Assembly (NCBI GenBank): GCA_017444645.1
Contig: JAFSWG010000022.1
Span: forward strand, 1 to 61,111
Length of the DNA: 61,111 nt
Source: Acholeplasmatales bacterium
GTDB lineage: Bacteria > Bacillota_I > Bacilli_A > Acholeplasmatales > Anaeroplasmataceae
Direction: 5' to 3'
Part shown: in pieces, positions 1 to 61,111 of the stretch
How positions within the stretch are numbered: the first letter of the stretch is position 1
Layout of the letters: each line of letters opens with the position of its first letter
The notes under the pieces: generated by a model
Told to the model about the DNA's origin: nothing
The model's input: the letters and a program-made list of their open reading frames with translations, nothing else
The model's database searches: none
Translations under genes and position numbers: made by a program

Positions 1-544
1 TAATATCATCTAAATCCTTTGGTGCGATATAATCCATATTTAATACTACACCAGGAACATTACAGTTTCTCTTATTCTTTAATTTACGATCATTTTGTGC
101 TTCACAAACTAATTCTTTATTCTTTTCATCCTTTTCGATAACCTTTAATGTTAATAGACCATCTTCGATTAAGATTCTTCCACCAACATGGATATCGTCA
201 TATAAACCTGGATAAGAGATAGCAATCTTAGTAGCATCTCCTAAGAAAGAATAATCCATAGTGATTCTGATGATATCACCAGTATGAATCATAACTGGTT
301 CATCATTCTTTAAGTAACCTGTTCTAATTTCAGGTCCCTTTGTATCAAGAGCCATACCAACATTCCAGCCCTTTTCAGCATTTAATGCCTTTACGTTTCT
401 GATACGGAATCCTTGTTCATCATGATCACCATGAGATAAGTTCATTCTCATAACGTTCATTCCAGCAGTTCCGATTAATTTCTCTAAGCAATCTTTTTGC
501 TCACTAGCAGGTCCAATAGTACAAACAAGTTTTGTCTTCTTCAT
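1..544 (-). CDS. pyk: Pyruvate kinase, N-terminal part (cut by window edge)
   Basis: Converts phosphoenolpyruvate and ADP to pyruvate and ATP, the last step of glycolysis, in the cytosol. The frame opens MKKTKLVCTIGPASE and contains MRMNLSHGDH and DTKGPEIRTG, the classic first strand, substrate loop and start of the B domain of pyruvate kinases. About 181 of roughly 470-590 residues are present; the frame runs off the left edge with no stop. The ATG is preceded by an AGGAGG-type site at 554-558. It lies 25 bp downstream of pfkA on the same strand, the common Firmicute pfkA-pyk operon order, so the two are probably cotranscribed. Confidence 0.95.
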   Translation of the reverse strand, partial: MKKTKLVCTIGPASEQKDCLEKLIGTAGMNVMRMNLSHGDHDEQGFRIRNVKALNAEKGWNVGMALDTKGPEIRTGYLKNDEPVMIHTGDIIRITMDYSFLGDATKIAISYPGLYDDIHVGGRILIEDGLLTLKVIEKDEKNKELVCEAQNDRKLKNKRNCNVPGVVLNMDYIAPKDLDDI

Positions 545-569
545 TTTAAATTTCCTCCATAATTATTTT

Positions 570-1523
570 TTAAGATATTTTTTGAACTAATTTATTTAAC
601 TCAACGTTTGGTTCAGTAACCATTGTAAGAGCTTCTTCAATTGGTGTTGCTTTTAACTTTCCATCAACAACTCCAACTGCTACACCTGATATTCCTTCTT
701 GTAAAAGGTCTACAGCATATTTTCCAAGTCTTGCAGCAAGTAATCTATCCTCAGGAGTTGGGTTACCTCCACGTTGGACATATCCTAATATAGTAGCTCT
801 GCATTCATAACCTGAATATTCTTCAACCTCTTTAGCAAGCTGATAAACATCAGTAAGATTCTCTGAAATGACAACAATGGCGTGTCTTCTTCCGTTAAGT
901 CTGTTTTCCTTTAATGACTTAAGTAATTTTTCTTTATCAAGTCCTGTTTCATTTGTAATGATATACTCAGCACCACAACATATACCTGAATATAGTGCTA
1001 AATCACCACAATGTCTTCCCATTACCTCGATAATAGAACATCTTTGATGAGATGATGATGTATCTCTTAATTTATCAATTGCTTCACATGCTGTATTAAG
1101 AGCAGTTGAAAAACCAATTGTATAATCACTAGATGCAATATCATTATCAATAGTACCAGGAACACCAATTGTTTTGATTCCCATCTCATGAAGACGTAAG
1201 GCACCTGTATAAGTACCATCTCCACCAATACATACTAATGCATCAATATCATACTTTTTTAATTTATCAACGGCAAGCTTTCTTACAGTTTCATACTTGA
1301 ATTCAGGAAGTCTTGCAGTACCTAATATAGTACCACCTTTTGATAATATTTCTGATACATCTTTTCTGGTAAACTCCACAAGCTTACCCTCAATCAATCC
1401 TCTATATCCATCATAGATACCGAATACTTGATCACCTGAGGCTAAAGCTGCACGAACTACTGCACGGATGCAGGCATTCATTCCTGGAGCGTCACCGCCT
1501 GAAGTTAGGACACCAATTCTCAT
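570..1523 (-). CDS. pfkA: ATP-dependent 6-phosphofructokinase
   Basis: Phosphorylates fructose 6-phosphate with ATP, committing it to glycolysis. At 317 residues it has the bacterial PfkA length. Visible motifs are the N-terminal glycine loop TSGGDAPGMN, GGDGT (residues 100-104) with the small Gly that marks ATP use, PGTIDND (122-128) with the catalytic Asp, and MGRHCGDLA. The RBS AGGAGT lies at 1533-1538, and a second AGGAGT-like copy lies about 13 bp further upstream, an odd tandem duplication of the leader. First gene of the pfkA-pyk unit, divergent from a second phosphofructokinase of the PPi type; the two promoters face away from each other within about 240 bp. Confidence 0.96.
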   Translation of the reverse strand: MRIGVLTSGGDAPGMNACIRAVVRAALASGDQVFGIYDGYRGLIEGKLVEFTRKDVSEILSKGGTILGTARLPEFKYETVRKLAVDKLKKYDIDALVCIGGDGTYTGALRLHEMGIKTIGVPGTIDNDIASSDYTIGFSTALNTACEAIDKLRDTSSSHQRCSIIEVMGRHCGDLALYSGICCGAEYIITNETGLDKEKLLKSLKENRLNGRRHAIVVISENLTDVYQLAKEVEEYSGYECRATILGYVQRGGNPTPEDRLLAARLGKYAVDLLQEGISGVAVGVVDGKLKATPIEEALTMVTEPNVELNKLVQKIS

Positions 1524-1679
1524 AAAATCATCACTCCTAAAAAATCACTCCGTATCATATTATAACACAAAAAGTCAAGGTATCAAGTTATTTTATTATT
1601 ATGTTTAATAATAATGTTATCGGGCTCAATTTTCTTATTTTATGAAAAGGCTTTACAAAGTCTAAAAGCCTGTAAGTCC

Positions 1680-1734
1680 TTGACTTTAAAATACAATTAA
1701 ATTAAAATTAGATTATACAAAGACTATAAGTCTT
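1680..1734 (+). promoter_or_regulatory. Promoter and palindrome ahead of the PPi-phosphofructokinase gene
   Basis: TTGACT at 1680-1685 and TAAAAT at 1703-1708 are separated by 17 bp. Just downstream sits a perfect 6-3-6 inverted repeat AAGACT-ATA-AGTCTT (1720-1734) in the expected transcribed leader, which could be an operator or a small RNA hairpin. Further AAGTC/GACTT copies occur at 1657-1662 and 1682-1687. The pfkA promoter on the other strand is likely TTGATA-N16-TATAAT near 1563-1590. Confidence 0.6.
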
Positions 1735-1761
1735 AAAAACGCATATTAAGGAGAATTACAT

Positions 1762-3012
1762 ATGAACAAATTAAAAGGTGCAGCTATTATTGGTCAATCA
1801 GGAGGACCAACATCAGTTATTAACGCTTCTGCTGCAGGTGTATTTATTGAAGCATTAAAACAAGAAAATATTACTCGTGTATATGGTGCATGCCATGGTA
1901 TTAAGGGTATATTAAATGAAGAATTCTTTGATATCAATCAAGAAGATATTAAAGAGCTTGAATTATTAAAAACTACTCCATCATCTTCAATTGGATCAGT
2001 TAGATACAAATTAAAAGATTTAAAGCAAGATGATTCTGAATACAAGAAATTATTAGAAGTATTCAAAAAGTATAACATTAGATATTTCTTCTACAATGGT
2101 GGAAATGATTCAATGGATACTTGTAACAAGGTATCTAAATTCTTCAAGGATTCAGGATATGAATGCTTCTGTATGGGAGTACCTAAAACAATTGATAACG
2201 ACTTAGCAGTTACAGATCACTGTCCAGGTTATGCAAGTGCTGCAAAATATGTTGCAACATCATTCATGGAATTAAAGTGCGATGCTACAGTTTACGATAC
2301 ACCAATGGTATCTGTAGTTGAAGTTATGGGTAGAAATGCTGGTTGGTTAACTGCTGCTGCTCAACTTGCAGTATACAAAGGATGTGGACCAGATTTAATC
2401 TACTTACCTGAAATTCCATTTGATCTAGATAAATTCTATGCAGATGTTGAAAAGAAATATAAAGAAAATAATGGTAAGGTTATTATTGCAGTATCTGAAG
2501 GTGTTAAGACTAAAGAAGGTAAATATGTACCTGAATTAGTTGCCGATGTTGCAGTTGACGCATTTGGTCATAAACAAATGGGTGGTACTGCTTCTGTATT
2601 AGCTGATTTATTAAAGAATAGATTAAATGTTAAAGTTAGACCTATCGAATTCTCATTATTACAACGCTGTGCACAACATCTAGCTTCTGCTATCGATGTT
2701 GAAGAAGCATTCAACGCTGGTGTCGAAGCTGTTAAAGCTGCATGCGAAGGTGTAACTGACTATATGATTGGTTTCAAGAGAGTTATGAAGAATGGTAAAT
2801 ACACTTGTGAATATATTAGAATTCCTCTTGAAGAAGTTGCAAATGCTGAAAAGAAAGTTCCACTTGATTGGATTACAAAAGATGGTACAGGCTTAACTCA
2901 AGCTTATGTTGATTATGCATTACCTCTAATTCAAGGCGACTGTAAAGCTCCACTTGAAGATGGCTTACCAAGATTTGCAAAATTAAAGAAAGTATTTGTA
3001 GAAAAAAAATAA
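1762..3012 (+). CDS. pfp: Pyrophosphate-dependent 6-phosphofructokinase
   Basis: Reversible phosphorylation of fructose 6-phosphate using pyrophosphate rather than ATP. The 416-residue protein belongs to the phosphofructokinase fold (GQSGGPTSVIN at the start, MGRNAGWLTAAAQLA). Instead of GGDGT it has GGNDS (113-117), and the catalytic loop is PKTIDND (141-147) with Lys where ATP enzymes have Gly; bulky residues at these two places are the accepted marks of PPi specificity. RBS AAGGAGA is well placed. It stands alone on the plus strand between a divergent pfkA and a bidirectional terminator. Having both enzymes allows an energy-saving, reversible glycolytic step. PPi use is inferred from motifs. 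Confidence 0.9.
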   Translation: MNKLKGAAIIGQSGGPTSVINASAAGVFIEALKQENITRVYGACHGIKGILNEEFFDINQEDIKELELLKTTPSSSIGSVRYKLKDLKQDDSEYKKLLEVFKKYNIRYFFYNGGNDSMDTCNKVSKFFKDSGYECFCMGVPKTIDNDLAVTDHCPGYASAAKYVATSFMELKCDATVYDTPMVSVVEVMGRNAGWLTAAAQLAVYKGCGPDLIYLPEIPFDLDKFYADVEKKYKENNGKVIIAVSEGVKTKEGKYVPELVADVAVDAFGHKQMGGTASVLADLLKNRLNVKVRPIEFSLLQRCAQHLASAIDVEEAFNAGVEAVKAACEGVTDYMIGFKRVMKNGKYTCEYIRIPLEEVANAEKKVPLDWITKDGTGLTQAYVDYALPLIQGDCKAPLEDGLPRFAKLKKVFVEKK

Positions 3013-3042
3013 TTTAATTTCCTATTTTCCTTTCTATTATTG

Positions 3043-3078
3043 AAAAAGGGGATTGGTGTTACGCCAATCCTCTTTTTC
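3043..3078. terminator. Bidirectional intrinsic terminator
   Basis: GGATTGG and CCAATCC stems with flanking A and T tracts on both sides (AAAAAG...CTTTTT) lie between the convergent PPi-phosphofructokinase and MATE genes and can serve both. Confidence 0.85.
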
Positions 3079-3082
3079 GTTT

Positions 3083-4426
3083 TTAATAATTATATTTTTT
3101 CTTATTTACAATTAAAAATATTATTGATATTAAAAGTGATGCTACTTCTGTTACTGGTCTAGCTAACCATATACCTACATTACCAAATATAAGTGGTAAT
3201 ATTAAAACAAATGCTATTTGGAATACTAGTGTTCTTAATAAAGATATAATTGCTGAAACTGTACCATTATTTAATGCTGTAAAGAATGATGAAATAAATA
3301 TTGCAAATCCTGTAATTACATAAGCTGTTGAGAATATTCTCATCGCTTCTGTTGATATATTTAACAATTCTTCATTTCCATTTGCGAATATACTTGAGAA
3401 TAACCTAGCACTTAATTCACTTACTACTGTCATAATAATTCCAGTGATAATGATAATAATTAGACTCTTCTTTAATACATTTTTCAATTCTTGTGAATTA
3501 TTAGCACCATAATTATATCCAATAACTGGTGATATACCTGTTGAATATCCAATGAATATCGCAACAAATATAAATGAAACATACATTATTATTCCATATG
3601 CTGATACACCGTTTTCACCTAATAATTTAAGTAATTGAATATTATATACAATTGCTACAACATTAAATGAAATATTATTAACAAATTCACTTAAGCCATT
3701 ATATAAGCTTTTTAATATAATTTTTGCACTAAATTTAGTTTTACCTAAATGAATAATCAAATCTTTTTTAAATCCAAAATAAAGAATTGAATATATAGAA
3801 GTAACTAAATATCCTGATACTGTAGCTAAGGCAGCTCCTACTACTCCCCATTTAAATACACCAATAAATAAAGCATCAAAAATAATATTAGTAATACCAC
3901 CAGCCAAAGTAACAAAGAATCCCATCTTAGATTTTTCAGCAACTAAGAAAAATGAAGAGAATAAATTTTGAAGCATAAAGAATACTGAAAAGCCAATTAG
4001 TATTCTTCCATATAATATAGCTTCTGTTACCATTTCTTCACTTGTATTAGTATTAATACTTCCCATCGCTCTAACAATTGGTGCTATTAAGAATACAAAA
4101 GCTAGTGAAACAACAAGACCTATTACTACTGTTGCATAAGTTATTAATGAAAAAGCTTGATTAGCTTTTTCCCCGTTCTTTTCACCAAGCAATTTAGCGA
4201 CATATGCCATGCCACCGCTTCCTAACATAAATCCAATTGTTCCAACTATCATAATAAATGGTGCAACTAAATTTACTGCAGCAAATGAACTTTCATTTGC
4301 AAAATTAGAAATAAATATACCATCTACAATTGAATACAATGATGTAAATATCATCATTACAATTGGAAATATTGTTATTTTAAATATCTTTTTATATGTA
4401 AAATGATCACTTAAATGTATTGCCAT
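3083..4426 (-). CDS. MATE-family multidrug/cation exporter
   Basis: A 447-residue, about 12-helix membrane protein of the MATE (MepA/NorM-like) family, which exports cationic compounds using a Na+ or H+ gradient. The N-terminus (SDHFTYKKIFKITIFPI, SLYSIVDGIFISNF) and GSGGMAYVAKLLGE match the first MATE repeat; the second begins near residue 230. Start at ATG 4426 with AGGCGG upstream. The leader directly before it holds a terminator only about 20 bp from the start and resembles a guanidine-IV (mepA) riboswitch. If that is right, guanidinium or a related cation is the likely inducer and perhaps substrate. Family assignment is firm; substrate is inference. Confidence 0.9.
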   Translation of the reverse strand: MAIHLSDHFTYKKIFKITIFPIVMMIFTSLYSIVDGIFISNFANESSFAAVNLVAPFIMIVGTIGFMLGSGGMAYVAKLLGEKNGEKANQAFSLITYATVVIGLVVSLAFVFLIAPIVRAMGSINTNTSEEMVTEAILYGRILIGFSVFFMLQNLFSSFFLVAEKSKMGFFVTLAGGITNIIFDALFIGVFKWGVVGAALATVSGYLVTSIYSILYFGFKKDLIIHLGKTKFSAKIILKSLYNGLSEFVNNISFNVVAIVYNIQLLKLLGENGVSAYGIIMYVSFIFVAIFIGYSTGISPVIGYNYGANNSQELKNVLKKSLIIIIITGIIMTVVSELSARLFSSIFANGNEELLNISTEAMRIFSTAYVITGFAIFISSFFTALNNGTVSAIISLLRTLVFQIAFVLILPLIFGNVGIWLARPVTEVASLLISIIFLIVNKKKYNY

Positions 4427-4445
4427 ATATACCGCCTAAAATATA

Positions 4446-4527
4446 AAAAGGATAAGACAACTAGTATTTCAACTAGTCATCTTATCCAGCTTGTCATTTC
4501 TAACGAATAACTCACCCTCCGATGAAC
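4446..4527 (-). promoter_or_regulatory. Structured leader with terminator, probable guanidine-IV (mepA) riboswitch
   Basis: On the minus strand the leader holds a short TTCA/TGA hairpin presenting CGGAGGG, a second hairpin GTTAT-loop-ATGAC, then GGATAAGA...TCTTATCC with an inner ACTAGT palindrome and a U-run (4445-4487), i.e. a transcription terminator immediately before the MATE start codon. The guanidine-IV class is known as an ON switch of this layout ahead of mepA-type MATE genes. I do not remember the consensus well enough to align base by base, so the class is a recognition, not a proof. Confidence 0.6.
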
Positions 4528-4533
4528 GTTGTT

Positions 4534-4562
4534 ATTCTAACACAAGAAAAATTAATAGTCAA
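4534..4562 (-). promoter_or_regulatory. Promoter of the MATE leader RNA
   Basis: TTGACT (4562-4557), 17 bp, TAGAAT (4539-4534). The -35 box touches the stop codon of the upstream thioredoxin reductase gene. Start of transcription is expected near 4527, giving about 100 nt of leader. Confidence 0.75.
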
Positions 4563-5414
4563 CTATTTTAAAATATTCAAATAATTTACTACACTATGAG
4601 CTGCAACATTACCTTCACCTACTGCCTTAGCGTATTGGTAAGGTCTTCCTGTACAATCTCCACATGCGAAAACACCATTTAAATTAGTTTTCATATTTCT
4701 ATCAACTACAATATGTCCCTCAACTGCTTCTAAGCCTGGAACTAATACTGCAGGTGATATAGATGCCTTTAACATAAATATACCATCTGATTCAATAATA
4801 GAATCTTTCAAATGTAATTTCATCTTCTTATTTTCTTTAGTAATCTTATTAGGCATTCCTTTTAATATTTCAACATTAGTAAGATTCATATCTATATCTT
4901 TATATAAACCAATATAATTAACCTTAGAAGCTAAAGAAGCTAAGTATTTAGCTTCATGTTCAAATTCTTTTGATGAAGCTACTACAGTAATTTCTTTACC
5001 TTTATATAAAAATCCATCACATGTAGCACAATATGATACACCTTGTCCTAATAATTCTATTTCACCTTCTACTGGCTTAATAGTTTCTACACCTAAACCT
5101 AAAATAATAGATTTAGCTTCGTATGTATCTTGCCCACAAAGTATAGCATAATGTGTAGATAAATCATATACTCCAGTTACCTGACGCTCTAATATTTCAA
5201 TACCCATATCATTTATTTGTTTAATAAATGCTTCTTTCATTTCTTTACCAGAAACACTAGATAATCCTGGATAATTTCTTATTTTTTCAGCACTATTAAT
5301 TTTATATGACAAGTTCTTAGGACCTATCCATAAAAAGTCTTTATTTAACTGTTTTAGTGTTAATGCAGCTGATATACCTGCCGCACCTGTACCAATAATT
5401 ATCACATCATGCAT
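4563..5414 (-). CDS. Thioredoxin reductase-like flavoprotein lacking the NADPH motif
   Basis: 283-residue FAD protein of the thioredoxin reductase family: FAD loop GTGAAGISAA at the start, redox pair CATC (129-132), C-terminal FAD motif GVFACGDCTG. The NADPH loop normally reading GGGxSA after the redox site is replaced by VVASSKEFEHEA (about 144-155), and the basic residues that bind the NADPH phosphate are not evident. Such loss marks the ferredoxin-dependent flavin thioredoxin reductases known from clostridia and other pyridine-nucleotide-independent members. It is the last gene of the thioredoxin-glutathione peroxidase unit, so its partner is probably the thioredoxin encoded two genes upstream. 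Ferredoxin as donor is inference. Confidence 0.85.
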   Translation of the reverse strand: MHDVIIIGTGAAGISAALTLKQLNKDFLWIGPKNLSYKINSAEKIRNYPGLSSVSGKEMKEAFIKQINDMGIEILERQVTGVYDLSTHYAILCGQDTYEAKSIILGLGVETIKPVEGEIELLGQGVSYCATCDGFLYKGKEITVVASSKEFEHEAKYLASLASKVNYIGLYKDIDMNLTNVEILKGMPNKITKENKKMKLHLKDSIIESDGIFMLKASISPAVLVPGLEAVEGHIVVDRNMKTNLNGVFACGDCTGRPYQYAKAVGEGNVAAHSVVNYLNILK

Positions 5415-5452
5415 AATAGCACCTCCAAATTGTCTTTATTATACTATTTTTT

Positions 5453-5983
5453 TTATTTATTTAAAAGATTTTCAATCTTAGATTTTACATCTGTCATCTT
5501 ATCTACTGGTTCAAATCTTTCAACTAAATTTCCTTCTCTATCAATTAAGAATTTTGTAAAATTCCATCTAACTTCATTATCTTTTGCCTTACTTAGCTTA
5601 TTGATTAAGCCCATCTTTAATCCTTTTCCTTTATATGGAGCATTATCAGTTAAATATCTAAATAAATCACATTTATTTTCTCCAATTACTTCTACCTTCT
5701 TAAATCTTTTAAAAGTAGTATCATATTTTAAAGAACAAAATTGATTGATTTCAGCATCTGTTCCTTTTGCTTGTTCAGCAAATTGGTTACAAGGGAAATC
5801 TAGGATTTCAAAGCCTTTATCCTTTAATTCTCTATAAATAGCTTCAAGCTCTTTATATTGTGGTGTAAATCCACAACCTGTTGCTGTATTAACGATTAAT
5901 AATACCTTTCCTTCATATTCCTTTAAATCTTGTTTAGATCCATCTTGATTTAATACTTCAATTCCATAAAATTTTTCATTCAT
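5453..5983 (-). CDS. Glutathione peroxidase-family thiol peroxidase
   Basis: Reduces H2O2 and organic hydroperoxides; bacterial Cys members usually take electrons from thioredoxin, not glutathione. The 176-residue protein shows the peroxidatic Cys37 in NTATGCGFTPQY, the catalytic Gln71 (CNQFAEQAKGT) and the Trp-Asn pair at 140-141 (VRWNFTKF). The usual CNQFGGQE reads CNQFAEQA here. Cys83 or Cys105 are candidates for the resolving Cys. It sits between trxA (18 bp upstream) and the thioredoxin reductase, so all three parts of a peroxide-reducing chain are in one unit. Confidence 0.93.
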   Translation of the reverse strand: MNEKFYGIEVLNQDGSKQDLKEYEGKVLLIVNTATGCGFTPQYKELEAIYRELKDKGFEILDFPCNQFAEQAKGTDAEINQFCSLKYDTTFKRFKKVEVIGENKCDLFRYLTDNAPYKGKGLKMGLINKLSKAKDNEVRWNFTKFLIDREGNLVERFEPVDKMTDVKSKIENLLNK

Positions 5984-6001
5984 AATTATATTCTCCTCGT
6001 A

Positions 6002-6307
6002 TTACTTTAATAATTCCTTTACTTTATTTTCTGGAATAAATCCTACATTCTTATTTTTTAATTTACCATCTTCAAATACTAATAGTGTAGGTATTGCTTC
6101 TACACCAAATTTGTAAGCAACATCTTCATTATCGTCAATGTTAACCTTTACTACTGTTACATCTGTTAAATCTTCAGATACCTTATCTACAATAGGTGAT
6201 AACATTTTACATGGTCCACACCATACTGCCCAAATATCTACTAATACCTTTTTATTATTATTAACTACTTCGTTTAATTCATTTAATCCATTAATTTCTT
6301 TAACCAT
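6002..6307 (-). CDS. trxA: Thioredoxin
   Basis: 101-residue classical thioredoxin with the active site WCGPCKM (Cys30, Cys33), preceded by VLVDIWAV, the buried Asp region, and with the cis-Pro in VEAIPTLLVF. Cytosolic disulfide reductant, here the presumed electron carrier from the adjacent reductase to the adjacent peroxidase. RBS GGAGGAATAG precedes ATG 6307. First gene of the trxA-gpx-reductase operon, under a promoter whose -10 box lies inside an OhrR-type palindrome. Confidence 0.96.
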   Translation of the reverse strand: MVKEINGLNELNEVVNNNKKVLVDIWAVWCGPCKMLSPIVDKVSEDLTDVTVVKVNIDDNEDVAYKFGVEAIPTLLVFEDGKLKNKNVGFIPENKVKELLK

Positions 6308-6328
6308 ATTACTATTCCTCCAAATTAG

Positions 6329-6385
6329 ATTGTATGCAATTTGTTATTGCAATTACATTGTATACAATTTATTTTAAAATGTCAA
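6329..6385 (-). promoter_or_regulatory. trxA promoter with OhrR-type operators
   Basis: TTGACA (6385-6380), 17 bp, TACAAT (6362-6357). The -10 box is half of the perfect palindrome ATTGTATACAAT (6357-6368); a near copy ATTGTATGCAAT lies 28 bp away (6329-6340). The sequence resembles the known OhrR box of Bacillus. Binding would block RNA polymerase. An ohrR-like gene lies 0.6 kb upstream. Confidence 0.75.
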
Positions 6386-6407
6386 TACTTTTTTTAAAAA
6401 AAATTAA

Positions 6408-6427
6408 AAAAGCTCCTGAGAGCTTTT
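6408..6427 (-). terminator. Intrinsic terminator after the SHOCT gene
   Basis: AAAAGCTC-CTGA-GAGCTTTT stem followed on the minus strand by a T-rich run. Confidence 0.75.
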
Positions 6428-6430
6428 AAA

Positions 6431-6889
6431 TTATCCTAATATTTCTTTTTTCTTTGCATCGAATTCTTCTTTTGTAATAACATTCTTATCTAATAACTCT
6501 TTATATTTTAAAAGTACATCCAAGTTAGAAATATCTTTAGAATTTGACTTTACAGGATTTTTTAATTCATTAATTTCATTTTCTAAAATTGATATTTCTT
6601 CACTAAGCTTTTCTATAGCATATGGAGCTTTTTTCTTTTTTACAAAAAAGACAATCGTAACAACAATCATTAAGTTATTAACTATAATTAATAATGCAAT
6701 TAATACAATATTGAAATATAAATTCTGGAAATTCATGATATTTAAAACCAATAATCCCAAAAATAAAATATCCAATAAAATCCAACTAAATAATAAATAT
6801 GGATATCTATTGTCATTATTAATACTTATGTACTGATTTAGTTCTTCTCTTTTTCTTCTTAATTTTTCTTTCTTCTCAGCTATTGTCAT
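6431..6889 (-). CDS. Two-helix membrane protein with C-terminal SHOCT domain
   Basis: 152 residues. A basic N-terminal helix (about 1-25) leads to two hydrophobic segments near residues 28-49 and 56-83, then a coiled segment and a C-terminal SHOCT motif (LDVLLKYKELLDKNVITKE...), a short helical module found at the ends of many membrane and lipid-binding proteins and thought to aid oligomerisation. It lies 20 bp downstream of the ohrR-like gene on the same strand and may share its transcript. No function can be given beyond membrane location. Confidence 0.75.
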   Translation of the reverse strand: MTIAEKKEKLRRKREELNQYISINNDNRYPYLLFSWILLDILFLGLLVLNIMNFQNLYFNIVLIALLIIVNNLMIVVTIVFFVKKKKAPYAIEKLSEEISILENEINELKNPVKSNSKDISNLDVLLKYKELLDKNVITKEEFDAKKKEILG

Positions 6890-6909
6890 TAGATCACTTC
6901 CAATGTATA

Positions 6910-7350
6910 TTAATTGTTATTATTTAAATTATTTAATATCTTATATAAAACCTTATACAATAACATAGCTTCTTCGTTAGATAATTGAATACAAGAACCC
7001 ATACTTTCAGGAACTGATAAAGCTTTATCTCTTAATTCCATACCTTTATCTGTAATAGTGATTTCTAGATTTCTTTCATCACTATCATTTCTTTTTCTTT
7101 CAATAAAGCCTTTATCTTCTAATTTTTTTAATAATGGAGTTAATGTTCCTGAATCTAAATAAATATATTCACCTAGCTTCTTAACATTCATTGATTTATG
7201 TTCCCACATAACCATCATACATATATATTGTGTATATGTTAAATCTAGTTTATCTAAAAATGGTTTATATTTTCTTGTTATTTCCTTAGCTGCCGCATAT
7301 AAAGGAAAACATAATTGATTTTCTAATTTTAAAGAATCATACTTATCCAT
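6910..7350 (-). CDS. ohrR: OhrR-like MarR-family peroxide sensor
   Basis: 146-residue winged-helix repressor. LENQLCFPLYAAAKEITR with Cys14 matches the reactive Cys of OhrR (Cys15 in Bacillus), and LTYTQYICMMVMWE, DSGTLTPLLKKLE and DERNLEITITDKG match the DNA-binding core. Known OhrR proteins are inactivated when organic hydroperoxides oxidise this Cys, releasing ohr-type peroxidase genes. No ohr gene is seen here; instead ATTGTATACAAT boxes sit on the trxA-gpx promoter and a partial copy sits in this gene's own promoter. I infer that it controls the thioredoxin-peroxidase operon and itself. Confidence 0.85.
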   Translation of the reverse strand: MDKYDSLKLENQLCFPLYAAAKEITRKYKPFLDKLDLTYTQYICMMVMWEHKSMNVKKLGEYIYLDSGTLTPLLKKLEDKGFIERKRNDSDERNLEITITDKGMELRDKALSVPESMGSCIQLSNEEAMLLYKVLYKILNNLNNNN

Positions 7351-7376
7351 GCTTTTATTAATACCTCAACAATGTT

Positions 7377-7406
7377 ATTATATCAAAATCTATTGTATAA
7401 AATCAA
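7377..7406 (-). promoter_or_regulatory. ohrR promoter with half operator
   Basis: TTGATT (7406-7401), 18 bp, TATAAT (7382-7377). The spacer contains ATTTTATACAAT (7403-7392), one good half of the OhrR-type palindrome, suggesting weaker autoregulation. Confidence 0.65.
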
Positions 7407-7433
7407 ATTATAAAAACACTTTTATTGAAAAAA

Positions 7434-7457
7434 GGATTTGACAGTTAAGTCAAATCC
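7434..7457 (-). terminator. Intrinsic terminator after rubrerythrin
   Basis: GGATTTGAC-AGTTAA-GTCAAATCC with a T run on the minus side and also T-rich on the plus side. Confidence 0.85.
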
Positions 7458-7464
7458 CTATTTT

Positions 7465-8124
7465 TTAATAATTTTCAGCATTAATTTCAAAATATGCTTG
7501 AGGATGATTGCAGACAGGACATACGTCTGGTGCTTTTGTTCCTACTACAATATGACCACAATTTCTGCATTCCCATACTTTTACTTCAGATTTAGAGAAT
7601 ACTTCTTGTGCTTCTACATTGTGAAGTAAAGCTCTATATCTTTCTTCATGGTGCTTTTCTATTTCTGCAACAGCTCTAAATTTTTTAGCTAATTCTATGA
7701 AGCCTTCAGCTTCAGCAGTTTTAGCAAATCCTTCATACATATCAGTCCATTCATAATTCTCGCCATTAGCGGCCTCTTCTAAATTTTCAGCTGTATTTCC
7801 AATACCATTTAATTCTTTAAACCACATTTTAGCATGTTCCTTTTCATTATCTGCAGTTTTTAAAAATAATGCTGATATTTGTTCATAGCCTTCTTTTTTA
7901 GCAACACTTGCAAAATATGTATATTTGTTTCTTGCTTGAGATTCACCAGCAAATGCGGCCTCTAGATTCTTTTCAGTTTGAGTACCAGCATATTTATTAG
8001 TTTTAACATCTTCTTTAATCTCAACTAATTTATCACCTTTTGCTTTACACTTTGGACAAATTGGTTCTTGTCCATCTTCTACTTCAAATACTTCACCACA
8101 AATTAAACATTTAAATTTTCTCAT
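7465..8124 (-). CDS. Rubrerythrin with rubredoxin-type domains at both ends
   Basis: Non-haem diiron peroxidase that reduces H2O2 in anaerobes. 219 residues in three parts: an N-terminal zinc/iron ribbon ([10 protein letters not shown]...CPKCKAKG, about 1-35), the ferritin-like four-helix diiron core with [13 protein letters not shown] and EKHHEERY ligand motifs (about 45-175), and a C-terminal rubredoxin ([10 protein letters not shown]...[12 protein letters not shown]). Classical rubrerythrin has only the C-terminal and 'reverse' rubrerythrin only the N-terminal head; both are here. Single gene between terminators with its own promoter. A redox partner such as NADH:rubredoxin reductase is not in the window. 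Confidence 0.93.
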
Positions 8125-8146
8125 TTTTTCGCTCCTTTTTAATTAA

Positions 8147-8197
8147 ATAACGTTTACTTATATTTAGATTATAACATGCAAAAAAAGTGCTTTTCAA
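8147..8197 (-). promoter_or_regulatory. Rubrerythrin promoter, with cre-like box downstream
   Basis: TTGAAA (8197-8192), 18 bp, TATAAT (8173-8168). About 10-20 bp downstream is AAGTAAACGTTAT (minus strand, about 8160-8148), resembling half of a CcpA cre box in a roadblock position. The promoter is clear; the cre match is weak. Confidence 0.55.
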
Positions 8198-8254
8198 CAA
8201 TAATCGAATTCATTAGAAGATAATAGACAAATTATGAAAAACAGTATTAAAAAA

Positions 8255-8270
8255 GACACCCAAGGGTGCC
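8255..8270 (-). terminator. Intrinsic terminator after the Cys-Ala repeat gene
   Basis: Minus strand GGCACCC-TT-GGGTGTC followed by TTTTTT, directly after the stop codon at 8272. Confidence 0.7.
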
Positions 8271-8271
8271 T

Positions 8272-9339
8272 TTATTCATTATCACTCAATACTTTTTTAA
8301 CTTCTTTTGATTTTAAATTAGTATGATAAAAATCTTTCATACTACATCCGGCTCTACCTCCACCTGCACACGCACATGCGCAAGCACAAGCACAGGCACA
8401 ACCTCTACCACCACTGTGGTGACTTCCACTGCCTACATTTGTTGGCGGATTAATTGGAGTTCCAATTTTTGAGACTCCTCCGTTATGATATCTTCTTCTT
8501 GTTCCACCAAAAAACCACCAATAGTGATAATAGTCTGGTCCATAAAACCCTCTTTCAGCTTTATAAGGATCTCTTGTTAGTTTATTATATAACACAACAA
8601 ATAAAATAACTAATACTATTCCACAAAGTAATAATAATGGTACTAGCCAAGGATATTTTTCATACTCACTTGTATAAGTCTTATTAGGATCTATTGTTTC
8701 AAATACTTCTTTTAAATAAGACACATTTACAGTTAAATAATCACCGTATCCTAAAGGTGATTCTAATTGATAATAACCATCAATTATTGGTGATTGAATA
8801 GATGATTCTAAGAAATTATTAACATTTGTAGCATTCCATCTTAATATACACTTTGTTACTTTAATGTCATGAAAATAACCAGGATTATAATTATAATAAA
8901 TATAATTTTTCTCTCCTTCAGTTGATACAACATCTCTTATTTGATACATATAAGACTGATTGTATATGAAACTAAAATCTACTGTTTGATTTTTATAATA
9001 TTTTCTATCAAAATCTATTCTAATAAATGATCCATTATCTGAAGAATATTTAATCTTTCTAATAGTAGATGTTAAAGGCTTTATATTTTCAGCATGAAAA
9101 TTAGGAATACCTATTTTAACCCAAGATAATGGTCCTTCACTAGTATCATTTAAAACAGTCCATGTAATATCAATTCTTATATCTAGTGAGCCATCAGTAA
9201 AATTAGGATCTACAGTTATAACATATGAATCAATTCTATCCAAATCATCAGATTTAGCTTCTGTTTTATTAATAAATGAAAATAATAATACAAAAGCTAA
9301 TAAAAATAATAACATTAACTTATTAATTATTCTTTTCAT
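8272..9339 (-). CDS. Membrane protein with six Cys-Ala repeats in its tail, putative radical SAM substrate
   Basis: Not a family I can name. I start it at ATG 9339 because AGGAGC lies just upstream of it; an in-frame ATG at 9357 would put that site inside the gene. The 355 residues comprise a signal peptide (1-28), an extracytoplasmic domain rich in beta strands (about 30-230, faintly like DUF2207), one membrane helix (about 234-256) and an inside tail with aromatic/Gly/His-rich stretches. The tail carries CACACACACACA (about 314-325) followed by GGGRAGCSMKDF. Codons alternate among TGT/TGC and GCC/GCT/GCA/GCG, so the repeat is kept at protein level and is not a microsatellite. Its start overlaps the radical SAM gene by 17 bp, implying coupled translation and an enzyme-substrate relation (inference). 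Confidence 0.75.
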   Translation of the reverse strand: MKRIINKLMLLFLLAFVLLFSFINKTEAKSDDLDRIDSYVITVDPNFTDGSLDIRIDITWTVLNDTSEGPLSWVKIGIPNFHAENIKPLTSTIRKIKYSSDNGSFIRIDFDRKYYKNQTVDFSFIYNQSYMYQIRDVVSTEGEKNYIYYNYNPGYFHDIKVTKCILRWNATNVNNFLESSIQSPIIDGYYQLESPLGYGDYLTVNVSYLKEVFETIDPNKTYTSEYEKYPWLVPLLLLCGIVLVILFVVLYNKLTRDPYKAERGFYGPDYYHYWWFFGGTRRRYHNGGVSKIGTPINPPTNVGSGSHHSGGRGCACACACACACAGGGRAGCSMKDFYHTNLKSKEVKKVLSDNE

Positions 9340-10699
9340 TTTCAAGCTCCTTTTCATTTAATGGACATCCAGATTTTAATTTGGAAATATTTTTTCTAAA
9401 TAATGTAGTTTCTTTATCATTCCATATAGAACTAAATTTATCATTTAAAAGATTTCCAAATGATTTACCATCTAACCAGCTTTGACAAGGTATTAAATCA
9501 CCACTTGGAGATATAGCCATATTAGATAGGGTCGCACCACACATTGGTGGATTCATATTATATTCTTTAAAGAATTCATCTTCTATCCATCCTGGAGATG
9601 TAAATTTAATATCTAAATCATTTTCTCTACAATATCTTATTGCTTCAACTAATATTTCTTTTAATTCTTCTTTAGATAATCTACCTTTAATATTTTCTTT
9701 ATTAGTTGCATTACCTGTTAATATTAATCCAGAACATGTAAAATATCTAATACCAAATTCTTTATTCGCATATTTAATAGTTTCTAAATAATCTCTATTT
9801 AAATCACAAAGTGGAGTATTTATACTAACTAATAATTTTGCTTCAATTGCATTTTTAATACCTTTACATGTCTTATCAAAGCCATTGGCACCTACTAAGA
9901 TATTATGAATCTCCTTTTTATGTGAATAGAATGTTACTTGTACTGCATCTAGACTTGCATCATATAAATCATTACATAATGATTTTGATAATAATTGACC
10001 ATTGGTATTTAATCTTGTTACAAACCAAGATGAATATTTAACTAATTCAACTAAATCATTTCTTAATGTAGGTTCACCACCTGTAAAAGTTATTTGTGGT
10101 ATTCTTGCTTCCTTTAGCTTATCTATTATATTCTTCCATTCATCAGTAGATAATTCTTTTTCTTTACCCTTAGGTTGATTTGCTGCATAACAATTTAAAC
10201 ATTTTTGATTACAGCCCCAATTACCATTTTTCTCCATAGATGAGATTAATAAATCCATTCTATGAGGTGCTGACATATATTTAGAATAATCCTTTAGTGA
10301 TAAATAACCAATTTCAGTTTTAACTGGTTCGTTTTTAGCAACATGTAATAATATATCTATTATTTCATTTAAGTCATCTACAAACATCTTTCTATCTGTC
10401 TTAGGATATATTTCTTTCATTGTTTTAGAAACAATATTAACTGCATCTTTTATATCATTATTAGATATATTCTTTCCTTCATATTTATTTATTTCATTTA
10501 TAAATTCACGAAGTAAAATAGCCCATCCCATACAAATAGGTAATAAATTTTCTCCATTTAAAATTACTACCCATGGAATACCAGGCTTTATCTTTTTAGG
10601 TGGAACTAAAAAGATTCTTACAACTCCTGGTCCATATGGATCAAATGTAACATGGGATACTTCATTAATATTTTTTAAATATTCCTTTAATTTACTCAT
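9323..10699 (-). CDS. Radical SAM enzyme with SPASM-like C-terminus, peptide/protein-modifying type
   Basis: 458 residues from ATG 10699 (a TTG 15 bp upstream is less likely). The core shows the [4Fe-4S] motif CNQKCLNC (Cys163, 167, 170) in NWGCNQKCLNCYAANQ, then ITFTGGEPTLR, the SAM-binding GGEP. The C-terminus has CGATLSNMAISPSGDLIPCQ and a later Cys in SGCP, like the auxiliary-cluster SPASM/twitch region of RiPP maturases. The first 130 residues, with a small strand-rich start and helices (GWAILLREF), might be a PqqD-like substrate-recognition domain. Its only operon partner is the Cys-Ala repeat membrane protein, whose Cys-rich tail would face the cytosol where this enzyme works. A thioether or other Cys-linked modification is a plausible product; not proven. 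Confidence 0.88.
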   Translation of the reverse strand: MSKLKEYLKNINEVSHVTFDPYGPGVVRIFLVPPKKIKPGIPWVVILNGENLLPICMGWAILLREFINEINKYEGKNISNNDIKDAVNIVSKTMKEIYPKTDRKMFVDDLNEIIDILLHVAKNEPVKTEIGYLSLKDYSKYMSAPHRMDLLISSMEKNGNWGCNQKCLNCYAANQPKGKEKELSTDEWKNIIDKLKEARIPQITFTGGEPTLRNDLVELVKYSSWFVTRLNTNGQLLSKSLCNDLYDASLDAVQVTFYSHKKEIHNILVGANGFDKTCKGIKNAIEAKLLVSINTPLCDLNRDYLETIKYANKEFGIRYFTCSGLILTGNATNKENIKGRLSKEELKEILVEAIRYCRENDLDIKFTSPGWIEDEFFKEYNMNPPMCGATLSNMAISPSGDLIPCQSWLDGKSFGNLLNDKFSSIWNDKETTLFRKNISKLKSGCPLNEKELENEKNN

Positions 10700-10746
10700 T
10701 GTATACCCCCCCAAAACAAAAATATTATATCATGAAAAAAATAAAA

Positions 10747-10764
10747 GCACTGAATATTCAGTGC
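10747..10764 (-). terminator. Terminator of the tRNA-Asp/tRNA-Arg unit
   Basis: GCACTGAA-TA-TTCAGTGC followed by TTTTATTTTTT on the minus strand. Confidence 0.8.
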
Positions 10765-10776
10765 ATTTTGTCAAAC

Positions 10777-10853
10777 TGGCGCGTCCAGGAGGACTCGAAC
10801 CCCCAACCTTTTGATCCGTAGTCAAACGATCTATCCAATTGATCTATGAACGC
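10777..10853 (-). tRNA. tRNA-Arg (anticodon ACG)
   Basis: 77-nt cloverleaf with acceptor GCGTTCA pairing TGGACGC, anticodon loop CTACGGA within a TTTGA/TCAAA stem, T-arm GGGGGTTCGAGTCCTCC, and encoded CCA. The ACG anticodon is expected to be edited to ICG and read CGU/CGC/CGA. Confidence 0.95.
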
Positions 10854-10862
10854 ATATATAAG

Positions 10863-10939
10863 TGGCGGTCCGGACGAGACTCGAACTCGCGACCTCCTAC
10901 GTGACAGGCAGGCATTCTAACCAACTGAACTACCGGACC
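10863..10939 (-). tRNA. tRNA-Asp (anticodon GTC)
   Basis: 77-nt cloverleaf with acceptor GGTCCGG/CCGGACC, anticodon loop TGTCACG region, T-arm with GAGTTCGAGTCTC, encoded CCA. Nine bp upstream of tRNA-Arg; a likely shared promoter TTGAAT-N17-TAAAAT lies about 20 bp further upstream. Confidence 0.95.
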
Positions 10940-11005
10940 ACTTATTACGCTTGTTTATTTTATCACACTAAATATCATAATTCAACTATTTTTTTTGAAA
11001 AATGA

Positions 11006-11026
11006 GCTCCACTTTTAAAGTGGAGC
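11006..11026 (-). terminator. Intrinsic terminator after the stomatin-like gene
   Basis: GCTCCACTT...AAGTGGAGC hairpin, T-rich on the minus side. Confidence 0.8.
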
Positions 11027-11038
11027 AAATTTATTCAA

Positions 11039-11971
11039 TTATTTCTTTGATTCTTTTACTTCTAGGCTTTCTTTTATTGTTGTAGCAAGTGTTGCAACAT
11101 TTTGAAGTTCAGAAGGAACAATTATCTTAGTAGAATTACCATTAGCTAAATCTTTTAATGCTTCATATCCTCTTAATGTTAGTACTTCAGGAGATACTGA
11201 AGCCTCCTTTAATGATTTTAAACCTTCAGCTTCTGCTTGTTTTACCTTTAAGATAGCTTCAGCTTGAGCTTCAGCCTTTAATACTGTTGCTTGCTTATCG
11301 GCATCAGCCTTTAAGATTTGAGATTCCTTTTGACCTTCAGCAAGTAAGATTTGAGATTTCTTTTCACCTTCTGCAAGTAAAATCTTTTCACGACGCTCAC
11401 GTTCAGCTCTCATTTGACGCTCCATTGCTTCTTGGATATCTCTTGGTGGAATAATATTTTTAACTTCTACTCTGTTTACTTTAATTCCCCATGGGTCTGT
11501 AGCTTCATCTAGAATTGATCTCATTCTTGAATTAATAATATCACGGCTTGTTAAAGTTTCATCTAGGTCTAATTCACCAATAATATTTCTTAGTGTAGTC
11601 GCACTTAAATTTTCAATTGCTGATAATGGATTTTCTACTCCATAAGCATAAAGCTTTGGATCTGTAACTTGGAAGAATACTACTGTATCAATATCCATCT
11701 TAACATTATCTTTTGTAATTACAGGTTGTGGAGCAAAATCCTTTACTTGCTCTTTCATTGAAATTACATAAGCTACCTTATCAATGAATGGGAATAAGAA
11801 CTTAACACCTACACCCCATACCTTATGGAATGCACCTAAACGTTCAACTACATATTTATTTGTTTGTCTAACAATTCTAATTCTTGAAATTAAATAAATT
11901 AAAATTAATACTGCAATTATTGAAATAACAACAATTGCTACTACTGTTCCTGTGTTTTCTGCTAAAAACAT
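11039..11971 (-). CDS. qmcA: SPFH/stomatin-like membrane protease-associated protein
   Basis: 310 residues: one N-terminal membrane helix (about 8-27), then the SPFH domain beginning RQTNKYVVERLGAFHKVWGVG with the typical VFFQVTDP and AMERQMRAERERR segments, and a charged Ala/Glu/Lys coiled coil (about 195-265). This is the QmcA/stomatin type that forms large ring assemblies in membrane microdomains and often binds proteases. It follows the NfeD gene by 14 bp; NfeD and stomatin proteins are classic operon partners. Symbol by similarity only. Confidence 0.9.
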   Translation of the reverse strand: MFLAENTGTVVAIVVISIIAVLILIYLISRIRIVRQTNKYVVERLGAFHKVWGVGVKFLFPFIDKVAYVISMKEQVKDFAPQPVITKDNVKMDIDTVVFFQVTDPKLYAYGVENPLSAIENLSATTLRNIIGELDLDETLTSRDIINSRMRSILDEATDPWGIKVNRVEVKNIIPPRDIQEAMERQMRAERERREKILLAEGEKKSQILLAEGQKESQILKADADKQATVLKAEAQAEAILKVKQAEAEGLKSLKEASVSPEVLTLRGYEALKDLANGNSTKIIVPSELQNVATLATTIKESLEVKESKK

Positions 11972-11985
11972 AATCTACTCTCTCC

Positions 11986-12420
11986 TTATATCTTTTTAAT
12001 AACTAATCTGTTTCCTTTTATAGCAACTACTTCAACTACTATATCCTTTTCAATAGTCTCATCACTATCTTCCATTAATATGGCTGTATATACTATACCA
12101 TTTAATTTTACTTCGCCGCCATCGAATTTAGTAACATCAGTAATTGTTTTAACTTTTTGTCCTACATAATCATCGCTATTAGTTTTTCTTTCATTTCTGT
12201 CTAATATTTTTTTAACCAATGGTCTTGTCGCAAGTAATGCAATTGCACTGACTGCTACAAACACGATTAGTTGTACCCACCACTCTGTGAATCCAGAAAT
12301 ACATACACAAACTAAAGCACCAAGTCCAAACCAAATAGATACTAAATCTTGGGTTATAGCTTCAAGTATAAATGATAGCACAAATACGCCAAGCCAAATC
12401 CAAATCATATATTCTTGCAT
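11986..12420 (-). CDS. NfeD-family membrane protein
   Basis: 144 residues from ATG 12420, chosen because GGAGGG sits just upstream and an earlier TTG lies in front of that site. Three hydrophobic segments at the start (WIWLGVFVLSFILEAI, DLVSIWFGLGALVCVCI, WWVQLIVFVAVSAIALL) are followed by a soluble OB-fold domain (YVGQKVKTITDVTKFDGGEVKLNG...GNRLVIKKI). Short NfeD proteins of this type accompany a stomatin-like protein, as here, and are thought to hold the partner in membrane microdomains. Confidence 0.9.
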   Translation of the reverse strand: MQEYMIWIWLGVFVLSFILEAITQDLVSIWFGLGALVCVCISGFTEWWVQLIVFVAVSAIALLATRPLVKKILDRNERKTNSDDYVGQKVKTITDVTKFDGGEVKLNGIVYTAILMEDSDETIEKDIVVEVVAIKGNRLVIKKI

Positions 12421-12421
12421 A

Positions 12422-12793
12422 CTATCTTCCCTCCATATCAATGATTATTGCTTTTTTAGAATCATCATATATTGCATCGAATTGAATACTTTTTTCTTTA
12501 TTGACATCTAATTTAAAGGATTCTGTAATAAATTTAATCAGATCCTTAGATGCAATACGCACATATGATTTTGATACAGATAATGGTAATAATGATGTTT
12601 CATTAATTTCACCACTTAATACATAATCCTTATTCAGCATAAAGACATATATTTTTTTATCATCCTTATCTATACCTACTCTAACCTTATATGCATTACT
12701 GAAGTATTTAATTAGCTTTGAGTTAAACAATATATGCCTATCATAAATTGTTGCTACGCCTTTTTTGTCATTTGTATCAAAAAATTCAAGCAT
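12422..12793 (-). CDS. Conserved hypothetical cytosolic protein
   Basis: 123 residues from ATG 12793 with GAGGTGATT upstream (a GTG within that site is a weaker start). No family recognised. The protein is beta-rich with repeated hydrophobic strands (GVATIYDRHILFNSKLIKYF, KIYVFML) and an acidic-basic mix, no signal or membrane helix. The stop abuts the NfeD start, so it is the first gene of a three-gene unit with nfeD and the stomatin gene. A promoter TTGATT-N17-TATAAT lies just upstream, around 12803-12840. Confidence 0.7.
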   Translation of the reverse strand: MLEFFDTNDKKGVATIYDRHILFNSKLIKYFSNAYKVRVGIDKDDKKIYVFMLNKDYVLSGEINETSLLPLSVSKSYVRIASKDLIKFITESFKLDVNKEKSIQFDAIYDDSKKAIIIDMEGR

Positions 12794-12881
12794 CTTAATC
12801 ACCTCACAACTATATTATATACATAAATTTTCAAATAATCAACAATTATTCACAAATATTCACAAAAATATTTAAAAATAA

Positions 12882-12902
12882 AAGAGAGGGATTTCCTCTC
12901 TT
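12882..12902 (-). terminator. Intrinsic terminator after cvfB
   Basis: AAGAGAGG-loop-CCTCTCTT overlapping the cvfB stop codon, followed by TTTTATTTTT on the minus strand. Confidence 0.75.
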
Positions 12903-13743
12903 ATTTAACAATGAATGATTTAGTATCATCAAAATCTATTAAATGATCCTTATATAAACCACCATAAGCTCTTTTGAATGCTTTTCTAGACATCTTTAAA
13001 TATTTAAATACATCTTCTGATGAAGATTTAGCAGTTAAAGGCATTAAACCACCATGATTTCTCATGTAGTCTAATATTAATTCTCTATCAGTATCCATTA
13101 ATATTTCTTTATGTTGATTTAATGTACCATAATACTCTTCATCTAATTCTTTAGTAATTGTTACTACTACTGGCATACCTAAACGATGCTTACCTCTCAA
13201 TTGAGTTTCTGGTACATATACATACATAAAATCATTTGTAACTAAAGAAATACCCTTTTCTGCAATTTTACAGACATGAGCATTTACTTGTTCTTGTTCT
13301 AAATAAGTAACCTTTTTATGTAATGATATAATATCAAATCTATTTAGTGGTTTACCAATTAATGAATTCTTCTTTATTTTTAATCTAATTAATAATAAAT
13401 CATCAACCTGTGGCCATAATTCTTCGTCATATGGCAAATTATCTTTTGATATCAATATATCTTTTGGAGTATTAATATTAACAAATACACCTACCCCAGA
13501 AATAATATCAACAATTTTCGCAAATCCCGCATCATAAATAGTTGCTGTAGGTGTAATTTCAGTTGCTGTTGGTCTTTCTTTCTTATCTGCATATATAAAT
13601 ACTTTTATTTCTTCATTATCTTTATGCTCAGATGTACTTTGAGAGAAATGTAATAAAACTTCTTCTTTGCCATCTGTTAGCATATATCCTAAATCTGATT
13701 TTCTTACTACAGTTAAATTGTTATATTCGCCAAGATTTATCAA
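12901..13743 (-). CDS. cvfB: CvfB-type S1 RNA-binding protein
   Basis: 280 residues. S1-like OB-fold repeats (about 1-60, 65-140 with GVFVNINTPKDILI, and 150-210) and a C-terminal winged helix (DYMRNHGGLMPLTAKSSSEDVFKYLKMSRKAFKRAYG) match the CvfB/YitL family, RNA-binding regulators of virulence and exoprotein expression in Staphylococcus. The start is TTG at 13743: an in-frame TAG lies two codons upstream, so no earlier start is possible. The TTG overlaps the TGA of the 49-residue gene (TTGA), indicating translational coupling. Confidence 0.88.
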   Translation of the reverse strand: MINLGEYNNLTVVRKSDLGYMLTDGKEEVLLHFSQSTSEHKDNEEIKVFIYADKKERPTATEITPTATIYDAGFAKIVDIISGVGVFVNINTPKDILISKDNLPYDEELWPQVDDLLLIRLKIKKNSLIGKPLNRFDIISLHKKVTYLEQEQVNAHVCKIAEKGISLVTNDFMYVYVPETQLRGKHRLGMPVVVTITKELDEEYYGTLNQHKEILMDTDRELILDYMRNHGGLMPLTAKSSSEDVFKYLKMSRKAFKRAYGGLYKDHLIDFDDTKSFIVK

Positions 13744-13889
13744 TTTCTATCACCATCCTTATAATTTCTATCTGTTTGCTTCAAATACATTTCCTTTTTC
13801 TCTTTAGAGAAATTTCTATTTTTTTTGAAGTCATTAGTTTCGTACTTCTTGATTAGATCCTTCTCCTTTTGAGTCAGTTCCTTCTTCAT
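13740..13889 (-). CDS. Hidden 49-residue basic protein overlapping both neighbours
   Basis: Begins MKKELTQKEKDLIKK, is very rich in Lys/Glu/Asn (net basic), has no Cys and no membrane helix, and ends DGDRN before TGA. Strong AAGGAGG lies 12 bp before the ATG. Its first 56 bp overlap the end of the preceding gene in another frame, and its TGA overlaps the TTG start of cvfB. The two tight overlaps, good RBS and protein-like composition support a real coupled gene. Function unknown; it may act as a translational coupler or a small RNA-binding partner of CvfB. Confidence 0.6.
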   Translation of the reverse strand: MKKELTQKEKDLIKKYETNDFKKNRNFSKEKKEMYLKQTDRNYKDGDRN

Positions 13890-14307
13890 CTTCTATTATT
13901 TCCTCCTTAAATGGCTTTAAACCATAATTAGAACACATTTCTTCAATAATTCTTTCAATATTAGTTATAGTAGATGAATATTCTGCTTTTCCAATCTGAA
14001 AACATATTTCTATGAATCTTCCATCTTTATCATATAAATAAAGAATTTTCATAAAACTTTTATCTATATATCTATATTCTTTAAATCTTTTTGCGCTTAG
14101 TTCAAAATCCATTGAAGGCTGAAGTTTTTTAAAAAATCTACTAAGTTTTTGAAAATATAGTATTCCATCTTTAAATGACATGATGAATTCTGAATAACCA
14201 TCATTATATATCTTTCCAGTATTAAATCTTAAAAATATAAAACAAGGTTTTCTTCCCTTTAGAGTATGATTTTTTCTCATTTCAAGTAAATATTCTTGTC
14301 GATTCAT
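13834..14307 (-). CDS. Hypothetical protein upstream of cvfB
   Basis: 157 residues from ATG 14307, chosen because AGGAGT (14318-14323) precedes it; earlier in-frame codons add an unlikely Cys-rich tail without RBS. Family not recognised. It begins MNRQEYLLEMRKNHTLKGR, has a strand-rich middle with many aromatic residues (FIFLRFNTGKIYNDG, YFQKLSRFF), helix near 120-140 and a long acidic end (EEIIEDEEGTDSKGEGSNQE). Cytosolic. First in a coupled set with the 49-residue gene and cvfB. Confidence 0.7.
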   Translation of the reverse strand: MNRQEYLLEMRKNHTLKGRKPCFIFLRFNTGKIYNDGYSEFIMSFKDGILYFQKLSRFFKKLQPSMDFELSAKRFKEYRYIDKSFMKILYLYDKDGRFIEICFQIGKAEYSSTITNIERIIEEMCSNYGLKPFKEEIIEDEEGTDSKGEGSNQEVRN

Positions 14308-14467
14308 TCTGTAAGATACTCCTTTAATCTCCAAAATTATATCACATTTTTCACAAAACACAAACAAATAAGCACAAAATAGGCTAGATGGTTGACTATG
14401 TTTTTATTAAGTGATAACATAAAGCCATAAGAAAACTACTTATAAAAATAATCTCTCCCAAAAATAG

Positions 14468-14495
14468 AAAAGGGCCATCGCAAGATGGCTCTTTT
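14468..14495 (-). terminator. Intrinsic terminator after the exported-protein gene
   Basis: 12-bp stem AAAAGGGCCATC / GATGGCTCTTTT with GCAA tetraloop and T tract. The rest of the 14308-14504 gap holds the TATAAT promoter for the downstream gene and nothing else clear. Confidence 0.85.
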
Positions 14496-14504
14496 CCCTT
14501 TTTA

Positions 14505-15251
14505 TTACTTTTTAGTTGTAAATTCTTTTCTTTCTTGTAAACCTTTATTGTATAAAGTATTACCTTTATCATTAGTTGAATAATAGAATTGAATTGCAAT
14601 TGCATAATCGTGTTCAGCGATAAGATTTGCTACACCAAATGAGAATGATGTATTCTTTGCTTTTTCATAATATTCACCTTTTTCAACCTCAGCACCAACT
14701 TTGAATTCAGCAAGTACATATTCTGCACCTGATTTAGTGAAATATTCTTTTCCTTCTTGGAATTGAGTATCAGCTGTTAATAAGTAAGTATCTACTGTGC
14801 TAATTGTATAACCTAATTCACCACTTTTAATTGTTGAAGTACTTGTAACAAGTTCATCATTTAAAACATTATAAGTACGATCAACATATCCTTGAATACT
14901 TACTGCTTCACTTCCTTTAATATGTTTAACAGCATCATTATATTTTGTCATATCAATTAATAAAATATTATAATCGCTTGTATATTTATATTTAGTTGTT
15001 TGTTCTGTATCGTCACCTGTACTCTTTCCTACACTAGATAAAATTACATAATTAGATCTATCAATAGAGAAAGAAACGATTGCTTCTGTAGCTTTAACAT
15101 CGCTAACTTCTACTGTTGATTGTGGAGTTGAAACAATTTGGTACTCAGAATAATTAGTAACTGAGCTTACCGCACCACTAATTAATCCTAAAGGGACTAA
15201 TATAGCAGCAAATATAACAACAATAAAAATTATTGTCTTTTTTAATGTCAT
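14505..15251 (-). CDS. Membrane-anchored exported protein, function unknown
   Basis: 248 residues. A single N-terminal hydrophobic segment (about 5-30, TIIFIVVIFAAILVPLGLI) without a clear cleavage site suggests a signal anchor, leaving about 215 residues outside. The exterior is Ser/Thr/Tyr/Val-rich and strand-like. Residues about 170-210 (QEGKEYFTKSGAEYVLA...VEKGEYYEK) resemble the short GxxYYxxxG repeats of phage tail and surface proteins. Single gene between terminators. No known family assigned. Confidence 0.7.
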   Translation of the reverse strand: MTLKKTIIFIVVIFAAILVPLGLISGAVSSVTNYSEYQIVSTPQSTVEVSDVKATEAIVSFSIDRSNYVILSSVGKSTGDDTEQTTKYKYTSDYNILLIDMTKYNDAVKHIKGSEAVSIQGYVDRTYNVLNDELVTSTSTIKSGELGYTISTVDTYLLTADTQFQEGKEYFTKSGAEYVLAEFKVGAEVEKGEYYEKAKNTSFSFGVANLIAEHDYAIAIQFYYSTNDKGNTLYNKGLQERKEFTTKK

Positions 15252-15347
15252 ATTAAAAATCCCTCCATTCTTTTAATTAGCTATCATACTTATAATATTT
15301 ATTATAAATAAAATATTAATTAAAGTCAAATATATCTATAAATGATA

Positions 15348-15370
15348 AAATGGAGCAAGATGCTCCATTT
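15348..15370 (-). terminator. Intrinsic terminator after citrate synthase
   Basis: AAATGGAGC-AAGAT-GCTCCATTT with T run. Confidence 0.8.
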
Positions 15371-15385
15371 TTATTATTTAATATA

Positions 15386-16690
15386 TTATTCTGGCTTTTT
15401 ACCAACATATTTAGTTGCTGGACGTACGATTTTATTGCTGTATAATAAATTCTCAATATCATGGCTAATCCAACCAACTAATCTTGCTGCAGCAAAGATT
15501 GGAATAAATAAATCTCTTGGAATGTCTAGCATTTCATAAATTAATCCTGAATAGAAATCGACATTACAGCAACATTTCATTCCTTTTCTTTCTTCTAATG
15601 TTTTTACAGCAAGTGTTTCAAAACGATGATAGAATTCAAATTTCTTTGGATCTTTTTCTTTTGATAATTTCTCTGCTTTTTCTCTTAATAAAACAGCTCT
15701 TGGATCAGATAATGTATAGATAGCATGACCTATACCATAAATTAAACCTGAATTATCATTGTATTTCTTATCTAATATCTTATTAATTACTGAAACAATT
15801 TGTTCATCTGTTGCGTCAAGGCCAATGTCAGATATAACATTTTTCATCATATCTAGTACTGCCATATTAGCACCACCATGACGTGGTCCCTTTAAAGATG
15901 CCATTGAAGCTGATAACATTGAATAGATATCTGTTAATGTAGATGAAACTACTGTACCAACAAAGGCACTATTATTTCCTCCACCATGGTCTGCATGAAC
16001 AATTAAACACATATCTAATGTTTTTGCTTCTAGGTCAGTAAATTTACCATCATTTCTTGATAAATATAATAAGTTTTCTGCAAAAGAATATTCTTTTTTA
16101 GGATAATGAATATGTAATGAATCATGATCTAGGTAGTGTGTCTTAGTTTGTAATGAATAGCTTACTATTGCTGGCATTTTAGCAATTAAAGATATTCCTT
16201 TTTTAATTAATTCAAAGCCTGAAATATTATCAGGATCTTCATCAAATGAATATAAAGATAATATACATCTTGAAATATGATTCATTAATGATTTTGATGG
16301 ATTCTTTAAAATAATATTTTCAAGGAATCCTTCTGGTAAATCATATTGATCACTTAAAATACCCTTAAATACTTTTGATTCTGATTTTGTAGGATAATGT
16401 CCAAATAACAATAAGAAACATGTATTTTCATAACCAAAATCATTTCCAGCAAGACGAGCTACTTCACTTACATCTATTCCACGATAATATAGATTACCTT
16501 CTTTTGGCTTTTTAACATTGTCATCTACAATATATCCAGATACTTCAGCAACCCTAGTTAAGCCTACTAATACACCTGTACCATTATTATTTCTTAAGCC
16601 ACGCTTAACATCATATTTATCATATAAATTACAATCTATTGCTTCTTCATTCAATAGATCATTGTATTTTTCTTGTAAAAACTCGTTCAT
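15386..16690 (-). CDS. gltA: Citrate synthase
   Basis: Condenses oxaloacetate and acetyl-CoA to citrate. 434 residues with the family motifs LIVHADHGGGNNSAF (active-site His), SLKGPRHGGAN (second His) and YGIGHAIYTLSDPRA (third His and Arg), and the large domain start YRGIDVSEVA. This is the longer variant seen in clostridia and Bacteroides-like lineages. It follows aconitase by 10 bp; no isocitrate dehydrogenase is in the unit. The pair can make isocitrate toward 2-oxoglutarate and glutamate in an otherwise incomplete cycle. Confidence 0.95.
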   Translation of the reverse strand: MNEFLQEKYNDLLNEEAIDCNLYDKYDVKRGLRNNNGTGVLVGLTRVAEVSGYIVDDNVKKPKEGNLYYRGIDVSEVARLAGNDFGYENTCFLLLFGHYPTKSESKVFKGILSDQYDLPEGFLENIILKNPSKSLMNHISRCILSLYSFDEDPDNISGFELIKKGISLIAKMPAIVSYSLQTKTHYLDHDSLHIHYPKKEYSFAENLLYLSRNDGKFTDLEAKTLDMCLIVHADHGGGNNSAFVGTVVSSTLTDIYSMLSASMASLKGPRHGGANMAVLDMMKNVISDIGLDATDEQIVSVINKILDKKYNDNSGLIYGIGHAIYTLSDPRAVLLREKAEKLSKEKDPKKFEFYHRFETLAVKTLEERKGMKCCCNVDFYSGLIYEMLDIPRDLFIPIFAAARLVGWISHDIENLLYSNKIVRPATKYVGKKPE

Positions 16691-16700
16691 ACAACCCTTT

Positions 16701-18569
16701 CTAGAATGTATTTAACAATCCTCCAACCTCAATTAGGTTATATTCTTCGTCTGTTAAATCATTCATTTTTTCATATGTATCATTCTTTGTCTTATTAACA
16801 ACAGTAATCTTATCTCTCGTATAAGATACTTCAATTTCATCAAATAAATCAGCTTTAACATCTAATTCAATTGGTAAGATACCAAAGTTAATTAGATTCT
16901 TCTTGTGGATTCTTGCGAAAGATGCAGCTATTACAGCCTTGATACCTAAATATCTAGGTGCGATTGCGGCATGCTCACGGCTTGATCCTTGACCATAATT
17001 TTGTTTAGCAACAATTACACCACCATTATTGTCTAAACAACGCTTAGAGAATCCTTCATCAATATTTGAGAATACGAATTCTGAAATCTTCTCAATATTT
17101 GATCTATAAGGTAAAACCTTAGCACCAGCTGGCATAATATGATCTGTAGTAATGTTATCTTCAAGAGAAATCATTACTTTAGCATCGAATTTCTTTCCAA
17201 TTGGCTTGAATTTAGGTAATGGTTTAATATTTGGTCCCATTACAATTTCAGACTTAAATTCTGGCCAATATAATAAGCTATCACACTTAGGATAATCAAC
17301 ATCTAATCTAAATTCAGGTAATGTCTTACATCCAAGTGGGTTAGAAATATAACCATTAACAGCTGATAATGCAGCAACTTCTGGTGATACTAAATATACT
17401 TGTGCTGAATTTGTACCACTTCTACCATAGAAGTTACGGTTAAATGTTCTTAATGATACTGCATTAGTTGCAGGAGATTGACCCATACCGATACATGGGC
17501 CACATGCTGATTCTAATATTCTAGCACCAGCTTCAAGTAATACATCTAAAATACCATTTTTAGTAATCATTTGTAATACTTGTTGTGAACCAGGTGCGAT
17601 ACCTAAAGATACATTCTTATGAATCTTTTTACCTTTAAGGATTGATGCAACCTTAACGAAATCATAATAGCTTGAATTTGTACAAGAACCAATTAATACT
17701 TGGTCAACCTTAATATCCTTTAATTCAGATACTGGCTTTGCAGCATCTGGTGAATTTGGACAAGATGCCATTGGCTCTAATGTAGCTAAATCGATTGTTA
17801 TATTTTCATCATATTCACAGTCTTCATCTGCTGATAAAGGTTTGAAGTCTTGTTCTCTCTTTTGAATCTTTAAGAATTCTTTTGTTATTTCATCAGATGG
17901 GAATACTGAAGATGTAGCACCAAGTTCTGCACCCATGTTACAAATTGTAGCACGCTCAGGAACTGATAATGTTTTAACACCATCTCCGTAATATTCAATA
18001 ACCTTATTTACTCCACCCTTAACTGTCATAATACCAAGTAAGTAAATAATAATATCCTTTGCAGATACACCATCTCTTAATTTATTTAATAATTTAACAC
18101 CTACTACTTTTGGTCTAACAATAGTAAAAGGCATACCAGCCATTGCACAAGCAACATCAAGTCCTCCTGCACCAATAGCTAATGCACCAACACCTGAAGA
18201 TGTAGGTGTATGTGAATCAGAACCTAGGATTGTTCTTCCTGGTACAGCAAATCTTTCTAGATTAACTTGGTGGCAAATACCATTACCAGCCTTTGAGAAT
18301 ACGATACCATATTTATCTGCAACAGTTTGTAAGAATTTATGATCATCAGCATTCATAAAACCATTTTGTAATGTATTATGGTCAACATAGCTTACTGATA
18401 ATTCAGTTCTAACTTTATCTAAACCAAAGCTTACAAATTCAAGATATGCCATTGTTCCTGTAGCATCTTGTGTTAATGTTTGGTCAATTTTAATACTCAT
18501 TTTATTATTTTCTAAATCTTCTGAAACCTTATGAGCATTTAATATTTTGTAAGTTAATGTTTGTTTCAT
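16701..18569 (-). CDS. acnA: Aconitate hydratase (short form)
   Basis: Isomerises citrate to isocitrate through cis-aconitate with a [4Fe-4S] cluster. 622 residues, the shorter variant of about 640 rather than the 900-residue AcnA. Visible are DSHTPTSSGVGALAIGAGG, SCTNSSYYDF and ACGPCIGMGQ, which supply the cluster Cys ligands, and the C-terminal swivel domain with KQNYGQGSSREHAA. Good RBS AGGAGG. Ten bp after a six-helix membrane protein gene and ten bp before citrate synthase, forming a three-gene operon. Confidence 0.94.
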   Translation of the reverse strand: MKQTLTYKILNAHKVSEDLENNKMSIKIDQTLTQDATGTMAYLEFVSFGLDKVRTELSVSYVDHNTLQNGFMNADDHKFLQTVADKYGIVFSKAGNGICHQVNLERFAVPGRTILGSDSHTPTSSGVGALAIGAGGLDVACAMAGMPFTIVRPKVVGVKLLNKLRDGVSAKDIIIYLLGIMTVKGGVNKVIEYYGDGVKTLSVPERATICNMGAELGATSSVFPSDEITKEFLKIQKREQDFKPLSADEDCEYDENITIDLATLEPMASCPNSPDAAKPVSELKDIKVDQVLIGSCTNSSYYDFVKVASILKGKKIHKNVSLGIAPGSQQVLQMITKNGILDVLLEAGARILESACGPCIGMGQSPATNAVSLRTFNRNFYGRSGTNSAQVYLVSPEVAALSAVNGYISNPLGCKTLPEFRLDVDYPKCDSLLYWPEFKSEIVMGPNIKPLPKFKPIGKKFDAKVMISLEDNITTDHIMPAGAKVLPYRSNIEKISEFVFSNIDEGFSKRCLDNNGGVIVAKQNYGQGSSREHAAIAPRYLGIKAVIAASFARIHKKNLINFGILPIELDVKADLFDEIEVSYTRDKITVVNKTKNDTYEKMNDLTDEEYNLIEVGGLLNTF

Positions 18570-18578
18570 ATTTGCCTC

Positions 18579-19247
18579 CTAATTTTCTTTGTAAGTAATT
18601 TTATTTAACTTTAATATTAAAAAAGATATCAAGAATGTAGCTCCTAGCATTATAAAAATTAATAATATAAAGATAGGAATACCAAAACTTAAAAATCCAT
18701 ACCAATCATATCCAGATTGTACTTTTCCATTATCTATATGAGAAATTGAAGCAATTATATAGAATAATGAATAAACTAAAAATGGAATAATTCCAAAAAT
18801 GGAAGTTTTAAGAATATTAAATTCATTTGTACTTTCGAATAAAATAAATACTACCATACCTAAAACAGGTACTACCAAATGATAAAAGAAACTTACACCA
18901 CTATACAATGGTAAAAAATCCCAATTATATACCACAGGTCCTAAAAAGAATAATACTGTAAAGAATGTTATTGCAACACTTACAGTAGCAATAAAATCTA
19001 ATATAAATATTATTTTGTTAATTTTTATGCCCTTTTTAAGAAATAATATTTGATTAATTCCAAGTAGCAATGCTGTTATTCCCATAAAAAGATTCGATTC
19101 TACAGTAAAATATTTAATCAAATAACCAAAGCTAGATCTACCTTTCACACCAAGGAATGGTATTCCAACTAAACTGATAATTAAACCAAATACTACTAGT
19201 AAAAAAATCATTATGTTTATAACAATTGATATCTTTATTTTTTTCAT
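18579..19247 (-). CDS. Six-helix integral membrane protein, Pr6Pr-like
   Basis: 222 residues, almost all in six hydrophobic helices. IKYFTVESNLFMGITALLL and SFFYHLVVPVLGM are like the Pr6Pr family, a small prokaryotic six-helix group without known function. It is the first gene of the unit with aconitase and citrate synthase, 10 bp apart, preceded by a TATAAT box near 19290. A citrate or dicarboxylate role might be guessed from this position but nothing in the sequence shows transport. Confidence 0.7.
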   Translation of the reverse strand: MKKIKISIVINIMIFLLVVFGLIISLVGIPFLGVKGRSSFGYLIKYFTVESNLFMGITALLLGINQILFLKKGIKINKIIFILDFIATVSVAITFFTVLFFLGPVVYNWDFLPLYSGVSFFYHLVVPVLGMVVFILFESTNEFNILKTSIFGIIPFLVYSLFYIIASISHIDNGKVQSGYDWYGFLSFGIPIFILLIFIMLGATFLISFLILKLNKITYKEN

Positions 19248-19350
19248 ATTTTTAACTCCATTAAAAATATATACAATGTAGATTATAACATATTAATTTA
19301 TAAATTAAAATACTAAAAAAACGCTTAAAATTAGACTAAAAACGCAAAAA

Positions 19351-19377
19351 AGTGTCAATTTATTTTAAACTGACACT
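19351..19377 (-). terminator. Intrinsic terminator after nfnB
   Basis: AGTGTCA...TGACACT stem followed by TTTTTT on the minus strand. Confidence 0.75.
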
Positions 19378-19419
19378 TAATTTCAAAATTTTTATTAATT
19401 TAAATGTGGTTTTATCAAA

Positions 19420-20829
19420 TTATTTGTTTGATAAATATTCATCAATTGCCTTAGCAGCAACCTTACCAGCACCCATAGCTGAAATAACTGTTGCAGCGCC
19501 TGTTACAGCATCTCCACCAGCATATACGCCTTCTCTTGAAGTTAAACCATTTTCATTAACAATTATTCCACCATGGTTATTTACTTCTAAGCCCTTAGTT
19601 GTAGCTTTGATTAATGGGTTAGGTGATGTACCGATTGAAATGATAACTGCATCAGCATCAATTACGAATTCTGAACCAGGAACTGGTACAGGACGTCTTC
19701 TACCCTTTTCATCTGGAGCACCAAGTTCCATCTTAATGCACTTAACACCAGTTACGAAACCATTCTTTGGATCTCTCTTATCTTCAGGATTATCATATCC
19801 AAGAATTTCAACTGGGTTACATAGAAGATTGAATTCAATTCCTTCTTCCATTGCATGTTCAACTTCTTCTTTTCTAGCAGGTAATTCTTCCATACTACGA
19901 CGGTATACAATATGTACTTTATCAGCACCTAAACGTAGAGCAGTTCTTGCTGCATCCATTGCAACGTTACCACCACCAACTACGATTACGTTTCCGCCCT
20001 TCATAATAGGTGTATCTGGATTTTCTTTGTAAGCTTTCATTAAGTTACTTCTTGTTAAGAATTCATTTGCTGAATAAACGCCTTTATATCCTTCACCAGG
20101 AATATTCATAAAGTTAGGTAAACCAGCACCTGAACCAACGAATACAGCTTCAAAGCCCATATCAAATAATTCATCAATTGTTAATGTCTTACCAATTACA
20201 ACGTTAGTTTCAACATCAACACCTAATTTCTTTAATGTATCTACTTCTTTAGCAACAATTGATTTAGGTAATCTGAATTCAGGAATACCATAAACTAATA
20301 CACCACCAGCTTGGTGTAATGCTTCATAAATAGAAACCTTATAGCCCTTCTTAGCTAAGTCACCAGCACAAGTTAATCCTGAAGGACCAGAACCAACGAT
20401 TGCAACCTTATGACCATTAGATGCAGGAACTTCTACAGCAACATTGTCATTTGCGTTGTGATAATCTGCAACGAATCTTTCAAGACGACCAATACCAACT
20501 GGTTCGAATTTAATACCTAATGTACATTTAGATTCGCATTGAGATTCTTGAGGACATACACGTCCACATACTGCAGGTAATGATGAAGTCTTATTGATTA
20601 CTTTATAAGCACCTTCAAAATCACCTTCCTTGATTCTTGAGATAAAATCAGGAATTTGAATATTAACAGGACAACCATTAACACATGGTCTGTTCTTACA
20701 ATTTAAACATCTTTTTGCTTCTTCAATTGCAATTTCAGCAGTATAGCCTAAAGCAACTTCTTTAAAATTATGAGCTCTAACCTTTGGGTCTTGAGTAGGC
20801 ATTTCATGCTTTTTAGGATCGATAGCCAT
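19420..20829 (-). CDS. nfnB: NfnB, NADPH-binding subunit of NAD-dependent ferredoxin:NADP oxidoreductase
   Basis: 469 residues of the glutamate-synthase small-subunit family. An N-terminal two-[4Fe-4S] domain (CLNCKNRPCVNGCPV and CGRVCPQESQCESKC, about 40-120) is followed by FAD (GSGPSGLTCAGDL) and NADPH (VVGGGNVAMDAARTALRLGA) Rossmann folds and the closing YAGGDAVTGAATVISA. Its partner gene, NfnA, ends at the base where this one starts (TAATG). With NfnA it bifurcates electrons between NADPH, NAD+ and ferredoxin. Without the partner it could be read as GltD, but no large GltB subunit is present. Confidence 0.9.
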   Translation of the reverse strand: MAIDPKKHEMPTQDPKVRAHNFKEVALGYTAEIAIEEAKRCLNCKNRPCVNGCPVNIQIPDFISRIKEGDFEGAYKVINKTSSLPAVCGRVCPQESQCESKCTLGIKFEPVGIGRLERFVADYHNANDNVAVEVPASNGHKVAIVGSGPSGLTCAGDLAKKGYKVSIYEALHQAGGVLVYGIPEFRLPKSIVAKEVDTLKKLGVDVETNVVIGKTLTIDELFDMGFEAVFVGSGAGLPNFMNIPGEGYKGVYSANEFLTRSNLMKAYKENPDTPIMKGGNVIVVGGGNVAMDAARTALRLGADKVHIVYRRSMEELPARKEEVEHAMEEGIEFNLLCNPVEILGYDNPEDKRDPKNGFVTGVKCIKMELGAPDEKGRRRPVPVPGSEFVIDADAVIISIGTSPNPLIKATTKGLEVNNHGGIIVNENGLTSREGVYAGGDAVTGAATVISAMGAGKVAAKAIDEYLSNK

Positions 20830-21692
20830 TACCTGTTACCTCCAACTTCTTTTTTGAATAAATTACAAGTTTCTTCATGTTTCTTTCTTTCAAAATCAAA
20901 ATACATTCTTCCTCTTGACATAGCCTCATCGAAATCAACTTCGTAACCATTGAAATCAGGACCATCAACACATGCGAACTTAGTAACTCTCTTACCATCT
21001 TGATTTAATGTTAGACGGCAACCACCACACATACCTGTACCATCAATCATAATTGGGTTCATTGATACTGTTACAGGAACATTATATGGCTTTGCAGTTA
21101 ATGTAACGAACTTCATCATGATAACTGGTCCGATAGTAATAATCATATCAAACTTCTCACCAGCATCTAACATTTCCTTTAGAGGAACTGTTACGTTACC
21201 TGATCTTGCATATGAACCATCATCAGTCATAACAACTAAGTTATCTGAACATGCTTTAAATTCATCTTCAAGAATAACTAAATCTTTATTTCTAAATCCA
21301 ACGATAGATGTAACCTTAGCACCAGCTTCATGTAATGCTTTAGCTACTGGCCATGCGATAGCACAACCTACACCACCACCAACTACACATACATTCTTTA
21401 AACCATCAATGTGAGTTGCAACACCTAGTGGTCCAACAAAATCTTGGATATAATCTCCAACCATTTTATGATTTAATTTTTCAGTTGTAGAGCCTACAAT
21501 TTGGAAAATAATTTTAACTGTTCCAGCCTTTTTATCTGAACCAGCAATTGTAAGAGGAATTCTTTCTCCCTCTTCGTCTACTCTTAAGATAATGAATTGA
21601 CCAGCTTTAGCCTTATTAGCTACTAGTGGTGCTTCAATATCTAATTCAGTTACTGTAGGATTTAATTCTCTACGATTAACAACCTTATACAT
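20829..21692 (-). CDS. nfnA: NfnA, NAD-binding subunit of NAD-dependent ferredoxin:NADP oxidoreductase
   Basis: 287 residues like ferredoxin-NADP reductase and dihydroorotate dehydrogenase electron-transfer subunit. FAD-binding barrel (residues 1-95, ERIPLTIAG), NAD domain with VVGGGVGCAIAWPVAKAL, and a C-terminal [2Fe-2S] site built from MCGGCRLTL and KFACVDGPDF. Known NfnAB complexes are cytosolic and couple NADH and reduced ferredoxin to NADPH formation. The gene stands next to hydABC, so both bifurcating complexes share one locus. Promoter TTGTTA-N17-TAAAAT lies upstream. Confidence 0.92.
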   Translation of the reverse strand: MYKVVNRRELNPTVTELDIEAPLVANKAKAGQFIILRVDEEGERIPLTIAGSDKKAGTVKIIFQIVGSTTEKLNHKMVGDYIQDFVGPLGVATHIDGLKNVCVVGGGVGCAIAWPVAKALHEAGAKVTSIVGFRNKDLVILEDEFKACSDNLVVMTDDGSYARSGNVTVPLKEMLDAGEKFDMIITIGPVIMMKFVTLTAKPYNVPVTVSMNPIMIDGTGMCGGCRLTLNQDGKRVTKFACVDGPDFNGYEVDFDEAMSRGRMYFDFERKKHEETCNLFKKEVGGNR

Positions 21693-21732
21693 AATAATCC
21701 ACCCTTCTTAATTACTTTGATTAAACATATAT

Positions 21733-21761
21733 ATTTTAACATTTTAGAATATATTTAACAA
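21733..21761 (-). promoter_or_regulatory. nfnAB promoter
   Basis: TTGTTA (21761-21756), 17 bp, TAAAAT (21738-21733). Separates nfnAB from hydABC, which ends in a terminator just upstream. Confidence 0.55.
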
Positions 21762-21790
21762 TTCTTTTTTATAAATATAAAAACAAAGAA

Positions 21791-21816
21791 AAGACGCCAA
21801 AGTTTTTTGACGTCTT
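21791..21816 (-). terminator. Intrinsic terminator after hydA
   Basis: AAGACG...CGTCTT stem with an inner C-G/A-T extension and TTTTCTTT on the minus strand. Confidence 0.7.
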
Positions 21817-21824
21817 AACTTATA

Positions 21825-23606
21825 CTAATCATTATCAATCTTTGGATATTTTTCACGCTTTGCGTTATATGAAGTATGAAGATACTTGTGAGCTAAATGA
21901 GAACCTGGTTCTTTTAAGAAATCCTTATAAAGCATTTGAATATCTTTATTTAAATGTGAACGTCTAACAGGTTTATTTCTATCTTCATCATATAATACCT
22001 TAGCACGCTTTTGAATATATGTTCTCATAATATCATCATCTTCATTTGGTAAGAATATTTCTTTAACGAATGGTTGACCACCACCATTAATACATCCTCC
22101 TGGACAACCCATGATTTCGATGAATTGATATTTAGATTTACCTGCTTTAATTTCTTCAAGTAAAATCTTAGCATTTTTCATACTTGATGCAACAGCTACA
22201 TTAATCTTTGAACCATTAATTTCATATGTTGCTTCTTTAATACCTTTTAATCCTCTTACTGGTTCTAAATCTATTGGCTCTAACTCTTTACCAGTTAAGA
22301 TATGATAAGCTGTTCTTACAGCTGCCTCCATAACTCCACCAGTTGCACCAAAGATAACACCAGCACCAGTGTATTCACCAAGTAAATCTTGGTCAAAGTC
22401 TTCATTAGGAAGCTTCTTCCAAGTAATACCAGCACGTCTAATTAACTTAGCTAATTCTCTTGTTGTTAATACTACATCAACATCAGGAATACCATCAACT
22501 GCGTTTTGAGGACGCTTATTTTCATATTTCTTTGCAATACATGGCATTATAGATACAACACAAATCTTTGATCTATCAATGTTATGCTTTTCTGCATAAT
22601 AAGATTTAATTATCGCACCTACCATCTCATGAGGGCTCTTGCAGCTTGATAGATGTGGTAATAATTCAGGATAATAATATTCAATATAATTAATCCATCC
22701 TGGTGAACATGATGTAATCATTGGAGATGGAGCATTTGTAGTTAGTCTATGAACTAATTCATTTGCTTCTTCCATGATTGTTAAGTCTGCACCAAAGTTA
22801 GTATCAAATACTCGATAGAATCCTAAACGATGTAATGCAGCAACCATTTTACCAGTTCCTGATGTACCAATAGGTTCACCAAATTCTTCAGCAATTGCAG
22901 CTCTTACAGCAGGAGCAGTTTGAACGATAACAATTTTTCCATGTTGGAAAGCATCATCTAATTTATCGATTTCAGAATGTTCTTGTAATGCACCTGTAGG
23001 ACATACATTTACACATTGACCACATTGAATACATGGTACATTTGCAAATGATCTATTTTCACTTGGGGCAACAATTGTTTTGAAACCTCTATTCTCAAAT
23101 CCAAGGATACCAATACCTTGAACTTCTTTACATGTTTCAATACATCTACCGCATAAAATACACTTAGATGTATCTCTAATTAGTGATGGAGCTAAATCAT
23201 CATATGTTGAAGGAGTCTTTGAACCTTCATACATTCCTTCTCTAGCACCTACTAATCTAGAAACCTCTAATAACTCACATTTACCATTCTTTTCGCAAGC
23301 TTGGCAGTTCATTGAGTGATTAGATAATAATAATTCAACACTAGTTCTTCTTGCTTCAACAGCCATAGGATCTGTAATAGATACCTCAAGGCCTTCTCTA
23401 ATTGGATAAGCACAGCTTGGAACTAATCTTCTTTCACCTTTAACTTTAACAAGACATACACGACATGATGCAAGTGAGCATCTACCATCCATCCAAGAGC
23501 AAAGAGAAGGGATTTGATAACCACATTTTCTAGCAGCTTGTAATAATGTTAAAGAATCATCAACTTGATAATCATGACCTTCAATTTTGATATTTACTAT
23601 TGCCAT
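21825..23606 (-). CDS. hydA: HydA, catalytic subunit of electron-bifurcating [FeFe]-hydrogenase
   Basis: 593 residues from ATG 23606 (GGGGTG upstream; a GTG inside that site is less likely). N-terminal [2Fe-2S] domain (CSWMDGRCSLASCRVC), a NuoG-like His/Cys [4Fe-4S] segment (HSMNCQACEKNGKC), two [4Fe-4S] ferredoxin motifs (CILCGRCIETC and CIQCGQCVNVC), then the H-cluster domain with TSCSPGW, MPCIAKK and EIMGCPGGCINGGGQ, and the small-subunit-like tail. Makes or uses H2. With HydB and HydC it is the group A3 trimer that oxidises NADH and reduced ferredoxin together. Maturases HydE/F/G are not in the window and must be elsewhere. Confidence 0.95.
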   Translation of the reverse strand: MAIVNIKIEGHDYQVDDSLTLLQAARKCGYQIPSLCSWMDGRCSLASCRVCLVKVKGERRLVPSCAYPIREGLEVSITDPMAVEARRTSVELLLSNHSMNCQACEKNGKCELLEVSRLVGAREGMYEGSKTPSTYDDLAPSLIRDTSKCILCGRCIETCKEVQGIGILGFENRGFKTIVAPSENRSFANVPCIQCGQCVNVCPTGALQEHSEIDKLDDAFQHGKIVIVQTAPAVRAAIAEEFGEPIGTSGTGKMVAALHRLGFYRVFDTNFGADLTIMEEANELVHRLTTNAPSPMITSCSPGWINYIEYYYPELLPHLSSCKSPHEMVGAIIKSYYAEKHNIDRSKICVVSIMPCIAKKYENKRPQNAVDGIPDVDVVLTTRELAKLIRRAGITWKKLPNEDFDQDLLGEYTGAGVIFGATGGVMEAAVRTAYHILTGKELEPIDLEPVRGLKGIKEATYEINGSKINVAVASSMKNAKILLEEIKAGKSKYQFIEIMGCPGGCINGGGQPFVKEIFLPNEDDDIMRTYIQKRAKVLYDEDRNKPVRRSHLNKDIQMLYKDFLKEPGSHLAHKYLHTSYNAKREKYPKIDND

Positions 23607-23617
23607 TTTCTTCACCC

Positions 23618-25516
23618 CTATTCCTTAATAATTGCTCCAAATTTACATCCAGCTACACATGTACCACACTTGATACATTTAGCTTGATCAATTGCCATTG
23701 CTGGTTTCTTCTTACCAGGAGCAATGTAATCAGTAGGATGAATTGCATCAACTGGACAATTTCTAGCACATAGTCCACAGCCAATACATGAATCCTTCTT
23801 AATAGTAAATTGCATTAAATTCTTACATACACCAGCATCACATTTCTTATCGATAATGTGTCTTTCATAAACTTCACGGAATTTAGATAATGTAGATAAA
23901 ACTGGATTTGCAGCAGTTTGACCTAAACCACAAAGTGAACCAACTTGAAGAGATTTTGATAATTGTTGTAATTTTTCAATATCTTCCATTTCACCTTTTC
24001 CATCAGTGATTCTATCTAAGATTTCTAATAATCTCTTAGTACCAATTCTACATTGAGAACATTTACCACATGATTCGTCACAAATAAATCCTAAATAGAA
24101 TTTAGCAACGTCAACCATACAGTTATCCTCATCCATTACGATAGCTCCACCAGAACCCATCATTGAGCCCTTAGCAATTAAGTTATCATAATCAATTGGT
24201 GTATCAAGGTCATTGATAGTTAAACATCCACCTGATGGACCACCAGTTTGGATAGCTTGGAATTTCTTATTATTTGGAATTCCTCCACCAATATCATAAA
24301 CTAATTCTCTTAGTGTAGTTCCCATAGGAACTTCTACTAATCCTACATTCTTAACCTTACCACCTAAAGCGAATACCTTAGTACCTTTAGATTTTTCAGT
24401 ACCGATTGCGGCAAATTTAGCAGCACCTTCTCTTAAAATATAAGGAACATTTGCTAAAGTTTCTACGTTATTAATAATTGTTGGTTTACCCCATAAACCT
24501 TTTACAGCAGGGAATGGTGGACGTGGTCTAGGCATACCTCTCTTACCCTCAATTGAATTTAATAAGGCAGTTTCCTCACCACATACGAATGCACCAGCAC
24601 CAAGTCTAATATGAACTCTAAAGTTGAAGCCAGTACCTAAAATATTATCACCTAATAAACCAAGCTTTTCTGCTTGTTCAATTGCTATTCTTAATCTAGA
24701 TACAGCAACTGGATATTCAGCTCTTACATAGAAATAACCATCAGATGCACCAATTGCATAACCAGCAATTAACATACCTTCGATTACATTAAGTGGGTTA
24801 CCTTCAAGGATTGATCTATCCATGAATGCACCTGGGTCACCTTCATCACCATTACAAACAACGTATTTAACATCATTCTTTTGGTCAAGAGCAAATTGCC
24901 ACTTTCTACCTGTAGGGAATCCTCCTCCACCACGGCCTCTTAAACCAGATGCTAATACTTCGTTAACAACTTCTTGTCTAGACATCTTTAAAGCCTTAAC
25001 TAAGCCTTTGTAAGCATCATAGCCTAAAGCTTCATCAATATCCTCTGGGTTAATTACACCACAACCATGTAATGCAATACGCATTTGTTTTTGATAGAAA
25101 GGAATATCTTCTTGTTTTTGACATTTCTTTCCTGTATTTGGTTCTACATATAATAATCTTTCAACTATTGTATTACCAACGATATCAGAATCCATTATTT
25201 CCTTTACATCAGCAACTGTTACGCCACGATATAAAGTATCTTCTGGATATATTTTAACGAAAGGTCCTTGTGAACAGAATCCAAAGCAACCAACCTTGTT
25301 CACCTTTACCTTTCCTTCTAGTTTTCTTTCTTTTATTTCTTTTTCAAATTCCTCGATAATAGCTTTTGAATCACTAGATAAACATCCTGTACCACCACAA
25401 ATTGTTATTGTACGATATTTAGCAGTACCATCTAGTTTTCCTTTAAATACTCCAAAGCATTCAGCAATTTTCTTATCTAATTCTTGTTCATTTTTAATTT
25501 GTACTGTTTTTCCCAT
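23618..25516 (-). CDS. hydB: HydB, NuoF-like FMN subunit of bifurcating hydrogenase
   Basis: 632 residues in three parts: an N-terminal thioredoxin-like [2Fe-2S] domain (CGGTGCLSSDS...CFGFCSQGP, about 40-100), the NuoF core with NADH/FMN loop GLRGRGGGGFPTGRKW and GPSGGCL, the cluster motif CGKCSQCRIG, and a C-terminal pair of [4Fe-4S] motifs (CIGCGLCARNC, CIKCGTCVAGC). This is the standard layout of HydB, the site where NADH electrons are split. ATG preceded by GGAGTAA; four bp after hydC. Confidence 0.95.
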   Translation of the reverse strand: MGKTVQIKNEQELDKKIAECFGVFKGKLDGTAKYRTITICGGTGCLSSDSKAIIEEFEKEIKERKLEGKVKVNKVGCFGFCSQGPFVKIYPEDTLYRGVTVADVKEIMDSDIVGNTIVERLLYVEPNTGKKCQKQEDIPFYQKQMRIALHGCGVINPEDIDEALGYDAYKGLVKALKMSRQEVVNEVLASGLRGRGGGGFPTGRKWQFALDQKNDVKYVVCNGDEGDPGAFMDRSILEGNPLNVIEGMLIAGYAIGASDGYFYVRAEYPVAVSRLRIAIEQAEKLGLLGDNILGTGFNFRVHIRLGAGAFVCGEETALLNSIEGKRGMPRPRPPFPAVKGLWGKPTIINNVETLANVPYILREGAAKFAAIGTEKSKGTKVFALGGKVKNVGLVEVPMGTTLRELVYDIGGGIPNNKKFQAIQTGGPSGGCLTINDLDTPIDYDNLIAKGSMMGSGGAIVMDEDNCMVDVAKFYLGFICDESCGKCSQCRIGTKRLLEILDRITDGKGEMEDIEKLQQLSKSLQVGSLCGLGQTAANPVLSTLSKFREVYERHIIDKKCDAGVCKNLMQFTIKKDSCIGCGLCARNCPVDAIHPTDYIAPGKKKPAMAIDQAKCIKCGTCVAGCKFGAIIKE

Positions 25517-25519
25517 AAA

Positions 25520-26002
25520 TTACTCCATGCCCTTTTCTCTATATTCTTTAATAATATTAGGTACATCTGATAATTTTACCTTTGGATATACCTTACCATT
25601 AATTGAAATAGCTGGAGCAATACCGCAAGCACCAATACATCTCAATCCATCAAGTGTAAATAAACCATCTTTTGAAGTTTGACCTACCTTGATACTTAAC
25701 AAATCACTAAATTTGTCTAGAACATTTTGTCCACCTTTAACATAGCATGCTGTACCGATACAAACACCGATAACATATCTTCCCTTTGGTTGTAATGAGA
25801 AGAATGAATAGAAAGTTACTACTCCGTAAATTTCACTTACAGGAATGCCTGTTTCTTGACTAATTACTTCTTGTACTTCAAGAGGTAAATAGCCATACTC
25901 ATTTTGTACGTCGGCTAAAATAAGCATTAAAGGAGATGGCTCATTTTTGTAACGTGCACAAATCTCTTTAATCTGATTTACCGCTTCTTTTCTTAAAAAC
26001 AT
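25520..26002 (-). CDS. hydC: HydC, NuoE-like [2Fe-2S] subunit of bifurcating hydrogenase
   Basis: 160 residues. Helical N-terminus (EIC...ILADVQNEYGYLPLEVQEVIS) and a thioredoxin-like [2Fe-2S] domain with CIGTACYVKGG and CIGACGIAPAI, the family's four Cys. First gene of hydCBA. It lies under a strong promoter whose upstream side carries an array of cre-like boxes, so the operon is probably tuned to carbon supply. Confidence 0.94.
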   Translation of the reverse strand: MFLRKEAVNQIKEICARYKNEPSPLMLILADVQNEYGYLPLEVQEVISQETGIPVSEIYGVVTFYSFFSLQPKGRYVIGVCIGTACYVKGGQNVLDKFSDLLSIKVGQTSKDGLFTLDGLRCIGACGIAPAISINGKVYPKVKLSDVPNIIKEYREKGME

Positions 26003-26086
26003 CTTTTCACCCTCAATTTCTTTTACTGTTTTTAAATAAAAAAGTGTATCGTATTAATTTTCAAAATACTTTTACTTCCAATTTCA

Positions 26087-26115
26087 ATTCTATTATTATA
26101 AATAATAAAAGTCAA
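26087..26115 (-). promoter_or_regulatory. hydCBA promoter
   Basis: TTGACT (26115-26110), 17 bp, TAGAAT (26092-26087), giving a leader of about 80 nt before hydC. Confidence 0.75.
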
Positions 26116-26117
26116 TA

Positions 26118-26154
26118 TAAAACGCTTCCGTAAACGTTTTAGGAAACGTTTACA
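26118..26154 (-). promoter_or_regulatory. Array of three cre-like LacI-family boxes above the hydCBA -35
   Basis: Read on the minus strand: TGTAAACGTTTCC, CTAAAACGTTTACG and GGAAGCGTTTTA, with CG centres exactly 12 bp apart, ending 3 bp upstream of the -35 box. Each half matches the AAACGTTT heart of the CcpA cre consensus. Upstream placement is typical of CcpA activation (as at ackA), but 12-bp spacing means sites overlap. Confidence 0.6.
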
Positions 26155-26170
26155 TAAGATGTAAAAAAAT

Positions 26171-26199
26171 AAGAAATCCGAATGAATTTCGGATTTCTT
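26171..26199 (-). terminator. Intrinsic terminator after tyrS
   Basis: AAGAAATCCGAA / TTCGGATTTCTT stem, 12 bp, then T run on the minus strand. Confidence 0.85.
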
Positions 26200-26211
26200 A
26201 CAATGTTCAAA

Positions 26212-27441
26212 TTAATATTTTACAATTGCGTAAAGTTTCTTACCTCTTCTAATAACAATAAACTTACCTTCAATTGCGTTTTCTTTACTTAAATGAGCTT
26301 CAATATCAGTTAATTTATCTCCATTAACTAATACAGCACCATTCTTAATGAATTCTCTTGCTTCTCTCTTTGATGATGCAAGTTTAGCTTCAATTAGCAT
26401 ATCAACTAAAGGCATATCATCTTTACCTTCGATAGATGGTAAGTCATTAAATCCCATTTCAATTTCTTTAGCTGTTAATTCTTTTACATTACCACTAAAT
26501 AATGCTTGGCTAATCTTAACTGCTTCATCATATGCATCCTTACCATGTAAGAATGTAATTACTTCTCTTGCTAATGCCTTATGAGCTTCTCTTAATTCAG
26601 GACGCTCATTATTACTCTTTTCTAATGCTTCAATTTCTTCTTTAGACAAGAATGTTAAGAATTTTAAATAATCAATAACCTTAGCATCCTCACTATTAAT
26701 AAAGAATTGGTACATTTCATATGGAGATGTCTTATTAGCATCTAACCAAATAGCTTTACCATTTGTCTTTCCAAATTTAGAACCATCTGACTTTGTAAGA
26801 AGTGGCATTGTAAATCCATATACCTCTTCTCCTGTTTTCTTTCTAATTAATTCAATACCAGCTGTAATATTTCCCCATTGATCTTGACCAGCAACTTGCA
26901 TATCTACATTTTTAGTTTGATGTAAATATAAGAAATCTGTTGCTTGCATAATCATATAAGAAAATTCTGTATATGTAATACCTTCACCAGAATCTAGACG
27001 TCTAGCAATGATATCCTTTTGTAACATATAATTTACATTAAAGAATTTTCCATAATCTCTTAAGAAGTCAATAAAATTAATTTTTGATAACCAATCATAG
27101 TTATTAACAACTTCACATCCAAATAATGTTTCTAATTGATTTTTTAAGCAATTAAAATTATGTTCAACTGTTTCATAAGAAATCATAGGACGTTCACTAT
27201 TTGGTCTTGGATCACCAATTAATCCTGTACCACCACCAACAAGAACAATTGGATGATGTCCTGCTTCCTTTAATCTTTTACAAATTAAGAAACTTGAGAA
27301 ATGACCAATGTGTAATGAATCACCTGTTGGATCTGTACCAATATAGAATGTCATTCCTCCAGCATTTAACTTATCTTTAATTTTTGGATCAGATGTATCT
27401 TTTACTAATCCTCTCCATACTAATTCTTCATAAATTCCCAT
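26212..27441 (-). CDS. tyrS: Tyrosyl-tRNA synthetase
   Basis: Charges tRNA-Tyr. 409 residues, class Ic. HIGH motif as HIGHFSS near residue 46, Tyr-binding YTEFSYMIMQATDF and QDQWGNI, KMSKS counterpart KFGKT, and a C-terminal S4 RNA-binding domain (SKREAREFIKNGAVLVNG). A tyrosine T-box leader precedes it, so expression rises when tRNA-Tyr is uncharged. Confidence 0.97.
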   Translation of the reverse strand: MGIYEELVWRGLVKDTSDPKIKDKLNAGGMTFYIGTDPTGDSLHIGHFSSFLICKRLKEAGHHPIVLVGGGTGLIGDPRPNSERPMISYETVEHNFNCLKNQLETLFGCEVVNNYDWLSKINFIDFLRDYGKFFNVNYMLQKDIIARRLDSGEGITYTEFSYMIMQATDFLYLHQTKNVDMQVAGQDQWGNITAGIELIRKKTGEEVYGFTMPLLTKSDGSKFGKTNGKAIWLDANKTSPYEMYQFFINSEDAKVIDYLKFLTFLSKEEIEALEKSNNERPELREAHKALAREVITFLHGKDAYDEAVKISQALFSGNVKELTAKEIEMGFNDLPSIEGKDDMPLVDMLIEAKLASSKREAREFIKNGAVLVNGDKLTDIEAHLSKENAIEGKFIVIRRGKKLYAIVKY

Positions 27442-27482
27442 AATAATTTTCCTCCATAATAATTAATTTATAAAAAATAAAA

Positions 27483-27640
27483 GTCCTTAAGCATTGCCTA
27501 AGGACGAATTAACCGCGGTACCACCTTAATTCTGTATTTTCATACAGCACTTAAAATAATATTCTCCAGAAACGTAATTCATAATTCCATATTATACCTA
27601 TTTCCACCGCACATAGGCTCTCTAAAATAATATTAGATTA
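27483..27640 (-). promoter_or_regulatory. T-box riboswitch (tyrosine)
   Basis: Contains the T-box AAGGTGGTACCGCGG (about 27510-27525, minus strand) and the terminator GTCCTTA...TTAAGGAC with T run (27483-27505). Stem I begins AGAGAGCC; a TAC in GAATTACG (27574-27576) fits a tyrosine specifier and agrees with the tyrS gene below. Confidence 0.93.
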
Positions 27641-27662
27641 CTACTTCAAATCTATCATCGAA

Positions 27663-28658
27663 TTATTTATTTGATTCTCTTTCAACTACTCTATATGGTA
27701 ACAAAATCTTATTTTCTGTTACTTCTTCATGTTGCATATACTTAGTTAAAAGACGCATTGATACTGCACCAATATCATAAACAGGTGTATCAACACATGT
27801 TAATGTAGGACGAGATAATACTGCATATTTAGTATTTTGAAGCCCAACTACTGAAATATCTTCAGGTACTTTATATCCTGCCTTAATAGCACAGTTCATA
27901 AAACTAATTGCGATTGAATCTCTAACTGAGATTAATGCATCAAATTTCTTGTTTTTAATAAATTCTTCAAAATGTAATGTATTAATAGATACATCACCAG
28001 ATGTTCTAAAGATTAATGGCTCTAGTCCAGCTTCTTGCATTGCTAAGCTATATCCTTTTAGCTTATGAGCATTAATTGTATATTTTCTAACTGTAGAAGC
28101 AAAATAAATATCCTTCTTACCAGATTCAATTAATTCTTTAGTAATTTCATATGTTGCTTTTTCATAATCAATTGAAACAGATGGAACATCAACACCATCA
28201 TATCCTACATTACAGAATACAACTGGAATTGCTGCATCTTGAATTTGTTCAATAACAATATTTAATTGATCAGCTTCTAGTTCATCATTTAAGAATAGAA
28301 TACCATCTACTTGTTCAGATACTACAGCTCTCATAGCTTCTTTAACATCTTCATGTTCAGCCATTGAGAATACTTTCATTGCATAATCATATTTTTTAGC
28401 AATATCAATAATACCACTTAATAATTGTGCTGTAGATGCTCTTGAAACATCAGCCATAACAATACCAACTGTAGTAGTTTTTCTACTAGCTAAACCTCTG
28501 GCAATTGCATTTGGTCTATAACCTAATTCTTTAATTACTTTTAAAACTCTAGCACGAGTCTCAGGGTTTACCTTTTCAGGATTATTCATAACTCTACTTA
28601 CTGTAGCTAATGATACCTTTGCTGCACCTGCAACATCATAAATTGTAGTATTTGCCAT
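27663..28658 (-). CDS. ccpA: CcpA-type LacI-family regulator
   Basis: 331 residues from ATG 28658, with GAGGTGAG upstream. The helix-turn-helix TTIYDVAGAAKVSLATVSRVMN and hinge YRPNAIARGLASRKTTTVG are nearly the CcpA signature; the rest is the periplasmic-binding-like core. CcpA with HPr-Ser-P controls carbon catabolite genes at cre sites. Its own promoter carries TGAAAACGTTTTA, and matching boxes occur at hydCBA and at the CBM20 gene, supporting the call. HPr kinase is not in the window. Confidence 0.9.
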   Translation of the reverse strand: MANTTIYDVAGAAKVSLATVSRVMNNPEKVNPETRARVLKVIKELGYRPNAIARGLASRKTTTVGIVMADVSRASTAQLLSGIIDIAKKYDYAMKVFSMAEHEDVKEAMRAVVSEQVDGILFLNDELEADQLNIVIEQIQDAAIPVVFCNVGYDGVDVPSVSIDYEKATYEITKELIESGKKDIYFASTVRKYTINAHKLKGYSLAMQEAGLEPLIFRTSGDVSINTLHFEEFIKNKKFDALISVRDSIAISFMNCAIKAGYKVPEDISVVGLQNTKYAVLSRPTLTCVDTPVYDIGAVSMRLLTKYMQHEEVTENKILLPYRVVERESNK

Positions 28659-28687
28659 TTGACTCACCTCGCAACAATATTTCTTGC

Positions 28688-28747
28688 ATTATAACATAAT
28701 GAAAGCTCATTTTCAATACATTTTCATAAAATTGTGAAAACGTTTTA
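28688..28747 (-). promoter_or_regulatory. ccpA promoter with upstream cre box
   Basis: TTGAAA (28716-28711), 17 bp, TATAAT (28693-28688). The symmetric box TGAAAACGTTTTA lies at 28735-28747, about 20 bp above the -35, suggesting autoregulation. Confidence 0.75.
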
Positions 28748-28779
28748 AAGCAACTACTATAACAAAAAAGTCTATTAAC

Positions 28780-29031
28780 TTATTTTGATTTAACAACACT
28801 TTCTATTATTTCAAGTTCAAATCTATATTTTTGTTTCACATCAGGATATTTAACATGGTCTACTTCACTTAAAAACATATCAAGTGGTCTTACCCAAAGT
28901 GAACCATCTCCATATAATCTTCTATAGACTACCATTTTTTCTTTTGTTTCACTATCATAAGCGATATCTTCAACTAAATATCTATCACCTTTGAAATGCT
29001 TATAAATTCCATGAATTACAATTTCTCTCAT
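28780..29031 (-). CDS. DUF1653-family small protein
   Basis: 83 residues matching the DUF1653 pattern: [43 protein letters not shown]. These small proteins are widespread, probably SH3-like beta barrels, of unknown role. ATG preceded by GAGGTAATTT. The gene has its own promoter and a leader with a terminator hairpin, unusual for such a small gene. Confidence 0.85.
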
Positions 29032-29054
29032 AAATTACCTCACATTTACAAATT

Positions 29055-29085
29055 AAAAAGAGTAGCTGATGGACTACTCTTTTTT
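29055..29085. terminator. Terminator/attenuator hairpin between DUF1653 promoter and gene
   Basis: AAAAAGAGTAG...CTACTCTTTTT, 11 bp, T tract both ways. It lies inside the expected DUF1653 leader, 24 bp before the start codon, so it can attenuate that gene or end the membrane-protein transcript that comes from upstream. Confidence 0.75.
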
Positions 29086-29142
29086 AACAAAGGAGTTAAT
29101 ACATTTTATAAAAATGTAGAATTAATTCATATTTACACCTTG

Positions 29143-29171
29143 ATAATAATACATTTGTGTAATATTGTCAA
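29143..29171 (-). promoter_or_regulatory. Promoter ahead of the DUF1653 leader
   Basis: TTGACA (29171-29166), 17 bp, TATTAT (29148-29143). Transcription would begin near 29136, about 105 nt before the gene, and reads AAGGTG then ATGAATTAA, a two-codon open frame. Confidence 0.65.
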
Positions 29172-29190
29172 GTTTTTGTGTAAAACCGAA

Positions 29191-29589
29191 TTAATTGTTT
29201 TTATTTGATAATCCTTTTTGTACTAACATCAATATTCCTGCTGGAATACAAGCAAGTATTAGTGTTAATACACCCAATGCTATACTTGGTGTTTCTACAA
29301 AATTGTATCTTATTAGGAAAATAATTGTGAATAATAGTGGAATAGCAAAGGCAAAAGCAAGAATAATAAATGCAATCATTGCACCAAGTGCCACTATTCC
29401 ACCTGCAGCTGCACCACCTACTGCACCTGAAACAGGATCATCGGCATTATTTGCAGTATTTTGTGCTGCTTCTTGAGCTGCTTTACCAGCAGCATCAATT
29501 CCTCCTACTATCATTCCTATAATAACGCCAATCCATACAAGGATTTGAACAACGAGAATAATGTTAATTGCTATTTTAAAACCTTTCAT
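29191..29589 (-). CDS. Small Gly/Ala-rich membrane protein
   Basis: 132 residues with three hydrophobic segments (about 5-30, 60-90, 93-125). A loop near 30-60 (IDAAGKAAQEAAQNTANNADDPVSGAVGG) is Ala/Asn-rich. No family recognised. One base pair gap after the FAD-dependent oxidoreductase gene, so probably cotranscribed with it. Confidence 0.6.
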   Translation of the reverse strand: MKGFKIAINIILVVQILVWIGVIIGMIVGGIDAAGKAAQEAAQNTANNADDPVSGAVGGAAAGGIVALGAMIAFIILAFAFAIPLLFTIIFLIRYNFVETPSIALGVLTLILACIPAGILMLVQKGLSNKNN

Positions 29590-29590
29590 A

Positions 29591-30961
29591 TTATTTCTCC
29601 AAAATCTTTCTAGCTACATAAATACCAGATGCAGATGCATGTGATAATGAATGTGTAACACCAGAACAGTCTCCAATTACATATAATCCTTTATGACATG
29701 TTTCAAGATTATGATCAATTTCAACTTGCATATTATAGAATTTTACTTCAACTCCATATAATAATGTATCATCATTTGCTGTACCTGGAGCAATCTTGTC
29801 TAATGCATAAATCATTTCAATAATGCCATCTAAAATTCTCTTTGGTAATACTAATGATAAATCACCAGGTGTTGCAGTTAATGTTGGTGTAATAAATGCT
29901 CTATCAATTCTATCTTGAGTACTTCTCTTTCCTCTAATTAAATCTCCAAAGCGTTGAACTATTACTCCGCCACCTAACATATTTGATAATTTTGCGATAG
30001 ATTCTGCATATGCATTACTATCATTAAATGGTTCAGTAAAGCTTTTAGCAACAAGTAATGCGAAATTAGTATTTTCTGTATGTTTAGAAGGATCTTCAAA
30101 ACTATGACCATTTACTGTAATAATACCATTTGTATTTTCATTAACAACACTTCCGTATGGATTCATACAGAATGTTCTTACTAAATCTCCATATTTTTCA
30201 GTACAATAAACAATCTTACTTTCATATAATTCATCAGTTAAATGAGAAAAAATTACTGCTGGTAATTCTACTCTTACACCAATATCTACTCTATTACTAT
30301 GAGTTACGATGTTTAGATGCTTACATACACTTTCCATCCATTTACTACCAGATCTACCAACTGAGATAATACATTTATCACAAGTGAATTCACCTTTTTT
30401 AGTAATTACTTTATATCCATTATCTAATTTATCGATTGTATCTACTTTAGTGTAAAAATGAAAATCAACTTTATCCTTTAATAAATTATATAAATTTTCT
30501 AATACTACATAGTTTTTATCAGTTCCTAAATGTCTAACTGATGCTTCTAATAAATGTAATTTATTCTTTAAACATAATTTCTTAATATCTGTGTTAGAAG
30601 TTGAATAAAGCTTTGTTCCTTCTCCACCATATTTCATGTTAATTTGGTCAACATAATGCATTAATTCAATTGCTTGATTTTTACCAATATATTCATGTAA
30701 TGTTCCACCAAATTCATTTGTAATATTATATTTACCATCTGAAAATGCACCTGCACCACCAAATCCATTCATGATAGCACATGTAGGACAATGAACACAT
30801 GATTTTACCTTTACTCCATCAATTGGGCATTTTCTTTTTTCAAGAGGACTTCCCTCTTCAAACATCGCGATTTTTAATTTATCATTTCCTTTTAATAATT
30901 CATAAGCTGAAAAAATTCCTCCAGGACCAGCTCCGATTATTATTATGTCATATTTATCCAT
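29591..30961 (-). CDS. FAD-dependent dehydrogenase (COG2509-like)
   Basis: 456 residues from ATG 30961 with GAGGTGATT upstream. N-terminal FAD loop IIIGAGPGGIFSAYELL, a Cys cluster KSCVHCPTCAIMNGFGGAGAFSDGK typical of this group, and a closing GDCSGVTHSLSHASASGI. Members resemble the uncharacterised FAD dehydrogenases of COG2509; substrate unknown. A Cys-rich segment near residues 45-70 may hold a metal or a redox site. Probably transcribed with the next small membrane gene. Confidence 0.82.
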   Translation of the reverse strand: MDKYDIIIIGAGPGGIFSAYELLKGNDKLKIAMFEEGSPLEKRKCPIDGVKVKSCVHCPTCAIMNGFGGAGAFSDGKYNITNEFGGTLHEYIGKNQAIELMHYVDQINMKYGGEGTKLYSTSNTDIKKLCLKNKLHLLEASVRHLGTDKNYVVLENLYNLLKDKVDFHFYTKVDTIDKLDNGYKVITKKGEFTCDKCIISVGRSGSKWMESVCKHLNIVTHSNRVDIGVRVELPAVIFSHLTDELYESKIVYCTEKYGDLVRTFCMNPYGSVVNENTNGIITVNGHSFEDPSKHTENTNFALLVAKSFTEPFNDSNAYAESIAKLSNMLGGGVIVQRFGDLIRGKRSTQDRIDRAFITPTLTATPGDLSLVLPKRILDGIIEMIYALDKIAPGTANDDTLLYGVEVKFYNMQVEIDHNLETCHKGLYVIGDCSGVTHSLSHASASGIYVARKILEK

Positions 30962-31032
30962 AAATAGAATCACCTCAACAATATAATTATACTTTTTTTT
31001 ATATATTTTAACAAGTGCTACAAGATAAAAGA

Positions 31033-31048
31033 CTAAGCGTACGCTTAG
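31033..31048 (-). terminator. Intrinsic terminator after the nucleoside transporter operon
   Basis: Perfect palindrome CTAAGCGTACGCTTAG flanked by AAAAG and CTTTT. Confidence 0.8.
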
Positions 31049-31054
31049 CCTTTA

Positions 31055-32020
31055 TTATCTATCTTCTCTAAAGTAATTTACTCCTAATGCAAATGGAGGT
31101 TGAACCTGTTTCTTACCTACAATTGATGTAACAATTAAGATTAGAATTGTAACAATATATGGAAGACTCTTTATTAATTCCATAGTTGTATTATCCATTA
31201 CAAATACACCAGAGTAAGGAAGAATATATAATACTGCAAATAATAATGAACCAAAAATACTGATTATTGGTCTCCATGTAGAGAATATTACAAGTGCAAC
31301 TGCTAACCAACCTAATCCTTCAATTGTAACTGCTTGTTCGAATAGACCATTACTGAAATCCATGATGTATGATAATCCACCAAAGCCGGCGATTGATGCA
31401 CCTACGATTGTAGCAATGTATCTATATCTTGGAACGCTTAAACCTGCTGCATCTGCAGTAGCTGGGCTTTCACCTACAGCTCTTAAACCTAAACCAATCT
31501 TAGTTCTCTTTAAAATAACAGTTGCTAGAATAGCTACAATTATTGCTAAATAAACTAAGAATCCATATCCAAATAATGCTTGAACAAATTCAGGAGAATT
31601 GTCAGTATTAATTATATGATTAAAGAATTTTGTTGATGCAATTAACTTGTTTCTATCAATTTTTAAACTGAAGAAATTAGCACCTGCAGCACCAAATGTT
31701 GTAATTGCTAAGCCTGTAATATTTTGGTTAGCTCTTAATGATACAGTTAAGAAACTATATAATAATCCAACTAGTCCTGCAAATAATATTGTAAAAATTA
31801 CAGCAAATAATATTATCAAGAAGCCACTAATAAATCCATTGTCTACGCCTACCATATCATATGCTAATGTAATTCCTAGGCATCCACCTATTCCACCAAA
31901 GCACATAATACCAGGTGTTCCTAGATTTAAATGTCCTGATTTTTCTGTAACAATTTCACCAACGGAACCAAATAGGAATGATGAAAATAATCTAATTGAT
32001 TTAATTATTAAAAGTAACAT
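31055..32020 (-). CDS. nupQ: Nucleoside ABC transporter permease (NupQ-like)
   Basis: 321 residues, about 8-9 membrane helices. SVGEIVTEKSGHLNLGTPGIMCFGG and GLGLRAVGESPATADAAGLSV are the marks of the BMP-linked permease family (YufQ/NupQ). Pairs with the permease gene 2 bp upstream. Imports purine nucleosides in characterised relatives (Bacillus NupNOPQ, Streptococcus PnrA systems). Confidence 0.9.
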   Translation of the reverse strand: MLLLIIKSIRLFSSFLFGSVGEIVTEKSGHLNLGTPGIMCFGGIGGCLGITLAYDMVGVDNGFISGFLIILFAVIFTILFAGLVGLLYSFLTVSLRANQNITGLAITTFGAAGANFFSLKIDRNKLIASTKFFNHIINTDNSPEFVQALFGYGFLVYLAIIVAILATVILKRTKIGLGLRAVGESPATADAAGLSVPRYRYIATIVGASIAGFGGLSYIMDFSNGLFEQAVTIEGLGWLAVALVIFSTWRPIISIFGSLLFAVLYILPYSGVFVMDNTTMELIKSLPYIVTILILIVTSIVGKKQVQPPFALGVNYFREDR

Positions 32021-32022
32021 AA

Positions 32023-33414
32023 TTATTCATCCTCCTTTTTGTTAGTTTCTTCTTTTTCTACTTCTAAATTAGGAGTTTCAATAACATTATTATCTTCTAG
32101 AACATCTTTATTATCTTCACTTGATTGTTCTACTTTTTCTTCTACTGTTTCTTCAGTAGTATTATCTTTAATTTCTACTTTAGTTAATTCATTTTCTTTA
32201 TTCTTCTTAAAGATTGTATTGAATAAATTCTTAAAGAAAGTAGTTACTGCGACATAAGCCTTTGTAATACCTTTTGCGATAGGTGTAAATATCTTTTCGC
32301 AGAATGCAAAGAATTTATTATCAATTGTACCATCTTCTTTTCTTCTAAACTTTACTTGGTATCTTGAAAAGAATGTACAACCAATGATGAAGAAAATGAA
32401 AATTGAAGTAACTATTGATGTAATTGAGTCATTAGTAGCGCCGATATTACTTAATAATTCAGCTGTACCTCTTTGTAAGAATACAATCATGAATGTTGAT
32501 AATATCATGAAATAAGGATTGAAATCAGCTAACCAAACAACAATAATTGCTGTAAATCCTTTTCCACCTAATGTATTAGTATTAACAACATGGTTTAATC
32601 CGTTTGTTAAAATAAAACCAATTAAACCACAAATTGCACCAGAAACAACTAATGTTCTAATAATTACCTTTTTAACATTAATTCCAACATATCTTGCTGA
32701 ATTAACAGATTCACCAACTAAAGATAATTCAAAACCATGTTTTGTCTTTTTTAAATATAATGCAATACCTGCAGTTAATAACGCAACAATAAGAATTGGT
32801 GTTAGATATTCATAAATCATTCCAAGCGATCCTTCATAAATATTAGGAAGTGTATTACTACCACCTGTTGCAAATTTATTTATAAACATTGCTACACATT
32901 GTACAGCTACATAATTCATCATTAATGTAAATAATGTTTCATTTGTATTCCAAAATGCTTTAAATATAGCTGGAATAACTGCCCAAATAATACCTGCAGC
33001 TACTGCAGCAAATAAACATATTATTACCAACAAAATATCGTTGACCTTACCAGCCATAAAATATAAACACATATAGGCTGCAAGGGCAGCAATTAAGGCT
33101 TGACCATCAGCACCGGTGTTCCAGAATTTCATTTTAAATGCTGGAAGTAAAGCTAAACCAAGTCCTAATAATATTGCCATATCTTTTAGTAAAATCCAAA
33201 TACTTAATGTTGTTCCAAACGAACCTATAAATAATGAGCCAAGGAATGTAAATGGATCACATCCTTCTGAAATACCTAATAATATTGAAGATACTAAAAA
33301 TGCTAATATTAAAGTAATAACTTTTATTGCGATTGTTTTACCTGGAGTTATTGTATCTTTTTTAGAGATATGGAATAGTGGATCTTTTACTGATTTAGAA
33401 ACTGTCTTTTCCAT
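32023..33414 (-). CDS. nupP: Nucleoside ABC transporter permease (NupP-like) with long charged tail
   Basis: 463 residues. The membrane part (about 30-350) carries KMKFWNTGADGQALIAALAA and GFELSLVGESVNSARYVGINV, typical of NupP. After about residue 355 there is an extra 100-residue cytosolic tail, first basic (KNKENELTK) then Glu/Asp-rich with no fixed fold (ETVEEKVEQSSEDN). Relatives end soon after the last helix, so this extension is notable. The start shares its A with the stop of nupO (TAATG). Confidence 0.88.
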   Translation of the reverse strand: MEKTVSKSVKDPLFHISKKDTITPGKTIAIKVITLILAFLVSSILLGISEGCDPFTFLGSLFIGSFGTTLSIWILLKDMAILLGLGLALLPAFKMKFWNTGADGQALIAALAAYMCLYFMAGKVNDILLVIICLFAAVAAGIIWAVIPAIFKAFWNTNETLFTLMMNYVAVQCVAMFINKFATGGSNTLPNIYEGSLGMIYEYLTPILIVALLTAGIALYLKKTKHGFELSLVGESVNSARYVGINVKKVIIRTLVVSGAICGLIGFILTNGLNHVVNTNTLGGKGFTAIIVVWLADFNPYFMILSTFMIVFLQRGTAELLSNIGATNDSITSIVTSIFIFFIIGCTFFSRYQVKFRRKEDGTIDNKFFAFCEKIFTPIAKGITKAYVAVTTFFKNLFNTIFKKNKENELTKVEIKDNTTEETVEEKVEQSSEDNKDVLEDNNVIETPNLEVEKEETNKKEDE

Positions 33415-35027
33415 TATTCAGTCACCTCCACTTCATTTTCTTCATTTCCTAGTTTTTTCCATTCTTCTTCAGTTAATTGAGAATCTTTAGCTTTACCCCA
33501 TTCTCTTTCACTTTGTTCTTTAAGAAGGTTAAGAGAACCTGTCATCATTAATCCTAATTTTTCTTTTGTAGTCTTAGCGGCATGAACAACACCCATAACT
33601 TCACCATGACATAAAACTAAAATTTTATCACATAGAGCTAGCATAACATCTAGGTCTTCACCAACGAATAGAATACCAACGCCTTTTTCTTTTTGCTCAT
33701 TTAAAATATCATAAATTGCATAAGCTGAATTGATATCTAATCCTCTTACTGGATATGCAGTAACAATTACATTTGGTCCAGCTTCAATTTCACGACCTAC
33801 TAATACTTTTTGAACATTACCACCTGATAATCTTCTTACTGGAGTTTCTGTCGAAGGAGTAACTATACCTAATCTTTCAATCAATTTAGCAGCTCTTTCT
33901 CTAGCTTCTTTTCTATTAACAAAGAATTTTCTTCCTTCTCCATAATTTTTAAGCATCATATTATCAGTAATTGAAAAAGATGGTGCAAGCCCCATTCCAA
34001 GTCTGTCTTCTGGAATAAATGACATTGAAATACCTTTTTCAATAATCTCTTTGGGTTTTAATCCAATAATACTTTCACCTTTGTGAGTGATATGGCCTGA
34101 TACGATTGGTCTTAAGCCTGCGATTGCTTCACATAATTCTTTTTGTCCACAACCAGCAATGCCAGCAATACCAAGCATTTCACCACCACGGATATAGAAA
34201 GATACATTCTTGATTGCTTTAGAACCATTATCAGCATTTACAGTTAAATCTCTTATTTCTAATAATGGCTTGTCGAAATTAGTTATTGCACGTTTGATTT
34301 GTAATTCTACCTTCTTACCAACCATCATTTCTGTTAATTGTTGTTCAGCAATATCTTCTGTATCTACTGTACCAATGTATTTACCTTTACGTAAAATTGT
34401 AACTCTATCTGAGATTTCCATAACCTCATTTAATTTATGAGTAATGATAATAATTGATTTACCATCATCTCTCATTGCCTTCAAAATCTTAAATAGCTTT
34501 TCAATCTCTTGAGGAGTTAAAACAGCTGTTGGCTCATCCAAAATTAAGATATTAGCACCTCGATATAAAACCTTTATAATTTCAACAGTTTGTTTTTCAG
34601 ATACACTCATATCGTAAACTTTTTTCTTAGGATCTAATTCGAATCCATATTTACCAGCGATATAAGCTACTTCTCTATTTACTTCACTTTCTTTGTATCT
34701 TCTTCCTGTTTTCATACCAAGAATAATATTTTCAGCGGCAGTAAAAATATCAACAAGCTTAAAATGTTGATGAATCATACCGATTCCATATTTAAATGAA
34801 TCTTTTGGTGTTCTGATAACAACAGGTTCTCCATCAATCAATATTTCTCCACTATCAGGATAATAAATACCAGATATCATATTCATTAATGTTGTTTTAC
34901 CAGAACCATTTTCTCCTAGTAATGATAATATCTCACCCTTTTTAACATTAAGTGAAACATTATCGTTTGCAACGACCTTACCAAAAGTCTTAGTTATGTT
35001 TTTTAATTCAATTGCATATTCAGACAT
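33414..35027 (-). CDS. nupO: Nucleoside ABC transporter ATPase (NupO-like, two domains)
   Basis: 537 residues with two ATP-binding cassettes. First: Walker A GENGSGKTTLM, signature MSVSEKQTVEI, Walker B ILILDEPTAVLT. Second: degenerate P-loop GIAGCGQKEL, signature RLSGGNVQKVLV, Walker-B-like NVIVTAYPVRGLD, in which the usual DEPT is replaced by AYPV; this degeneration is common in the ribose/nucleoside branch. Energises the NupPQ permease. RBS AAAGGAGT. Confidence 0.93.
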   Translation of the reverse strand: MSEYAIELKNITKTFGKVVANDNVSLNVKKGEILSLLGENGSGKTTLMNMISGIYYPDSGEILIDGEPVVIRTPKDSFKYGIGMIHQHFKLVDIFTAAENIILGMKTGRRYKESEVNREVAYIAGKYGFELDPKKKVYDMSVSEKQTVEIIKVLYRGANILILDEPTAVLTPQEIEKLFKILKAMRDDGKSIIIITHKLNEVMEISDRVTILRKGKYIGTVDTEDIAEQQLTEMMVGKKVELQIKRAITNFDKPLLEIRDLTVNADNGSKAIKNVSFYIRGGEMLGIAGIAGCGQKELCEAIAGLRPIVSGHITHKGESIIGLKPKEIIEKGISMSFIPEDRLGMGLAPSFSITDNMMLKNYGEGRKFFVNRKEARERAAKLIERLGIVTPSTETPVRRLSGGNVQKVLVGREIEAGPNVIVTAYPVRGLDINSAYAIYDILNEQKEKGVGILFVGEDLDVMLALCDKILVLCHGEVMGVVHAAKTTKEKLGLMMTGSLNLLKEQSEREWGKAKDSQLTEEEWKKLGNEENEVEVTE

Positions 35028-35062
35028 AAACTAACTCCTTTATAAAAAATTAAAAGCCATTA

Positions 35063-35088
35063 AGGGCGGAATAATAATATCCCGCCCT
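35063..35088 (-). other. Intercistronic stem-loop between bmp and nupO
   Basis: AGGGCGG / CCGCCCT with an AT-rich loop, then TTAATGGCTTTTAATTTTTT. Could be a leaky terminator or RNA-stabilising element that keeps the binding protein more abundant than the membrane parts. Confidence 0.6.
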
Positions 35089-35111
35089 ACAAAAATATTA
35101 AAAATTAATTA

Positions 35112-36290
35112 TTACTTTTCAATGATTTCAGTGATTCCATCAATTCTAATATCGAAATATGGAGCACTTCTATATTTTGATTCTTCGAATACACCATCTT
35201 TAATTACTGATGTATCAGGTGTATAGTTAGCATCTGTATCAACGTCAGCTAAATAAAGTGGTAAATGAACACCTAATACTGTGAACTTAGATGTATCAAA
35301 TACATTAAGCTTACCAGCCTTTAAGTCAGCTTTTACAGCTTCCATTCTTTCTTTTGTTCCATCTGCAGCAATTGAGCTTGGTTCAAATACTTCTACAGCA
35401 CCATTAGCTAATGTTCCTGTCCAGTCATAATCCATCTTATTACCAGCTAATGTATTTTCGATGAAATATTCAAAGTATGGAACCCAATTAATTCTTGAAG
35501 ATGTTAAATATGAATCCTTTAATGTTTTGTTTTCGCCATTATAGAATACATTTGGAACTTTCTTGGCTTCACAAACTGATGGAGCTCCTTGAGAGTCAGC
35601 ATGTTGAGAAATTAATTTACAATTATCTTTTTCAATTAATGTTGTACATACTGTATTTTCTGCTGTTTCATCATACCAGCTGTTTGTATATCTAACTGTC
35701 ATTGTAACAGGATCACAAACTGATTTAGCACCTAAATAGAATGATGTAAAGCCTGAAACTACTTCAGCATATGGGAACGCACCAACATATCCCATCTTAG
35801 CTTGTTCAGTAGTAATTTCACCTTTATTAATCATATCATTTAACTTCATACCAGCAGCAACACCAGCAATATATCTACCTTCATAAATTGAAGCGAATGC
35901 ATTATGGAAATTGCTTAATTTTTCTGTATGAGCTTTTGTACCTGTTGCATGACCAAATTGTACATTTTCAAATTCTTTTGCTGCTCTAATCATATGATCT
36001 TCATGACCAAATGAATCAGCAAATACACCTTTGCAACCTTTGTTAACTAATTCCTTAGCTGCCGAATAGCATTCTTCACCTTCTGGAACGTTAACCTTTA
36101 ATACTGCTTGAACACCTTTATTCTTGCATGCTTGTTTTGCAGCATCAATAAAGTTCTTGTCATAAGTTGATTTTTCATCATGTAAGAAAATAAAACCAAA
36201 CTTTTCACCGCTATTGCCACAGCTTGTTAATGAAATTGCAGCAACACCACATAGGGCTGTTAAGCCTAAAAAACCTACTAATTTTTTCAC
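35112..36290 (-). CDS. bmpA: BMP-family nucleoside-binding lipoprotein
   Basis: 392 residues starting at GTG 36290, chosen because AGAGGAG sits nine bases upstream and the protein then begins with a normal lipoprotein signal MKKLVGFLGLTALCGVAAIS with lipobox LTSC. A mature periplasmic-binding-type protein follows (FGFIFLHDEKSTYDKNF, GVFADSFGHEDHM, FGHATGTKAH, AGVAAGMKLND). Extracellular substrate receptor for the NupOPQ importer. A purine riboswitch lies in its leader, supporting a purine nucleoside substrate. Confidence 0.92.
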   Translation of the reverse strand: MKKLVGFLGLTALCGVAAISLTSCGNSGEKFGFIFLHDEKSTYDKNFIDAAKQACKNKGVQAVLKVNVPEGEECYSAAKELVNKGCKGVFADSFGHEDHMIRAAKEFENVQFGHATGTKAHTEKLSNFHNAFASIYEGRYIAGVAAGMKLNDMINKGEITTEQAKMGYVGAFPYAEVVSGFTSFYLGAKSVCDPVTMTVRYTNSWYDETAENTVCTTLIEKDNCKLISQHADSQGAPSVCEAKKVPNVFYNGENKTLKDSYLTSSRINWVPYFEYFIENTLAGNKMDYDWTGTLANGAVEVFEPSSIAADGTKERMEAVKADLKAGKLNVFDTSKFTVLGVHLPLYLADVDTDANYTPDTSVIKDGVFEESKYRSAPYFDIRIDGITEIIEK

Positions 36291-36335
36291 TTTTCTCTTC
36301 TCCTCTTTTTCTGTCATAGCTTACTAATAATAAAA

Positions 36336-36448
36336 GGCTTCCTTTGAAAAGAAAGAAAGCCAAAATAGCAGTATGCCATTTCGTAGTGCAAACATTAACG
36401 GTGCTTGCGTAGAGACTTTCCCTCCATATTAGGGTAATTATACGAAAT
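36336..36448 (-). promoter_or_regulatory. Purine riboswitch with terminator (guanine-type)
   Basis: Minus strand: P1 ATTTCGTA (36448-36441) pairs TACGAAAT (36385-36378). In between are L2 AATATGG, J2/3 AGTCTCTAC, L3 CCGTTAA and J3/1 CACTACG. The specificity base (position 74) reads C in ACTACG, as in guanine/hypoxanthine switches; adenine switches have U there. The terminator GGCTTTCTTT...AAAGGAAGCC with T tail lies at 36336-36361. A TATAAT box at 36466-36471 precedes it. Confidence 0.9.
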
Positions 36449-36514
36449 ATAAACCTGACACACGTATTATATATCATTTTTAATATAATTAAAACACATT
36501 TTTTTATAAAGTGT

Positions 36515-36787
36515 TTACAAACTATTTTTTTCAATATCTTTCACTAAAATGTTGAAATGACAATCGTTATCTTCCCTATAGACATAATATAATCTATTTG
36601 AGTTATTAAAATTATAAATTAGTTCTTGATTACATGAATAAAAAGTATAAGTTCCTGGCTTAATTATTATTGTTAAATAGCCATTATCATCAAATTCGTA
36701 AGCCTTATTTTTAAAAACTAACGCATTTCTTTTAATTGTTAAATCATCTGTATATAAAGTAAATTCTTCTTTCTTCTTAAATAACAT
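36515..36787 (-). CDS. Hypothetical 90-residue protein
   Basis: Starts at ATG 36787 with AGGTG close by. Predicted all-beta: short alternating strands with many Tyr/Asn (YLTIIIKPGTYTFYS, RLYYVYRED). The region FDDNGYLTIIIKPGTY looks like a small jelly-roll or PEGA-like strand set, but I do not recognise the family. No signal peptide. Lies just above the purine riboswitch promoter. Confidence 0.55.
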   Translation of the reverse strand: MLFKKKEEFTLYTDDLTIKRNALVFKNKAYEFDDNGYLTIIIKPGTYTFYSCNQELIYNFNNSNRLYYVYREDNDCHFNILVKDIEKNSL

Positions 36788-36805
36788 ATTCACACCTATA
36801 AAAAA

Positions 36806-36827
36806 GAATCCAGCATATGCTAGATTC
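36806..36827 (-). terminator. Intrinsic terminator after the 153-residue membrane gene
   Basis: GAATCTAGCATATGCTGGATTC with one G-T pair, then T run on the minus strand; overlaps the stop codon at 36827. Confidence 0.7.
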
Positions 36828-37288
36828 TATCTTCTTCTTGTTTCTAATTCTTCTTTATCTCTAATATCATCATCTGATAATCTTAATAAGAATACTCCAG
36901 GAGCAACAAAAGAGAAAACACATGCTAAAATACCAAACAATTTAACATCCTTTTTAACTTTTGCTTTTTCAAGTTTATTTAATGACATTAATGATACGAC
37001 TGTTGATCCAATTCCATAAATTAAAATAAAAACACCAACAATTAACATGCTAGTCGCTCCACCAGCAGTGTAATTAGGTAATTCTTCTACAACAGGAGCT
37101 GCAATATCACCATCTACTGCTGATGTAATAGATTCAACAACTGTTGAAATATTAGTTGAGGTATTAACTGCTCCATCAACAACATTCATCATATATCCGC
37201 CCATACCCATTAAGCAAATACCTAAAATTATAAAAATTATTCCAGCCGCTGATGTCATAATCAACGAAATTCTTGATATGAGTTTCAT
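36827..37288 (-). CDS. Four-helix membrane protein, DUF4064-like
   Basis: 153 residues from ATG 37288 with GGAGGAG upstream. Hydrophobic segments near 5-35 and 75-105, a short one near 118-138, a soluble loop (VNTSTNISTVVESITSAVDG) between the first two, and a charged tail DDDIRDKEELETRRR. General layout and ISLIMTSAAGIIFIILGI resemble DUF4064 proteins. Function unknown. Confidence 0.6.
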   Translation of the reverse strand: MKLISRISLIMTSAAGIIFIILGICLMGMGGYMMNVVDGAVNTSTNISTVVESITSAVDGDIAAPVVEELPNYTAGGATSMLIVGVFILIYGIGSTVVSLMSLNKLEKAKVKKDVKLFGILACVFSFVAPGVFLLRLSDDDIRDKEELETRRR

Positions 37289-37348
37289 AAACACTCCTCC
37301 ATATCCCTATTTAGGTTATTATAAACCATTTAAAACATTAATTCAATA

Positions 37349-37813
37349 TTACTCATCGATATCAGCTAAACCCTCAGTTAAATATTTTAGAGTTAACTTA
37401 TCACCATTATTTCCACATTCTGCAGATTTATTTAACCAATAAATATAATATCTATCAGCTGGCATATATGTTGAACATAATAAATAAATATCTGCTAAAA
37501 CATGATAAATGTAACCATTTTTATTATCTACTTCTTTAAAACAAATACTTGTTAAATTATAAATATCCTCTAAGCATAAATTAAATGAATTACTGTATAA
37601 TACATTAAATGCTCTAGATATTTTTAAAGCATTTTCTTCTTGATTATCACCTAAAGTAATCTTAAATTGAGTATCAAGCTTTGCGTTAATATATTTTAAA
37701 TAATCATTTCTTTCCTTTGCTGTAATTGATTTATATCCACAATTTGGACAGAAATGAATTATTCCTTCTTTATCATTAATTTTAGCATCACAAATTTTAC
37801 ATTTAAGTTCCAT
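37349..37813 (-). CDS. Zinc-ribbon protein with helical repeat body
   Basis: 154 residues from ATG 37813 with a GGGG-type site upstream. The start MELKCKICDAKIN...HFCPNCGYKS is a zinc ribbon (CxxC plus CxxC). The rest is helical with Tyr/Leu-rich repeats (YHVLADIYLLCSTYMPADRYYIYWLNKSAECGN) like Sel1/TPR helices. Similar architectures occur in uncharacterised Firmicute proteins. Function unknown. Confidence 0.6.
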   Translation of the reverse strand: MELKCKICDAKINDKEGIIHFCPNCGYKSITAKERNDYLKYINAKLDTQFKITLGDNQEENALKISRAFNVLYSNSFNLCLEDIYNLTSICFKEVDNKNGYIYHVLADIYLLCSTYMPADRYYIYWLNKSAECGNNGDKLTLKYLTEGLADIDE

Positions 37814-37870
37814 ATATAAAACCCCTACATGTAATAGTATATCATTTTTTATATATGATATAAAAGAAAA

Positions 37871-37892
37871 AAATAGCACGAAAATGCTATTT
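37871..37892 (-). terminator. Intrinsic terminator after the coa/pan operon
   Basis: AAATAGCA-loop-TGCTATTT with T tract on both sides. Confidence 0.7.
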
Positions 37893-37901
37893 TTTTACAT
37901 A

Positions 37902-38096
37902 TTATTTGTTATTTTCATAATAATCCTTGTTTTCATTACAGCAAGAATCACATGGATCTTCTATTTCTGTTTCTGTAATTGAAACAAAATCTTCACATTT
38001 TATAGAATTATTATATATTTCATCAGATATAAAATTGCCAGTTTTTTGGCATTTTCTACCAAATACATATTTGCACATTAAACATTGAGAATGCAT
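37902..38096 (-). CDS. Cys-rich 64-residue protein
   Basis: Nine-residue spacing of Cys pairs: CLMCKYVFGRKCQKTG, IKCEDF and DPCDSCCNE, seven Cys in 64 residues, no signal peptide. Likely binds zinc or an iron-sulfur cluster. AAGGAGAA precedes the ATG. It is 12 bp after coaX, the last gene of the pantothenate/CoA operon. Function unknown. Confidence 0.6.
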   Translation of the reverse strand: MHSQCLMCKYVFGRKCQKTGNFISDEIYNNSIKCEDFVSITETEIEDPCDSCCNENKDYYENNK

Positions 38097-38108
38097 ATAA
38101 AATTCTCC

Positions 38109-38882
38109 TTAATTAGAACTATTTTTCTTATAAATATAATATAAGCCTTTTAATAACAAATCAGGATCATATATTATTTTATGTTTTGTATGCTTAATGA
38201 TTAATTTTGAATATCCACCAGTTGCTATAACAACAAAGCCTTCATTTAATTCTTCTTTAATTTTATCAATTAATCCATCAATTAATGAAGCATTACCATA
38301 AATAATTCCTGATTGCATACAATCAATAGTATTTTTACCAATTAAAGTTTTAGGTTCATCTAATGAAATATAAGGTAATTGTGAAGCACTTAATGATAAA
38401 GAATCAAGTGATGTCTTAATACCAGGAATAATCATACCACCAATATGATTTTTATTTTTATCTACGACAGAGATTGTTGTAGCTGTACCCATATCAATAA
38501 TTATTGCAGGAACCTTATATTCTTCTATTACACATACAGCGTCACATACTCTATCTGCACCTAAGGTTTGAGGGTTATCAATTTTAATATTTAAGCCTGT
38601 TTTAATTCCAGCACCTACAACAAAAGGCTTTTTATTTAATAAAAGCTTTAATGCTATAACTAATTGATTAGTTAATTCAGGTACTACACTTGATAAAATT
38701 GAACCTTCAATTTTATCCTCACTAACCTTAAATATAGTAGATAAAGTTAATTTTAATTGAATAATAAAATCCGTTTCAGTTTTCTTTCTATCAGTAGCTA
38801 TTCTAACCGAATTTAAAATTGTTGTGCCTTCTAAAAGACCAACTACAATATTTGTATTTCCTATATCGACCGCAAGTATCAT
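38109..38882 (-). CDS. coaX: Type III pantothenate kinase
   Basis: Phosphorylates pantothenate, the first step of CoA synthesis. 257 residues of the ASKHA fold: ILAVDIGNTNIVVGLL, PQTLGADRVCDAV and IIDMGTATTISVVD hold the phosphate and substrate-binding residues. Type III enzymes are resistant to CoA feedback. It follows coaBC by 9 bp. Confidence 0.95.
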   Translation of the reverse strand: MILAVDIGNTNIVVGLLEGTTILNSVRIATDRKKTETDFIIQLKLTLSTIFKVSEDKIEGSILSSVVPELTNQLVIALKLLLNKKPFVVGAGIKTGLNIKIDNPQTLGADRVCDAVCVIEEYKVPAIIIDMGTATTISVVDKNKNHIGGMIIPGIKTSLDSLSLSASQLPYISLDEPKTLIGKNTIDCMQSGIIYGNASLIDGLIDKIKEELNEGFVVIATGGYSKLIIKHTKHKIIYDPDLLLKGLYYIYKKNSSN

Positions 38883-38891
38883 AATGGCCTC

Positions 38892-40079
38892 CTAAAGTGT
38901 TTTAATTTCATCTAATATACCATTTGCTATATTTTCTTTTGTATCAAATGGTAATTCTTTAATTTCATCTTTTTTAATTAAAGTTACTAAATTAGTATCA
39001 ACCATAAAGCCGGTATTTTTATTATTGATTGAATTAGCACATATCATATCAGCATTTTTCTTAGCTAATTTAGCTTTACTATTTTCAATTAAATTCTCAG
39101 TTTCCATTGAAAATCCTATAATCTTTTGATTAGGCAATTTATTCTCACCTAAGAATTTTAAGATATCATTTGTTCTAGTTAATTCTAAGTTTAAATTAGA
39201 ATCTGATTTTTTAATTTTATTTTCAGCTACACTAATTGGTGTATAATCCGCAACTGCTGCTGCCATAATGATATAATCAAATGATTTATAATTATCTTTT
39301 ATTACATCAAACATTGATTTAGCTGATGTAATATTTATTATATTAATTCCTTCATAAGCTTTTTCTTTAACAGGACCAGATACAATTGTAACATTAGCAC
39401 CTCTTAAATATGCTTTATTAGCTATACTATATCCCATCTTTCCAGATGAATGATTAGTTATAAATCTAACTGGATCAATAGCTTCTACTGTTGGACCTGC
39501 AGAAATTAATACATTTTTACCTTTTAAATCCTTGTCATAACCAATATGATAAATAATTCTATCTAATAAAACATCAACACCAACAAGACGTCCTTTGCCA
39601 GTGTCACCACATGCTAAAATACCATCTGCTGGTTCAATAATTTCATATCCATATTTTTTTAATTTTTCTAAATTATCTTGTAAAATTGGATTTAAATACA
39701 TATTAGTATTCATCGCTGGAGCTATTAACTTCTTTTTAGTACATGCAAATAATGTAGTTGTTAGCATATCATCACAAATACCTGATGCAATCTTTCCAAT
39801 TACATTAGCTGATGCAGGAGCCACTAAAAATATATCAGCCTTTTTAGCTAATGATACATGTTCAACATTAAATTCAAAATTTCTATCAAATGTATCTACT
39901 AAGCATTTATTTCCTGTTATAGTTTCAAAAGTGATTGGAGTAATAAAATTCAAAGCATTTTTAGTCATTATAACGTGAACATCTGCATGAAGCTTTTTTA
40001 AGCTTGATGCTAAATCCACTATTTTATAGGCTGCTATTGAGCCTGTTACACCTAATACAACAGTTTTACCTTTTAACAT
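38892..40079 (-). CDS. coaBC: Bifunctional phosphopantothenoylcysteine decarboxylase/synthetase
   Basis: 395 residues. The N-terminal CoaC flavoprotein half (about 1-185) has GVTGSIAAYKIVDL, the catalytic His in NVEHVSLAKKADI, APAMNTNMY (the PxMNxxMW-type motif) and LACGDTGKGRL; the C-terminal CoaB half begins KNVLISAGPTVEAIDPVRF. Turns 4'-phosphopantothenate and Cys into 4'-phosphopantetheine. Strong AGGAGG site. Sits between panD and coaX. Confidence 0.95.
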   Translation of the reverse strand: MLKGKTVVLGVTGSIAAYKIVDLASSLKKLHADVHVIMTKNALNFITPITFETITGNKCLVDTFDRNFEFNVEHVSLAKKADIFLVAPASANVIGKIASGICDDMLTTTLFACTKKKLIAPAMNTNMYLNPILQDNLEKLKKYGYEIIEPADGILACGDTGKGRLVGVDVLLDRIIYHIGYDKDLKGKNVLISAGPTVEAIDPVRFITNHSSGKMGYSIANKAYLRGANVTIVSGPVKEKAYEGINIINITSAKSMFDVIKDNYKSFDYIIMAAAVADYTPISVAENKIKKSDSNLNLELTRTNDILKFLGENKLPNQKIIGFSMETENLIENSKAKLAKKNADMICANSINNKNTGFMVDTNLVTLIKKDEIKELPFDTKENIANGILDEIKTL

Positions 40080-40087
40080 AAGACCTC

Positions 40088-40477
40088 CTATTGGTCAGAT
40101 AATTTTCCGTATTTCTCATAATTTGATTTTCTAATAATCTTATTATTATCATCTACAAATAAAACAGTAGGATTATGAGATATAGCTTCCTCTGGTGTCA
40201 TATTTGCATATGCCATAATAATAATTTTATCTCCGACATTTGAGCATAAGGCAGCTGCACCATTTAAGCAGATAATTCCACTATTTGGCTCACCCTTGAT
40301 TGTATATGTTTCAAATCTTGCGCCATTGTTCACGTCTACAATTTGAACCTTTTCATATTCTAAAATTCCAGCTTCATCTAGCAAGTTTGAATCAATAGTT
40401 ATAGAGCCAACATAATCAATATCAGCTTCTGTTACTGTAGCTCTATGAATTTTTGATTTATGCATTGTTATATCCAT
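40088..40477 (-). CDS. panD: Aspartate 1-decarboxylase
   Basis: Makes beta-alanine from aspartate. 129 residues with the self-cleavage site Gly24-Ser25 in DYVGSITID that yields the pyruvoyl cofactor, and [21 protein letters not shown] and GAAALC of the family. Two bp after panC. Confidence 0.96.
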
Positions 40478-40479
40478 TA

Positions 40480-41331
40480 TTATTCCTCACATTTATAAAT
40501 AAAATTATCAATTAATCTTGTTTTACCAATATATACAGCTATTGCACATAAAATCTCACCTTTGATTGTATCAATATATTGGATATTTTCATTATCAACA
40601 ATTGATACATAATCAATTCTTGCAAGTGGCTCTGTATTTAAAGACTTAGTAATAATATCAGTTACTGTCTTAACATTTCTTTCGCCGTTTTTAATAGCTT
40701 CTAATCCAAGCTTTAATGATTTAGATAATATTAATGCAGCTTTTCTTTCTTCCTTATTTAAATATGTATTTCTTGAAGATTTAGCTAGTCCATCATCTTC
40801 TCTAATAATTGGACAACCAATAATTTCAATATCAAAATTCAAATCCTTAACAAATCTTTTTACAACAGCTAATTGTTGAGCATCCTTTTGTCCAAAATAT
40901 GCTCTATTTGGATTAACAATATTAAATAGCTTAGTTAATACTGTACATACTCCACCAAAATGAACTGGTCTTTTAGCACCACATAAGTTTTCTGATACTT
41001 CAGTTGTGTTAACTAATGTAGTAAAATGTGATCCATACATTTCTTCTGGTTCTGGATTAAAAATTAAATCAGCACCTGCATCTTCTACTAAAGCCATATC
41101 ATGCTTAATATCTCTTGGATAAGATGCTAAATCCTCATTTGGTCCAAATTGAATCGGATTAACAAATACTGATACAACGGTCTTATCATTTTCTGATACT
41201 GATTTTAATATTAAGCTTTTATGTCCTTCATGTAAATATCCCATTGTTGGAACAAATCCAACGCTTAATCCTTGTTTCTTCCATTCTTTAACAATTTCTC
41301 TAACTTCTTTTACAGTTTTAACTAATTTCAT
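40480..41331 (-). CDS. panC: Pantothenate synthetase
   Basis: Joins pantoate and beta-alanine with ATP. 283 residues of the nucleotidyltransferase fold: [13 protein letters not shown] (HIGH-like), [29 protein letters not shown], and KSSRNTYL (KMSKS-like). One bp after panB, two bp before panD. Confidence 0.97.
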
Positions 41332-41332
41332 A

Positions 41333-42166
41333 TTATTTACCTTCTACTTCCTTCATAACTTCATTATAAACATCATCAGAAATCATATATGTATGTTCCT
41401 TTGATGGATATTCCATTGCTTCTACTTCGCGCTTATATTCACTAAAAGCCTTAACTTCTTCATCATGTAAATTTGCAAATTTCTTTACAAATTTTGCAGG
41501 TTCATTATTAGAATACCCTGTCATATCCTGCCATACTAACACTTGACAATCACATTCATTTGATGCACCAATACCAATTGTTGAAATATGTAATATTTTA
41601 GTAATATATTCAGCTATTCTTCTTGGTACACATTCAAGTGTGATAGCGAAACATCCAGCCTCTTGTAAAGCAATACAATCATTAATTAATTTAATAGCTG
41701 ATTCCTTTTGCTTTGCTTGTACCTTATATCCACCCATTGAATTAACAGATTGAGGAGTTAAACCTAAATGACCAACAACTGGAATACCAGCTCTTGTGAT
41801 TGCTTTAATCTCATCGATATAGGCACCTTCAATTTTAACAGCTTGACATCCTGTTTCTTTCATTAATCTTCCGGCATTTCTAATAGCTTCTTCTTTAGAA
41901 GCTTGATAAGACATAAATGGCATATCTACTACAACAAATGTATTTTTTACACCTCTTACAACTGCCTTGCCATGATGAATCATATCTTCCATTGTAACAG
42001 CTAAAGTATCAGGATAACCTAACATCACCATACCAAGTGAATCTCCAACTAATATTGCATCAATACCAGCTTCATCAATATTTTTAGCAGTTAAATAATC
42101 ATAAGCTGTAATCATTGTCATTTTCTTTTTGCCTTTATTTTCTTTAAAAGTATTAACTGTAACCAT
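41333..42166 (-). CDS. panB: Ketopantoate hydroxymethyltransferase
   Basis: Adds a hydroxymethyl group from methylene-THF to 2-oxoisovalerate. 277 residues, TIM-barrel: MITAYDYLTAKNIDEAG, VGDSLGMVMLGYPDT (metal Asp), KIEGAY and GHLGLTPQSVN. The start overlaps the stop of the reductase gene upstream (ATGA-type). Confidence 0.97.
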   Translation of the reverse strand: MVTVNTFKENKGKKKMTMITAYDYLTAKNIDEAGIDAILVGDSLGMVMLGYPDTLAVTMEDMIHHGKAVVRGVKNTFVVVDMPFMSYQASKEEAIRNAGRLMKETGCQAVKIEGAYIDEIKAITRAGIPVVGHLGLTPQSVNSMGGYKVQAKQKESAIKLINDCIALQEAGCFAITLECVPRRIAEYITKILHISTIGIGASNECDCQVLVWQDMTGYSNNEPAKFVKKFANLHDEEVKAFSEYKREVEAMEYPSKEHTYMISDDVYNEVMKEVEGK

Positions 42167-42987
42167 TATATTTCCTCCAAAATCTTTTTTAATTCTTTGT
42201 AATCATTATTAGTTCTTTTAGTAGACATCTCTATTAATCTTAATCCTAAATATTTATATATAAGTAAATCATTACCACTTAAATTATTTATATGCTTATT
42301 TACAGTTTTAACATCATTTCTAATTATTGGGCCTGTTAAAGCACCAACAGATCCATAATTTTTAATATTATTCATATTATTTAAAAATAACGGCATATAA
42401 ATATCCTTATTATCAATTCCAATAGATTTAAATAAATCTTCTGATAGATTTACTAATCCACATACCATATTAGATAATATAGAACATGCAAGGTGATATT
42501 TTTCTTTGTCCTCTTTATTAATGACAATAACTTTATTATTAAATAATTTAATTAATTCATCCTTATATTTATCATTACCTTCTAAGGTAAAATAAATATC
42601 ATCTAATCCTTTATATGAATTATATTTATCATTAAATGCATATATTGGATGTATTGAATAACAATAATTATCTTTATTTAATTCATTAAATATATCCGAA
42701 GAATGAATGCCTGAATTATGAATTAATATCTTATCTTTGATTTTTAATTCAATCAATTTTTCTACTACATCTTTAATAGAATCATCATTTACAGATAAAA
42801 AAAGAGTATCACATGCTAAAACTAATTCATTTAAGCTACTGTAATACTCACTAATACTAAATAATGCACACTCTTTTCCATGCTCTAAAGTTTTAGAATA
42901 AATACCTACTACATTATGGTATTTATCATTAAACCACTTGGAAAGAGAAAATGCTACATTTCCTGCACCAATAAATCCAATTTTCAT
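42166..42987 (-). CDS. panG: PanG-type ketopantoate reductase (Rossmann plus DUF2520)
   Basis: 273 residues: N-terminal NAD(P) Rossmann motif IGFIGAGNVAFSLSKW, then the DUF2520 helical domain from about 110 (HPIYAFND, CSILSNMVCGLVNL, GALTGPIIRND). This is the family of PanG, an alternative ketopantoate reductase described in Francisella and seen in some Gram-positives. It is the head of the pan operon and no panE is present, so it fills the gap between PanB and PanC. The role rests on family and position. Confidence 0.87.
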   Translation of the reverse strand: MKIGFIGAGNVAFSLSKWFNDKYHNVVGIYSKTLEHGKECALFSISEYYSSLNELVLACDTLFLSVNDDSIKDVVEKLIELKIKDKILIHNSGIHSSDIFNELNKDNYCYSIHPIYAFNDKYNSYKGLDDIYFTLEGNDKYKDELIKLFNNKVIVINKEDKEKYHLACSILSNMVCGLVNLSEDLFKSIGIDNKDIYMPLFLNNMNNIKNYGSVGALTGPIIRNDVKTVNKHINNLSGNDLLIYKYLGLRLIEMSTKRTNNDYKELKKILEEI

Positions 42988-43166
42988 ATCTTCACCTCAC
43001 TAATATAATTTATTTCTAATATCATTTAGCAATGAATACTCTAGGATTTATATATTAAAATTTAGTCATTAGTAAAGTTTTACATAAACATAAATACTTT
43101 CTAATATTTTTACGAGACCATTATATACCAATTCATTGATAAATGAAAGATATTTTTTAGAAAAAA
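42988..43166 (-). promoter_or_regulatory. Long pan operon leader, about 140 nt, no known motif
   Basis: A TATAAT box lies near 43125 on the minus strand without a good -35. The transcribed part is AT-rich; I see no T-box, terminator or known riboswitch core. Whether it is regulated is open. Confidence 0.35.
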
Positions 43167-43193
43167 AAGATATACCAATTTATGATATATCTT
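43167..43193 (-). terminator. Weak terminator after the 100-residue gene
   Basis: AAGATATA...TATATCTT stem followed by TTTTTTTT on the minus strand; AT-rich, so weaker. Confidence 0.5.
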
Positions 43194-43494
43194 AAATGAT
43201 TTCTACATTACCAAATAAACTTAATAATTCATTATTTATTTTAATAACTAATTTATTATCTTTATTTTCTACTACTTCTATATTCTTTGATTTAAATACT
43301 TTATCTTCATGATTACATTCAAAAACAAAAGTTTTTTCAATATCCATATTCATTTCAGGTCTATAGCCATTAGCAATTAATTCTAAATATACATTATAAA
43401 TTGCTTTTAAATATAATTTATTATTTTTAATATAAATCTTCTTTATATCAAAATCATCAATATTATAATTACTTACAAAGAAATCTAGTGTCAT
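43192..43494 (-). CDS. Hypothetical 100-residue protein
   Basis: Four bp after the SGNH esterase gene. Probably a small beta-sandwich: alternating hydrophobic/charged strands (KKIYIKNNKLYLKAIYNVYLEL, NKLVIKINNELLSLFG). No signal peptide, no Cys motif. Family not recognised. Coupled to the esterase. Confidence 0.55.
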   Translation of the reverse strand: MTLDFFVSNYNIDDFDIKKIYIKNNKLYLKAIYNVYLELIANGYRPEMNMDIEKTFVFECNHEDKVFKSKNIEVVENKDNKLVIKINNELLSLFGNVEII

Positions 43495-43498
43495 ATTA

Positions 43499-44212
43499 TT
43501 AATCCTTTAACATTTTCCAATCTATTTCAGGAGCATTATCTAAATCTATGAAGCATTCTTTTATAGAATCATTTGTTTTTAATATTTCTCTTACAAATAA
43601 TTCAGCTACCATAACTGCTCCATCATATCTTAAATGAGAATGGTCATCTTTTCCTTCAATATATGTATTATATGTATTCTTAGGGAAAATCATATGGAAA
43701 TCTTTAGTTTTTTCTTCACCAAGTTTTGTATATAAATCAATAGTTAATTTATTTAAATCTATACATGTATAATTATTATTTTTACAAAATTCTAACATGG
43801 CATTTGGATATTCACCATGACTATTTACACATTTCCCATTTTCAAATTGATGTCTTGTTATAGATGTGGCGTATACTATATGGCATCCTTTCTTTTCTAC
43901 TTCTTTAGCAAAATATGCCATATTATCTTGATATTTACCATAAGGTTCTGTATATCTTAAAGGATCATATTGTTTTTCATCATTATGTCCAAATTGACAT
44001 ATTACATAATCACCTTTTTTTAATTTAGATAAAATAATATCAAATCTTCCCTCATCAATAAAACTCTTAGAAGATCTACCATTTTCAGCATAATCAAATA
44101 CTAAAATATCTTCTTTAGTAAATAAATTTAATACCTGACCCCATCCAGTTTGTGGATATGAATAGAAATTATTAAATTTCATTGTAGAGTCACCCATCAT
44201 ATAAATATTCAT
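43499..44212 (-). CDS. SGNH/GDSL esterase, rhamnogalacturonan acetylesterase-like
   Basis: 237 residues. Block I GDSTMKF (nucleophile Ser), block II region NGRSSKSFID (Gly), block III CQFGHNDEKQ (Asn), and block V DDHSHLRYDG (Asp and His), all SGNH catalytic residues. The spacing and TSITRHQFENGK are like rhamnogalacturonan acetylesterases, which remove acetyl groups from pectin. No signal peptide, so it would act on imported oligosaccharides in the cytosol. No other pectin gene is nearby. Confidence 0.87.
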   Translation of the reverse strand: MNIYMMGDSTMKFNNFYSYPQTGWGQVLNLFTKEDILVFDYAENGRSSKSFIDEGRFDIILSKLKKGDYVICQFGHNDEKQYDPLRYTEPYGKYQDNMAYFAKEVEKKGCHIVYATSITRHQFENGKCVNSHGEYPNAMLEFCKNNNYTCIDLNKLTIDLYTKLGEEKTKDFHMIFPKNTYNTYIEGKDDHSHLRYDGAVMVAELFVREILKTNDSIKECFIDLDNAPEIDWKMLKD

Positions 44213-44307
44213 GAATTAATCCTCCAAATATAATAAATTAAGCATATTATAGCTACTACTAATGATATTATAGCAATAATTAATGCAATAAAAGATAAAA
44301 ATAAATT

Positions 44308-44553
44308 TTATTCTTTAGATTTAATTATATTTATTGATACATATAAGAAAAATGAATCAACCAAAATAACAAATATAGAACAAATACCAAACCATAAAGC
44401 ATTTTCTTTTATACTTTTAATATTACTTAAAAAAACCCATATTGACAAAAGCATTGTAAAAATAAAAGGAGTCAATGAAGTCAATAATGATTCTTTTACT
44501 TGTTCTCTTTTTATTTTATTTTCTTCTATATTATTTACATCATTATTCTTCAT
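44308..44553 (-). CDS. Small two-helix membrane protein
   Basis: 81 residues from ATG 44553, with GGGTGG upstream; longer frames would run backward through rpsU. Charged N-terminus (NNIEENKIKREQVKE), two helices (LTSLTPFIFTMLLSIWVF and LWFGICSIFVILVDSFFLY). Not assigned to a family. Confidence 0.55.
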   Translation of the reverse strand: MKNNDVNNIEENKIKREQVKESLLTSLTPFIFTMLLSIWVFLSNIKSIKENALWFGICSIFVILVDSFFLYVSINIIKSKE

Positions 44554-44574
44554 AAGTCCACCCGAAAAAAATAA

Positions 44575-44594
44575 GGGGATGCAGCTGCATCCCC
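44575..44594 (-). terminator. rpsU terminator
   Basis: Perfect 20-bp palindrome GGGGATGCAGCTGCATCCCC followed by TTATTTTTTT on the minus strand. Confidence 0.9.
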
Positions 44595-44602
44595 ATAGAT
44601 TC

Positions 44603-44776
44603 TTACTTAAATCTTTTTCTAGCTTCTTGTCTTTTTTGCTTGCGGACATCGCTAGGCTTTAAATAATATTGACGTTTTTTCGCCTCTTGAAGGTTACCAG
44701 ATCTTGAAACATCGCGTTTAAATCTACGTAATGCATCTTCGATGCTTTCTTTTTCACGTACAACAATTTTTGGCAT
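44603..44776 (-). CDS. rpsU: 30S ribosomal protein S21
   Basis: 57 residues, begins [20 protein letters not shown] and ends [12 protein letters not shown], the S21 signature: a short basic helical protein of the small subunit platform that helps pairing with the Shine-Dalgarno. AAGGAGG precedes the ATG (AAGAAGGAGGCTTAGTG). It follows rsmE-mtaB on the same strand, a common Firmicute order. Often missed because it is so short. Confidence 0.95.
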
Positions 44777-44812
44777 CACTAAGCCTCCTTCTTGGGACGA
44801 ATTCCGAGAGTA

Positions 44813-44841
44813 ATTATATCAAAGATTTTTTTTGTTGTAAA
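44813..44841 (-). promoter_or_regulatory. rpsU promoter
   Basis: TTTACA (44841-44836), 17 bp, TATAAT (44818-44813), directly after the mtaB stop codon region; leader about 30 nt. Confidence 0.75.
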
Positions 44842-44862
44842 GCACTTTTTTGTTTATTTTAG

Positions 44863-46164
44863 TTATTTTTTTATAATTTCTCCATTAATTACGCCATTTT
44901 CATAGCTTAAAAGCTTGACATCAACAAGATTTCCAATTAATGAATCATCCTTTAATACTCTTATTTCTAAATAATTAGATGTATGACCTATTGTATAATT
45001 ATCATTAGATTGCTCGAAGATAACTGACATGGTTTCACCAATAAATTTTAAATAATAATCTTTTTCTAATTCACTAGAAACTCTAATTAATTTAGATGTT
45101 CTATCCTTTTTAACATTATCTGGTAATTGCTTCATTAATGCCGCTTTCGTATTCTTTCTCATAGAATAAGGGAATACATGAAGCTTAGAGAAATTAATCC
45201 TTTTTATAAAATCAACTGAATTATTATATTCTTCATCTGTTTCAGTAGGAAAGCCTACTATTACATCTGTAGTTAATGAAATATCAGGTCTAGCTTCTCT
45301 TAATTTATTTGCTATCTCTAAAAATTTAGAGGTATCATATTTTCTATTCATATCCTTCAATACAATATCACTACCTGATTGAAGTGGTAAATGAATATGA
45401 CTTGCAATAACTTGATTATTTTTTAATAATTCAATAAATTCATCATCAATTTGAGTTATTTCAATTGAAGAAATTCTAATTCTTTTAAGATCAGGAATTG
45501 TATCAATAATTAATTTAACTAATTTAGAAAAGTTAGTATTTGTATCTTTATCATAATACTTTCCAATATCTATTCCAGATAAAACTACTTCTTTATAACC
45601 TAAATTAGCAATATCTTTTAATTCTCTTAAAGTAAGCATTAGTGGCTTACTTCTAACTGGACCTCTAGCATAAGGGATTACGCAATAGCTACAAAAATTT
45701 TGACAGCCATCTTCGATTTTAACAAATGCTCTAGTATGATCAATCATTGTAGCTGTAAGAGGTTCATAATCTTTATTATGTAAAATATCCATAATATTTA
45801 CATATCTTTCTTTTTTCTTGTTTTTAAGCATTGAATCTATCTTTTCTACAGCATCACCTTTATTACTGTTACCAAGTAAAATATCAACACCTTCTATTTC
45901 CTTTGCTTCAACATCATTTGATTGAACATAACAGCCCATTGCACAAATAATTGCATTTGGATTTAGTTTTATACATTTTCTAATCATTTGACGTGATTTA
46001 GAATCTGCCATATTAGTTACACTGCAAGTATTAATTATAAATGCATCACAATCACTTGTTGCATCTCCAACTTCATATCCTAATTCAATAAATTTATCTT
46101 TAATGGCATTGGATTCATAAATATTAACTTTGCAGCCTAACGTAATAAAGCCTATCTTACTCAT
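44863..46164 (-). CDS. mtaB: MtaB, tRNA t6A37 methylthiotransferase
   Basis: Adds a methylthio group to t6A at position 37 of ANN-decoding tRNAs. 433 residues: N-terminal UPF0004 domain with cluster Cys in GFITLGCKVNIYES, NTCSVTN and AMGCYVQ; radical SAM core with CQNFCSYC (CxxxCxxC) in GCQNFCSYCVIPYARGP; C-terminal TRAM domain. The start overlaps the rsmE end by 8 bp. Confidence 0.94.
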   Translation of the reverse strand: MSKIGFITLGCKVNIYESNAIKDKFIELGYEVGDATSDCDAFIINTCSVTNMADSKSRQMIRKCIKLNPNAIICAMGCYVQSNDVEAKEIEGVDILLGNSNKGDAVEKIDSMLKNKKKERYVNIMDILHNKDYEPLTATMIDHTRAFVKIEDGCQNFCSYCVIPYARGPVRSKPLMLTLRELKDIANLGYKEVVLSGIDIGKYYDKDTNTNFSKLVKLIIDTIPDLKRIRISSIEITQIDDEFIELLKNNQVIASHIHLPLQSGSDIVLKDMNRKYDTSKFLEIANKLREARPDISLTTDVIVGFPTETDEEYNNSVDFIKRINFSKLHVFPYSMRKNTKAALMKQLPDNVKKDRTSKLIRVSSELEKDYYLKFIGETMSVIFEQSNDNYTIGHTSNYLEIRVLKDDSLIGNLVDVKLLSYENGVINGEIIKK

Positions 46165-46897
46165 TTTTTAACTCCAATTCATAGCTTATTGCTGAAAGTG
46201 CATAAAAACCTGCAGTTTCAGTTCTTAATATTCTTGGTCCTAAAGCACAAGGAATAAATCCTTGTTTCAATAAATAATCTAATTCTTGATTATCTATTCC
46301 ACCTTCGGGTCCTATTACAATGACAACCTTGTCATCATTTTTTAAAGATTTAATGATTGTTTTAAATGCCTTTAATTCATTTGTTCTAGCTGATTCTTCA
46401 TAACATAATATCTTATAATCATATTTAGAAAAATCAATTTGCTTCAAATTAATAATATCAGGGATTTCTGGTATAGCTAATCGTTCACTTTGTTCAGCTG
46501 CTTCTTTAGCTATTTTTCTAAAGCGTTGAAGCTTAGAATCTTTTTTCTTTTCATCTAATTTAAATACACTTCTTTTCATTAGTGTAGGAATAATCTCAGA
46601 TACTCCAAGCTCTGTCCCATGTTTTATAATATCATCTAATTTGTCACCTTTTGGATATCCTTGGCATATAGATACAAAAACCGGCAACTCAGTATTGCCG
46701 GTTTTTTCTTCTACTATTTCATAACTGACAAAGCTTTTTGTAATTTCTGTGATTTTTGATAAATATACTTTTTTATTATTCCCAACTAATATTTGATCCC
46801 CAACCTTGAATCTCATAACATTAGAAATATGAAATACATCATCTGATGTTATTCTATTATTTTTAAAATCATCATCATTTACAAAATACTTTTGCAT
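46157..46897 (-). CDS. rsmE: RsmE, 16S rRNA (uracil-1498-N3) methyltransferase
   Basis: Methylates U1498 of 16S rRNA. 246 residues: PUA-like N-terminus (MQKYFVNDD...HISNVMRFKVGDQI), SPOUT knot with ICQGYPKGDKLDDIIKHGTELG, VIGPEGGIDNQE and LGPRILRTETAGFYAL. Coupled to mtaB. Codons near residues 66-75 (EEKTGNTELPVF) form a strong GC-rich hairpin with T tracts on both sides (see 46680-46703). Confidence 0.94.
   Translation of the reverse strand: MQKYFVNDDDFKNNRITSDDVFHISNVMRFKVGDQILVGNNKKVYLSKITEITKSFVSYEIVEEKTGNTELPVFVSICQGYPKGDKLDDIIKHGTELGVSEIIPTLMKRSVFKLDEKKKDSKLQRFRKIAKEAAEQSERLAIPEIPDIINLKQIDFSKYDYKILCYEESARTNELKAFKTIIKSLKNDDKVVIVIGPEGGIDNQELDYLLKQGFIPCALGPRILRTETAGFYALSAISYELELKNE
46680..46703. 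other. Terminator-like hairpin inside rsmE
   Basis: CCGGCAA-CTCAGTA-TTGCCGG flanked by AAAAA and TTTTTT. It is symmetrical and would look like an intrinsic terminator on either strand, yet it lies within a conserved coding gene. Confidence 0.6.
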
Positions 46898-46899
46898 AA

Positions 46900-47547
46900 T
46901 TATTGATCCTTATATTTCTTATATTTAATGCTCATTAATAATAATAATGGTAATAAAATGAATATTCCTACAAAGAATGGTGCAGCATAATATAATCCTA
47001 ATGCTAATCTATCAAAGAAATTACCACTTAAAGAAATTAAATTATAAGTGAAGCAATATAAACCAAATGCAATTAATACAAAGAAGCAAATGAATGCTGA
47101 CTTATATAGAACACTAATAGATGAACTAATATTATTCTTACCAGCATGACATACAGCTTGATATGTTTCTCCATCCATTTGTTCAAGATAAATAACATCA
47201 TATGCATATGGCTTTAAATCTTTTCTTTCATCTTCTGCGCCCTTATTGTTTTCGATAAGTTCAGCGATGAATTCTAATTGCATAGTATCTAAATTTCTAT
47301 ATAAAGCATATAATCCTTTATATTTTTTAGGTGTACTAATCTTTTCTAATTTAGAAAAATCAACATTTGTAACTTCCTTTTGTTCAAAGCAGCCAAATTT
47401 AATTAAATTTAATGCTTTTTCATAATCTTCTCTATCTCTTTCAGCTAATAATAATTTCTCATATTCCTTTAAGCCTTTTACTTCTTCTTCAGGCTTAACA
47501 TCAGAAACTTCAACTTCATCTAAGCCTTCAAACTTATTTTGCTCCAT
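46900..47547 (-). CDS. Membrane protein with acidic cytosolic domain
   Basis: 215 residues from ATG 47547 with GGAGGG upstream. A long soluble, Glu/Lys-rich N-terminal part (about 1-145: KGLKEYEKLLLAERDREDYE, LEKISTPKKYKGLYALYRN, AELIENNKGAEDERK) and two C-terminal helices (about 150-175 and 188-210). No family recognised. Two bp upstream of rsmE, in the place where prmA often stands. Confidence 0.6.
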   Translation of the reverse strand: MEQNKFEGLDEVEVSDVKPEEEVKGLKEYEKLLLAERDREDYEKALNLIKFGCFEQKEVTNVDFSKLEKISTPKKYKGLYALYRNLDTMQLEFIAELIENNKGAEDERKDLKPYAYDVIYLEQMDGETYQAVCHAGKNNISSSISVLYKSAFICFFVLIAFGLYCFTYNLISLSGNFFDRLALGLYYAAPFFVGIFILLPLLLLMSIKYKKYKDQ

Positions 47548-47630
47548 AATGTCCCTCCAAATAAAATCTAAATAAATTATAGCAACAATTATTTTATTAT
47601 TCAAGTTTTATCTTTAAAAGATAAATAAAA

Positions 47631-47645
47631 GCATACCAAGTATGC
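47631..47645 (-). terminator. Weak terminator after the YccF remnant
   Basis: GCATAC-CAA-GTATGC followed by TTTTATTTAT on the minus strand. Confidence 0.55.
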
Positions 47646-47789
47646 TTAATTTGAATTAACAAAGCTATGTCCTAATGGTTTAAATAAGAAAGAACCTATT
47701 TTAAAATATTGTCTCCCAAATGAAATTCCTATAATTGTTATACATGCGACAATACCTACCAAAAATACTAAATCTAAAAGTGAAACTTT
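47646..47789 (-). pseudogene. C-terminal remnant of a YccF-domain membrane protein
   Basis: The frame reads LDLVFLVGIVACITIIGIS then FGRQYFKIGSFLFKPLGHS and stops at 47646. It matches the end of the YccF (DUF307) repeat, compare IIGIPVGIANFKIAAIALWP in E. coli YccF. The frame is closed upstream by a TAA about 45 codons back and has no start codon with RBS, so the N-terminal 60-80 residues are missing. The GGDEF gene directly upstream probably replaced them through deletion or recombination. Confidence 0.6.
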
Positions 47790-47791
47790 TA

Positions 47792-48364
47792 CTACATTAT
47801 AGTTTTATTTTTCCCAGTTTTTTTAGCTTCATAAAGCTTTAAATCTGCATCTTCAATCCACTTATTTATTGGCATATTATCTTTATAAATTTCTATACCA
47901 GCACTAATTGTAATATAAAGTCGCTTGTCTTCGTATTCAAAATAATTATTTTCTACTTTTTTTCTTAATTCATCAATAATATCAAAAGCTTTTTTATCAT
48001 CATTATTGACATTGCTGATTACAATGAATTCTTCTCCACCATATCTAGCAATAAAACTATCTGTTACATTGTTTTTAGAGATTAATGCTAATTCTTTTAA
48101 AATATAATCACCACATAAATGACCATATGTATCATTTATTTTCTTGAAATCATCAATATCAAATATAGCTAATGAATATCCATTTTTATCTGTAATTGAA
48201 TCAAGATAATTAAACATTTCATATCTATTAGGCAATCTAGTCAAATTATCAGTTCTTGATTCATTAATAATCTTATTTTCAAGTCTAATAGCGTACTTTA
48301 TGAATATCAATAAATAAAAACAAATAAATAACATCTGTTGCATAGCAAGTCTTAACAATGACAT
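47792..48364 (-). CDS. Short membrane-anchored GGDEF protein, likely N-terminally truncated
   Basis: 190 residues. One hydrophobic helix (about 8-25) then a GGDEF domain: NLTRLPNRYEMF, SLAIFDIDDFKKINDTYGH, and the active-site ARYGGEEFIV, so it keeps the diguanylate cyclase core. Relatives carry a larger sensor ahead of the domain. Just upstream, in another frame, ATG at about 48395 has a good AGGTGATTT site and encodes MQSLEEKKAQGN; a one-base shift would join it to this frame. Truncated or frameshifted gene next to a YccF remnant. Confidence 0.7.
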   Translation of the reverse strand: MSLLRLAMQQMLFICFYLLIFIKYAIRLENKIINESRTDNLTRLPNRYEMFNYLDSITDKNGYSLAIFDIDDFKKINDTYGHLCGDYILKELALISKNNVTDSFIARYGGEEFIVISNVNNDDKKAFDIIDELRKKVENNYFEYEDKRLYITISAGIEIYKDNMPINKWIEDADLKLYEAKKTGKNKTIM

Positions 48365-48442
48365 TACCTTGTGCCTTTTTCTCCTCTAAACTTTGCATCG
48401 AAATCACCTACAAATAATATAATAAATACTAGTCAAAAATAA

Positions 48443-48462
48443 AGACCTGTTCGAACAGGTCT
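48443..48462 (-). terminator. Terminator after the RNase J-like gene
   Basis: Perfect 20-bp palindrome AGACCTGTTCGAACAGGTCT with TTTATTTTTG on the minus strand, ending 2 bp from the stop codon. Confidence 0.85.
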
Positions 48463-48463
48463 C

Positions 48464-50182
48464 TTATTCTTGTTTAGTAGCAACTATTGTCTTTTTTAAG
48501 GCATCTATATCAGTTGATATTAATACTGGAATAATAATTGGACTTCTCTTCATTTCTTTATAAATTAAATGAGAAATCTCATTCTTTAATGCCGTTTTAA
48601 ATTCACTCCAATTGATAAATTTTGAAATTAAATATTTAGATGAAACTAAATAGAATGTTTGTTTAATCTTATTATTAATTTCATCATTATCCATAGAAAA
48701 ACTAAATCCTTTAGTAACAATTTCTGGGCCGATTATAATAGTTTTTGTTCTAGGATTTATATTTGCAGAAACTAAAATTACTCCATCGTCAGCTAAAAGC
48801 TCACGATCTCTCATAACTACGTCTCCTACATCCTTAAATGCTTTTCCATCAATTAATACTTCTGCGCAAGGTACATCACCTGTGATACCAACATATTTAC
48901 CTTTTTCAAAAGTAATAATATCACCATTATCAATTAATAATACTCTATCATCAGTATACCCAATACAGTTTGCGACTATTCGTAAGGCATATTGATGACG
49001 ATATTCACCAATTACAGGAACGACATATTTTGGTTTTAAGATATTAATCATTTCCTTAATCTCTTCACGGTTTGCATTTGGTTCAGGTAATAAATTTTGA
49101 TTAAATGTTTTAACATTAGATGTAACATGATAAATTATATCTAATGTTCTAGCTGCCATCTTTTCTGTTCCAAGATATGGATTAGTTAAAACTACAACAG
49201 TATCAGATGCTTCCATTCTAATCAATCTATCTACACCTCTCGCCATTCTTTGAAGCATAAAATATGGCTCATGACGTTCACCTGTTACTAAAACAACTAA
49301 ATCATCATCGTCATTTTTATTTTTATCATCAATATAACGTAGATTAGCAAAATTTTCTTCAGGAATAGTTAAATAACCAAGATTAATTGCTTGATTTACT
49401 ATCTTTTGAGTTTTTCTACCAATGATAGCAATCTTTTTGCCATGCTCAATCGCAATATTACAAATTTGTTGAATTCTTAATATATCACTAGAGAATAATG
49501 AGAAGATAATTCTCTTTTTTGTTTGATTAATTAAGTTAGTGATTCTTAATTTAAATTCTAATATTGTACCTCTTGATTGTTCGTTGTTAGCTCCTAATGA
49601 TTCAGTAAATAAGGCAAGTACACCTTCTTTTGCGAATACAGCAAGACTTCTAAACATATGTGAATAATCAATTTTTGAATTTTGGTCAAAATTATAATTA
49701 CTTGTATAAATTAAATAACCATCTTCTGTTTTAATTGCAATACCAAAACATTCAGGAATATTATGAGATACCTCAAAGAATCTAATAACTACTCTATCAT
49801 TATCAAAAGATAAAGATCCTCTTGATGTAATAGTTACTAATAAATCCTCTTTTGGTACTACCTCATCCTCTGCAAGCTTTTCTCTTAATACTGCAAGAGT
49901 AAATCTTGAACCATATACTTTTATATCATGATTCTTAATGATATGTGAAACACCACCAATATGATCATCATGGGCATGTGATAAAAAGATACCTTCAATT
50001 CTTGAAGCATTTTCCTCTAAATAAGAAATATCATTTACAATGACATCGACTCCATATAGCTCTGATGTTGGATATTTTAAACCACAATCTAAAATGTATA
50101 GTCTATCATTTATCTCAACTACATATAAATTTTTACCATTTTCTTGGACTCCTCCAAGTGCAAAAAAATTAATTTTAGCCAT
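48464..50182 (-). CDS. rnjB: RNase J-family protein with altered metal site (RNase J2-like)
   Basis: 572 residues from ATG 50182 (MAKINFFALGGVQENG is where RNase J proteins begin). Beta-lactamase/beta-CASP fold: HAHDDHIGG at 69-77 and His140 (VSHNIPE) are intact. The next ligand motif, GDFKFD in active RNase J, reads SNYNFD (161-166), replacing the bridging Asp by Asn, and the beta-CASP SGHxxxEE reads EPNANREE with PVIGEYR for PVHGEYR. Such losses mark the RNase J2 partner that forms a mixed complex with RNase J1. C-terminal domain present (RDRELLADDGVILV). Probably a structural subunit with weak nuclease activity; a J1 gene should exist elsewhere. Confidence 0.87.
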   Translation of the reverse strand: MAKINFFALGGVQENGKNLYVVEINDRLYILDCGLKYPTSELYGVDVIVNDISYLEENASRIEGIFLSHAHDDHIGGVSHIIKNHDIKVYGSRFTLAVLREKLAEDEVVPKEDLLVTITSRGSLSFDNDRVVIRFFEVSHNIPECFGIAIKTEDGYLIYTSNYNFDQNSKIDYSHMFRSLAVFAKEGVLALFTESLGANNEQSRGTILEFKLRITNLINQTKKRIIFSLFSSDILRIQQICNIAIEHGKKIAIIGRKTQKIVNQAINLGYLTIPEENFANLRYIDDKNKNDDDDLVVLVTGERHEPYFMLQRMARGVDRLIRMEASDTVVVLTNPYLGTEKMAARTLDIIYHVTSNVKTFNQNLLPEPNANREEIKEMINILKPKYVVPVIGEYRHQYALRIVANCIGYTDDRVLLIDNGDIITFEKGKYVGITGDVPCAEVLIDGKAFKDVGDVVMRDRELLADDGVILVSANINPRTKTIIIGPEIVTKGFSFSMDNDEINNKIKQTFYLVSSKYLISKFINWSEFKTALKNEISHLIYKEMKRSPIIIPVLISTDIDALKKTIVATKQE

Positions 50183-50302
50183 AAATACCTGGCATAATAG
50201 CCAGAAGCCGACCTCCTTTCTGATTAAGATTAAAATCGACATTCAAATCTAGGATAATTATACTATAAAATCAAATCAAACACAATATAAAAAGGCAAAA
50301 AA

Positions 50303-50331
50303 ATACTGCCAGGATAAGAACCTGACAGTAT
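50303..50331 (-). terminator. Terminator after the CBM20 gene
   Basis: ATACTGCCAGG / CCTGACAGTAT, 11 bp with one G-T pair, then TTTTTTT on the minus strand. Confidence 0.85.
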
Positions 50332-50355
50332 CAATTCAGAAGTTCTATTTCATAA

Positions 50356-50664
50356 TTACTTAGCGAAATTATTTACTTCTACAACTACTTCTAAGCCTTT
50401 TGCAGCAACGAATGAATGGTTAGCAACTTCTTCACCATATGCACCCTTTTCTACATTAGCCCAGTCCTTAGCAGTTAAAACTTTGAATTCTACTACTTCA
50501 CCAGCAGGTAAAAGCTTATCTGTGAAGAATGCTCCACACTTGTCGCAATATTCTAATTCGACTGCCTTTTTAGCATCCCATTCACCAAGATTCTTTGTAG
50601 AACCTACGATATATAATTTAGATGCCTTTGATACTACTTTGATAGATACTTTTGTGTTTGCCAT
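50356..50664 (-). CDS. Stand-alone CBM20 starch-binding protein
   Basis: 102 residues from ATG 50664 with AGGAGG upstream. The whole protein is one CBM20 immunoglobulin-like domain: VSIKVV, YIVGSTKNLGEWDAKKAVEL (the GS-x-x-LG-W signature with a ligand Trp), LPAGEVVEFKVLTAKDW, and NHSFVAA. There is no signal peptide and no catalytic domain, so it would bind glycogen or maltodextrin in the cytosol. CYS pair CDKCG in the middle could bind metal. A palindromic cre box at its promoter suggests sugar control. Possibly a glycogen-targeting adaptor. Confidence 0.82.
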   Translation of the reverse strand: MANTKVSIKVVSKASKLYIVGSTKNLGEWDAKKAVELEYCDKCGAFFTDKLLPAGEVVEFKVLTAKDWANVEKGAYGEEVANHSFVAAKGLEVVVEVNNFAK

Positions 50665-50719
50665 GTTAACTATCCTCCTATTACAATTTATAGTATAATA
50701 TAAAACTATACGTAATGTT

Positions 50720-50737
50720 AAGTAAAAACGTTTACTT
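50720..50737 (-). promoter_or_regulatory. Palindromic cre box at the CBM20/recU divergent promoters
   Basis: AAGTAAA-AACG-TTTACTT with perfect 7-bp arms. On the minus strand it lies just above TTAACA-N18-TATACT of the CBM20 gene, and on the plus strand it overlaps the region of a possible -35 for recU. Best explained as a CcpA site. Confidence 0.65.
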
Positions 50738-50777
50738 TTTTGGTTTTTTTTATGATAAAATAGATTTGGTGATAAAA

Positions 50778-51365
50778 ATGGCACTTAATTATCCAAATAG
50801 AAAGCCTCAAGTCCACAAGGAAGCTAATAAAGCTAATTTAGGTATGGATTTAGAGACAATGATAAATGAATCAAATGAATACTTTTTAAATAATGATATC
50901 GCAGTTATACATAAAAAGCCTACTCCTATCCAAATAGTTAAAGTAGATTACCCAATGAGAGCTAAGGCAGTAATAACTGAAGCATATTATAAAACACCAT
51001 CTACTACAGATTATAATGGTATATATAAGGGAAAATATATTGATTTTGAAGCAAAAGAAAATCACAACAAAACTGCCTTTCCTTTAGCTAATATTCATCC
51101 TCATCAAATGTCACATTTAAAAAGCATTATCAAGCATGGTGGTATTGGATTTTTAATAATCGCATGGAATAAATATAATGAATATTATTTAGTTCCATAT
51201 GAGGTTGCTGAAAAATTTTGGGATGCAGCATATAAAAAGGATGAAAGAAAATCAATACCATATGAAACATTTAAAAAAGAATGCTATTTAATTAAAGAAG
51301 GATATCTTCCAAGATTAAATTATTTAAAAGTTGTTGATGAAGTATATTTAAATAAGAAAGATTAA
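50778..51365 (+). CDS. recU: RecU Holliday-junction resolvase
   Basis: 195 residues from ATG 50778 (GGTGAT upstream). Starts MALNYPNRKPQ, then NLGMDLETMINESN, KPTPIQIVKVDYP, the catalytic stretch YKGKYIDFEAKENHN with metal-binding Asp/Glu/Lys, and FPLANIHPHQM. Resolves four-way junctions in recombination and segregation in Firmicutes. Usually sits next to ponA; here alone, divergent from the CBM20 gene. Confidence 0.95.
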   Translation: MALNYPNRKPQVHKEANKANLGMDLETMINESNEYFLNNDIAVIHKKPTPIQIVKVDYPMRAKAVITEAYYKTPSTTDYNGIYKGKYIDFEAKENHNKTAFPLANIHPHQMSHLKSIIKHGGIGFLIIAWNKYNEYYLVPYEVAEKFWDAAYKKDERKSIPYETFKKECYLIKEGYLPRLNYLKVVDEVYLNKKD

Positions 51366-51366
51366 T

Positions 51367-51392
51367 AAAAGCCAGTCTAAAAACTGGCTTTT
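51367..51392. terminator. Bidirectional terminator between recU and DUF898 gene
   Basis: AAAAGCCAGT-CTAAAA-ACTGGCTTTT, symmetrical for both convergent genes. Confidence 0.85.
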
Positions 51393-51398
51393 ATTGTT

Positions 51399-52301
51399 TT
51401 AAAATATTAATCTCTTTCTATGCTTTAATCCATCATCTATATGCATATGAATTGTAGTCCATTGATAAGTTTTATATAAATAAATTGGATAATAAATACC
51501 TGCTGTAAAGATAACTAGAAAATATCTCCACAAGAACCATTTATATGATTCAAATACGCTACCATCAAATCTCATTTTAATTCCACTTATGTATTGTCTA
51601 CTTACTATATATCTTTCCTTTACTACAAGTAAGAATGGTTCACCAAAACCTACTGTCATAATAGATGCAAGCTTTCTTAATACAGCTTGTACTACTGCCT
51701 TTATAATACTTAATTTTAAGTATGATATATTTAAAAATGAATCTATAGTATCATCACTAACGAAAAATATATTTTTAATAGACCAAACAAATAATCTATT
51801 AATTAATACACCTGTAACTACCATTGTTGGTGCGGCAGCTATTAAACCAGGAATTAATCCTCTTGTAAATTCTGGCAAACTACTTAATATATCATCCAAC
51901 CAATATTGTTGCATGATTCTTATAAAGAATAAGATGATTACTACTAAAATCAAGCCTAATACAAATTGATAATATAATTCATGCATTTTTCCTCTGAATA
52001 CTATTTTTTTATTATCAATAAACGTATGTGAATATCTTAATTCACAAACTTTATAATAGGAATACGGAGCTAGGATTAATAAAGTAATCACAGAAAGAAA
52101 TACATAAAATAAAAAGATAAAATAGAATTTACTTTCTTTATAAATAAATCTACTTGGAGTCTTCTTTGCAGTAATGCCAAAAAAATCTGTCGTAGTACGT
52201 ACAGCCTTTTTTGTCATCTTAGCTGTAGCTTTAACAGTCTTTTTAGTCATCTTTTTTATTCTATTTTCCTTTCTTTTTTGTTTTTTTGTTTCTTTACCCA
52301 T
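51399..52301 (-). CDS. DUF898 (YjgN-like) membrane protein
   Basis: 300 residues. A very basic N-terminal tail (about 1-55, repeats such as TKKTVKATAKMTKKAVR) precedes helices near 60-80, 110-130, 150-175, 195-220 and 255-280. RYSHTFIDNKKIVFRGKMHELYY and GIYYPIYLYKTYQW look like DUF898, an inner-membrane family of unknown role. The basic tail could bind RNA, DNA or lipid. Single gene. Confidence 0.65.
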   Translation of the reverse strand: MGKETKKQKRKENRIKKMTKKTVKATAKMTKKAVRTTTDFFGITAKKTPSRFIYKESKFYFIFLFYVFLSVITLLILAPYSYYKVCELRYSHTFIDNKKIVFRGKMHELYYQFVLGLILVVIILFFIRIMQQYWLDDILSSLPEFTRGLIPGLIAAAPTMVVTGVLINRLFVWSIKNIFFVSDDTIDSFLNISYLKLSIIKAVVQAVLRKLASIMTVGFGEPFLLVVKERYIVSRQYISGIKMRFDGSVFESYKWFLWRYFLVIFTAGIYYPIYLYKTYQWTTIHMHIDDGLKHRKRLIF

Positions 52302-52380
52302 ATTAATACCTATTAAAATTATTATCCTATATATCTATATATATGATAACATTTTTAAATGTTACAATAAAGAAAAAAAT

Positions 52381-52396
52381 AATGGCACATGCCATT
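52381..52396 (-). terminator. Terminator after the DUF6273-like lipoprotein
   Basis: AATGGCA-CA-TGCCATT with extended A/T pairs and T tract on the minus strand. Confidence 0.7.
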
Positions 52397-52425
52397 ATTC
52401 TTTTTAACAAATAAACTATATATTA

Positions 52426-53352
52426 TTAGTATCCTTCTGGTCTATATTTATCATAATCAACAATTATAACTAACAATACGCCATGATAAGAAGCAGGATC
52501 TTTTGTACCAGAGCCCAATATGGAGTCCCTGCCAAGCACAATATAACCAGAATCGTTTATTTCATTAGTCCAATGGTCACTTCCCCAATTTCCCATTACT
52601 TTAGAATAATCAGTAACTTTAGAATTGTAAAATTTACCATTATAATACATTGATCCATCTTCACTACTTCTATGACCATTTGTCATATTAATATTAGCTA
52701 TTTGAATACAATCATTTTCATAAGATGGATTATCATAAGAAGCATTTTTAATTGTATCTTCATAAGAATTACCCTTTAATGAATTAAGTTCATCTTTAGT
52801 AAAAATTTGTAATCCCATTTCACCCACTACAATTTTTCTAAGATCACTTATTGCATATTCTTTCTTTCCATTTGTATCAAAAAATGTTGTATCTAATACT
52901 ATATCACTAAATGCATATGCTTCCTTCTTATTATCAATTTCTCCTTCTCTTCTAATAATATTCCATTTAACTGGTTCCCAATTAAATAAATAATATCCTT
53001 CGTAAGGAGATTCAACACTGCCGTATCCTTCTTTATTTTTAATAATCTGTACAAGTCTATAATCTCTAAGTCCATCATTATCTTGATCTATATCAATGTA
53101 TTGTGCTTCACCATCGTATGATGTAGCAGCAAATGTAGTTAAATCTTCCCATTCTGATTCGTCTATTGTTTTTAATACATCAATATATACACTTTCATCT
53201 TTCACTAATGATTGAGGATATCTACCAAGTGTAAACATTGTTTCTTCTTTAGATAATTCTCGTCTATTATTACCAACTAAGTCAGTTGTATCACATGAAC
53301 TTAAAATTATTAATAAAGATACTGATAAAAATACGTATAATAATCTTTTCAT
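52426..53352 (-). CDS. DUF6273-like lipoprotein
   Basis: 308 residues. Lipoprotein signal MKRLLYVFLSVSLLIILSSC (lipobox LSSC, Cys20). The mature part shows TLGRYPQS and NWEPVKWNIIRREGE (ordinary DUF6273 has LGxYPQ and EWxVL), later AISDLRKIVVGEMG. DUF6273 occurs in surface or secreted proteins of gut Firmicutes, with no known function. Followed by a terminator. Confidence 0.72.
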   Translation of the reverse strand: MKRLLYVFLSVSLLIILSSCDTTDLVGNNRRELSKEETMFTLGRYPQSLVKDESVYIDVLKTIDESEWEDLTTFAATSYDGEAQYIDIDQDNDGLRDYRLVQIIKNKEGYGSVESPYEGYYLFNWEPVKWNIIRREGEIDNKKEAYAFSDIVLDTTFFDTNGKKEYAISDLRKIVVGEMGLQIFTKDELNSLKGNSYEDTIKNASYDNPSYENDCIQIANINMTNGHRSSEDGSMYYNGKFYNSKVTDYSKVMGNWGSDHWTNEINDSGYIVLGRDSILGSGTKDPASYHGVLLVIIVDYDKYRPEGY

Positions 53353-53387
53353 TTTTCTCTCCCTATTTTTTAAATTAATGAATGCAA

Positions 53388-54152
53388 TTATTCTTCGTCT
53401 ACAAATTTCATTTCAAATCCAAAAGCATCAAAGAAATCTTTTCTTACATTCTTTAATAATTCTTTTAATTTCTTTACTCTAATTTCTAAATCATCCTTTT
53501 CTGCAATAATTCTCATTTCATCTTCGAATACAGAAATTTTATTATACGGATATTGTTTTTCTAATTGATTAAAAGTATTATTAATATTTCCTCTAAATTG
53601 GAAATATACTTGAGAAGCTTCTACATATCTATCTTCTGTAATAGGATCTACTTCAAATACCTTTTTATTCATTTCTAAGAATTCTTTAAAGCCTAAATGA
53701 TTACATTCAAAATAGAATTTCTTTAACATTTCATATACATTTTTAGCATCTTTAGATGCGTTTAAGCATACAACTGGATGATAATCATAAATAAACTTTC
53801 TAAATAGATTTTCAGATTCATCAAAAACTGATTTATCAAATTTATTAATAATTGAAAACAATTGAACACAATAATTATGCTTATTTTCAGTTTGAATCAT
53901 TTCTTGTTTATATGATTCTTTAGCATTATCTATTGCCTTTAAGATTTCTTCAATTTTATATTTATCCTTAGATTGAATTGCTTGAGTAATAACTGCTGCT
54001 TCAGATTCGTATCTTCTAGCTTCTTTTAAAGCTTCAAAGTACGTTAGGCTATATCTACAATCAGTTAAATATCCTCTTTTCATAAATGCTTCATACCTAT
54101 ATACTAAATCAGCAAATTCTAGACGCATTTCTTCATATTCTTGTTTATTCAT
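53388..54152 (-). CDS. Helical cytosolic protein, function unknown
   Basis: 254 residues from ATG 54152 with AAGGAGAT upstream. Predicted mainly alpha-helical and charged: ELRLEFADLVYRYEAFMKRGYL-like start, later KDKYKIEEILKAIDNAKESYKQ, EMRIIAEKDDLEIRVKKLKELLK near the end, probably coiled coil. No membrane helix. The family is not recognised. Sits 10 bp after mgtE and may share its transcript. Confidence 0.6.
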   Translation of the reverse strand: MNKQEYEEMRLEFADLVYRYEAFMKRGYLTDCRYSLTYFEALKEARRYESEAAVITQAIQSKDKYKIEEILKAIDNAKESYKQEMIQTENKHNYCVQLFSIINKFDKSVFDESENLFRKFIYDYHPVVCLNASKDAKNVYEMLKKFYFECNHLGFKEFLEMNKKVFEVDPITEDRYVEASQVYFQFRGNINNTFNQLEKQYPYNKISVFEDEMRIIAEKDDLEIRVKKLKELLKNVRKDFFDAFGFEMKFVDEE

Positions 54153-54162
54153 AATAATCTCC

Positions 54163-55554
54163 TTACATTGCATTAGCCAACAATAGGGCGGCTAAACCAT
54201 AATATATTAATAATGCAGTTACATCGTTTATTGTAGTAATAAATGGTCCTGATGCAACAGCTGGGTCAATTTTAACTTTTAAGAAAATAATAGGAACAAT
54301 TGTTCCAATGAATGATGAAACAGTCATTGCAATAAGTAATGCTACACCAACAATACCCGCGCCCTTCATTGCATCCACTATTTCAAATGAAGTATCAACT
54401 CTAATTCCTTTATCTGCTATTTTTAAATATAGGAATACAAATCCAAATGATAAAATAGCTAATAATAAACCATTTAATATACCAACTCTTATTTCCTTAA
54501 ATATTGTTTTAAATATTTCTTTTTTAGATACATCTTGAGTAGAAATCATTCTAATTGTTACGGCTAGTGATTGAGTACCTGTGTTACCAGCCATGTCTAA
54601 TACTAATGTTTGGAAGAATACAATAATTGGTAGTGCGGCAACAACTGATTCAAAGCCTGACATTGAAAATGCTTGAGCCAAACCTAATACTAATAAAACA
54701 ATTAACCAAGGAATTCTCTTTTTAACAGATTGGAATACTGATTCACTTAATTCCTCTTCTTCTGTTAAACCGGCTAACTTAACATAATCTTCTGCAGTTT
54801 GATTATCAATTGCTTCGATAACATCATCACTAGTAATTACACCAACTAAATGATCATCTTCATCTAAAATAGGGTATGAATCAAGTCCATAATCCTTTAA
54901 ATCTTGTAAACAATCATCTACTAAAGCATTAGCTAAAAAATATGGGTAATTCTTTTTAATTATAGAATCTAATTCAGAATTAGCTCTAGCAATAATTAAA
55001 TCTCTTAGCTCTAATACTCCATAGAATTTATCATTTTCATCTAATACATAAATATTAGAAACATTATCATTATCAGCTGCCTGCTTAATAACAGATTTCA
55101 TAGCTGTCTTTACATTATCAGTAGATTTAATAGTAACAAAGTTATTTGTCATCATACTACCAATCATGTCATCATCATATTTTGTGATAGCTTTGATATC
55201 TTCTCTTACTTCAGGCTCAATTAATTTAACAACTTCTTGTCTTTGATCTTCATCTAGTTCCTCTAGGACATCAATCGCATCATCGGCATCCATTGTTTCA
55301 ATGATATCAGCTAATTTTTCAGGTTCAATATTTTCTACAACTTCGCCAATATCTTCACTATGTAATAAAACCTCACCAGCTGATTCATCACCTAAGATAT
55401 GGAATACCTCTTGACGTTCTTCAGGTTCCATATCATCTGTTAAATCTGCAATATCGCTCTCGTGGTATTGAAGTAACTTTTCTCTTTTTTCTTCATCTGT
55501 AAGGTTCGATTTTAATATTTCCTCGAGTTCTTTTATAATGTCTTCTCTTTCCAT
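54163..55554 (-). CDS. mgtE: MgtE magnesium transporter
   Basis: 463 residues from ATG 55554 with AGGAGGT upstream. N-terminal helical superhelix MgtE_N (about 20-125), two CBS domains (MTNNFVTIKSTDNVKTAMK and YPILDEDDHLVGVITSDDV), plug helix and five transmembrane helices with the signature DMAGNTGTQSLAVTIR. Mg2+ channel gated by cytosolic Mg2+ through the CBS/N domains. I see no M-box in the 55600-55660 leader. Confidence 0.95.
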   Translation of the reverse strand: MEREDIIKELEEILKSNLTDEEKREKLLQYHESDIADLTDDMEPEERQEVFHILGDESAGEVLLHSEDIGEVVENIEPEKLADIIETMDADDAIDVLEELDEDQRQEVVKLIEPEVREDIKAITKYDDDMIGSMMTNNFVTIKSTDNVKTAMKSVIKQAADNDNVSNIYVLDENDKFYGVLELRDLIIARANSELDSIIKKNYPYFLANALVDDCLQDLKDYGLDSYPILDEDDHLVGVITSDDVIEAIDNQTAEDYVKLAGLTEEEELSESVFQSVKKRIPWLIVLLVLGLAQAFSMSGFESVVAALPIIVFFQTLVLDMAGNTGTQSLAVTIRMISTQDVSKKEIFKTIFKEIRVGILNGLLLAILSFGFVFLYLKIADKGIRVDTSFEIVDAMKGAGIVGVALLIAMTVSSFIGTIVPIIFLKVKIDPAVASGPFITTINDVTALLIYYGLAALLLANAM

Positions 55555-55657
55555 ATTAAATACCTCCTTCCACGCTTTATGACAAAAGTATTTTACCATA
55601 TTAAAACTAATAAATAAATATATAAAAAACCAATTTAAAAAAAAATAAAAAATATTC

Positions 55658-55686
55658 TTGATTTAAAAATCTTTTTAGTATATAAT
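55658..55686 (+). promoter_or_regulatory. tRNA-Arg promoter
   Basis: TTGATT (55658-55663), 17 bp, TATAAT (55681-55686); tRNA begins 19 bp later. Confidence 0.85.
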
Positions 55687-55704
55687 CGTTAATGCTGTAG
55701 ATAT

Positions 55705-55781
<77 letters not shown>

Positions 55782-55795
55782 TTTATAGTAAAAAC

Positions 55796-55818
55796 AAGTC
55801 GGTACAGAATACCGACTT
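55796..55818. terminator. Terminator of tRNA-Arg and the 97-residue membrane gene
   Basis: AAGTCGGTA-CAGAA-TACCGACTT followed by TTTTTCTTTTTT. Confidence 0.85.
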
Positions 55819-55827
55819 TTTTCTTTT

Positions 55828-56121
55828 TTATTTTTTCATTGTAGGATCGTCATCATCTTTTTTTACTGGTTCTTTTTTATATAATGTTAGCATAACAATT
55901 AAAAATGTAATTGTAAAAGCCAACATAGCTAAAATTGTTATTACTTCGTATTCTGTTCCCATTAAGGTGAACCCTAAAATACCAAAACCAATAAATAAAG
56001 CAGCATGAATAAATGTTAAGACAGAAAATGCAATTTTCTTCTTTTTCATTAAAGTCATCACACCAAAAAATATCAATAAAATACCAATTAATACACTGGC
56101 AATATTATAAAAAAGATTCAT
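55828..56121 (-). CDS. Small three-helix membrane protein
   Basis: 97 residues with three hydrophobic segments (about 4-25, 31-52, 58-82) and an acidic-basic tail KKEPVKKDDDDPTMKK. No family recognised. Between the tRNA and the divergent ilvE. Confidence 0.6.
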   Translation of the reverse strand: MNLFYNIASVLIGILLIFFGVMTLMKKKKIAFSVLTFIHAALFIGFGILGFTLMGTEYEVITILAMLAFTITFLIVMLTLYKKEPVKKDDDDPTMKK

Positions 56122-56245
56122 AAAATCACCTCAAGACGCAAATATTATATAATATTTTATCTTTTTTTGAAATATAATATTTAAAAATTCGAAATATAAG
56201 AGTATAATATTTACTAAGATTTAGAAAAGAAAAGGGGTTATTTTT

Positions 56246-57316
56246 ATGCTTAACATTAAGTTTGTAAAGGCTGAAAAACTAAAAGAAAAACCAGATCAAA
56301 ATAATTTAGGATTTGGTAAATATTTTACTGATTATATGTTCATTATGGACTGGGACGATGGAAAGGGCTGGCATGATGCTAGAATAGTTCCATATGGACC
56401 ATTACAAATGTCTCCTGCATCTACTGCTCTACATTATGGAGCTGAAATATTTGAAGGTATGAAGGCATATCGTACAGCTGATGGAAAAATCCAATTATTC
56501 CGTCCTTATGAAAATGCAAAGAGATTAAATTCTTCTGCTGAAAGATTATGCTTACCTGAACTTCCTGAAGAAGACTTCGTTGAAGCTGTTAAAGCTTTAG
56601 TTAATATTGATAGAGATTGGGTTCCTACTCTACCTGGTACATCTTTATATGTTAGACCATTTATGATTGGTGATGACCATACACTTGGTGTTCATGGTGT
56701 TCATCATGCAATGTTTATGGTAATTTTATGCCCAGTTGGTTCATATTATAAAGAAGGTTTAAATCCAGTATCAATTATGATTGAAACTGAAGATGAGCGT
56801 GTTGCTGGTAAGGGTGGTACAGGCTACACTAAGTGTGGTGGTAACTATGCCGCTTCTACTCGTGCTGGTAAGAAGGCTGAAGAAAAAGGGTATTCACAAG
56901 TATTATGGTTAGACTGTGTTTATAAAAAATATATCGAAGAGGTTGGAGCTATGAACGTTATGTTCAAAATTAATGGTGAAGTTGTTACTCCAGCATTAGT
57001 CGGTTCTATCTTACCTGGTATTACAAGAAAGTCTTGCTTACAAATCTTAAGAGATAAAGGTATTCCTGTATCTGAAAAGAGAATTACATTAGATGAATTA
57101 ACATCTGCCGTAGAAAACGGAACACTTGAAGAAGCTTGGGGTACTGGTACTGCCGCTGTTATTTCTCCAATCGGTTTACTAGAAGTTAATGGTAAGAAAT
57201 ATACAATCAACAATGGTAAGATTGGTGAAATCTCACAAATGTTATATGATGAAATTACTGGTATTCAATCTGGTAAAAAGAAAGATACATATAACTGGAC
57301 TGTTGAAGTAAAATAA
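56246..57316 (+). CDS. ilvE: Branched-chain amino acid aminotransferase
   Basis: 356 residues, fold type IV PLP enzyme, the longer BCAT group. PLP Lys in TGYTKCGGNYAAS, plus GAEIFEGMKAYR, GTSLYVRPFMIG and EAWGTGTAAVISPIG. Transfers amino groups between Leu/Ile/Val and their keto acids; 2-oxoisovalerate also feeds PanB in this window. RBS AAAGGGG, a TATAAT at 56203-56208, own terminator downstream. Single gene. Confidence 0.95.
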   Translation: MLNIKFVKAEKLKEKPDQNNLGFGKYFTDYMFIMDWDDGKGWHDARIVPYGPLQMSPASTALHYGAEIFEGMKAYRTADGKIQLFRPYENAKRLNSSAERLCLPELPEEDFVEAVKALVNIDRDWVPTLPGTSLYVRPFMIGDDHTLGVHGVHHAMFMVILCPVGSYYKEGLNPVSIMIETEDERVAGKGGTGYTKCGGNYAASTRAGKKAEEKGYSQVLWLDCVYKKYIEEVGAMNVMFKINGEVVTPALVGSILPGITRKSCLQILRDKGIPVSEKRITLDELTSAVENGTLEEAWGTGTAAVISPIGLLEVNGKKYTINNGKIGEISQMLYDEITGIQSGKKKDTYNWTVEVK

Positions 57317-57324
57317 TAACAAAT

Positions 57325-57347
57325 AAAGCTCGGAAAATCCGAGCTTT
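57325..57347. terminator. Bidirectional terminator between ilvE and the M16C peptidase
   Basis: AAAGCTCGG-AAAAT-CCGAGCTTT with T tract on both sides. Confidence 0.88.
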
Positions 57348-57351
57348 TATT

Positions 57352-60225
57352 TTACACTAAATTTCTAACATTTTTAAATAATTCTTTATTTTCTTCTACT
57401 TTGTTCTTATTACCAATTGTAGTAATTACATTATTATTAAGTGCTTCTGCATATGCTTCTCTATATTTCTTAAAATCAGAAGCTTTCGCATTAATTACAT
57501 TATTTATTTCTTCTATTCTATCATCATCTGTAATACCCTTAAAATAGAATACTCTAGCCATATCAGCCTTATCTTTATTATGTAATACTAATATAGAATT
57601 ACCAATCGCACCAATTTTTATTTTTAATAATTCATCTTCATCAGGATTAAATCCATCAATATATTCTGGAGTTTTTAAATAAGTATCATAAGTCTTTTTA
57701 ATATTTGGATCTCTATAGCTTACAAAAACCATATATCCATCTCTTCTAACTTGTGGCATAACTCCATATGCTCCACCCTTTACTCTTACTTCAGTCCATA
57801 AGAAATCATTATAAATAGAGTTTAATAATACCATCATACCACTATTATAAGGCAAGCTATATTTTCCTGCAGATGCATTGAAGGAAATATCAAATGGAGC
57901 TTTAAATGCTTCATTTAAGATATTTTCTTTAAATTCTTGCTTATCATATTTAGACTTATCATTTAATTCATTATAGAATCCATCAATTAAAGGCTTAATA
58001 TTTTCTAGCATTTCCTTATTTCCAGTTAATGCACCTATGAAATTATCTTTACCTAATAAATTATTAACTTCATTTAATTTAGTTACAATTTCATCCTTTT
58101 TATTATCAAAATTATTACATAAATCAGTAATGAAATCTAAATAGCTAATACCTGTTGTAACTTCACCAACATAATTCTCTTCATTAATATATGATAAAGC
58201 TCTTCTTGCGGCAAATCTATGACCATTATTAGAAATACTCATTGTTAATGTATTCTTAATTTCAAGTAATCTTTCTTTTAATCTCTTATAATCATTAAAA
58301 ATAGTATTATTAATTGTATCTTCTAATAATTCTTGCATTAGCTTAACATTTTTAGTTAATGCTGAATATCCAAATATTAATTGAATATAACAGCTATTAT
58401 CTAATTTTGTAGAGTAATTTATATTAGAATATAAGCCACCACTATAGCCTTGAATTAATTGATTGATTTCTAAATAGCTATGATTCTTAGTAGACATATT
58501 AAATAATAAATCAGTAAATAAAGAAGTATATCTTAATGATTCATCATTTAATTTATCAATATTAAAATAATATTTAACATACGCAATATCATTAGTATGA
58601 TATTCTCCAAATAATAATTTATATTTAGAATCAATTACCTCTAAATTATATTTTTCAGGTGTCATTTTAATATCTTCTAAAGATAATTTAGGTAAGGTAT
58701 CTAATTCTTCTTTAGATGATGGAGTACCTTGATATTCCTTTAATTTAATATTCATTTCTACTAAATCTTTTATCTCTTTATCTGATAATGATTTTTTATA
58801 ATCAGCTAATTTATTAGAAACAATAATCTCTTCATTCTTTGAATATTCTAAATCAGGAACTAAAGAAACATAAGTTTTATGATTATTATTTAAAACATAA
58901 TCTTTAATAATATTTTCAAAATAATCTCCCTTTAAATCTTCTCTTAATTCATTGTAATACTTTAATTCAATTAATTTTAAATAAGGTAGATTATCATCAT
59001 ATAAATAAGAATCTAAGCTTCTTAAAATTAGATTTAAGCCCTTAGGCATTCTCGGTGAGAATAAATCCTCTCTTGATTTAAATTCAAAGAAATTAATATT
59101 AGCTAATAAGGCGTTTTTATCTAAGCCTTCCTCTAATATTTTCTTTAATTCATTATCAATAACACTTATGAACTTTTCTTCATTTTCTTTATTTGAATTA
59201 GATGCCATAATTGTTAGCATTGGCATTAATAAGCCATCATCAAATATTGCGTCTACATCATCACCGATTTTAGCATCAATTAAGGCTTGTTTTAATCTTG
59301 AGCCTGGTGTTAATAATATATTATTTAATAAAAGCTTTGTTGCAATAATAAGCTTATAATCTAGTGTTGTTGGGAAAGCTACATTATATGATAAGAATGT
59401 TTTATTTTCTAATGCTTCAGATTGATATTTATATGTTTCATATTTAGGTCCATCAAATTTATTTTGGAATGGTACTCTAGTATCAAATTCAATCTTATCG
59501 AATTTAGATAAATATTCCTTATCTAAATAATCTAGTCTTTCTTCAAAATCCATATCTCCATATAAATAAATATAAGAATTAGATGGATGATAGAATTTAG
59601 AATGGAAATTCAAAAATTCTTCATATGATAAATCAGGAATATATTTAGGGTCTCCACCTGATTCTAATCCATAAGGTGTATCAGGATATAATGAATGCAT
59701 TATATTTCTATATAATACTTGTTCAGGATCAGAAAATGCACCCTTCATTTCATTATAAACAACACCATTATAGAAAATATCTTCATTTTCATTATTTAAT
59801 TCATAATGCCAGCCTTCTTGCATAAAAATTTCTTTATTTGTATAAATTCTAGGATAAAATACTGCATCCAAATAGATATCCATTAGATTTTTAAAATCTT
59901 TATCATTTATTGAAGCACATGGATAACATGTCTTATCTGGGAATGTAAATGCATTTAAGAATGTATTTAATGATGATTTTAATAATTCAACAAATGGATC
60001 CTTTACTGGATATTTTTTAGAACCACAAAGTACTGAGTGTTCTAGAATGTGAGTTAAACCAGTACTATTTATTGGTGGTGTTCTAAATCCAATTAAGAAT
60101 ACCTTATTTGGATCATCATTCTTTAATGTTACTATTCTAGCTTTTGTTTTATTATGAGAATATACAGAAACATTAGAATTAATTTCATCTATAAATTTTT
60201 CTTCGATTAATGTATAATTATTCAT
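57352..60225 (-). CDS. M16C-family zinc metallopeptidase (presequence protease-like)
   Basis: 957 residues from ATG 60225 with GGAGGTAG upstream. The inverted zinc motif HILEH (59-63) in GLTHILEHSVLCGS, followed by FPDKTCYPCAS and the distal Glu in VVYNEMKGAFSD. Four homologous halves as in PreP/CYM1 (peptidase in the first, inactive repeats, M16C-associated region near 480). Degrades unstructured peptides in a closed chamber. No signal peptide, so cytosolic. The start overlaps the previous gene's end by 8 bp. Confidence 0.92.
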   Translation of the reverse strand: MNNYTLIEEKFIDEINSNVSVYSHNKTKARIVTLKNDDPNKVFLIGFRTPPINSTGLTHILEHSVLCGSKKYPVKDPFVELLKSSLNTFLNAFTFPDKTCYPCASINDKDFKNLMDIYLDAVFYPRIYTNKEIFMQEGWHYELNNENEDIFYNGVVYNEMKGAFSDPEQVLYRNIMHSLYPDTPYGLESGGDPKYIPDLSYEEFLNFHSKFYHPSNSYIYLYGDMDFEERLDYLDKEYLSKFDKIEFDTRVPFQNKFDGPKYETYKYQSEALENKTFLSYNVAFPTTLDYKLIIATKLLLNNILLTPGSRLKQALIDAKIGDDVDAIFDDGLLMPMLTIMASNSNKENEEKFISVIDNELKKILEEGLDKNALLANINFFEFKSREDLFSPRMPKGLNLILRSLDSYLYDDNLPYLKLIELKYYNELREDLKGDYFENIIKDYVLNNNHKTYVSLVPDLEYSKNEEIIVSNKLADYKKSLSDKEIKDLVEMNIKLKEYQGTPSSKEELDTLPKLSLEDIKMTPEKYNLEVIDSKYKLLFGEYHTNDIAYVKYYFNIDKLNDESLRYTSLFTDLLFNMSTKNHSYLEINQLIQGYSGGLYSNINYSTKLDNSCYIQLIFGYSALTKNVKLMQELLEDTINNTIFNDYKRLKERLLEIKNTLTMSISNNGHRFAARRALSYINEENYVGEVTTGISYLDFITDLCNNFDNKKDEIVTKLNEVNNLLGKDNFIGALTGNKEMLENIKPLIDGFYNELNDKSKYDKQEFKENILNEAFKAPFDISFNASAGKYSLPYNSGMMVLLNSIYNDFLWTEVRVKGGAYGVMPQVRRDGYMVFVSYRDPNIKKTYDTYLKTPEYIDGFNPDEDELLKIKIGAIGNSILVLHNKDKADMARVFYFKGITDDDRIEEINNVINAKASDFKKYREAYAEALNNNVITTIGNKNKVEENKELFKNVRNLV

Positions 60226-60637
60226 TTTTACTACCTCCATAACATAATCTATGTAATTTTTCTATGTATTCACTATCTAAATTAACTAAAGAATTTAGGG
60301 CATGTTCTAATATATCTTCGTATTTTGAATTTTGAAACATTTGAGTCGTAGATATAATTACAGCCTCATTTGCCATACTATAATACGCTTTTAAATATTT
60401 AGAATATCTATTAAATTCATTTAATTCATTTAATAATTCATTACTAAAGCTTACTAAAGAAAAATAAAGCTCAAGCTTTATATTGAATTCATCAGTTGTT
60501 AAAACAACTTCACTTTGAAAGCCATCATAATCAATAATAAAGGTTGTTACAAAGCCATCATCTTCTAGTGTTGTTTCTTCATCTACACCTAATGAATCAA
60601 AATAATTTTCAATTCTACTTCTTGTAATCACATACAT
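60218..60637 (-). CDS. YbjN-like hypothetical protein
   Basis: 139 residues if it starts at ATG 60637 (or GTG 60631, whose spacing from GGTGATG is better). An earlier GTG at 60688 lies inside the preceding terminator and is rejected. ITRSRIENYFDSLGV and TLTTDEFNIKLELYFSL-like alternation of helix and strand resemble the YbjN/T3SS-chaperone fold, but the match is loose. Translationally coupled to the M16C peptidase gene. Confidence 0.55.
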   Translation of the reverse strand: MYVITRSRIENYFDSLGVDEETTLEDDGFVTTFIIDYDGFQSEVVLTTDEFNIKLELYFSLVSFSNELLNELNEFNRYSKYLKAYYSMANEAVIISTTQMFQNSKYEDILEHALNSLVNLDSEYIEKLHRLCYGGSKNE

Positions 60638-60674
60638 CACCGCTATAAATATTAACATATTTATTAAATAAAAA

Positions 60675-60694
60675 AAATGGGATTTCACCCATTT
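60675..60694 (-). terminator. Terminator after ddh
   Basis: AAATGGG-ATTTCA-CCCATTT with TTTTTTT on the minus side. Confidence 0.75.
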
Positions 60695-60702
60695 TTTTAC
60701 TT

Positions 60703-61111
60703 TTATAATGTATGCTTTAACAATTCAGAATAATCAACTGATACTAAATCTTTTGGAGCAATATCAAATACAGTCTTACAACCATAGTCGCCTCTAGCAC
60801 TTAATCTAGCTGCTGCTCTTGCATATGCGATTAAAACTGAACCAGTAAATTCAGGATTTGAATCAAGCTTTAATGAATATTCAATAACATGCTTAACACC
60901 ATCAGATGTTTCGCCTGTTCTAATAACAAATCCACCATGAGGAATACCATTGTGGTTCTTCTTTAATTCTTCTAAAGAAATGAAATTAACTGTTGTATCA
61001 TAATCAGCAAAATAATTTGGCATTTCCTTAATTTCTTTTTCAATTCTTGCTAAATCAGCACCTTCTTTAGCTACTACATAGCACTCACGTTTATGCATTT
61101 GGCGAGCTGTA
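60703..61111 (-). CDS. ddh: meso-Diaminopimelate dehydrogenase, C-terminal part (cut by window edge)
   Basis: The frame remains open past the right edge (ARQMHKRECYVVAKEG), so about 136 C-terminal residues of roughly 325 are present. The stretch IEKEIKEMPNYFADYDTTVNF, GIPHGGFVIRTG, EYSLKLDSNPEFTGSVLIAYARAAARL is the dimerisation and substrate domain of Ddh. The enzyme makes meso-DAP from tetrahydrodipicolinate, NADPH and ammonia in one step, for lysine and peptidoglycan. It shows a DAP-walled organism using the dehydrogenase route. Confidence 0.93.
   Translation of the reverse strand, partial: TARQMHKRECYVVAKEGADLARIEKEIKEMPNYFADYDTTVNFISLEELKKNHNGIPHGGFVIRTGETSDGVKHVIEYSLKLDSNPEFTGSVLIAYARAAARLSARGDYGCKTVFDIAPKDLVSVDYSELLKHTL

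Follow-up and report, generated by a model that had tools for sequence, protein, structure and literature searches.

A leader ahead of a MATE exporter gene in an Acholeplasmatales bacterium: a probable ON riboswitch of a class unlisted in Rfam 15

The window, that is, the whole stretch of DNA analysed, comprises 61,111 nucleotides from an Acholeplasmatales bacterium (GenBank assembly GCA_017444645.1, contig JAFSWG010000022.1). On its minus strand the gene of a MATE family exporter is preceded by a promoter, a 78-nt leader and an intrinsic terminator (Table 1); the start codon, at 4426, is 18 nt past the T-run of the terminator. The leader presents CGGAGGG at 4521-4515 (minus strand), and its folding z-score against shuffled sequences is -5.4, mainly due to the terminator. 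In all of this (a strong promoter, a hairpin-rich leader of about 80 nt displaying CGGAGGG, a terminator close to the MATE start) an earlier, sequence-only reading of the locus described it accurately, coordinates included. Upstream, the unit adjoins a run of redox genes (window 4563-7350, minus strand), whose members, some of them recognized by eye, are thioredoxin-reductase-like, glutathione-peroxidase-like and thioredoxin-like, together with an OhrR-like MarR regulator. Elsewhere in the window two phosphofructokinase-like proteins are encoded back to back (570-1523 on the minus and 1762-3012 on the plus strand; by eye), and a purine riboswitch aptamer (RF00167) at 36364-36465 on the minus strand scores 72.2 bits against a gathering threshold of 37.

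Table 1. The MATE unit of the window, listed in the direction of transcription
Feature	Positions	Strand	Description or basis
Sigma-70-type promoter	4534..4562	-	-35 TTGACT 4562-4557; extended -10 TG.TAGAAT 4539-4534; 17-nt spacer
P1 5' strand UCAUC	4521..4525	-	covariation
Internal loop 5' side GGAG (inside CGGAGGG)	4517..4520	-	alignments
P2 5' strand GGU	4514..4516	-	covariation
P3 hairpin GUUAUU ... AAUGAC	4493..4511	-	computed folds
P2 3' strand GCU	4488..4490	-	covariation
Internal loop 3' side GGAUAA, first 6 nt of terminator 5' arm	4482..4487	-	alignments
P1 3' strand GAUGA, also within terminator 5' arm	4477..4481	-	covariation
Intrinsic terminator stem-loop	4450..4487	-	16 bp, 6-nt loop; T-run 4449-4445
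Shine-Dalgarno-like AGGCGG of MATE gene	4432..4437	-	sequence
MATE family exporter, 447 aa, gene under predicted control	3083..4426	-	TIGR00797 162.8 bits (cut-off 147.4); PF01554

The promoter (TTGACT and TAGAAT separated by 17 nt, with TG ahead of the -10 hexamer) matches the consensus at 10 of 12 positions. A promoter scan taken by itself finds 2 where 2.9 are expected, i.e., it performs at chance level; among related sites, however, 65 of 82 have a promoter ahead of them, as compared with 18 of 82 when the upstream DNA is shuffled. The distance from the -10 hexamer to the element is 8 nt in three congeners (loci L002 and L003 share the spacing of the window), and the gap between -10 and GGAG is most commonly 13 to 15 nt (37 of the 65 promoter-bearing sites), so that transcription mostly sets in at the element itself. 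In the window the predicted start of transcription is at approximately 4527, immediately ahead of the element on its 5' side.

The same leader stands ahead of MATE genes in the two congeners, and a 21-base piece of it is unchanged in 3 of the 27 genomes of the genus, one of the three being that of the window. Pairwise identities of the 51-nt leader core among the window, L002 and L003 are 48/51, 46/51 and 48/51. Comparison of the window with L003 gives the measure of this: 48 of 51 positions of the leader core are identical, as against 297 of 445 residues of the MATE protein and only 66 of 115 fourfold-degenerate sites, and the leader is accordingly conserved far beyond what drift would leave. 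The upstream DNA of L002 and L003 is unrelated, yet the distance from -10 to element is constant; promoter, leader and MATE gene therefore constitute one unit.

Beyond the genus, four leaders among those of 80 more distant MATE genes share CGGAGG ... YGGANAAG (in Anaerotignum, Clostridium-like and other MAGs). A covariance model built from seven sequences (R1) has matches in at least 17 of 392 genomes across the window's phylum, in at least 9 of 54 from the window's own family, in at least 18 of 43 from one further family and at least 29 of 244 from another, and in at least 13 of 48 Clostridia genomes; a second model (R2) has matches in at least 9 of 398 genomes in the phylum of a Clostridium genome. 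(A technical note on these counts: the phylum scans scored about 15 first-look candidates per genome, and the tallies are lower bounds; the R1 and R2 genome scans were not seeded by gene, while a search that started from the MATE protein supplied the seven rows used at the outset and ten of the Clostridia matches, those next to MATE genes. L117, L159, L209 and L210, which are coding sequence or lack a terminator, are probably chance matches; all four are still included in the genome tallies, and L117 and L159 are left out of the 85 sites considered below. Repeat loci, namely L104, L163, L164, L170, L173-L175, L177, L178, L180 and L182, are not counted twice, the neighbours of L159 being kept, and a covariance-model match at L144:1081, with E=2.5, was dropped.)

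What these sites have in common is a small fold: P1, the strand GGAG, P2, a P3 of variable length, the strand GGAUAA, and the return through P1. GGAG is present in 54 of 54 rows anchored on the two loop strands, although anchoring itself demands it; 48 of the 54 have GGATAA as their 3' loop strand. A single bulged base is frequent in P1 (e.g., TTGCTC with GGCAAC). The change of P3 in L002 and L003 is one-sided, and its length and sequence differ among relatives. The smallest members (L199, L181, L207) measure about 37 nt. Some genes are preceded by tandem aptamers (L143:1501-1605, with two model hits, and, by eye, L149 and L203-L205).

Two separate analyses bear on the reality of P1 and P2. 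P1 and P2 covary strongly: among 65 aligned members 88.7% of cells are paired, compared with 79.1% in shuffles, and 61 cells show a double change where 17.9 are expected, a count reached in 0 of 500 shuffles; these counts lean towards the model, to which the alignment had been fitted. Sliding the register by 1 to 3 columns in the same 65 members never leaves more than 52% of cells paired. A test that dispenses with the model-fitted alignment, and requires GGAG and GGANAA as anchors instead (14 of 68 rows could not be so anchored and were left out), agrees: 44 of 54 rows have a P1 of 4 pairs or more, and the maximum in 2000 shuffled trials is 38.

The terminator of the window (one found, 0.1 expected) has a 5' arm that starts exactly at GGAUAA (4487) and takes in the 3' strand of P1. 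Since the two structures lay claim to the same nucleotides, aptamer and terminator are, on paper, mutually exclusive. When the leader is folded stepwise, the aptamer is the best fold at lengths of 51-69 nt; from 72 nt onward the terminator takes its place. Among the related sites, 79 of 84 have a terminator within 150 nt by the stem finder, against 17.2 expected, and at 52 of the 84 its 5' arm overlaps the 3' end of the aptamer, as in the window; at the non-overlapping sites it lies just downstream, past a small hairpin. Five of the 84, L209 and L210 among them, are without a detectable terminator. A conserved, aptamer-like structure in the 5' leader, incompatible with an intrinsic terminator, is a general feature of transcriptional ON riboswitches, and the element shows it; this disposition of aptamer and terminator predicts an ON switch.

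The genes that follow tell something of what such a switch might serve. A Pfam scan of 72 first downstream proteins finds MatE in 50, MFS_1 in 4, Multi_Drug_Res (SMR) in 3 and ABC exporter domains in 2, along with Cytidylate_kin2 in 5, GNAT families in 4 and 2, and GH1 in 1; the share of MATE is inflated by the choice of a MATE protein as the starting point of the search. (The 72 were drawn from the 85 sites by excluding contig ends, wrong frames, a second aptamer of the same gene and false matches in coding sequence: L002, L171, L176, L058, L092, L113, L142, L153, L162, L179, L209, L210 and the L143 duplicate.) Seven GNAT-like proteins, alike among themselves as judged by eye, come after a longer form of the element that has an extra hairpin (L150, L153-L158, L160), the GNAT-like acetyltransferase being the next gene wherever a gene is visible. 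At L071, L025, L028, L038 and L098 the element is followed by a cytidylate-kinase-like gene and then a MATE gene, the latter being the gene by which these loci were fetched. At L110:976-1431 the gene behind element and terminator encodes a glycosyl hydrolase of family 1, the sole enzyme of that kind among the sites.

On this evidence the leader is probably, though by no means with certainty, a transcriptional ON riboswitch of a class unlisted in Rfam 15, which senses a toxic small molecule, probably not guanidine. We infer ligand binding, the ON direction and the chemistry of the ligand from the structure and from the company it keeps; the mechanism that suggests itself is the following. Polymerase would start at about 4527, and the nascent RNA would fold as a short hairpin consisting of P1, the GGAG/GGAUAA internal loop, P2 and P3. 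A toxic substrate of multidrug exporters, probably other than guanidine, would bind the internal loop and keep P1 closed. With no ligand at hand, GGAUAA-GAUGA would quit the aptamer and pair with the downstream strand, generating the terminator at 4487-4450 and stopping transcription before the MATE gene; with ligand present, the terminator would be left incomplete and the exporter would be made.

Why not guanidine? The sequence-only reading took the leader for a probable guanidine-IV (mepA) riboswitch, in which guanidinium makes two hairpin loops kiss and so blocks the terminator, and the gene type (MATE), the terminator platform and the Bacillota host all fit; guanidine-IV (GGAM-1), too, is described as a terminator-based switch ahead of MATE and SMR genes in Bacillota. 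Of that proposal the terminator-based layout is well supported, while the guanidine-IV label is not: there is no Rfam match, the loop-2 nucleotides are absent and the fold is a different one. Rfam 15 offers no match of the leader to any riboswitch family at gathering thresholds, and none to guanidine-IV even at E<=10, the copy used having no positive control for its guanidine-IV model; under the same proviso, scans of the relatives return nothing apart from tRNA, a fragment of RNase P and chance matches, and no guanidine class. (SugE/SMR loci, sought as that positive control, are scarce in the window's phylum, at 1 of 120 and 5 of 392; 48 Clostridia genomes yield one weak SugE/SMR match, and Clostridium SMR loci yield guanidine-I only.) The key nucleotides of guanidine-IV loop 2 are, in the portions of PMC7736828 and PMC11611296 drawn on here, G62 U63 .. 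G66 U67 ... A71 G72 in L. lactis, with G71 U72 .... G77 as their counterparts in C. botulinum, and single changes in several of them weaken or abolish binding. The set GUNNGUNNNAG occurs neither in the window leader nor at any of the 83 related sites tested, and GUNNNNG is not present in the window leader. The guanidine-IV aptamer, as its authors' account and the review PMC12186494 present it in the parts used, is made of two distant loops, one of them in the terminator, joined by a pseudoknot; it includes the terminator stem and does not borrow the terminator's 5' arm, and its published description, to the same extent, has no GGAG/GGAUAA loop. The window element has both that loop and the borrowed arm, the latter serving as the 3' side of the aptamer in the window and at 52 of 84 sites, with P1 and P2 covarying. 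In some long-form relatives the P3 loop could pair with the loop that follows P1, and complementarity to the loop of the next hairpin can be written out as CGCA/UGCG, CCUA/UGGG and CCCG/CGGG (L058, L092 and others); this kissing pair of the long form shows no covariation beyond chance, 521 of 5000 shuffles being as good. In the sections consulted of PMC7736828 and PMC12186494 guanidine-IV is reported to be an ON switch found mostly upstream of sugE, and also of MATE genes, whereas SMR genes, at 3 of 72, are not the commonest for the window class (MATE, partly MATE-seeded, has 50). Guanidine-I occupies 5 of the 19 Clostridium SMR loci scanned, which are SugE/Gdx-like, and the minimal element precedes the SMR gene at two others (L198 and L199, Clostridium), with no guanidine-I match; that division of loci argues against guanidine as the signal of the element. 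Membership in guanidine-IV is thus very unlikely, and the corollary that the cell exports guanidinium loses its support here along with the label. The published Gd4v motif, an orphan resembling guanidine-IV, is a less distant candidate, of which the element might be a member or close cousin. In the part of PMC9788692 drawn on, Gd4v has the transaminase PRK07324 as its commonest gene, with GNAT and MATE genes also, and a consensus that departs from guanidine-IV by the differences D1-D4; gut bacteria, the terminator platform and an extra terminator hairpin in some members are further points of likeness, the window class also preceding MATE and GNAT genes and having, in L105, a terminator topped by a hairpin. 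Against this, the described features of guanidine-IV, which Gd4v is said there to resemble extremely closely, are absent here (a comparison by description), its main gene accounts for 0 of 72 downstream proteins (in genomes sampled differently from the paper's), and no internal loop of the GGAG/GGAUAA type is reported in that part of PMC9788692, the two having been compared by description rather than alignment. We regard membership as unlikely; a kinship of Gd4v with the long-form relatives is possible.

Three further explanations do without a ligand-binding RNA. An RNA-binding protein might recognize the internal loop and antiterminate: an internal loop that is conserved and a terminator that overlaps the fold suit this as well, the pattern of protein-binding attenuators being much alike, but the first downstream genes include no regulator family and the element fronts unrelated gene families in many genera, which makes a protein an improbable agent. 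In the case of a ribosome-dependent attenuator, GGAGG would be the Shine-Dalgarno sequence of a short ORF on which stalled ribosomes prevent termination. GGAGG does match the Shine-Dalgarno core perfectly, and other bacteria are known to control resistance genes by drug-induced attenuation. At only 8 of 82 sites, however, is GGAGG followed at 4-10 nt by a start codon that opens at least 4 codons, and on that count this model was rejected; L002 and the window share no frame beyond GUG AGU UAU UC (by eye), and a leader peptide leaves GGAUAA and the covariation of P1 unexplained, so that its chances are slim indeed. That the hairpin is a mere terminator of the upstream gene, with the stop codon of the thioredoxin-reductase-like gene 75 bp away, is barely credible: a promoter lies between that gene and the hairpin, L002 and L003 keep the leader behind different upstream DNA, and the terminator arm is also part of a second fold that covaries.

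What might the ligand be? The artificial FMN aptamer obtained by in vitro selection sets AGGAUAU opposite AGAAGG. The window loop, GGAUA opposite GGAGG, resembles it, which we take, speculatively, to suggest that binding of a flat ring is possible. Among the compounds of the gut, a flat heteroaromatic or a cationic one may be what the element senses. As to design, the portion of PMC6478431 used here describes in the HMP-PP (thiS) riboswitch a similarly compact aptamer, with a conserved strand within the terminator and P1 set against the terminator, although that riboswitch belongs to thiazole and thiamin genes and not to exporters. No description of the element was found in the open-licence literature searched, look-ups of MATE in two motif-discovery papers included.

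A leader and a terminator ahead of a MATE gene do not, then, imply guanidine. A broader proposition, to which we incline only tentatively and at somewhat less than an even chance, is that the element exemplifies a widespread orphan class of Bacillota riboswitches, with a one-loop aptamer sensing a toxin other than guanidine and switching on MATE, MFS, SMR and ABC exporters as well as GNAT acetyltransferases. If the element is a riboswitch, it is a compact sensor in which a strand of the aptamer doubles as an arm of the terminator, and one small fold fronts four unrelated families of exporter and an acetyltransferase. Its distribution would then point to one natural toxin, or to a few closely allied compounds, which Bacillota of the gut must pump out or modify, and the identity of the ligand would provide substrates for many "multidrug" exporters that are now without an assigned function.

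Follow-up and report, generated by a model that had tools for sequence, protein, structure and literature searches.

Gene organization at the locus

The window, i.e. the whole 61,111-nucleotide stretch of DNA analysed here, from a gut bacterium of the Acholeplasmatales, carries on its minus strand a compact group of three genes. The first encodes a thioredoxin, TrxA, with the active-site sequence WCGPC (6002-6307), and lies 18 nt ahead of a gene for a Gpx-family protein (5453-5983), which in turn lies 38 nt ahead of the last gene (4563-5414, with an ATG start). Judged by sequence, tree and structural model, the product of the latter (283 aa) is a thioredoxin reductase (TrxR) of the ferredoxin-dependent flavin type (FFTR). 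The group closes with a terminator-like hairpin of 16 pairs followed by a T run (4450-4487, minus strand). The Gpx protein is closest to yeast HYR1/Gpx3, with the peroxidatic and resolving cysteines of that type aligned in CGFTPQY and FCSLKY, and is predicted to use thioredoxin. A search of the genus for GshF, rather than for GshA or GshB singly, gave no homologue reaching the cut-off.

Upstream of the operon are ohrR (6910-7350, minus strand), coding for an OhrR-type MarR regulator, and a gene for a small SHOCT-like protein; further out lies a rubrerythrin gene (7465-8124, minus strand), also related to peroxide defence, which forms a separate unit with a terminator at 7432-7459. The initial annotation had connected the reductase with peroxide defence, and this tie proves to be tighter than it was held to be, because the trx, gpx and fftr genes share one operon with an OhrR-box promoter.

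Two other gene pairs in the window were noted. At 8272-10714, a radical SAM protein (9323-10714) adjoins a membrane protein whose C-terminus is GGRGCACACACACACAGGGRAGCS, and the two look like a Cys-repeat modification pair. At 570-3012, two dissimilar phosphofructokinase-like genes lie adjacent on opposite strands.

Sequence motifs and identity of the reductase

In the translation of the 4563-5414 ORF (all motifs on the minus strand), the redox-active disulfide CATC is formed by C129 and C132 (5019-5030), the N-terminal FAD motif GTGAAG occupies residues 8-13 (5376-5393), and the C-terminal FAD motif GDCTGRPYQYAKAVGEG, with PYQxxK of the FFTR type, occupies residues 252-268 (4611-4661); all three had been read as intact in the initial annotation. 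The replacement of the GGGxSA loop, likewise claimed there, is borne out by alignment with a canonical NADPH-dependent TrxR (NTR, PDB 5uwy), whose segment VVGGGDSAVEEA aligns with VVASSKEFEHEA (residues 144-155; 4950-4985), at the position where NTRs carry the NADPH loop VVGGGxSAxEEA. A second NADPH motif, HRRDxxR, which had gone unmentioned, is absent as well, and IGLYKDIDM (168-176) is found there. CATC, invariant in 42 FFTRs, and most glycines of the FAD motifs are unchanged across the 42 aligned homologues, and the dN/dS values against five relatives of the genus are 0.11-0.20. The gene thus evolves under purifying selection, and is neither a chance ORF nor a decaying NTR.

The best PDB matches of the protein in a phmmer search are the C. 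acetobutylicum FFTRs, aligned over the full length with 272, 268 and 257 bits and 46-47% identity, while the best NTR reaches only 114 bits. In a tree of 80 TrxR sequences, from which the Gloeobacter enzyme GvFFTR was left out, the protein groups with 6gna and 6gnc in a 100/100 clade, and the NTRs form a separate clade (100/97). An AF2 model built from the 42-row alignment (pLDDT 89.6) superimposes on 6gnc with a TM score of 0.96 over 282 columns, and reaches at most 0.59 with NTRs in either conformation. The two domains are predicted in the open arrangement of 6gnc; as FFTR structures were within the AF2 training data, this conformation is no independent evidence. The likeness to the clostridial FFTRs suspected in the initial annotation is therefore upheld by database matches, phylogeny and predicted structure, and the ORF, by its sequence, encodes an enzyme of this known kind, which by family membership would take its electrons from ferredoxin and be inactive with NADPH.

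The C-terminal tryptophan tail that stacks on the FAD was not found in the protein, which ends in ...NYLNILK. CaFFTR2 likewise lacks it (PMC8469568), and the tail is confined to cyanobacterial FFTRs; it is thus not a defining feature of the clostridial type. Nearly all FFTRs have the lysine of PYQxxK, as do many enzymes of another type, TRi, of the GTDB family; NTRs have threonine at this position. As a flavin-site feature common to FFTR and TRi the lysine is only a lead, with valine in the Desulfovibrio vulgaris enzyme DvTRi and the motif not found in 15 TRi.

One could alternatively see in the protein a TrxR that has diverged but remains dependent on NADPH or NADH, its altered loops still binding a nicotinamide nucleotide, given that its overall fold is that of NTRs and that the NTR model TIGR01292 still matches it with 175 bits. 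We consider this very unlikely, as the score lies far under the curated cut-off of 343 bits, neither the pyrophosphate loop nor the HRR motif is present, the 100/100 branch is shared with biochemically characterised FFTRs, and the open arrangement as in 6gnc is predicted. Nor is an assignment to TRi, the NAD(P)H-independent TrxR of anaerobes typified by DvTRi (PDB 5nii), whose donor is unknown (PMC5627308), to be given any real weight. TRi enzymes are similarly short and NAD(P)H-independent, and they are the usual TrxR of this GTDB family; however, the TRi motif TQ/NGK was not found in the protein, which has IGLYKD at the equivalent place, the 24 TRi rows of the tree form a clade of their own (100/98) outside which the protein falls, and the model agrees with 5nii at a TM score of only 0.64 and 26% identity.

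Promoter and putative OhrR operator

The operon is preceded by a promoter of the form TTGACA-17-TACAAT (6357-6385, minus strand). An OhrR-box-like operator, TACAATGTAATTGCA (6348-6362, minus strand), resembles the published OhrR box TACAATTNAATTGTA (PMC6034001); nowhere else does the assembled genome match TACAATNNAATTGYA exactly. Two copies of an operator palindrome, recorded without strand, lie here, ATTGTATACAAT (6357-6368), which overlaps the -10 box, and ATTGTATGCAAT (6329-6340); a degenerate one, ATTGTATAAAAT (7392-7403), is located upstream of ohrR. The OhrR-type protein is a homologue of B. subtilis OhrR (154 bits) and has the sensing cysteine in LENQLCF, where the PDB construct has a serine.

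Across the genus, 15 of the 16 FFTR operons have the palindrome ATTGYATACAAT, with at most one mismatch, in their promoters; other loci show two occurrences in 218 kb as background. Three TRi operons contain Gpx, Trx and OhrR; two of these also have the palindrome, and the third (L128) has a more degenerate copy. Upstream of the eight remaining TRi genes of the genus the palindrome was not found. Looser matches stand at the background level: at two mismatches the window contains 43 operator palindromes versus 51.6 expected, which is no better than chance, and at one mismatch the OhrR box is at background genome-wide. What speaks for the operator is therefore that it matches exactly and that its position in promoters is conserved, not the number of sites. 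With both a regulator carrying the sensing cysteine and an OhrR box at the operon, OhrR would be expected to bind there, and the operon to be induced by organic peroxides.

Thioredoxin reductases in the genome, the family and the class

In the assembly to which the window belongs (1.59 Mb, 73.6% complete), BLAST and TIGR01292 searches found no second TrxR. Another TIGR01292 match (C68:27508-28386) was rejected, being an oxidoreductase without CxxC next to GlpA. The NTR cut-off was exceeded in 12 of 14 control genomes and in none of the 55 genomes of the GTDB family, so that a second canonical TrxB, which according to the initial annotation would have made this enzyme a side branch, was found neither in the assembled 73.6% nor, above that cut-off, in the family genomes. 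The FFTR is probably the only thioredoxin reductase of the cell, though a second one could sit in the unassembled quarter.

A sample of 395 genomes of the class contained seven with FFTR (four from the genus of the window, three from elsewhere), and within the order, matches at the FFTR level are confined to this genus. Another genus of the order has genomes of 0.5-0.9 Mb. Bacilli have been described as having a single TrxB, and non-NTR enzymes as occurring in Clostridia and Negativicutes (PMC10880999); the genus is an exception to this NTR-only picture of Bacilli.

Some related proteins deviate in other ways. In genome G035 (91% complete) no recognisable TrxR was found, its only TrxR-like protein being a flavoprotein (L123) in which MNAS replaces CxxC. 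Five genomes of the genus have extra TrxB-like proteins (L119, L120, L121, L122 and L175) with GGGNSA intact and IIQD where the HRR motif would be; these possibly use NADH or another partner.

Exchange of FFTR and TRi within the genus

The other reductase of the family has the sequence CDGFFYR and an FTNG/FTDG loop, finds DvTRi as its best PDB match, and agrees with the signature TQ/NGK published for TRi. All 27 genomes of the genus contain exactly one of the two enzymes, FFTR in 16 and TRi in 11, and never both. On the RpoB tree these states need at least four changes, which are forced by supported branches, and in the TrxR tree the FFTRs of the genus form two separate lineages, one near Clostridium FFTR and the other near those of rumen Clostridia. 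TRi, like FFTR, is also found in operons, here in the order Gpx-TRi-Trx-OhrR (TRi loci include L124, L128, L129, L141 and L144): it takes the place of FFTR in sister genomes, three times in the Gpx/Trx/OhrR cassette. The shared ancestry of the MAGs and binning errors qualify this pattern and what is drawn from it.

These observations suggest that FFTR and TRi fill one functional slot that either enzyme can occupy. Since the replacements number at least four, the two never coexist, and both are found in OhrR/Gpx/Trx cassettes, one may go on to suppose that thioredoxin reduction in this family no longer draws on NAD(P)H at all and that TRi shares the low-potential donor of FFTR, a reading that we regard as nearly balanced, leaning slightly against. 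The discoverers of DvTRi argued on sequence grounds against ferredoxin as its donor (PMC5627308). For this family the exclusive and repeated exchange points in the opposite direction and makes ferredoxin a testable donor for TRi. Many near-complete TRi-only genomes yielded no short flavodoxin, so flavodoxin is not an obligate donor of TRi there; for the same reason we hypothesise, contrary to that earlier view, that ferredoxin is the likeliest one. The ferredoxin search covered the genus only.

Electron supply

The window encodes a group A6 [FeFe] hydrogenase, HydABC (21825-26002, minus strand), and an NfnAB-type transhydrogenase (19420-21692, minus strand), which bear on the ferredoxin pool and on ferredoxin/NADPH exchange, respectively; both had been named in the initial annotation and are confirmed. 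Pyruvate:ferredoxin oxidoreductase (PFOR) is found in all 31 near-complete genomes of the family and as fragments in the assembly of the window. A small clostridial-type 2[4Fe-4S] ferredoxin is encoded by most genomes of the genus, including all the near-complete ones. In the assembly of the window, 73.6% complete, no such gene was found, but a short flavodoxin is present.

Flavodoxin could thus also be a candidate donor to the window FFTR. That this pyridine-nucleotide-independent enzyme should be fed mainly by flavodoxin instead of ferredoxin, as the gene content of this assembly would favour, seems improbable to us: two other genomes with FFTR, G009 (92% complete) and G023 (91%), have a small ferredoxin and no short flavodoxin, and in vitro it is ferredoxin that gives electrons to the FFTR family members studied (PMC12796991, PMC8469568).

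Proposed pathway and comparison with known systems

We consider it highly probable that the locus as a whole encodes an OhrR-repressed pathway in which FFTR, probably the sole TrxR, passes electrons from ferredoxin to thioredoxin and on to Gpx. Reduced ferredoxin would be supplied by PFOR, with HydABC and NfnAB exchanging electrons with the pool, and would pass single electrons to the FAD of FFTR; the FAD would reduce the CATC disulfide following a domain swing, and CATC would reduce the neighbouring thioredoxin. The thioredoxin may then re-reduce the two-Cys Gpx, which would destroy organic hydroperoxides, while OhrR is predicted to hold the operon off until its cysteine is oxidised by an organic hydroperoxide.

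FFTRs have so far been described from Clostridia, Negativicutes and cyanobacteria. The present enzyme, apparently the sole thioredoxin reductase of its host, a Bacilli lineage, widens this range. Its operon unites a ferredoxin-type reductase, a thioredoxin and a peroxidase in one unit with predicted peroxide regulation. Furthermore, the switching between FFTR and TRi offers a concrete and cheap way to test what reduces TRi. DvTRi itself belongs to another clade than the window FFTR and has other motifs.

The closest known enzymes are CaFFTR and CaFFTR2 of C. acetobutylicum (6gna, 6gnc and 6gnd), which have in common with the window FFTR the CATC disulfide, the loss of both NADPH motifs, GDCxGxPYQxxK and the open fold (predicted in the latter). 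The hosts differ, Clostridia in the one case and a Bacilli lineage of Acholeplasmatales-like MAGs in the other; unlike CaFFTR, the window enzyme is apparently the sole TrxR, its operon has a Gpx gene and an OhrR-type operator, and its nucleotide loop is further eroded (VVASSKEF versus IVGYNKEA). The Gloeobacter FFTR (5j60, 6xtf) is also ferredoxin-dependent and of open conformation, with a TM score of 0.82 to the model, but shares only 27% identity and bears the tryptophan tail. What is new here is the setting: the FFTR gene is the last of an operon that starts with Trx and Gpx and follows an OhrR box, and ohrR lies upstream. A Lachnospiraceae MAG of another class shows the same module as FFTR-Trx-Gpx-OhrR at low identity (L067, 6001-8180). 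In C. difficile, TrxA1-TrxB1 similarly pairs a thioredoxin with an FFTR in an oxidative-stress operon, but that organism also has NTRs and its trxA1B1 is under sigma-B, whereas in the window the operon has a Gpx gene, its control is predicted to be of the OhrR type, and the searches turned up no NTR (PMC10880999). B. subtilis OhrR (PDB 1z91, 1z9c) is a homologous regulator with the sensing cysteine and a similar box; unlike there, the operon next to the regulator gene in the window carries the genes for Trx, Gpx and FFTR in place of Ohr.
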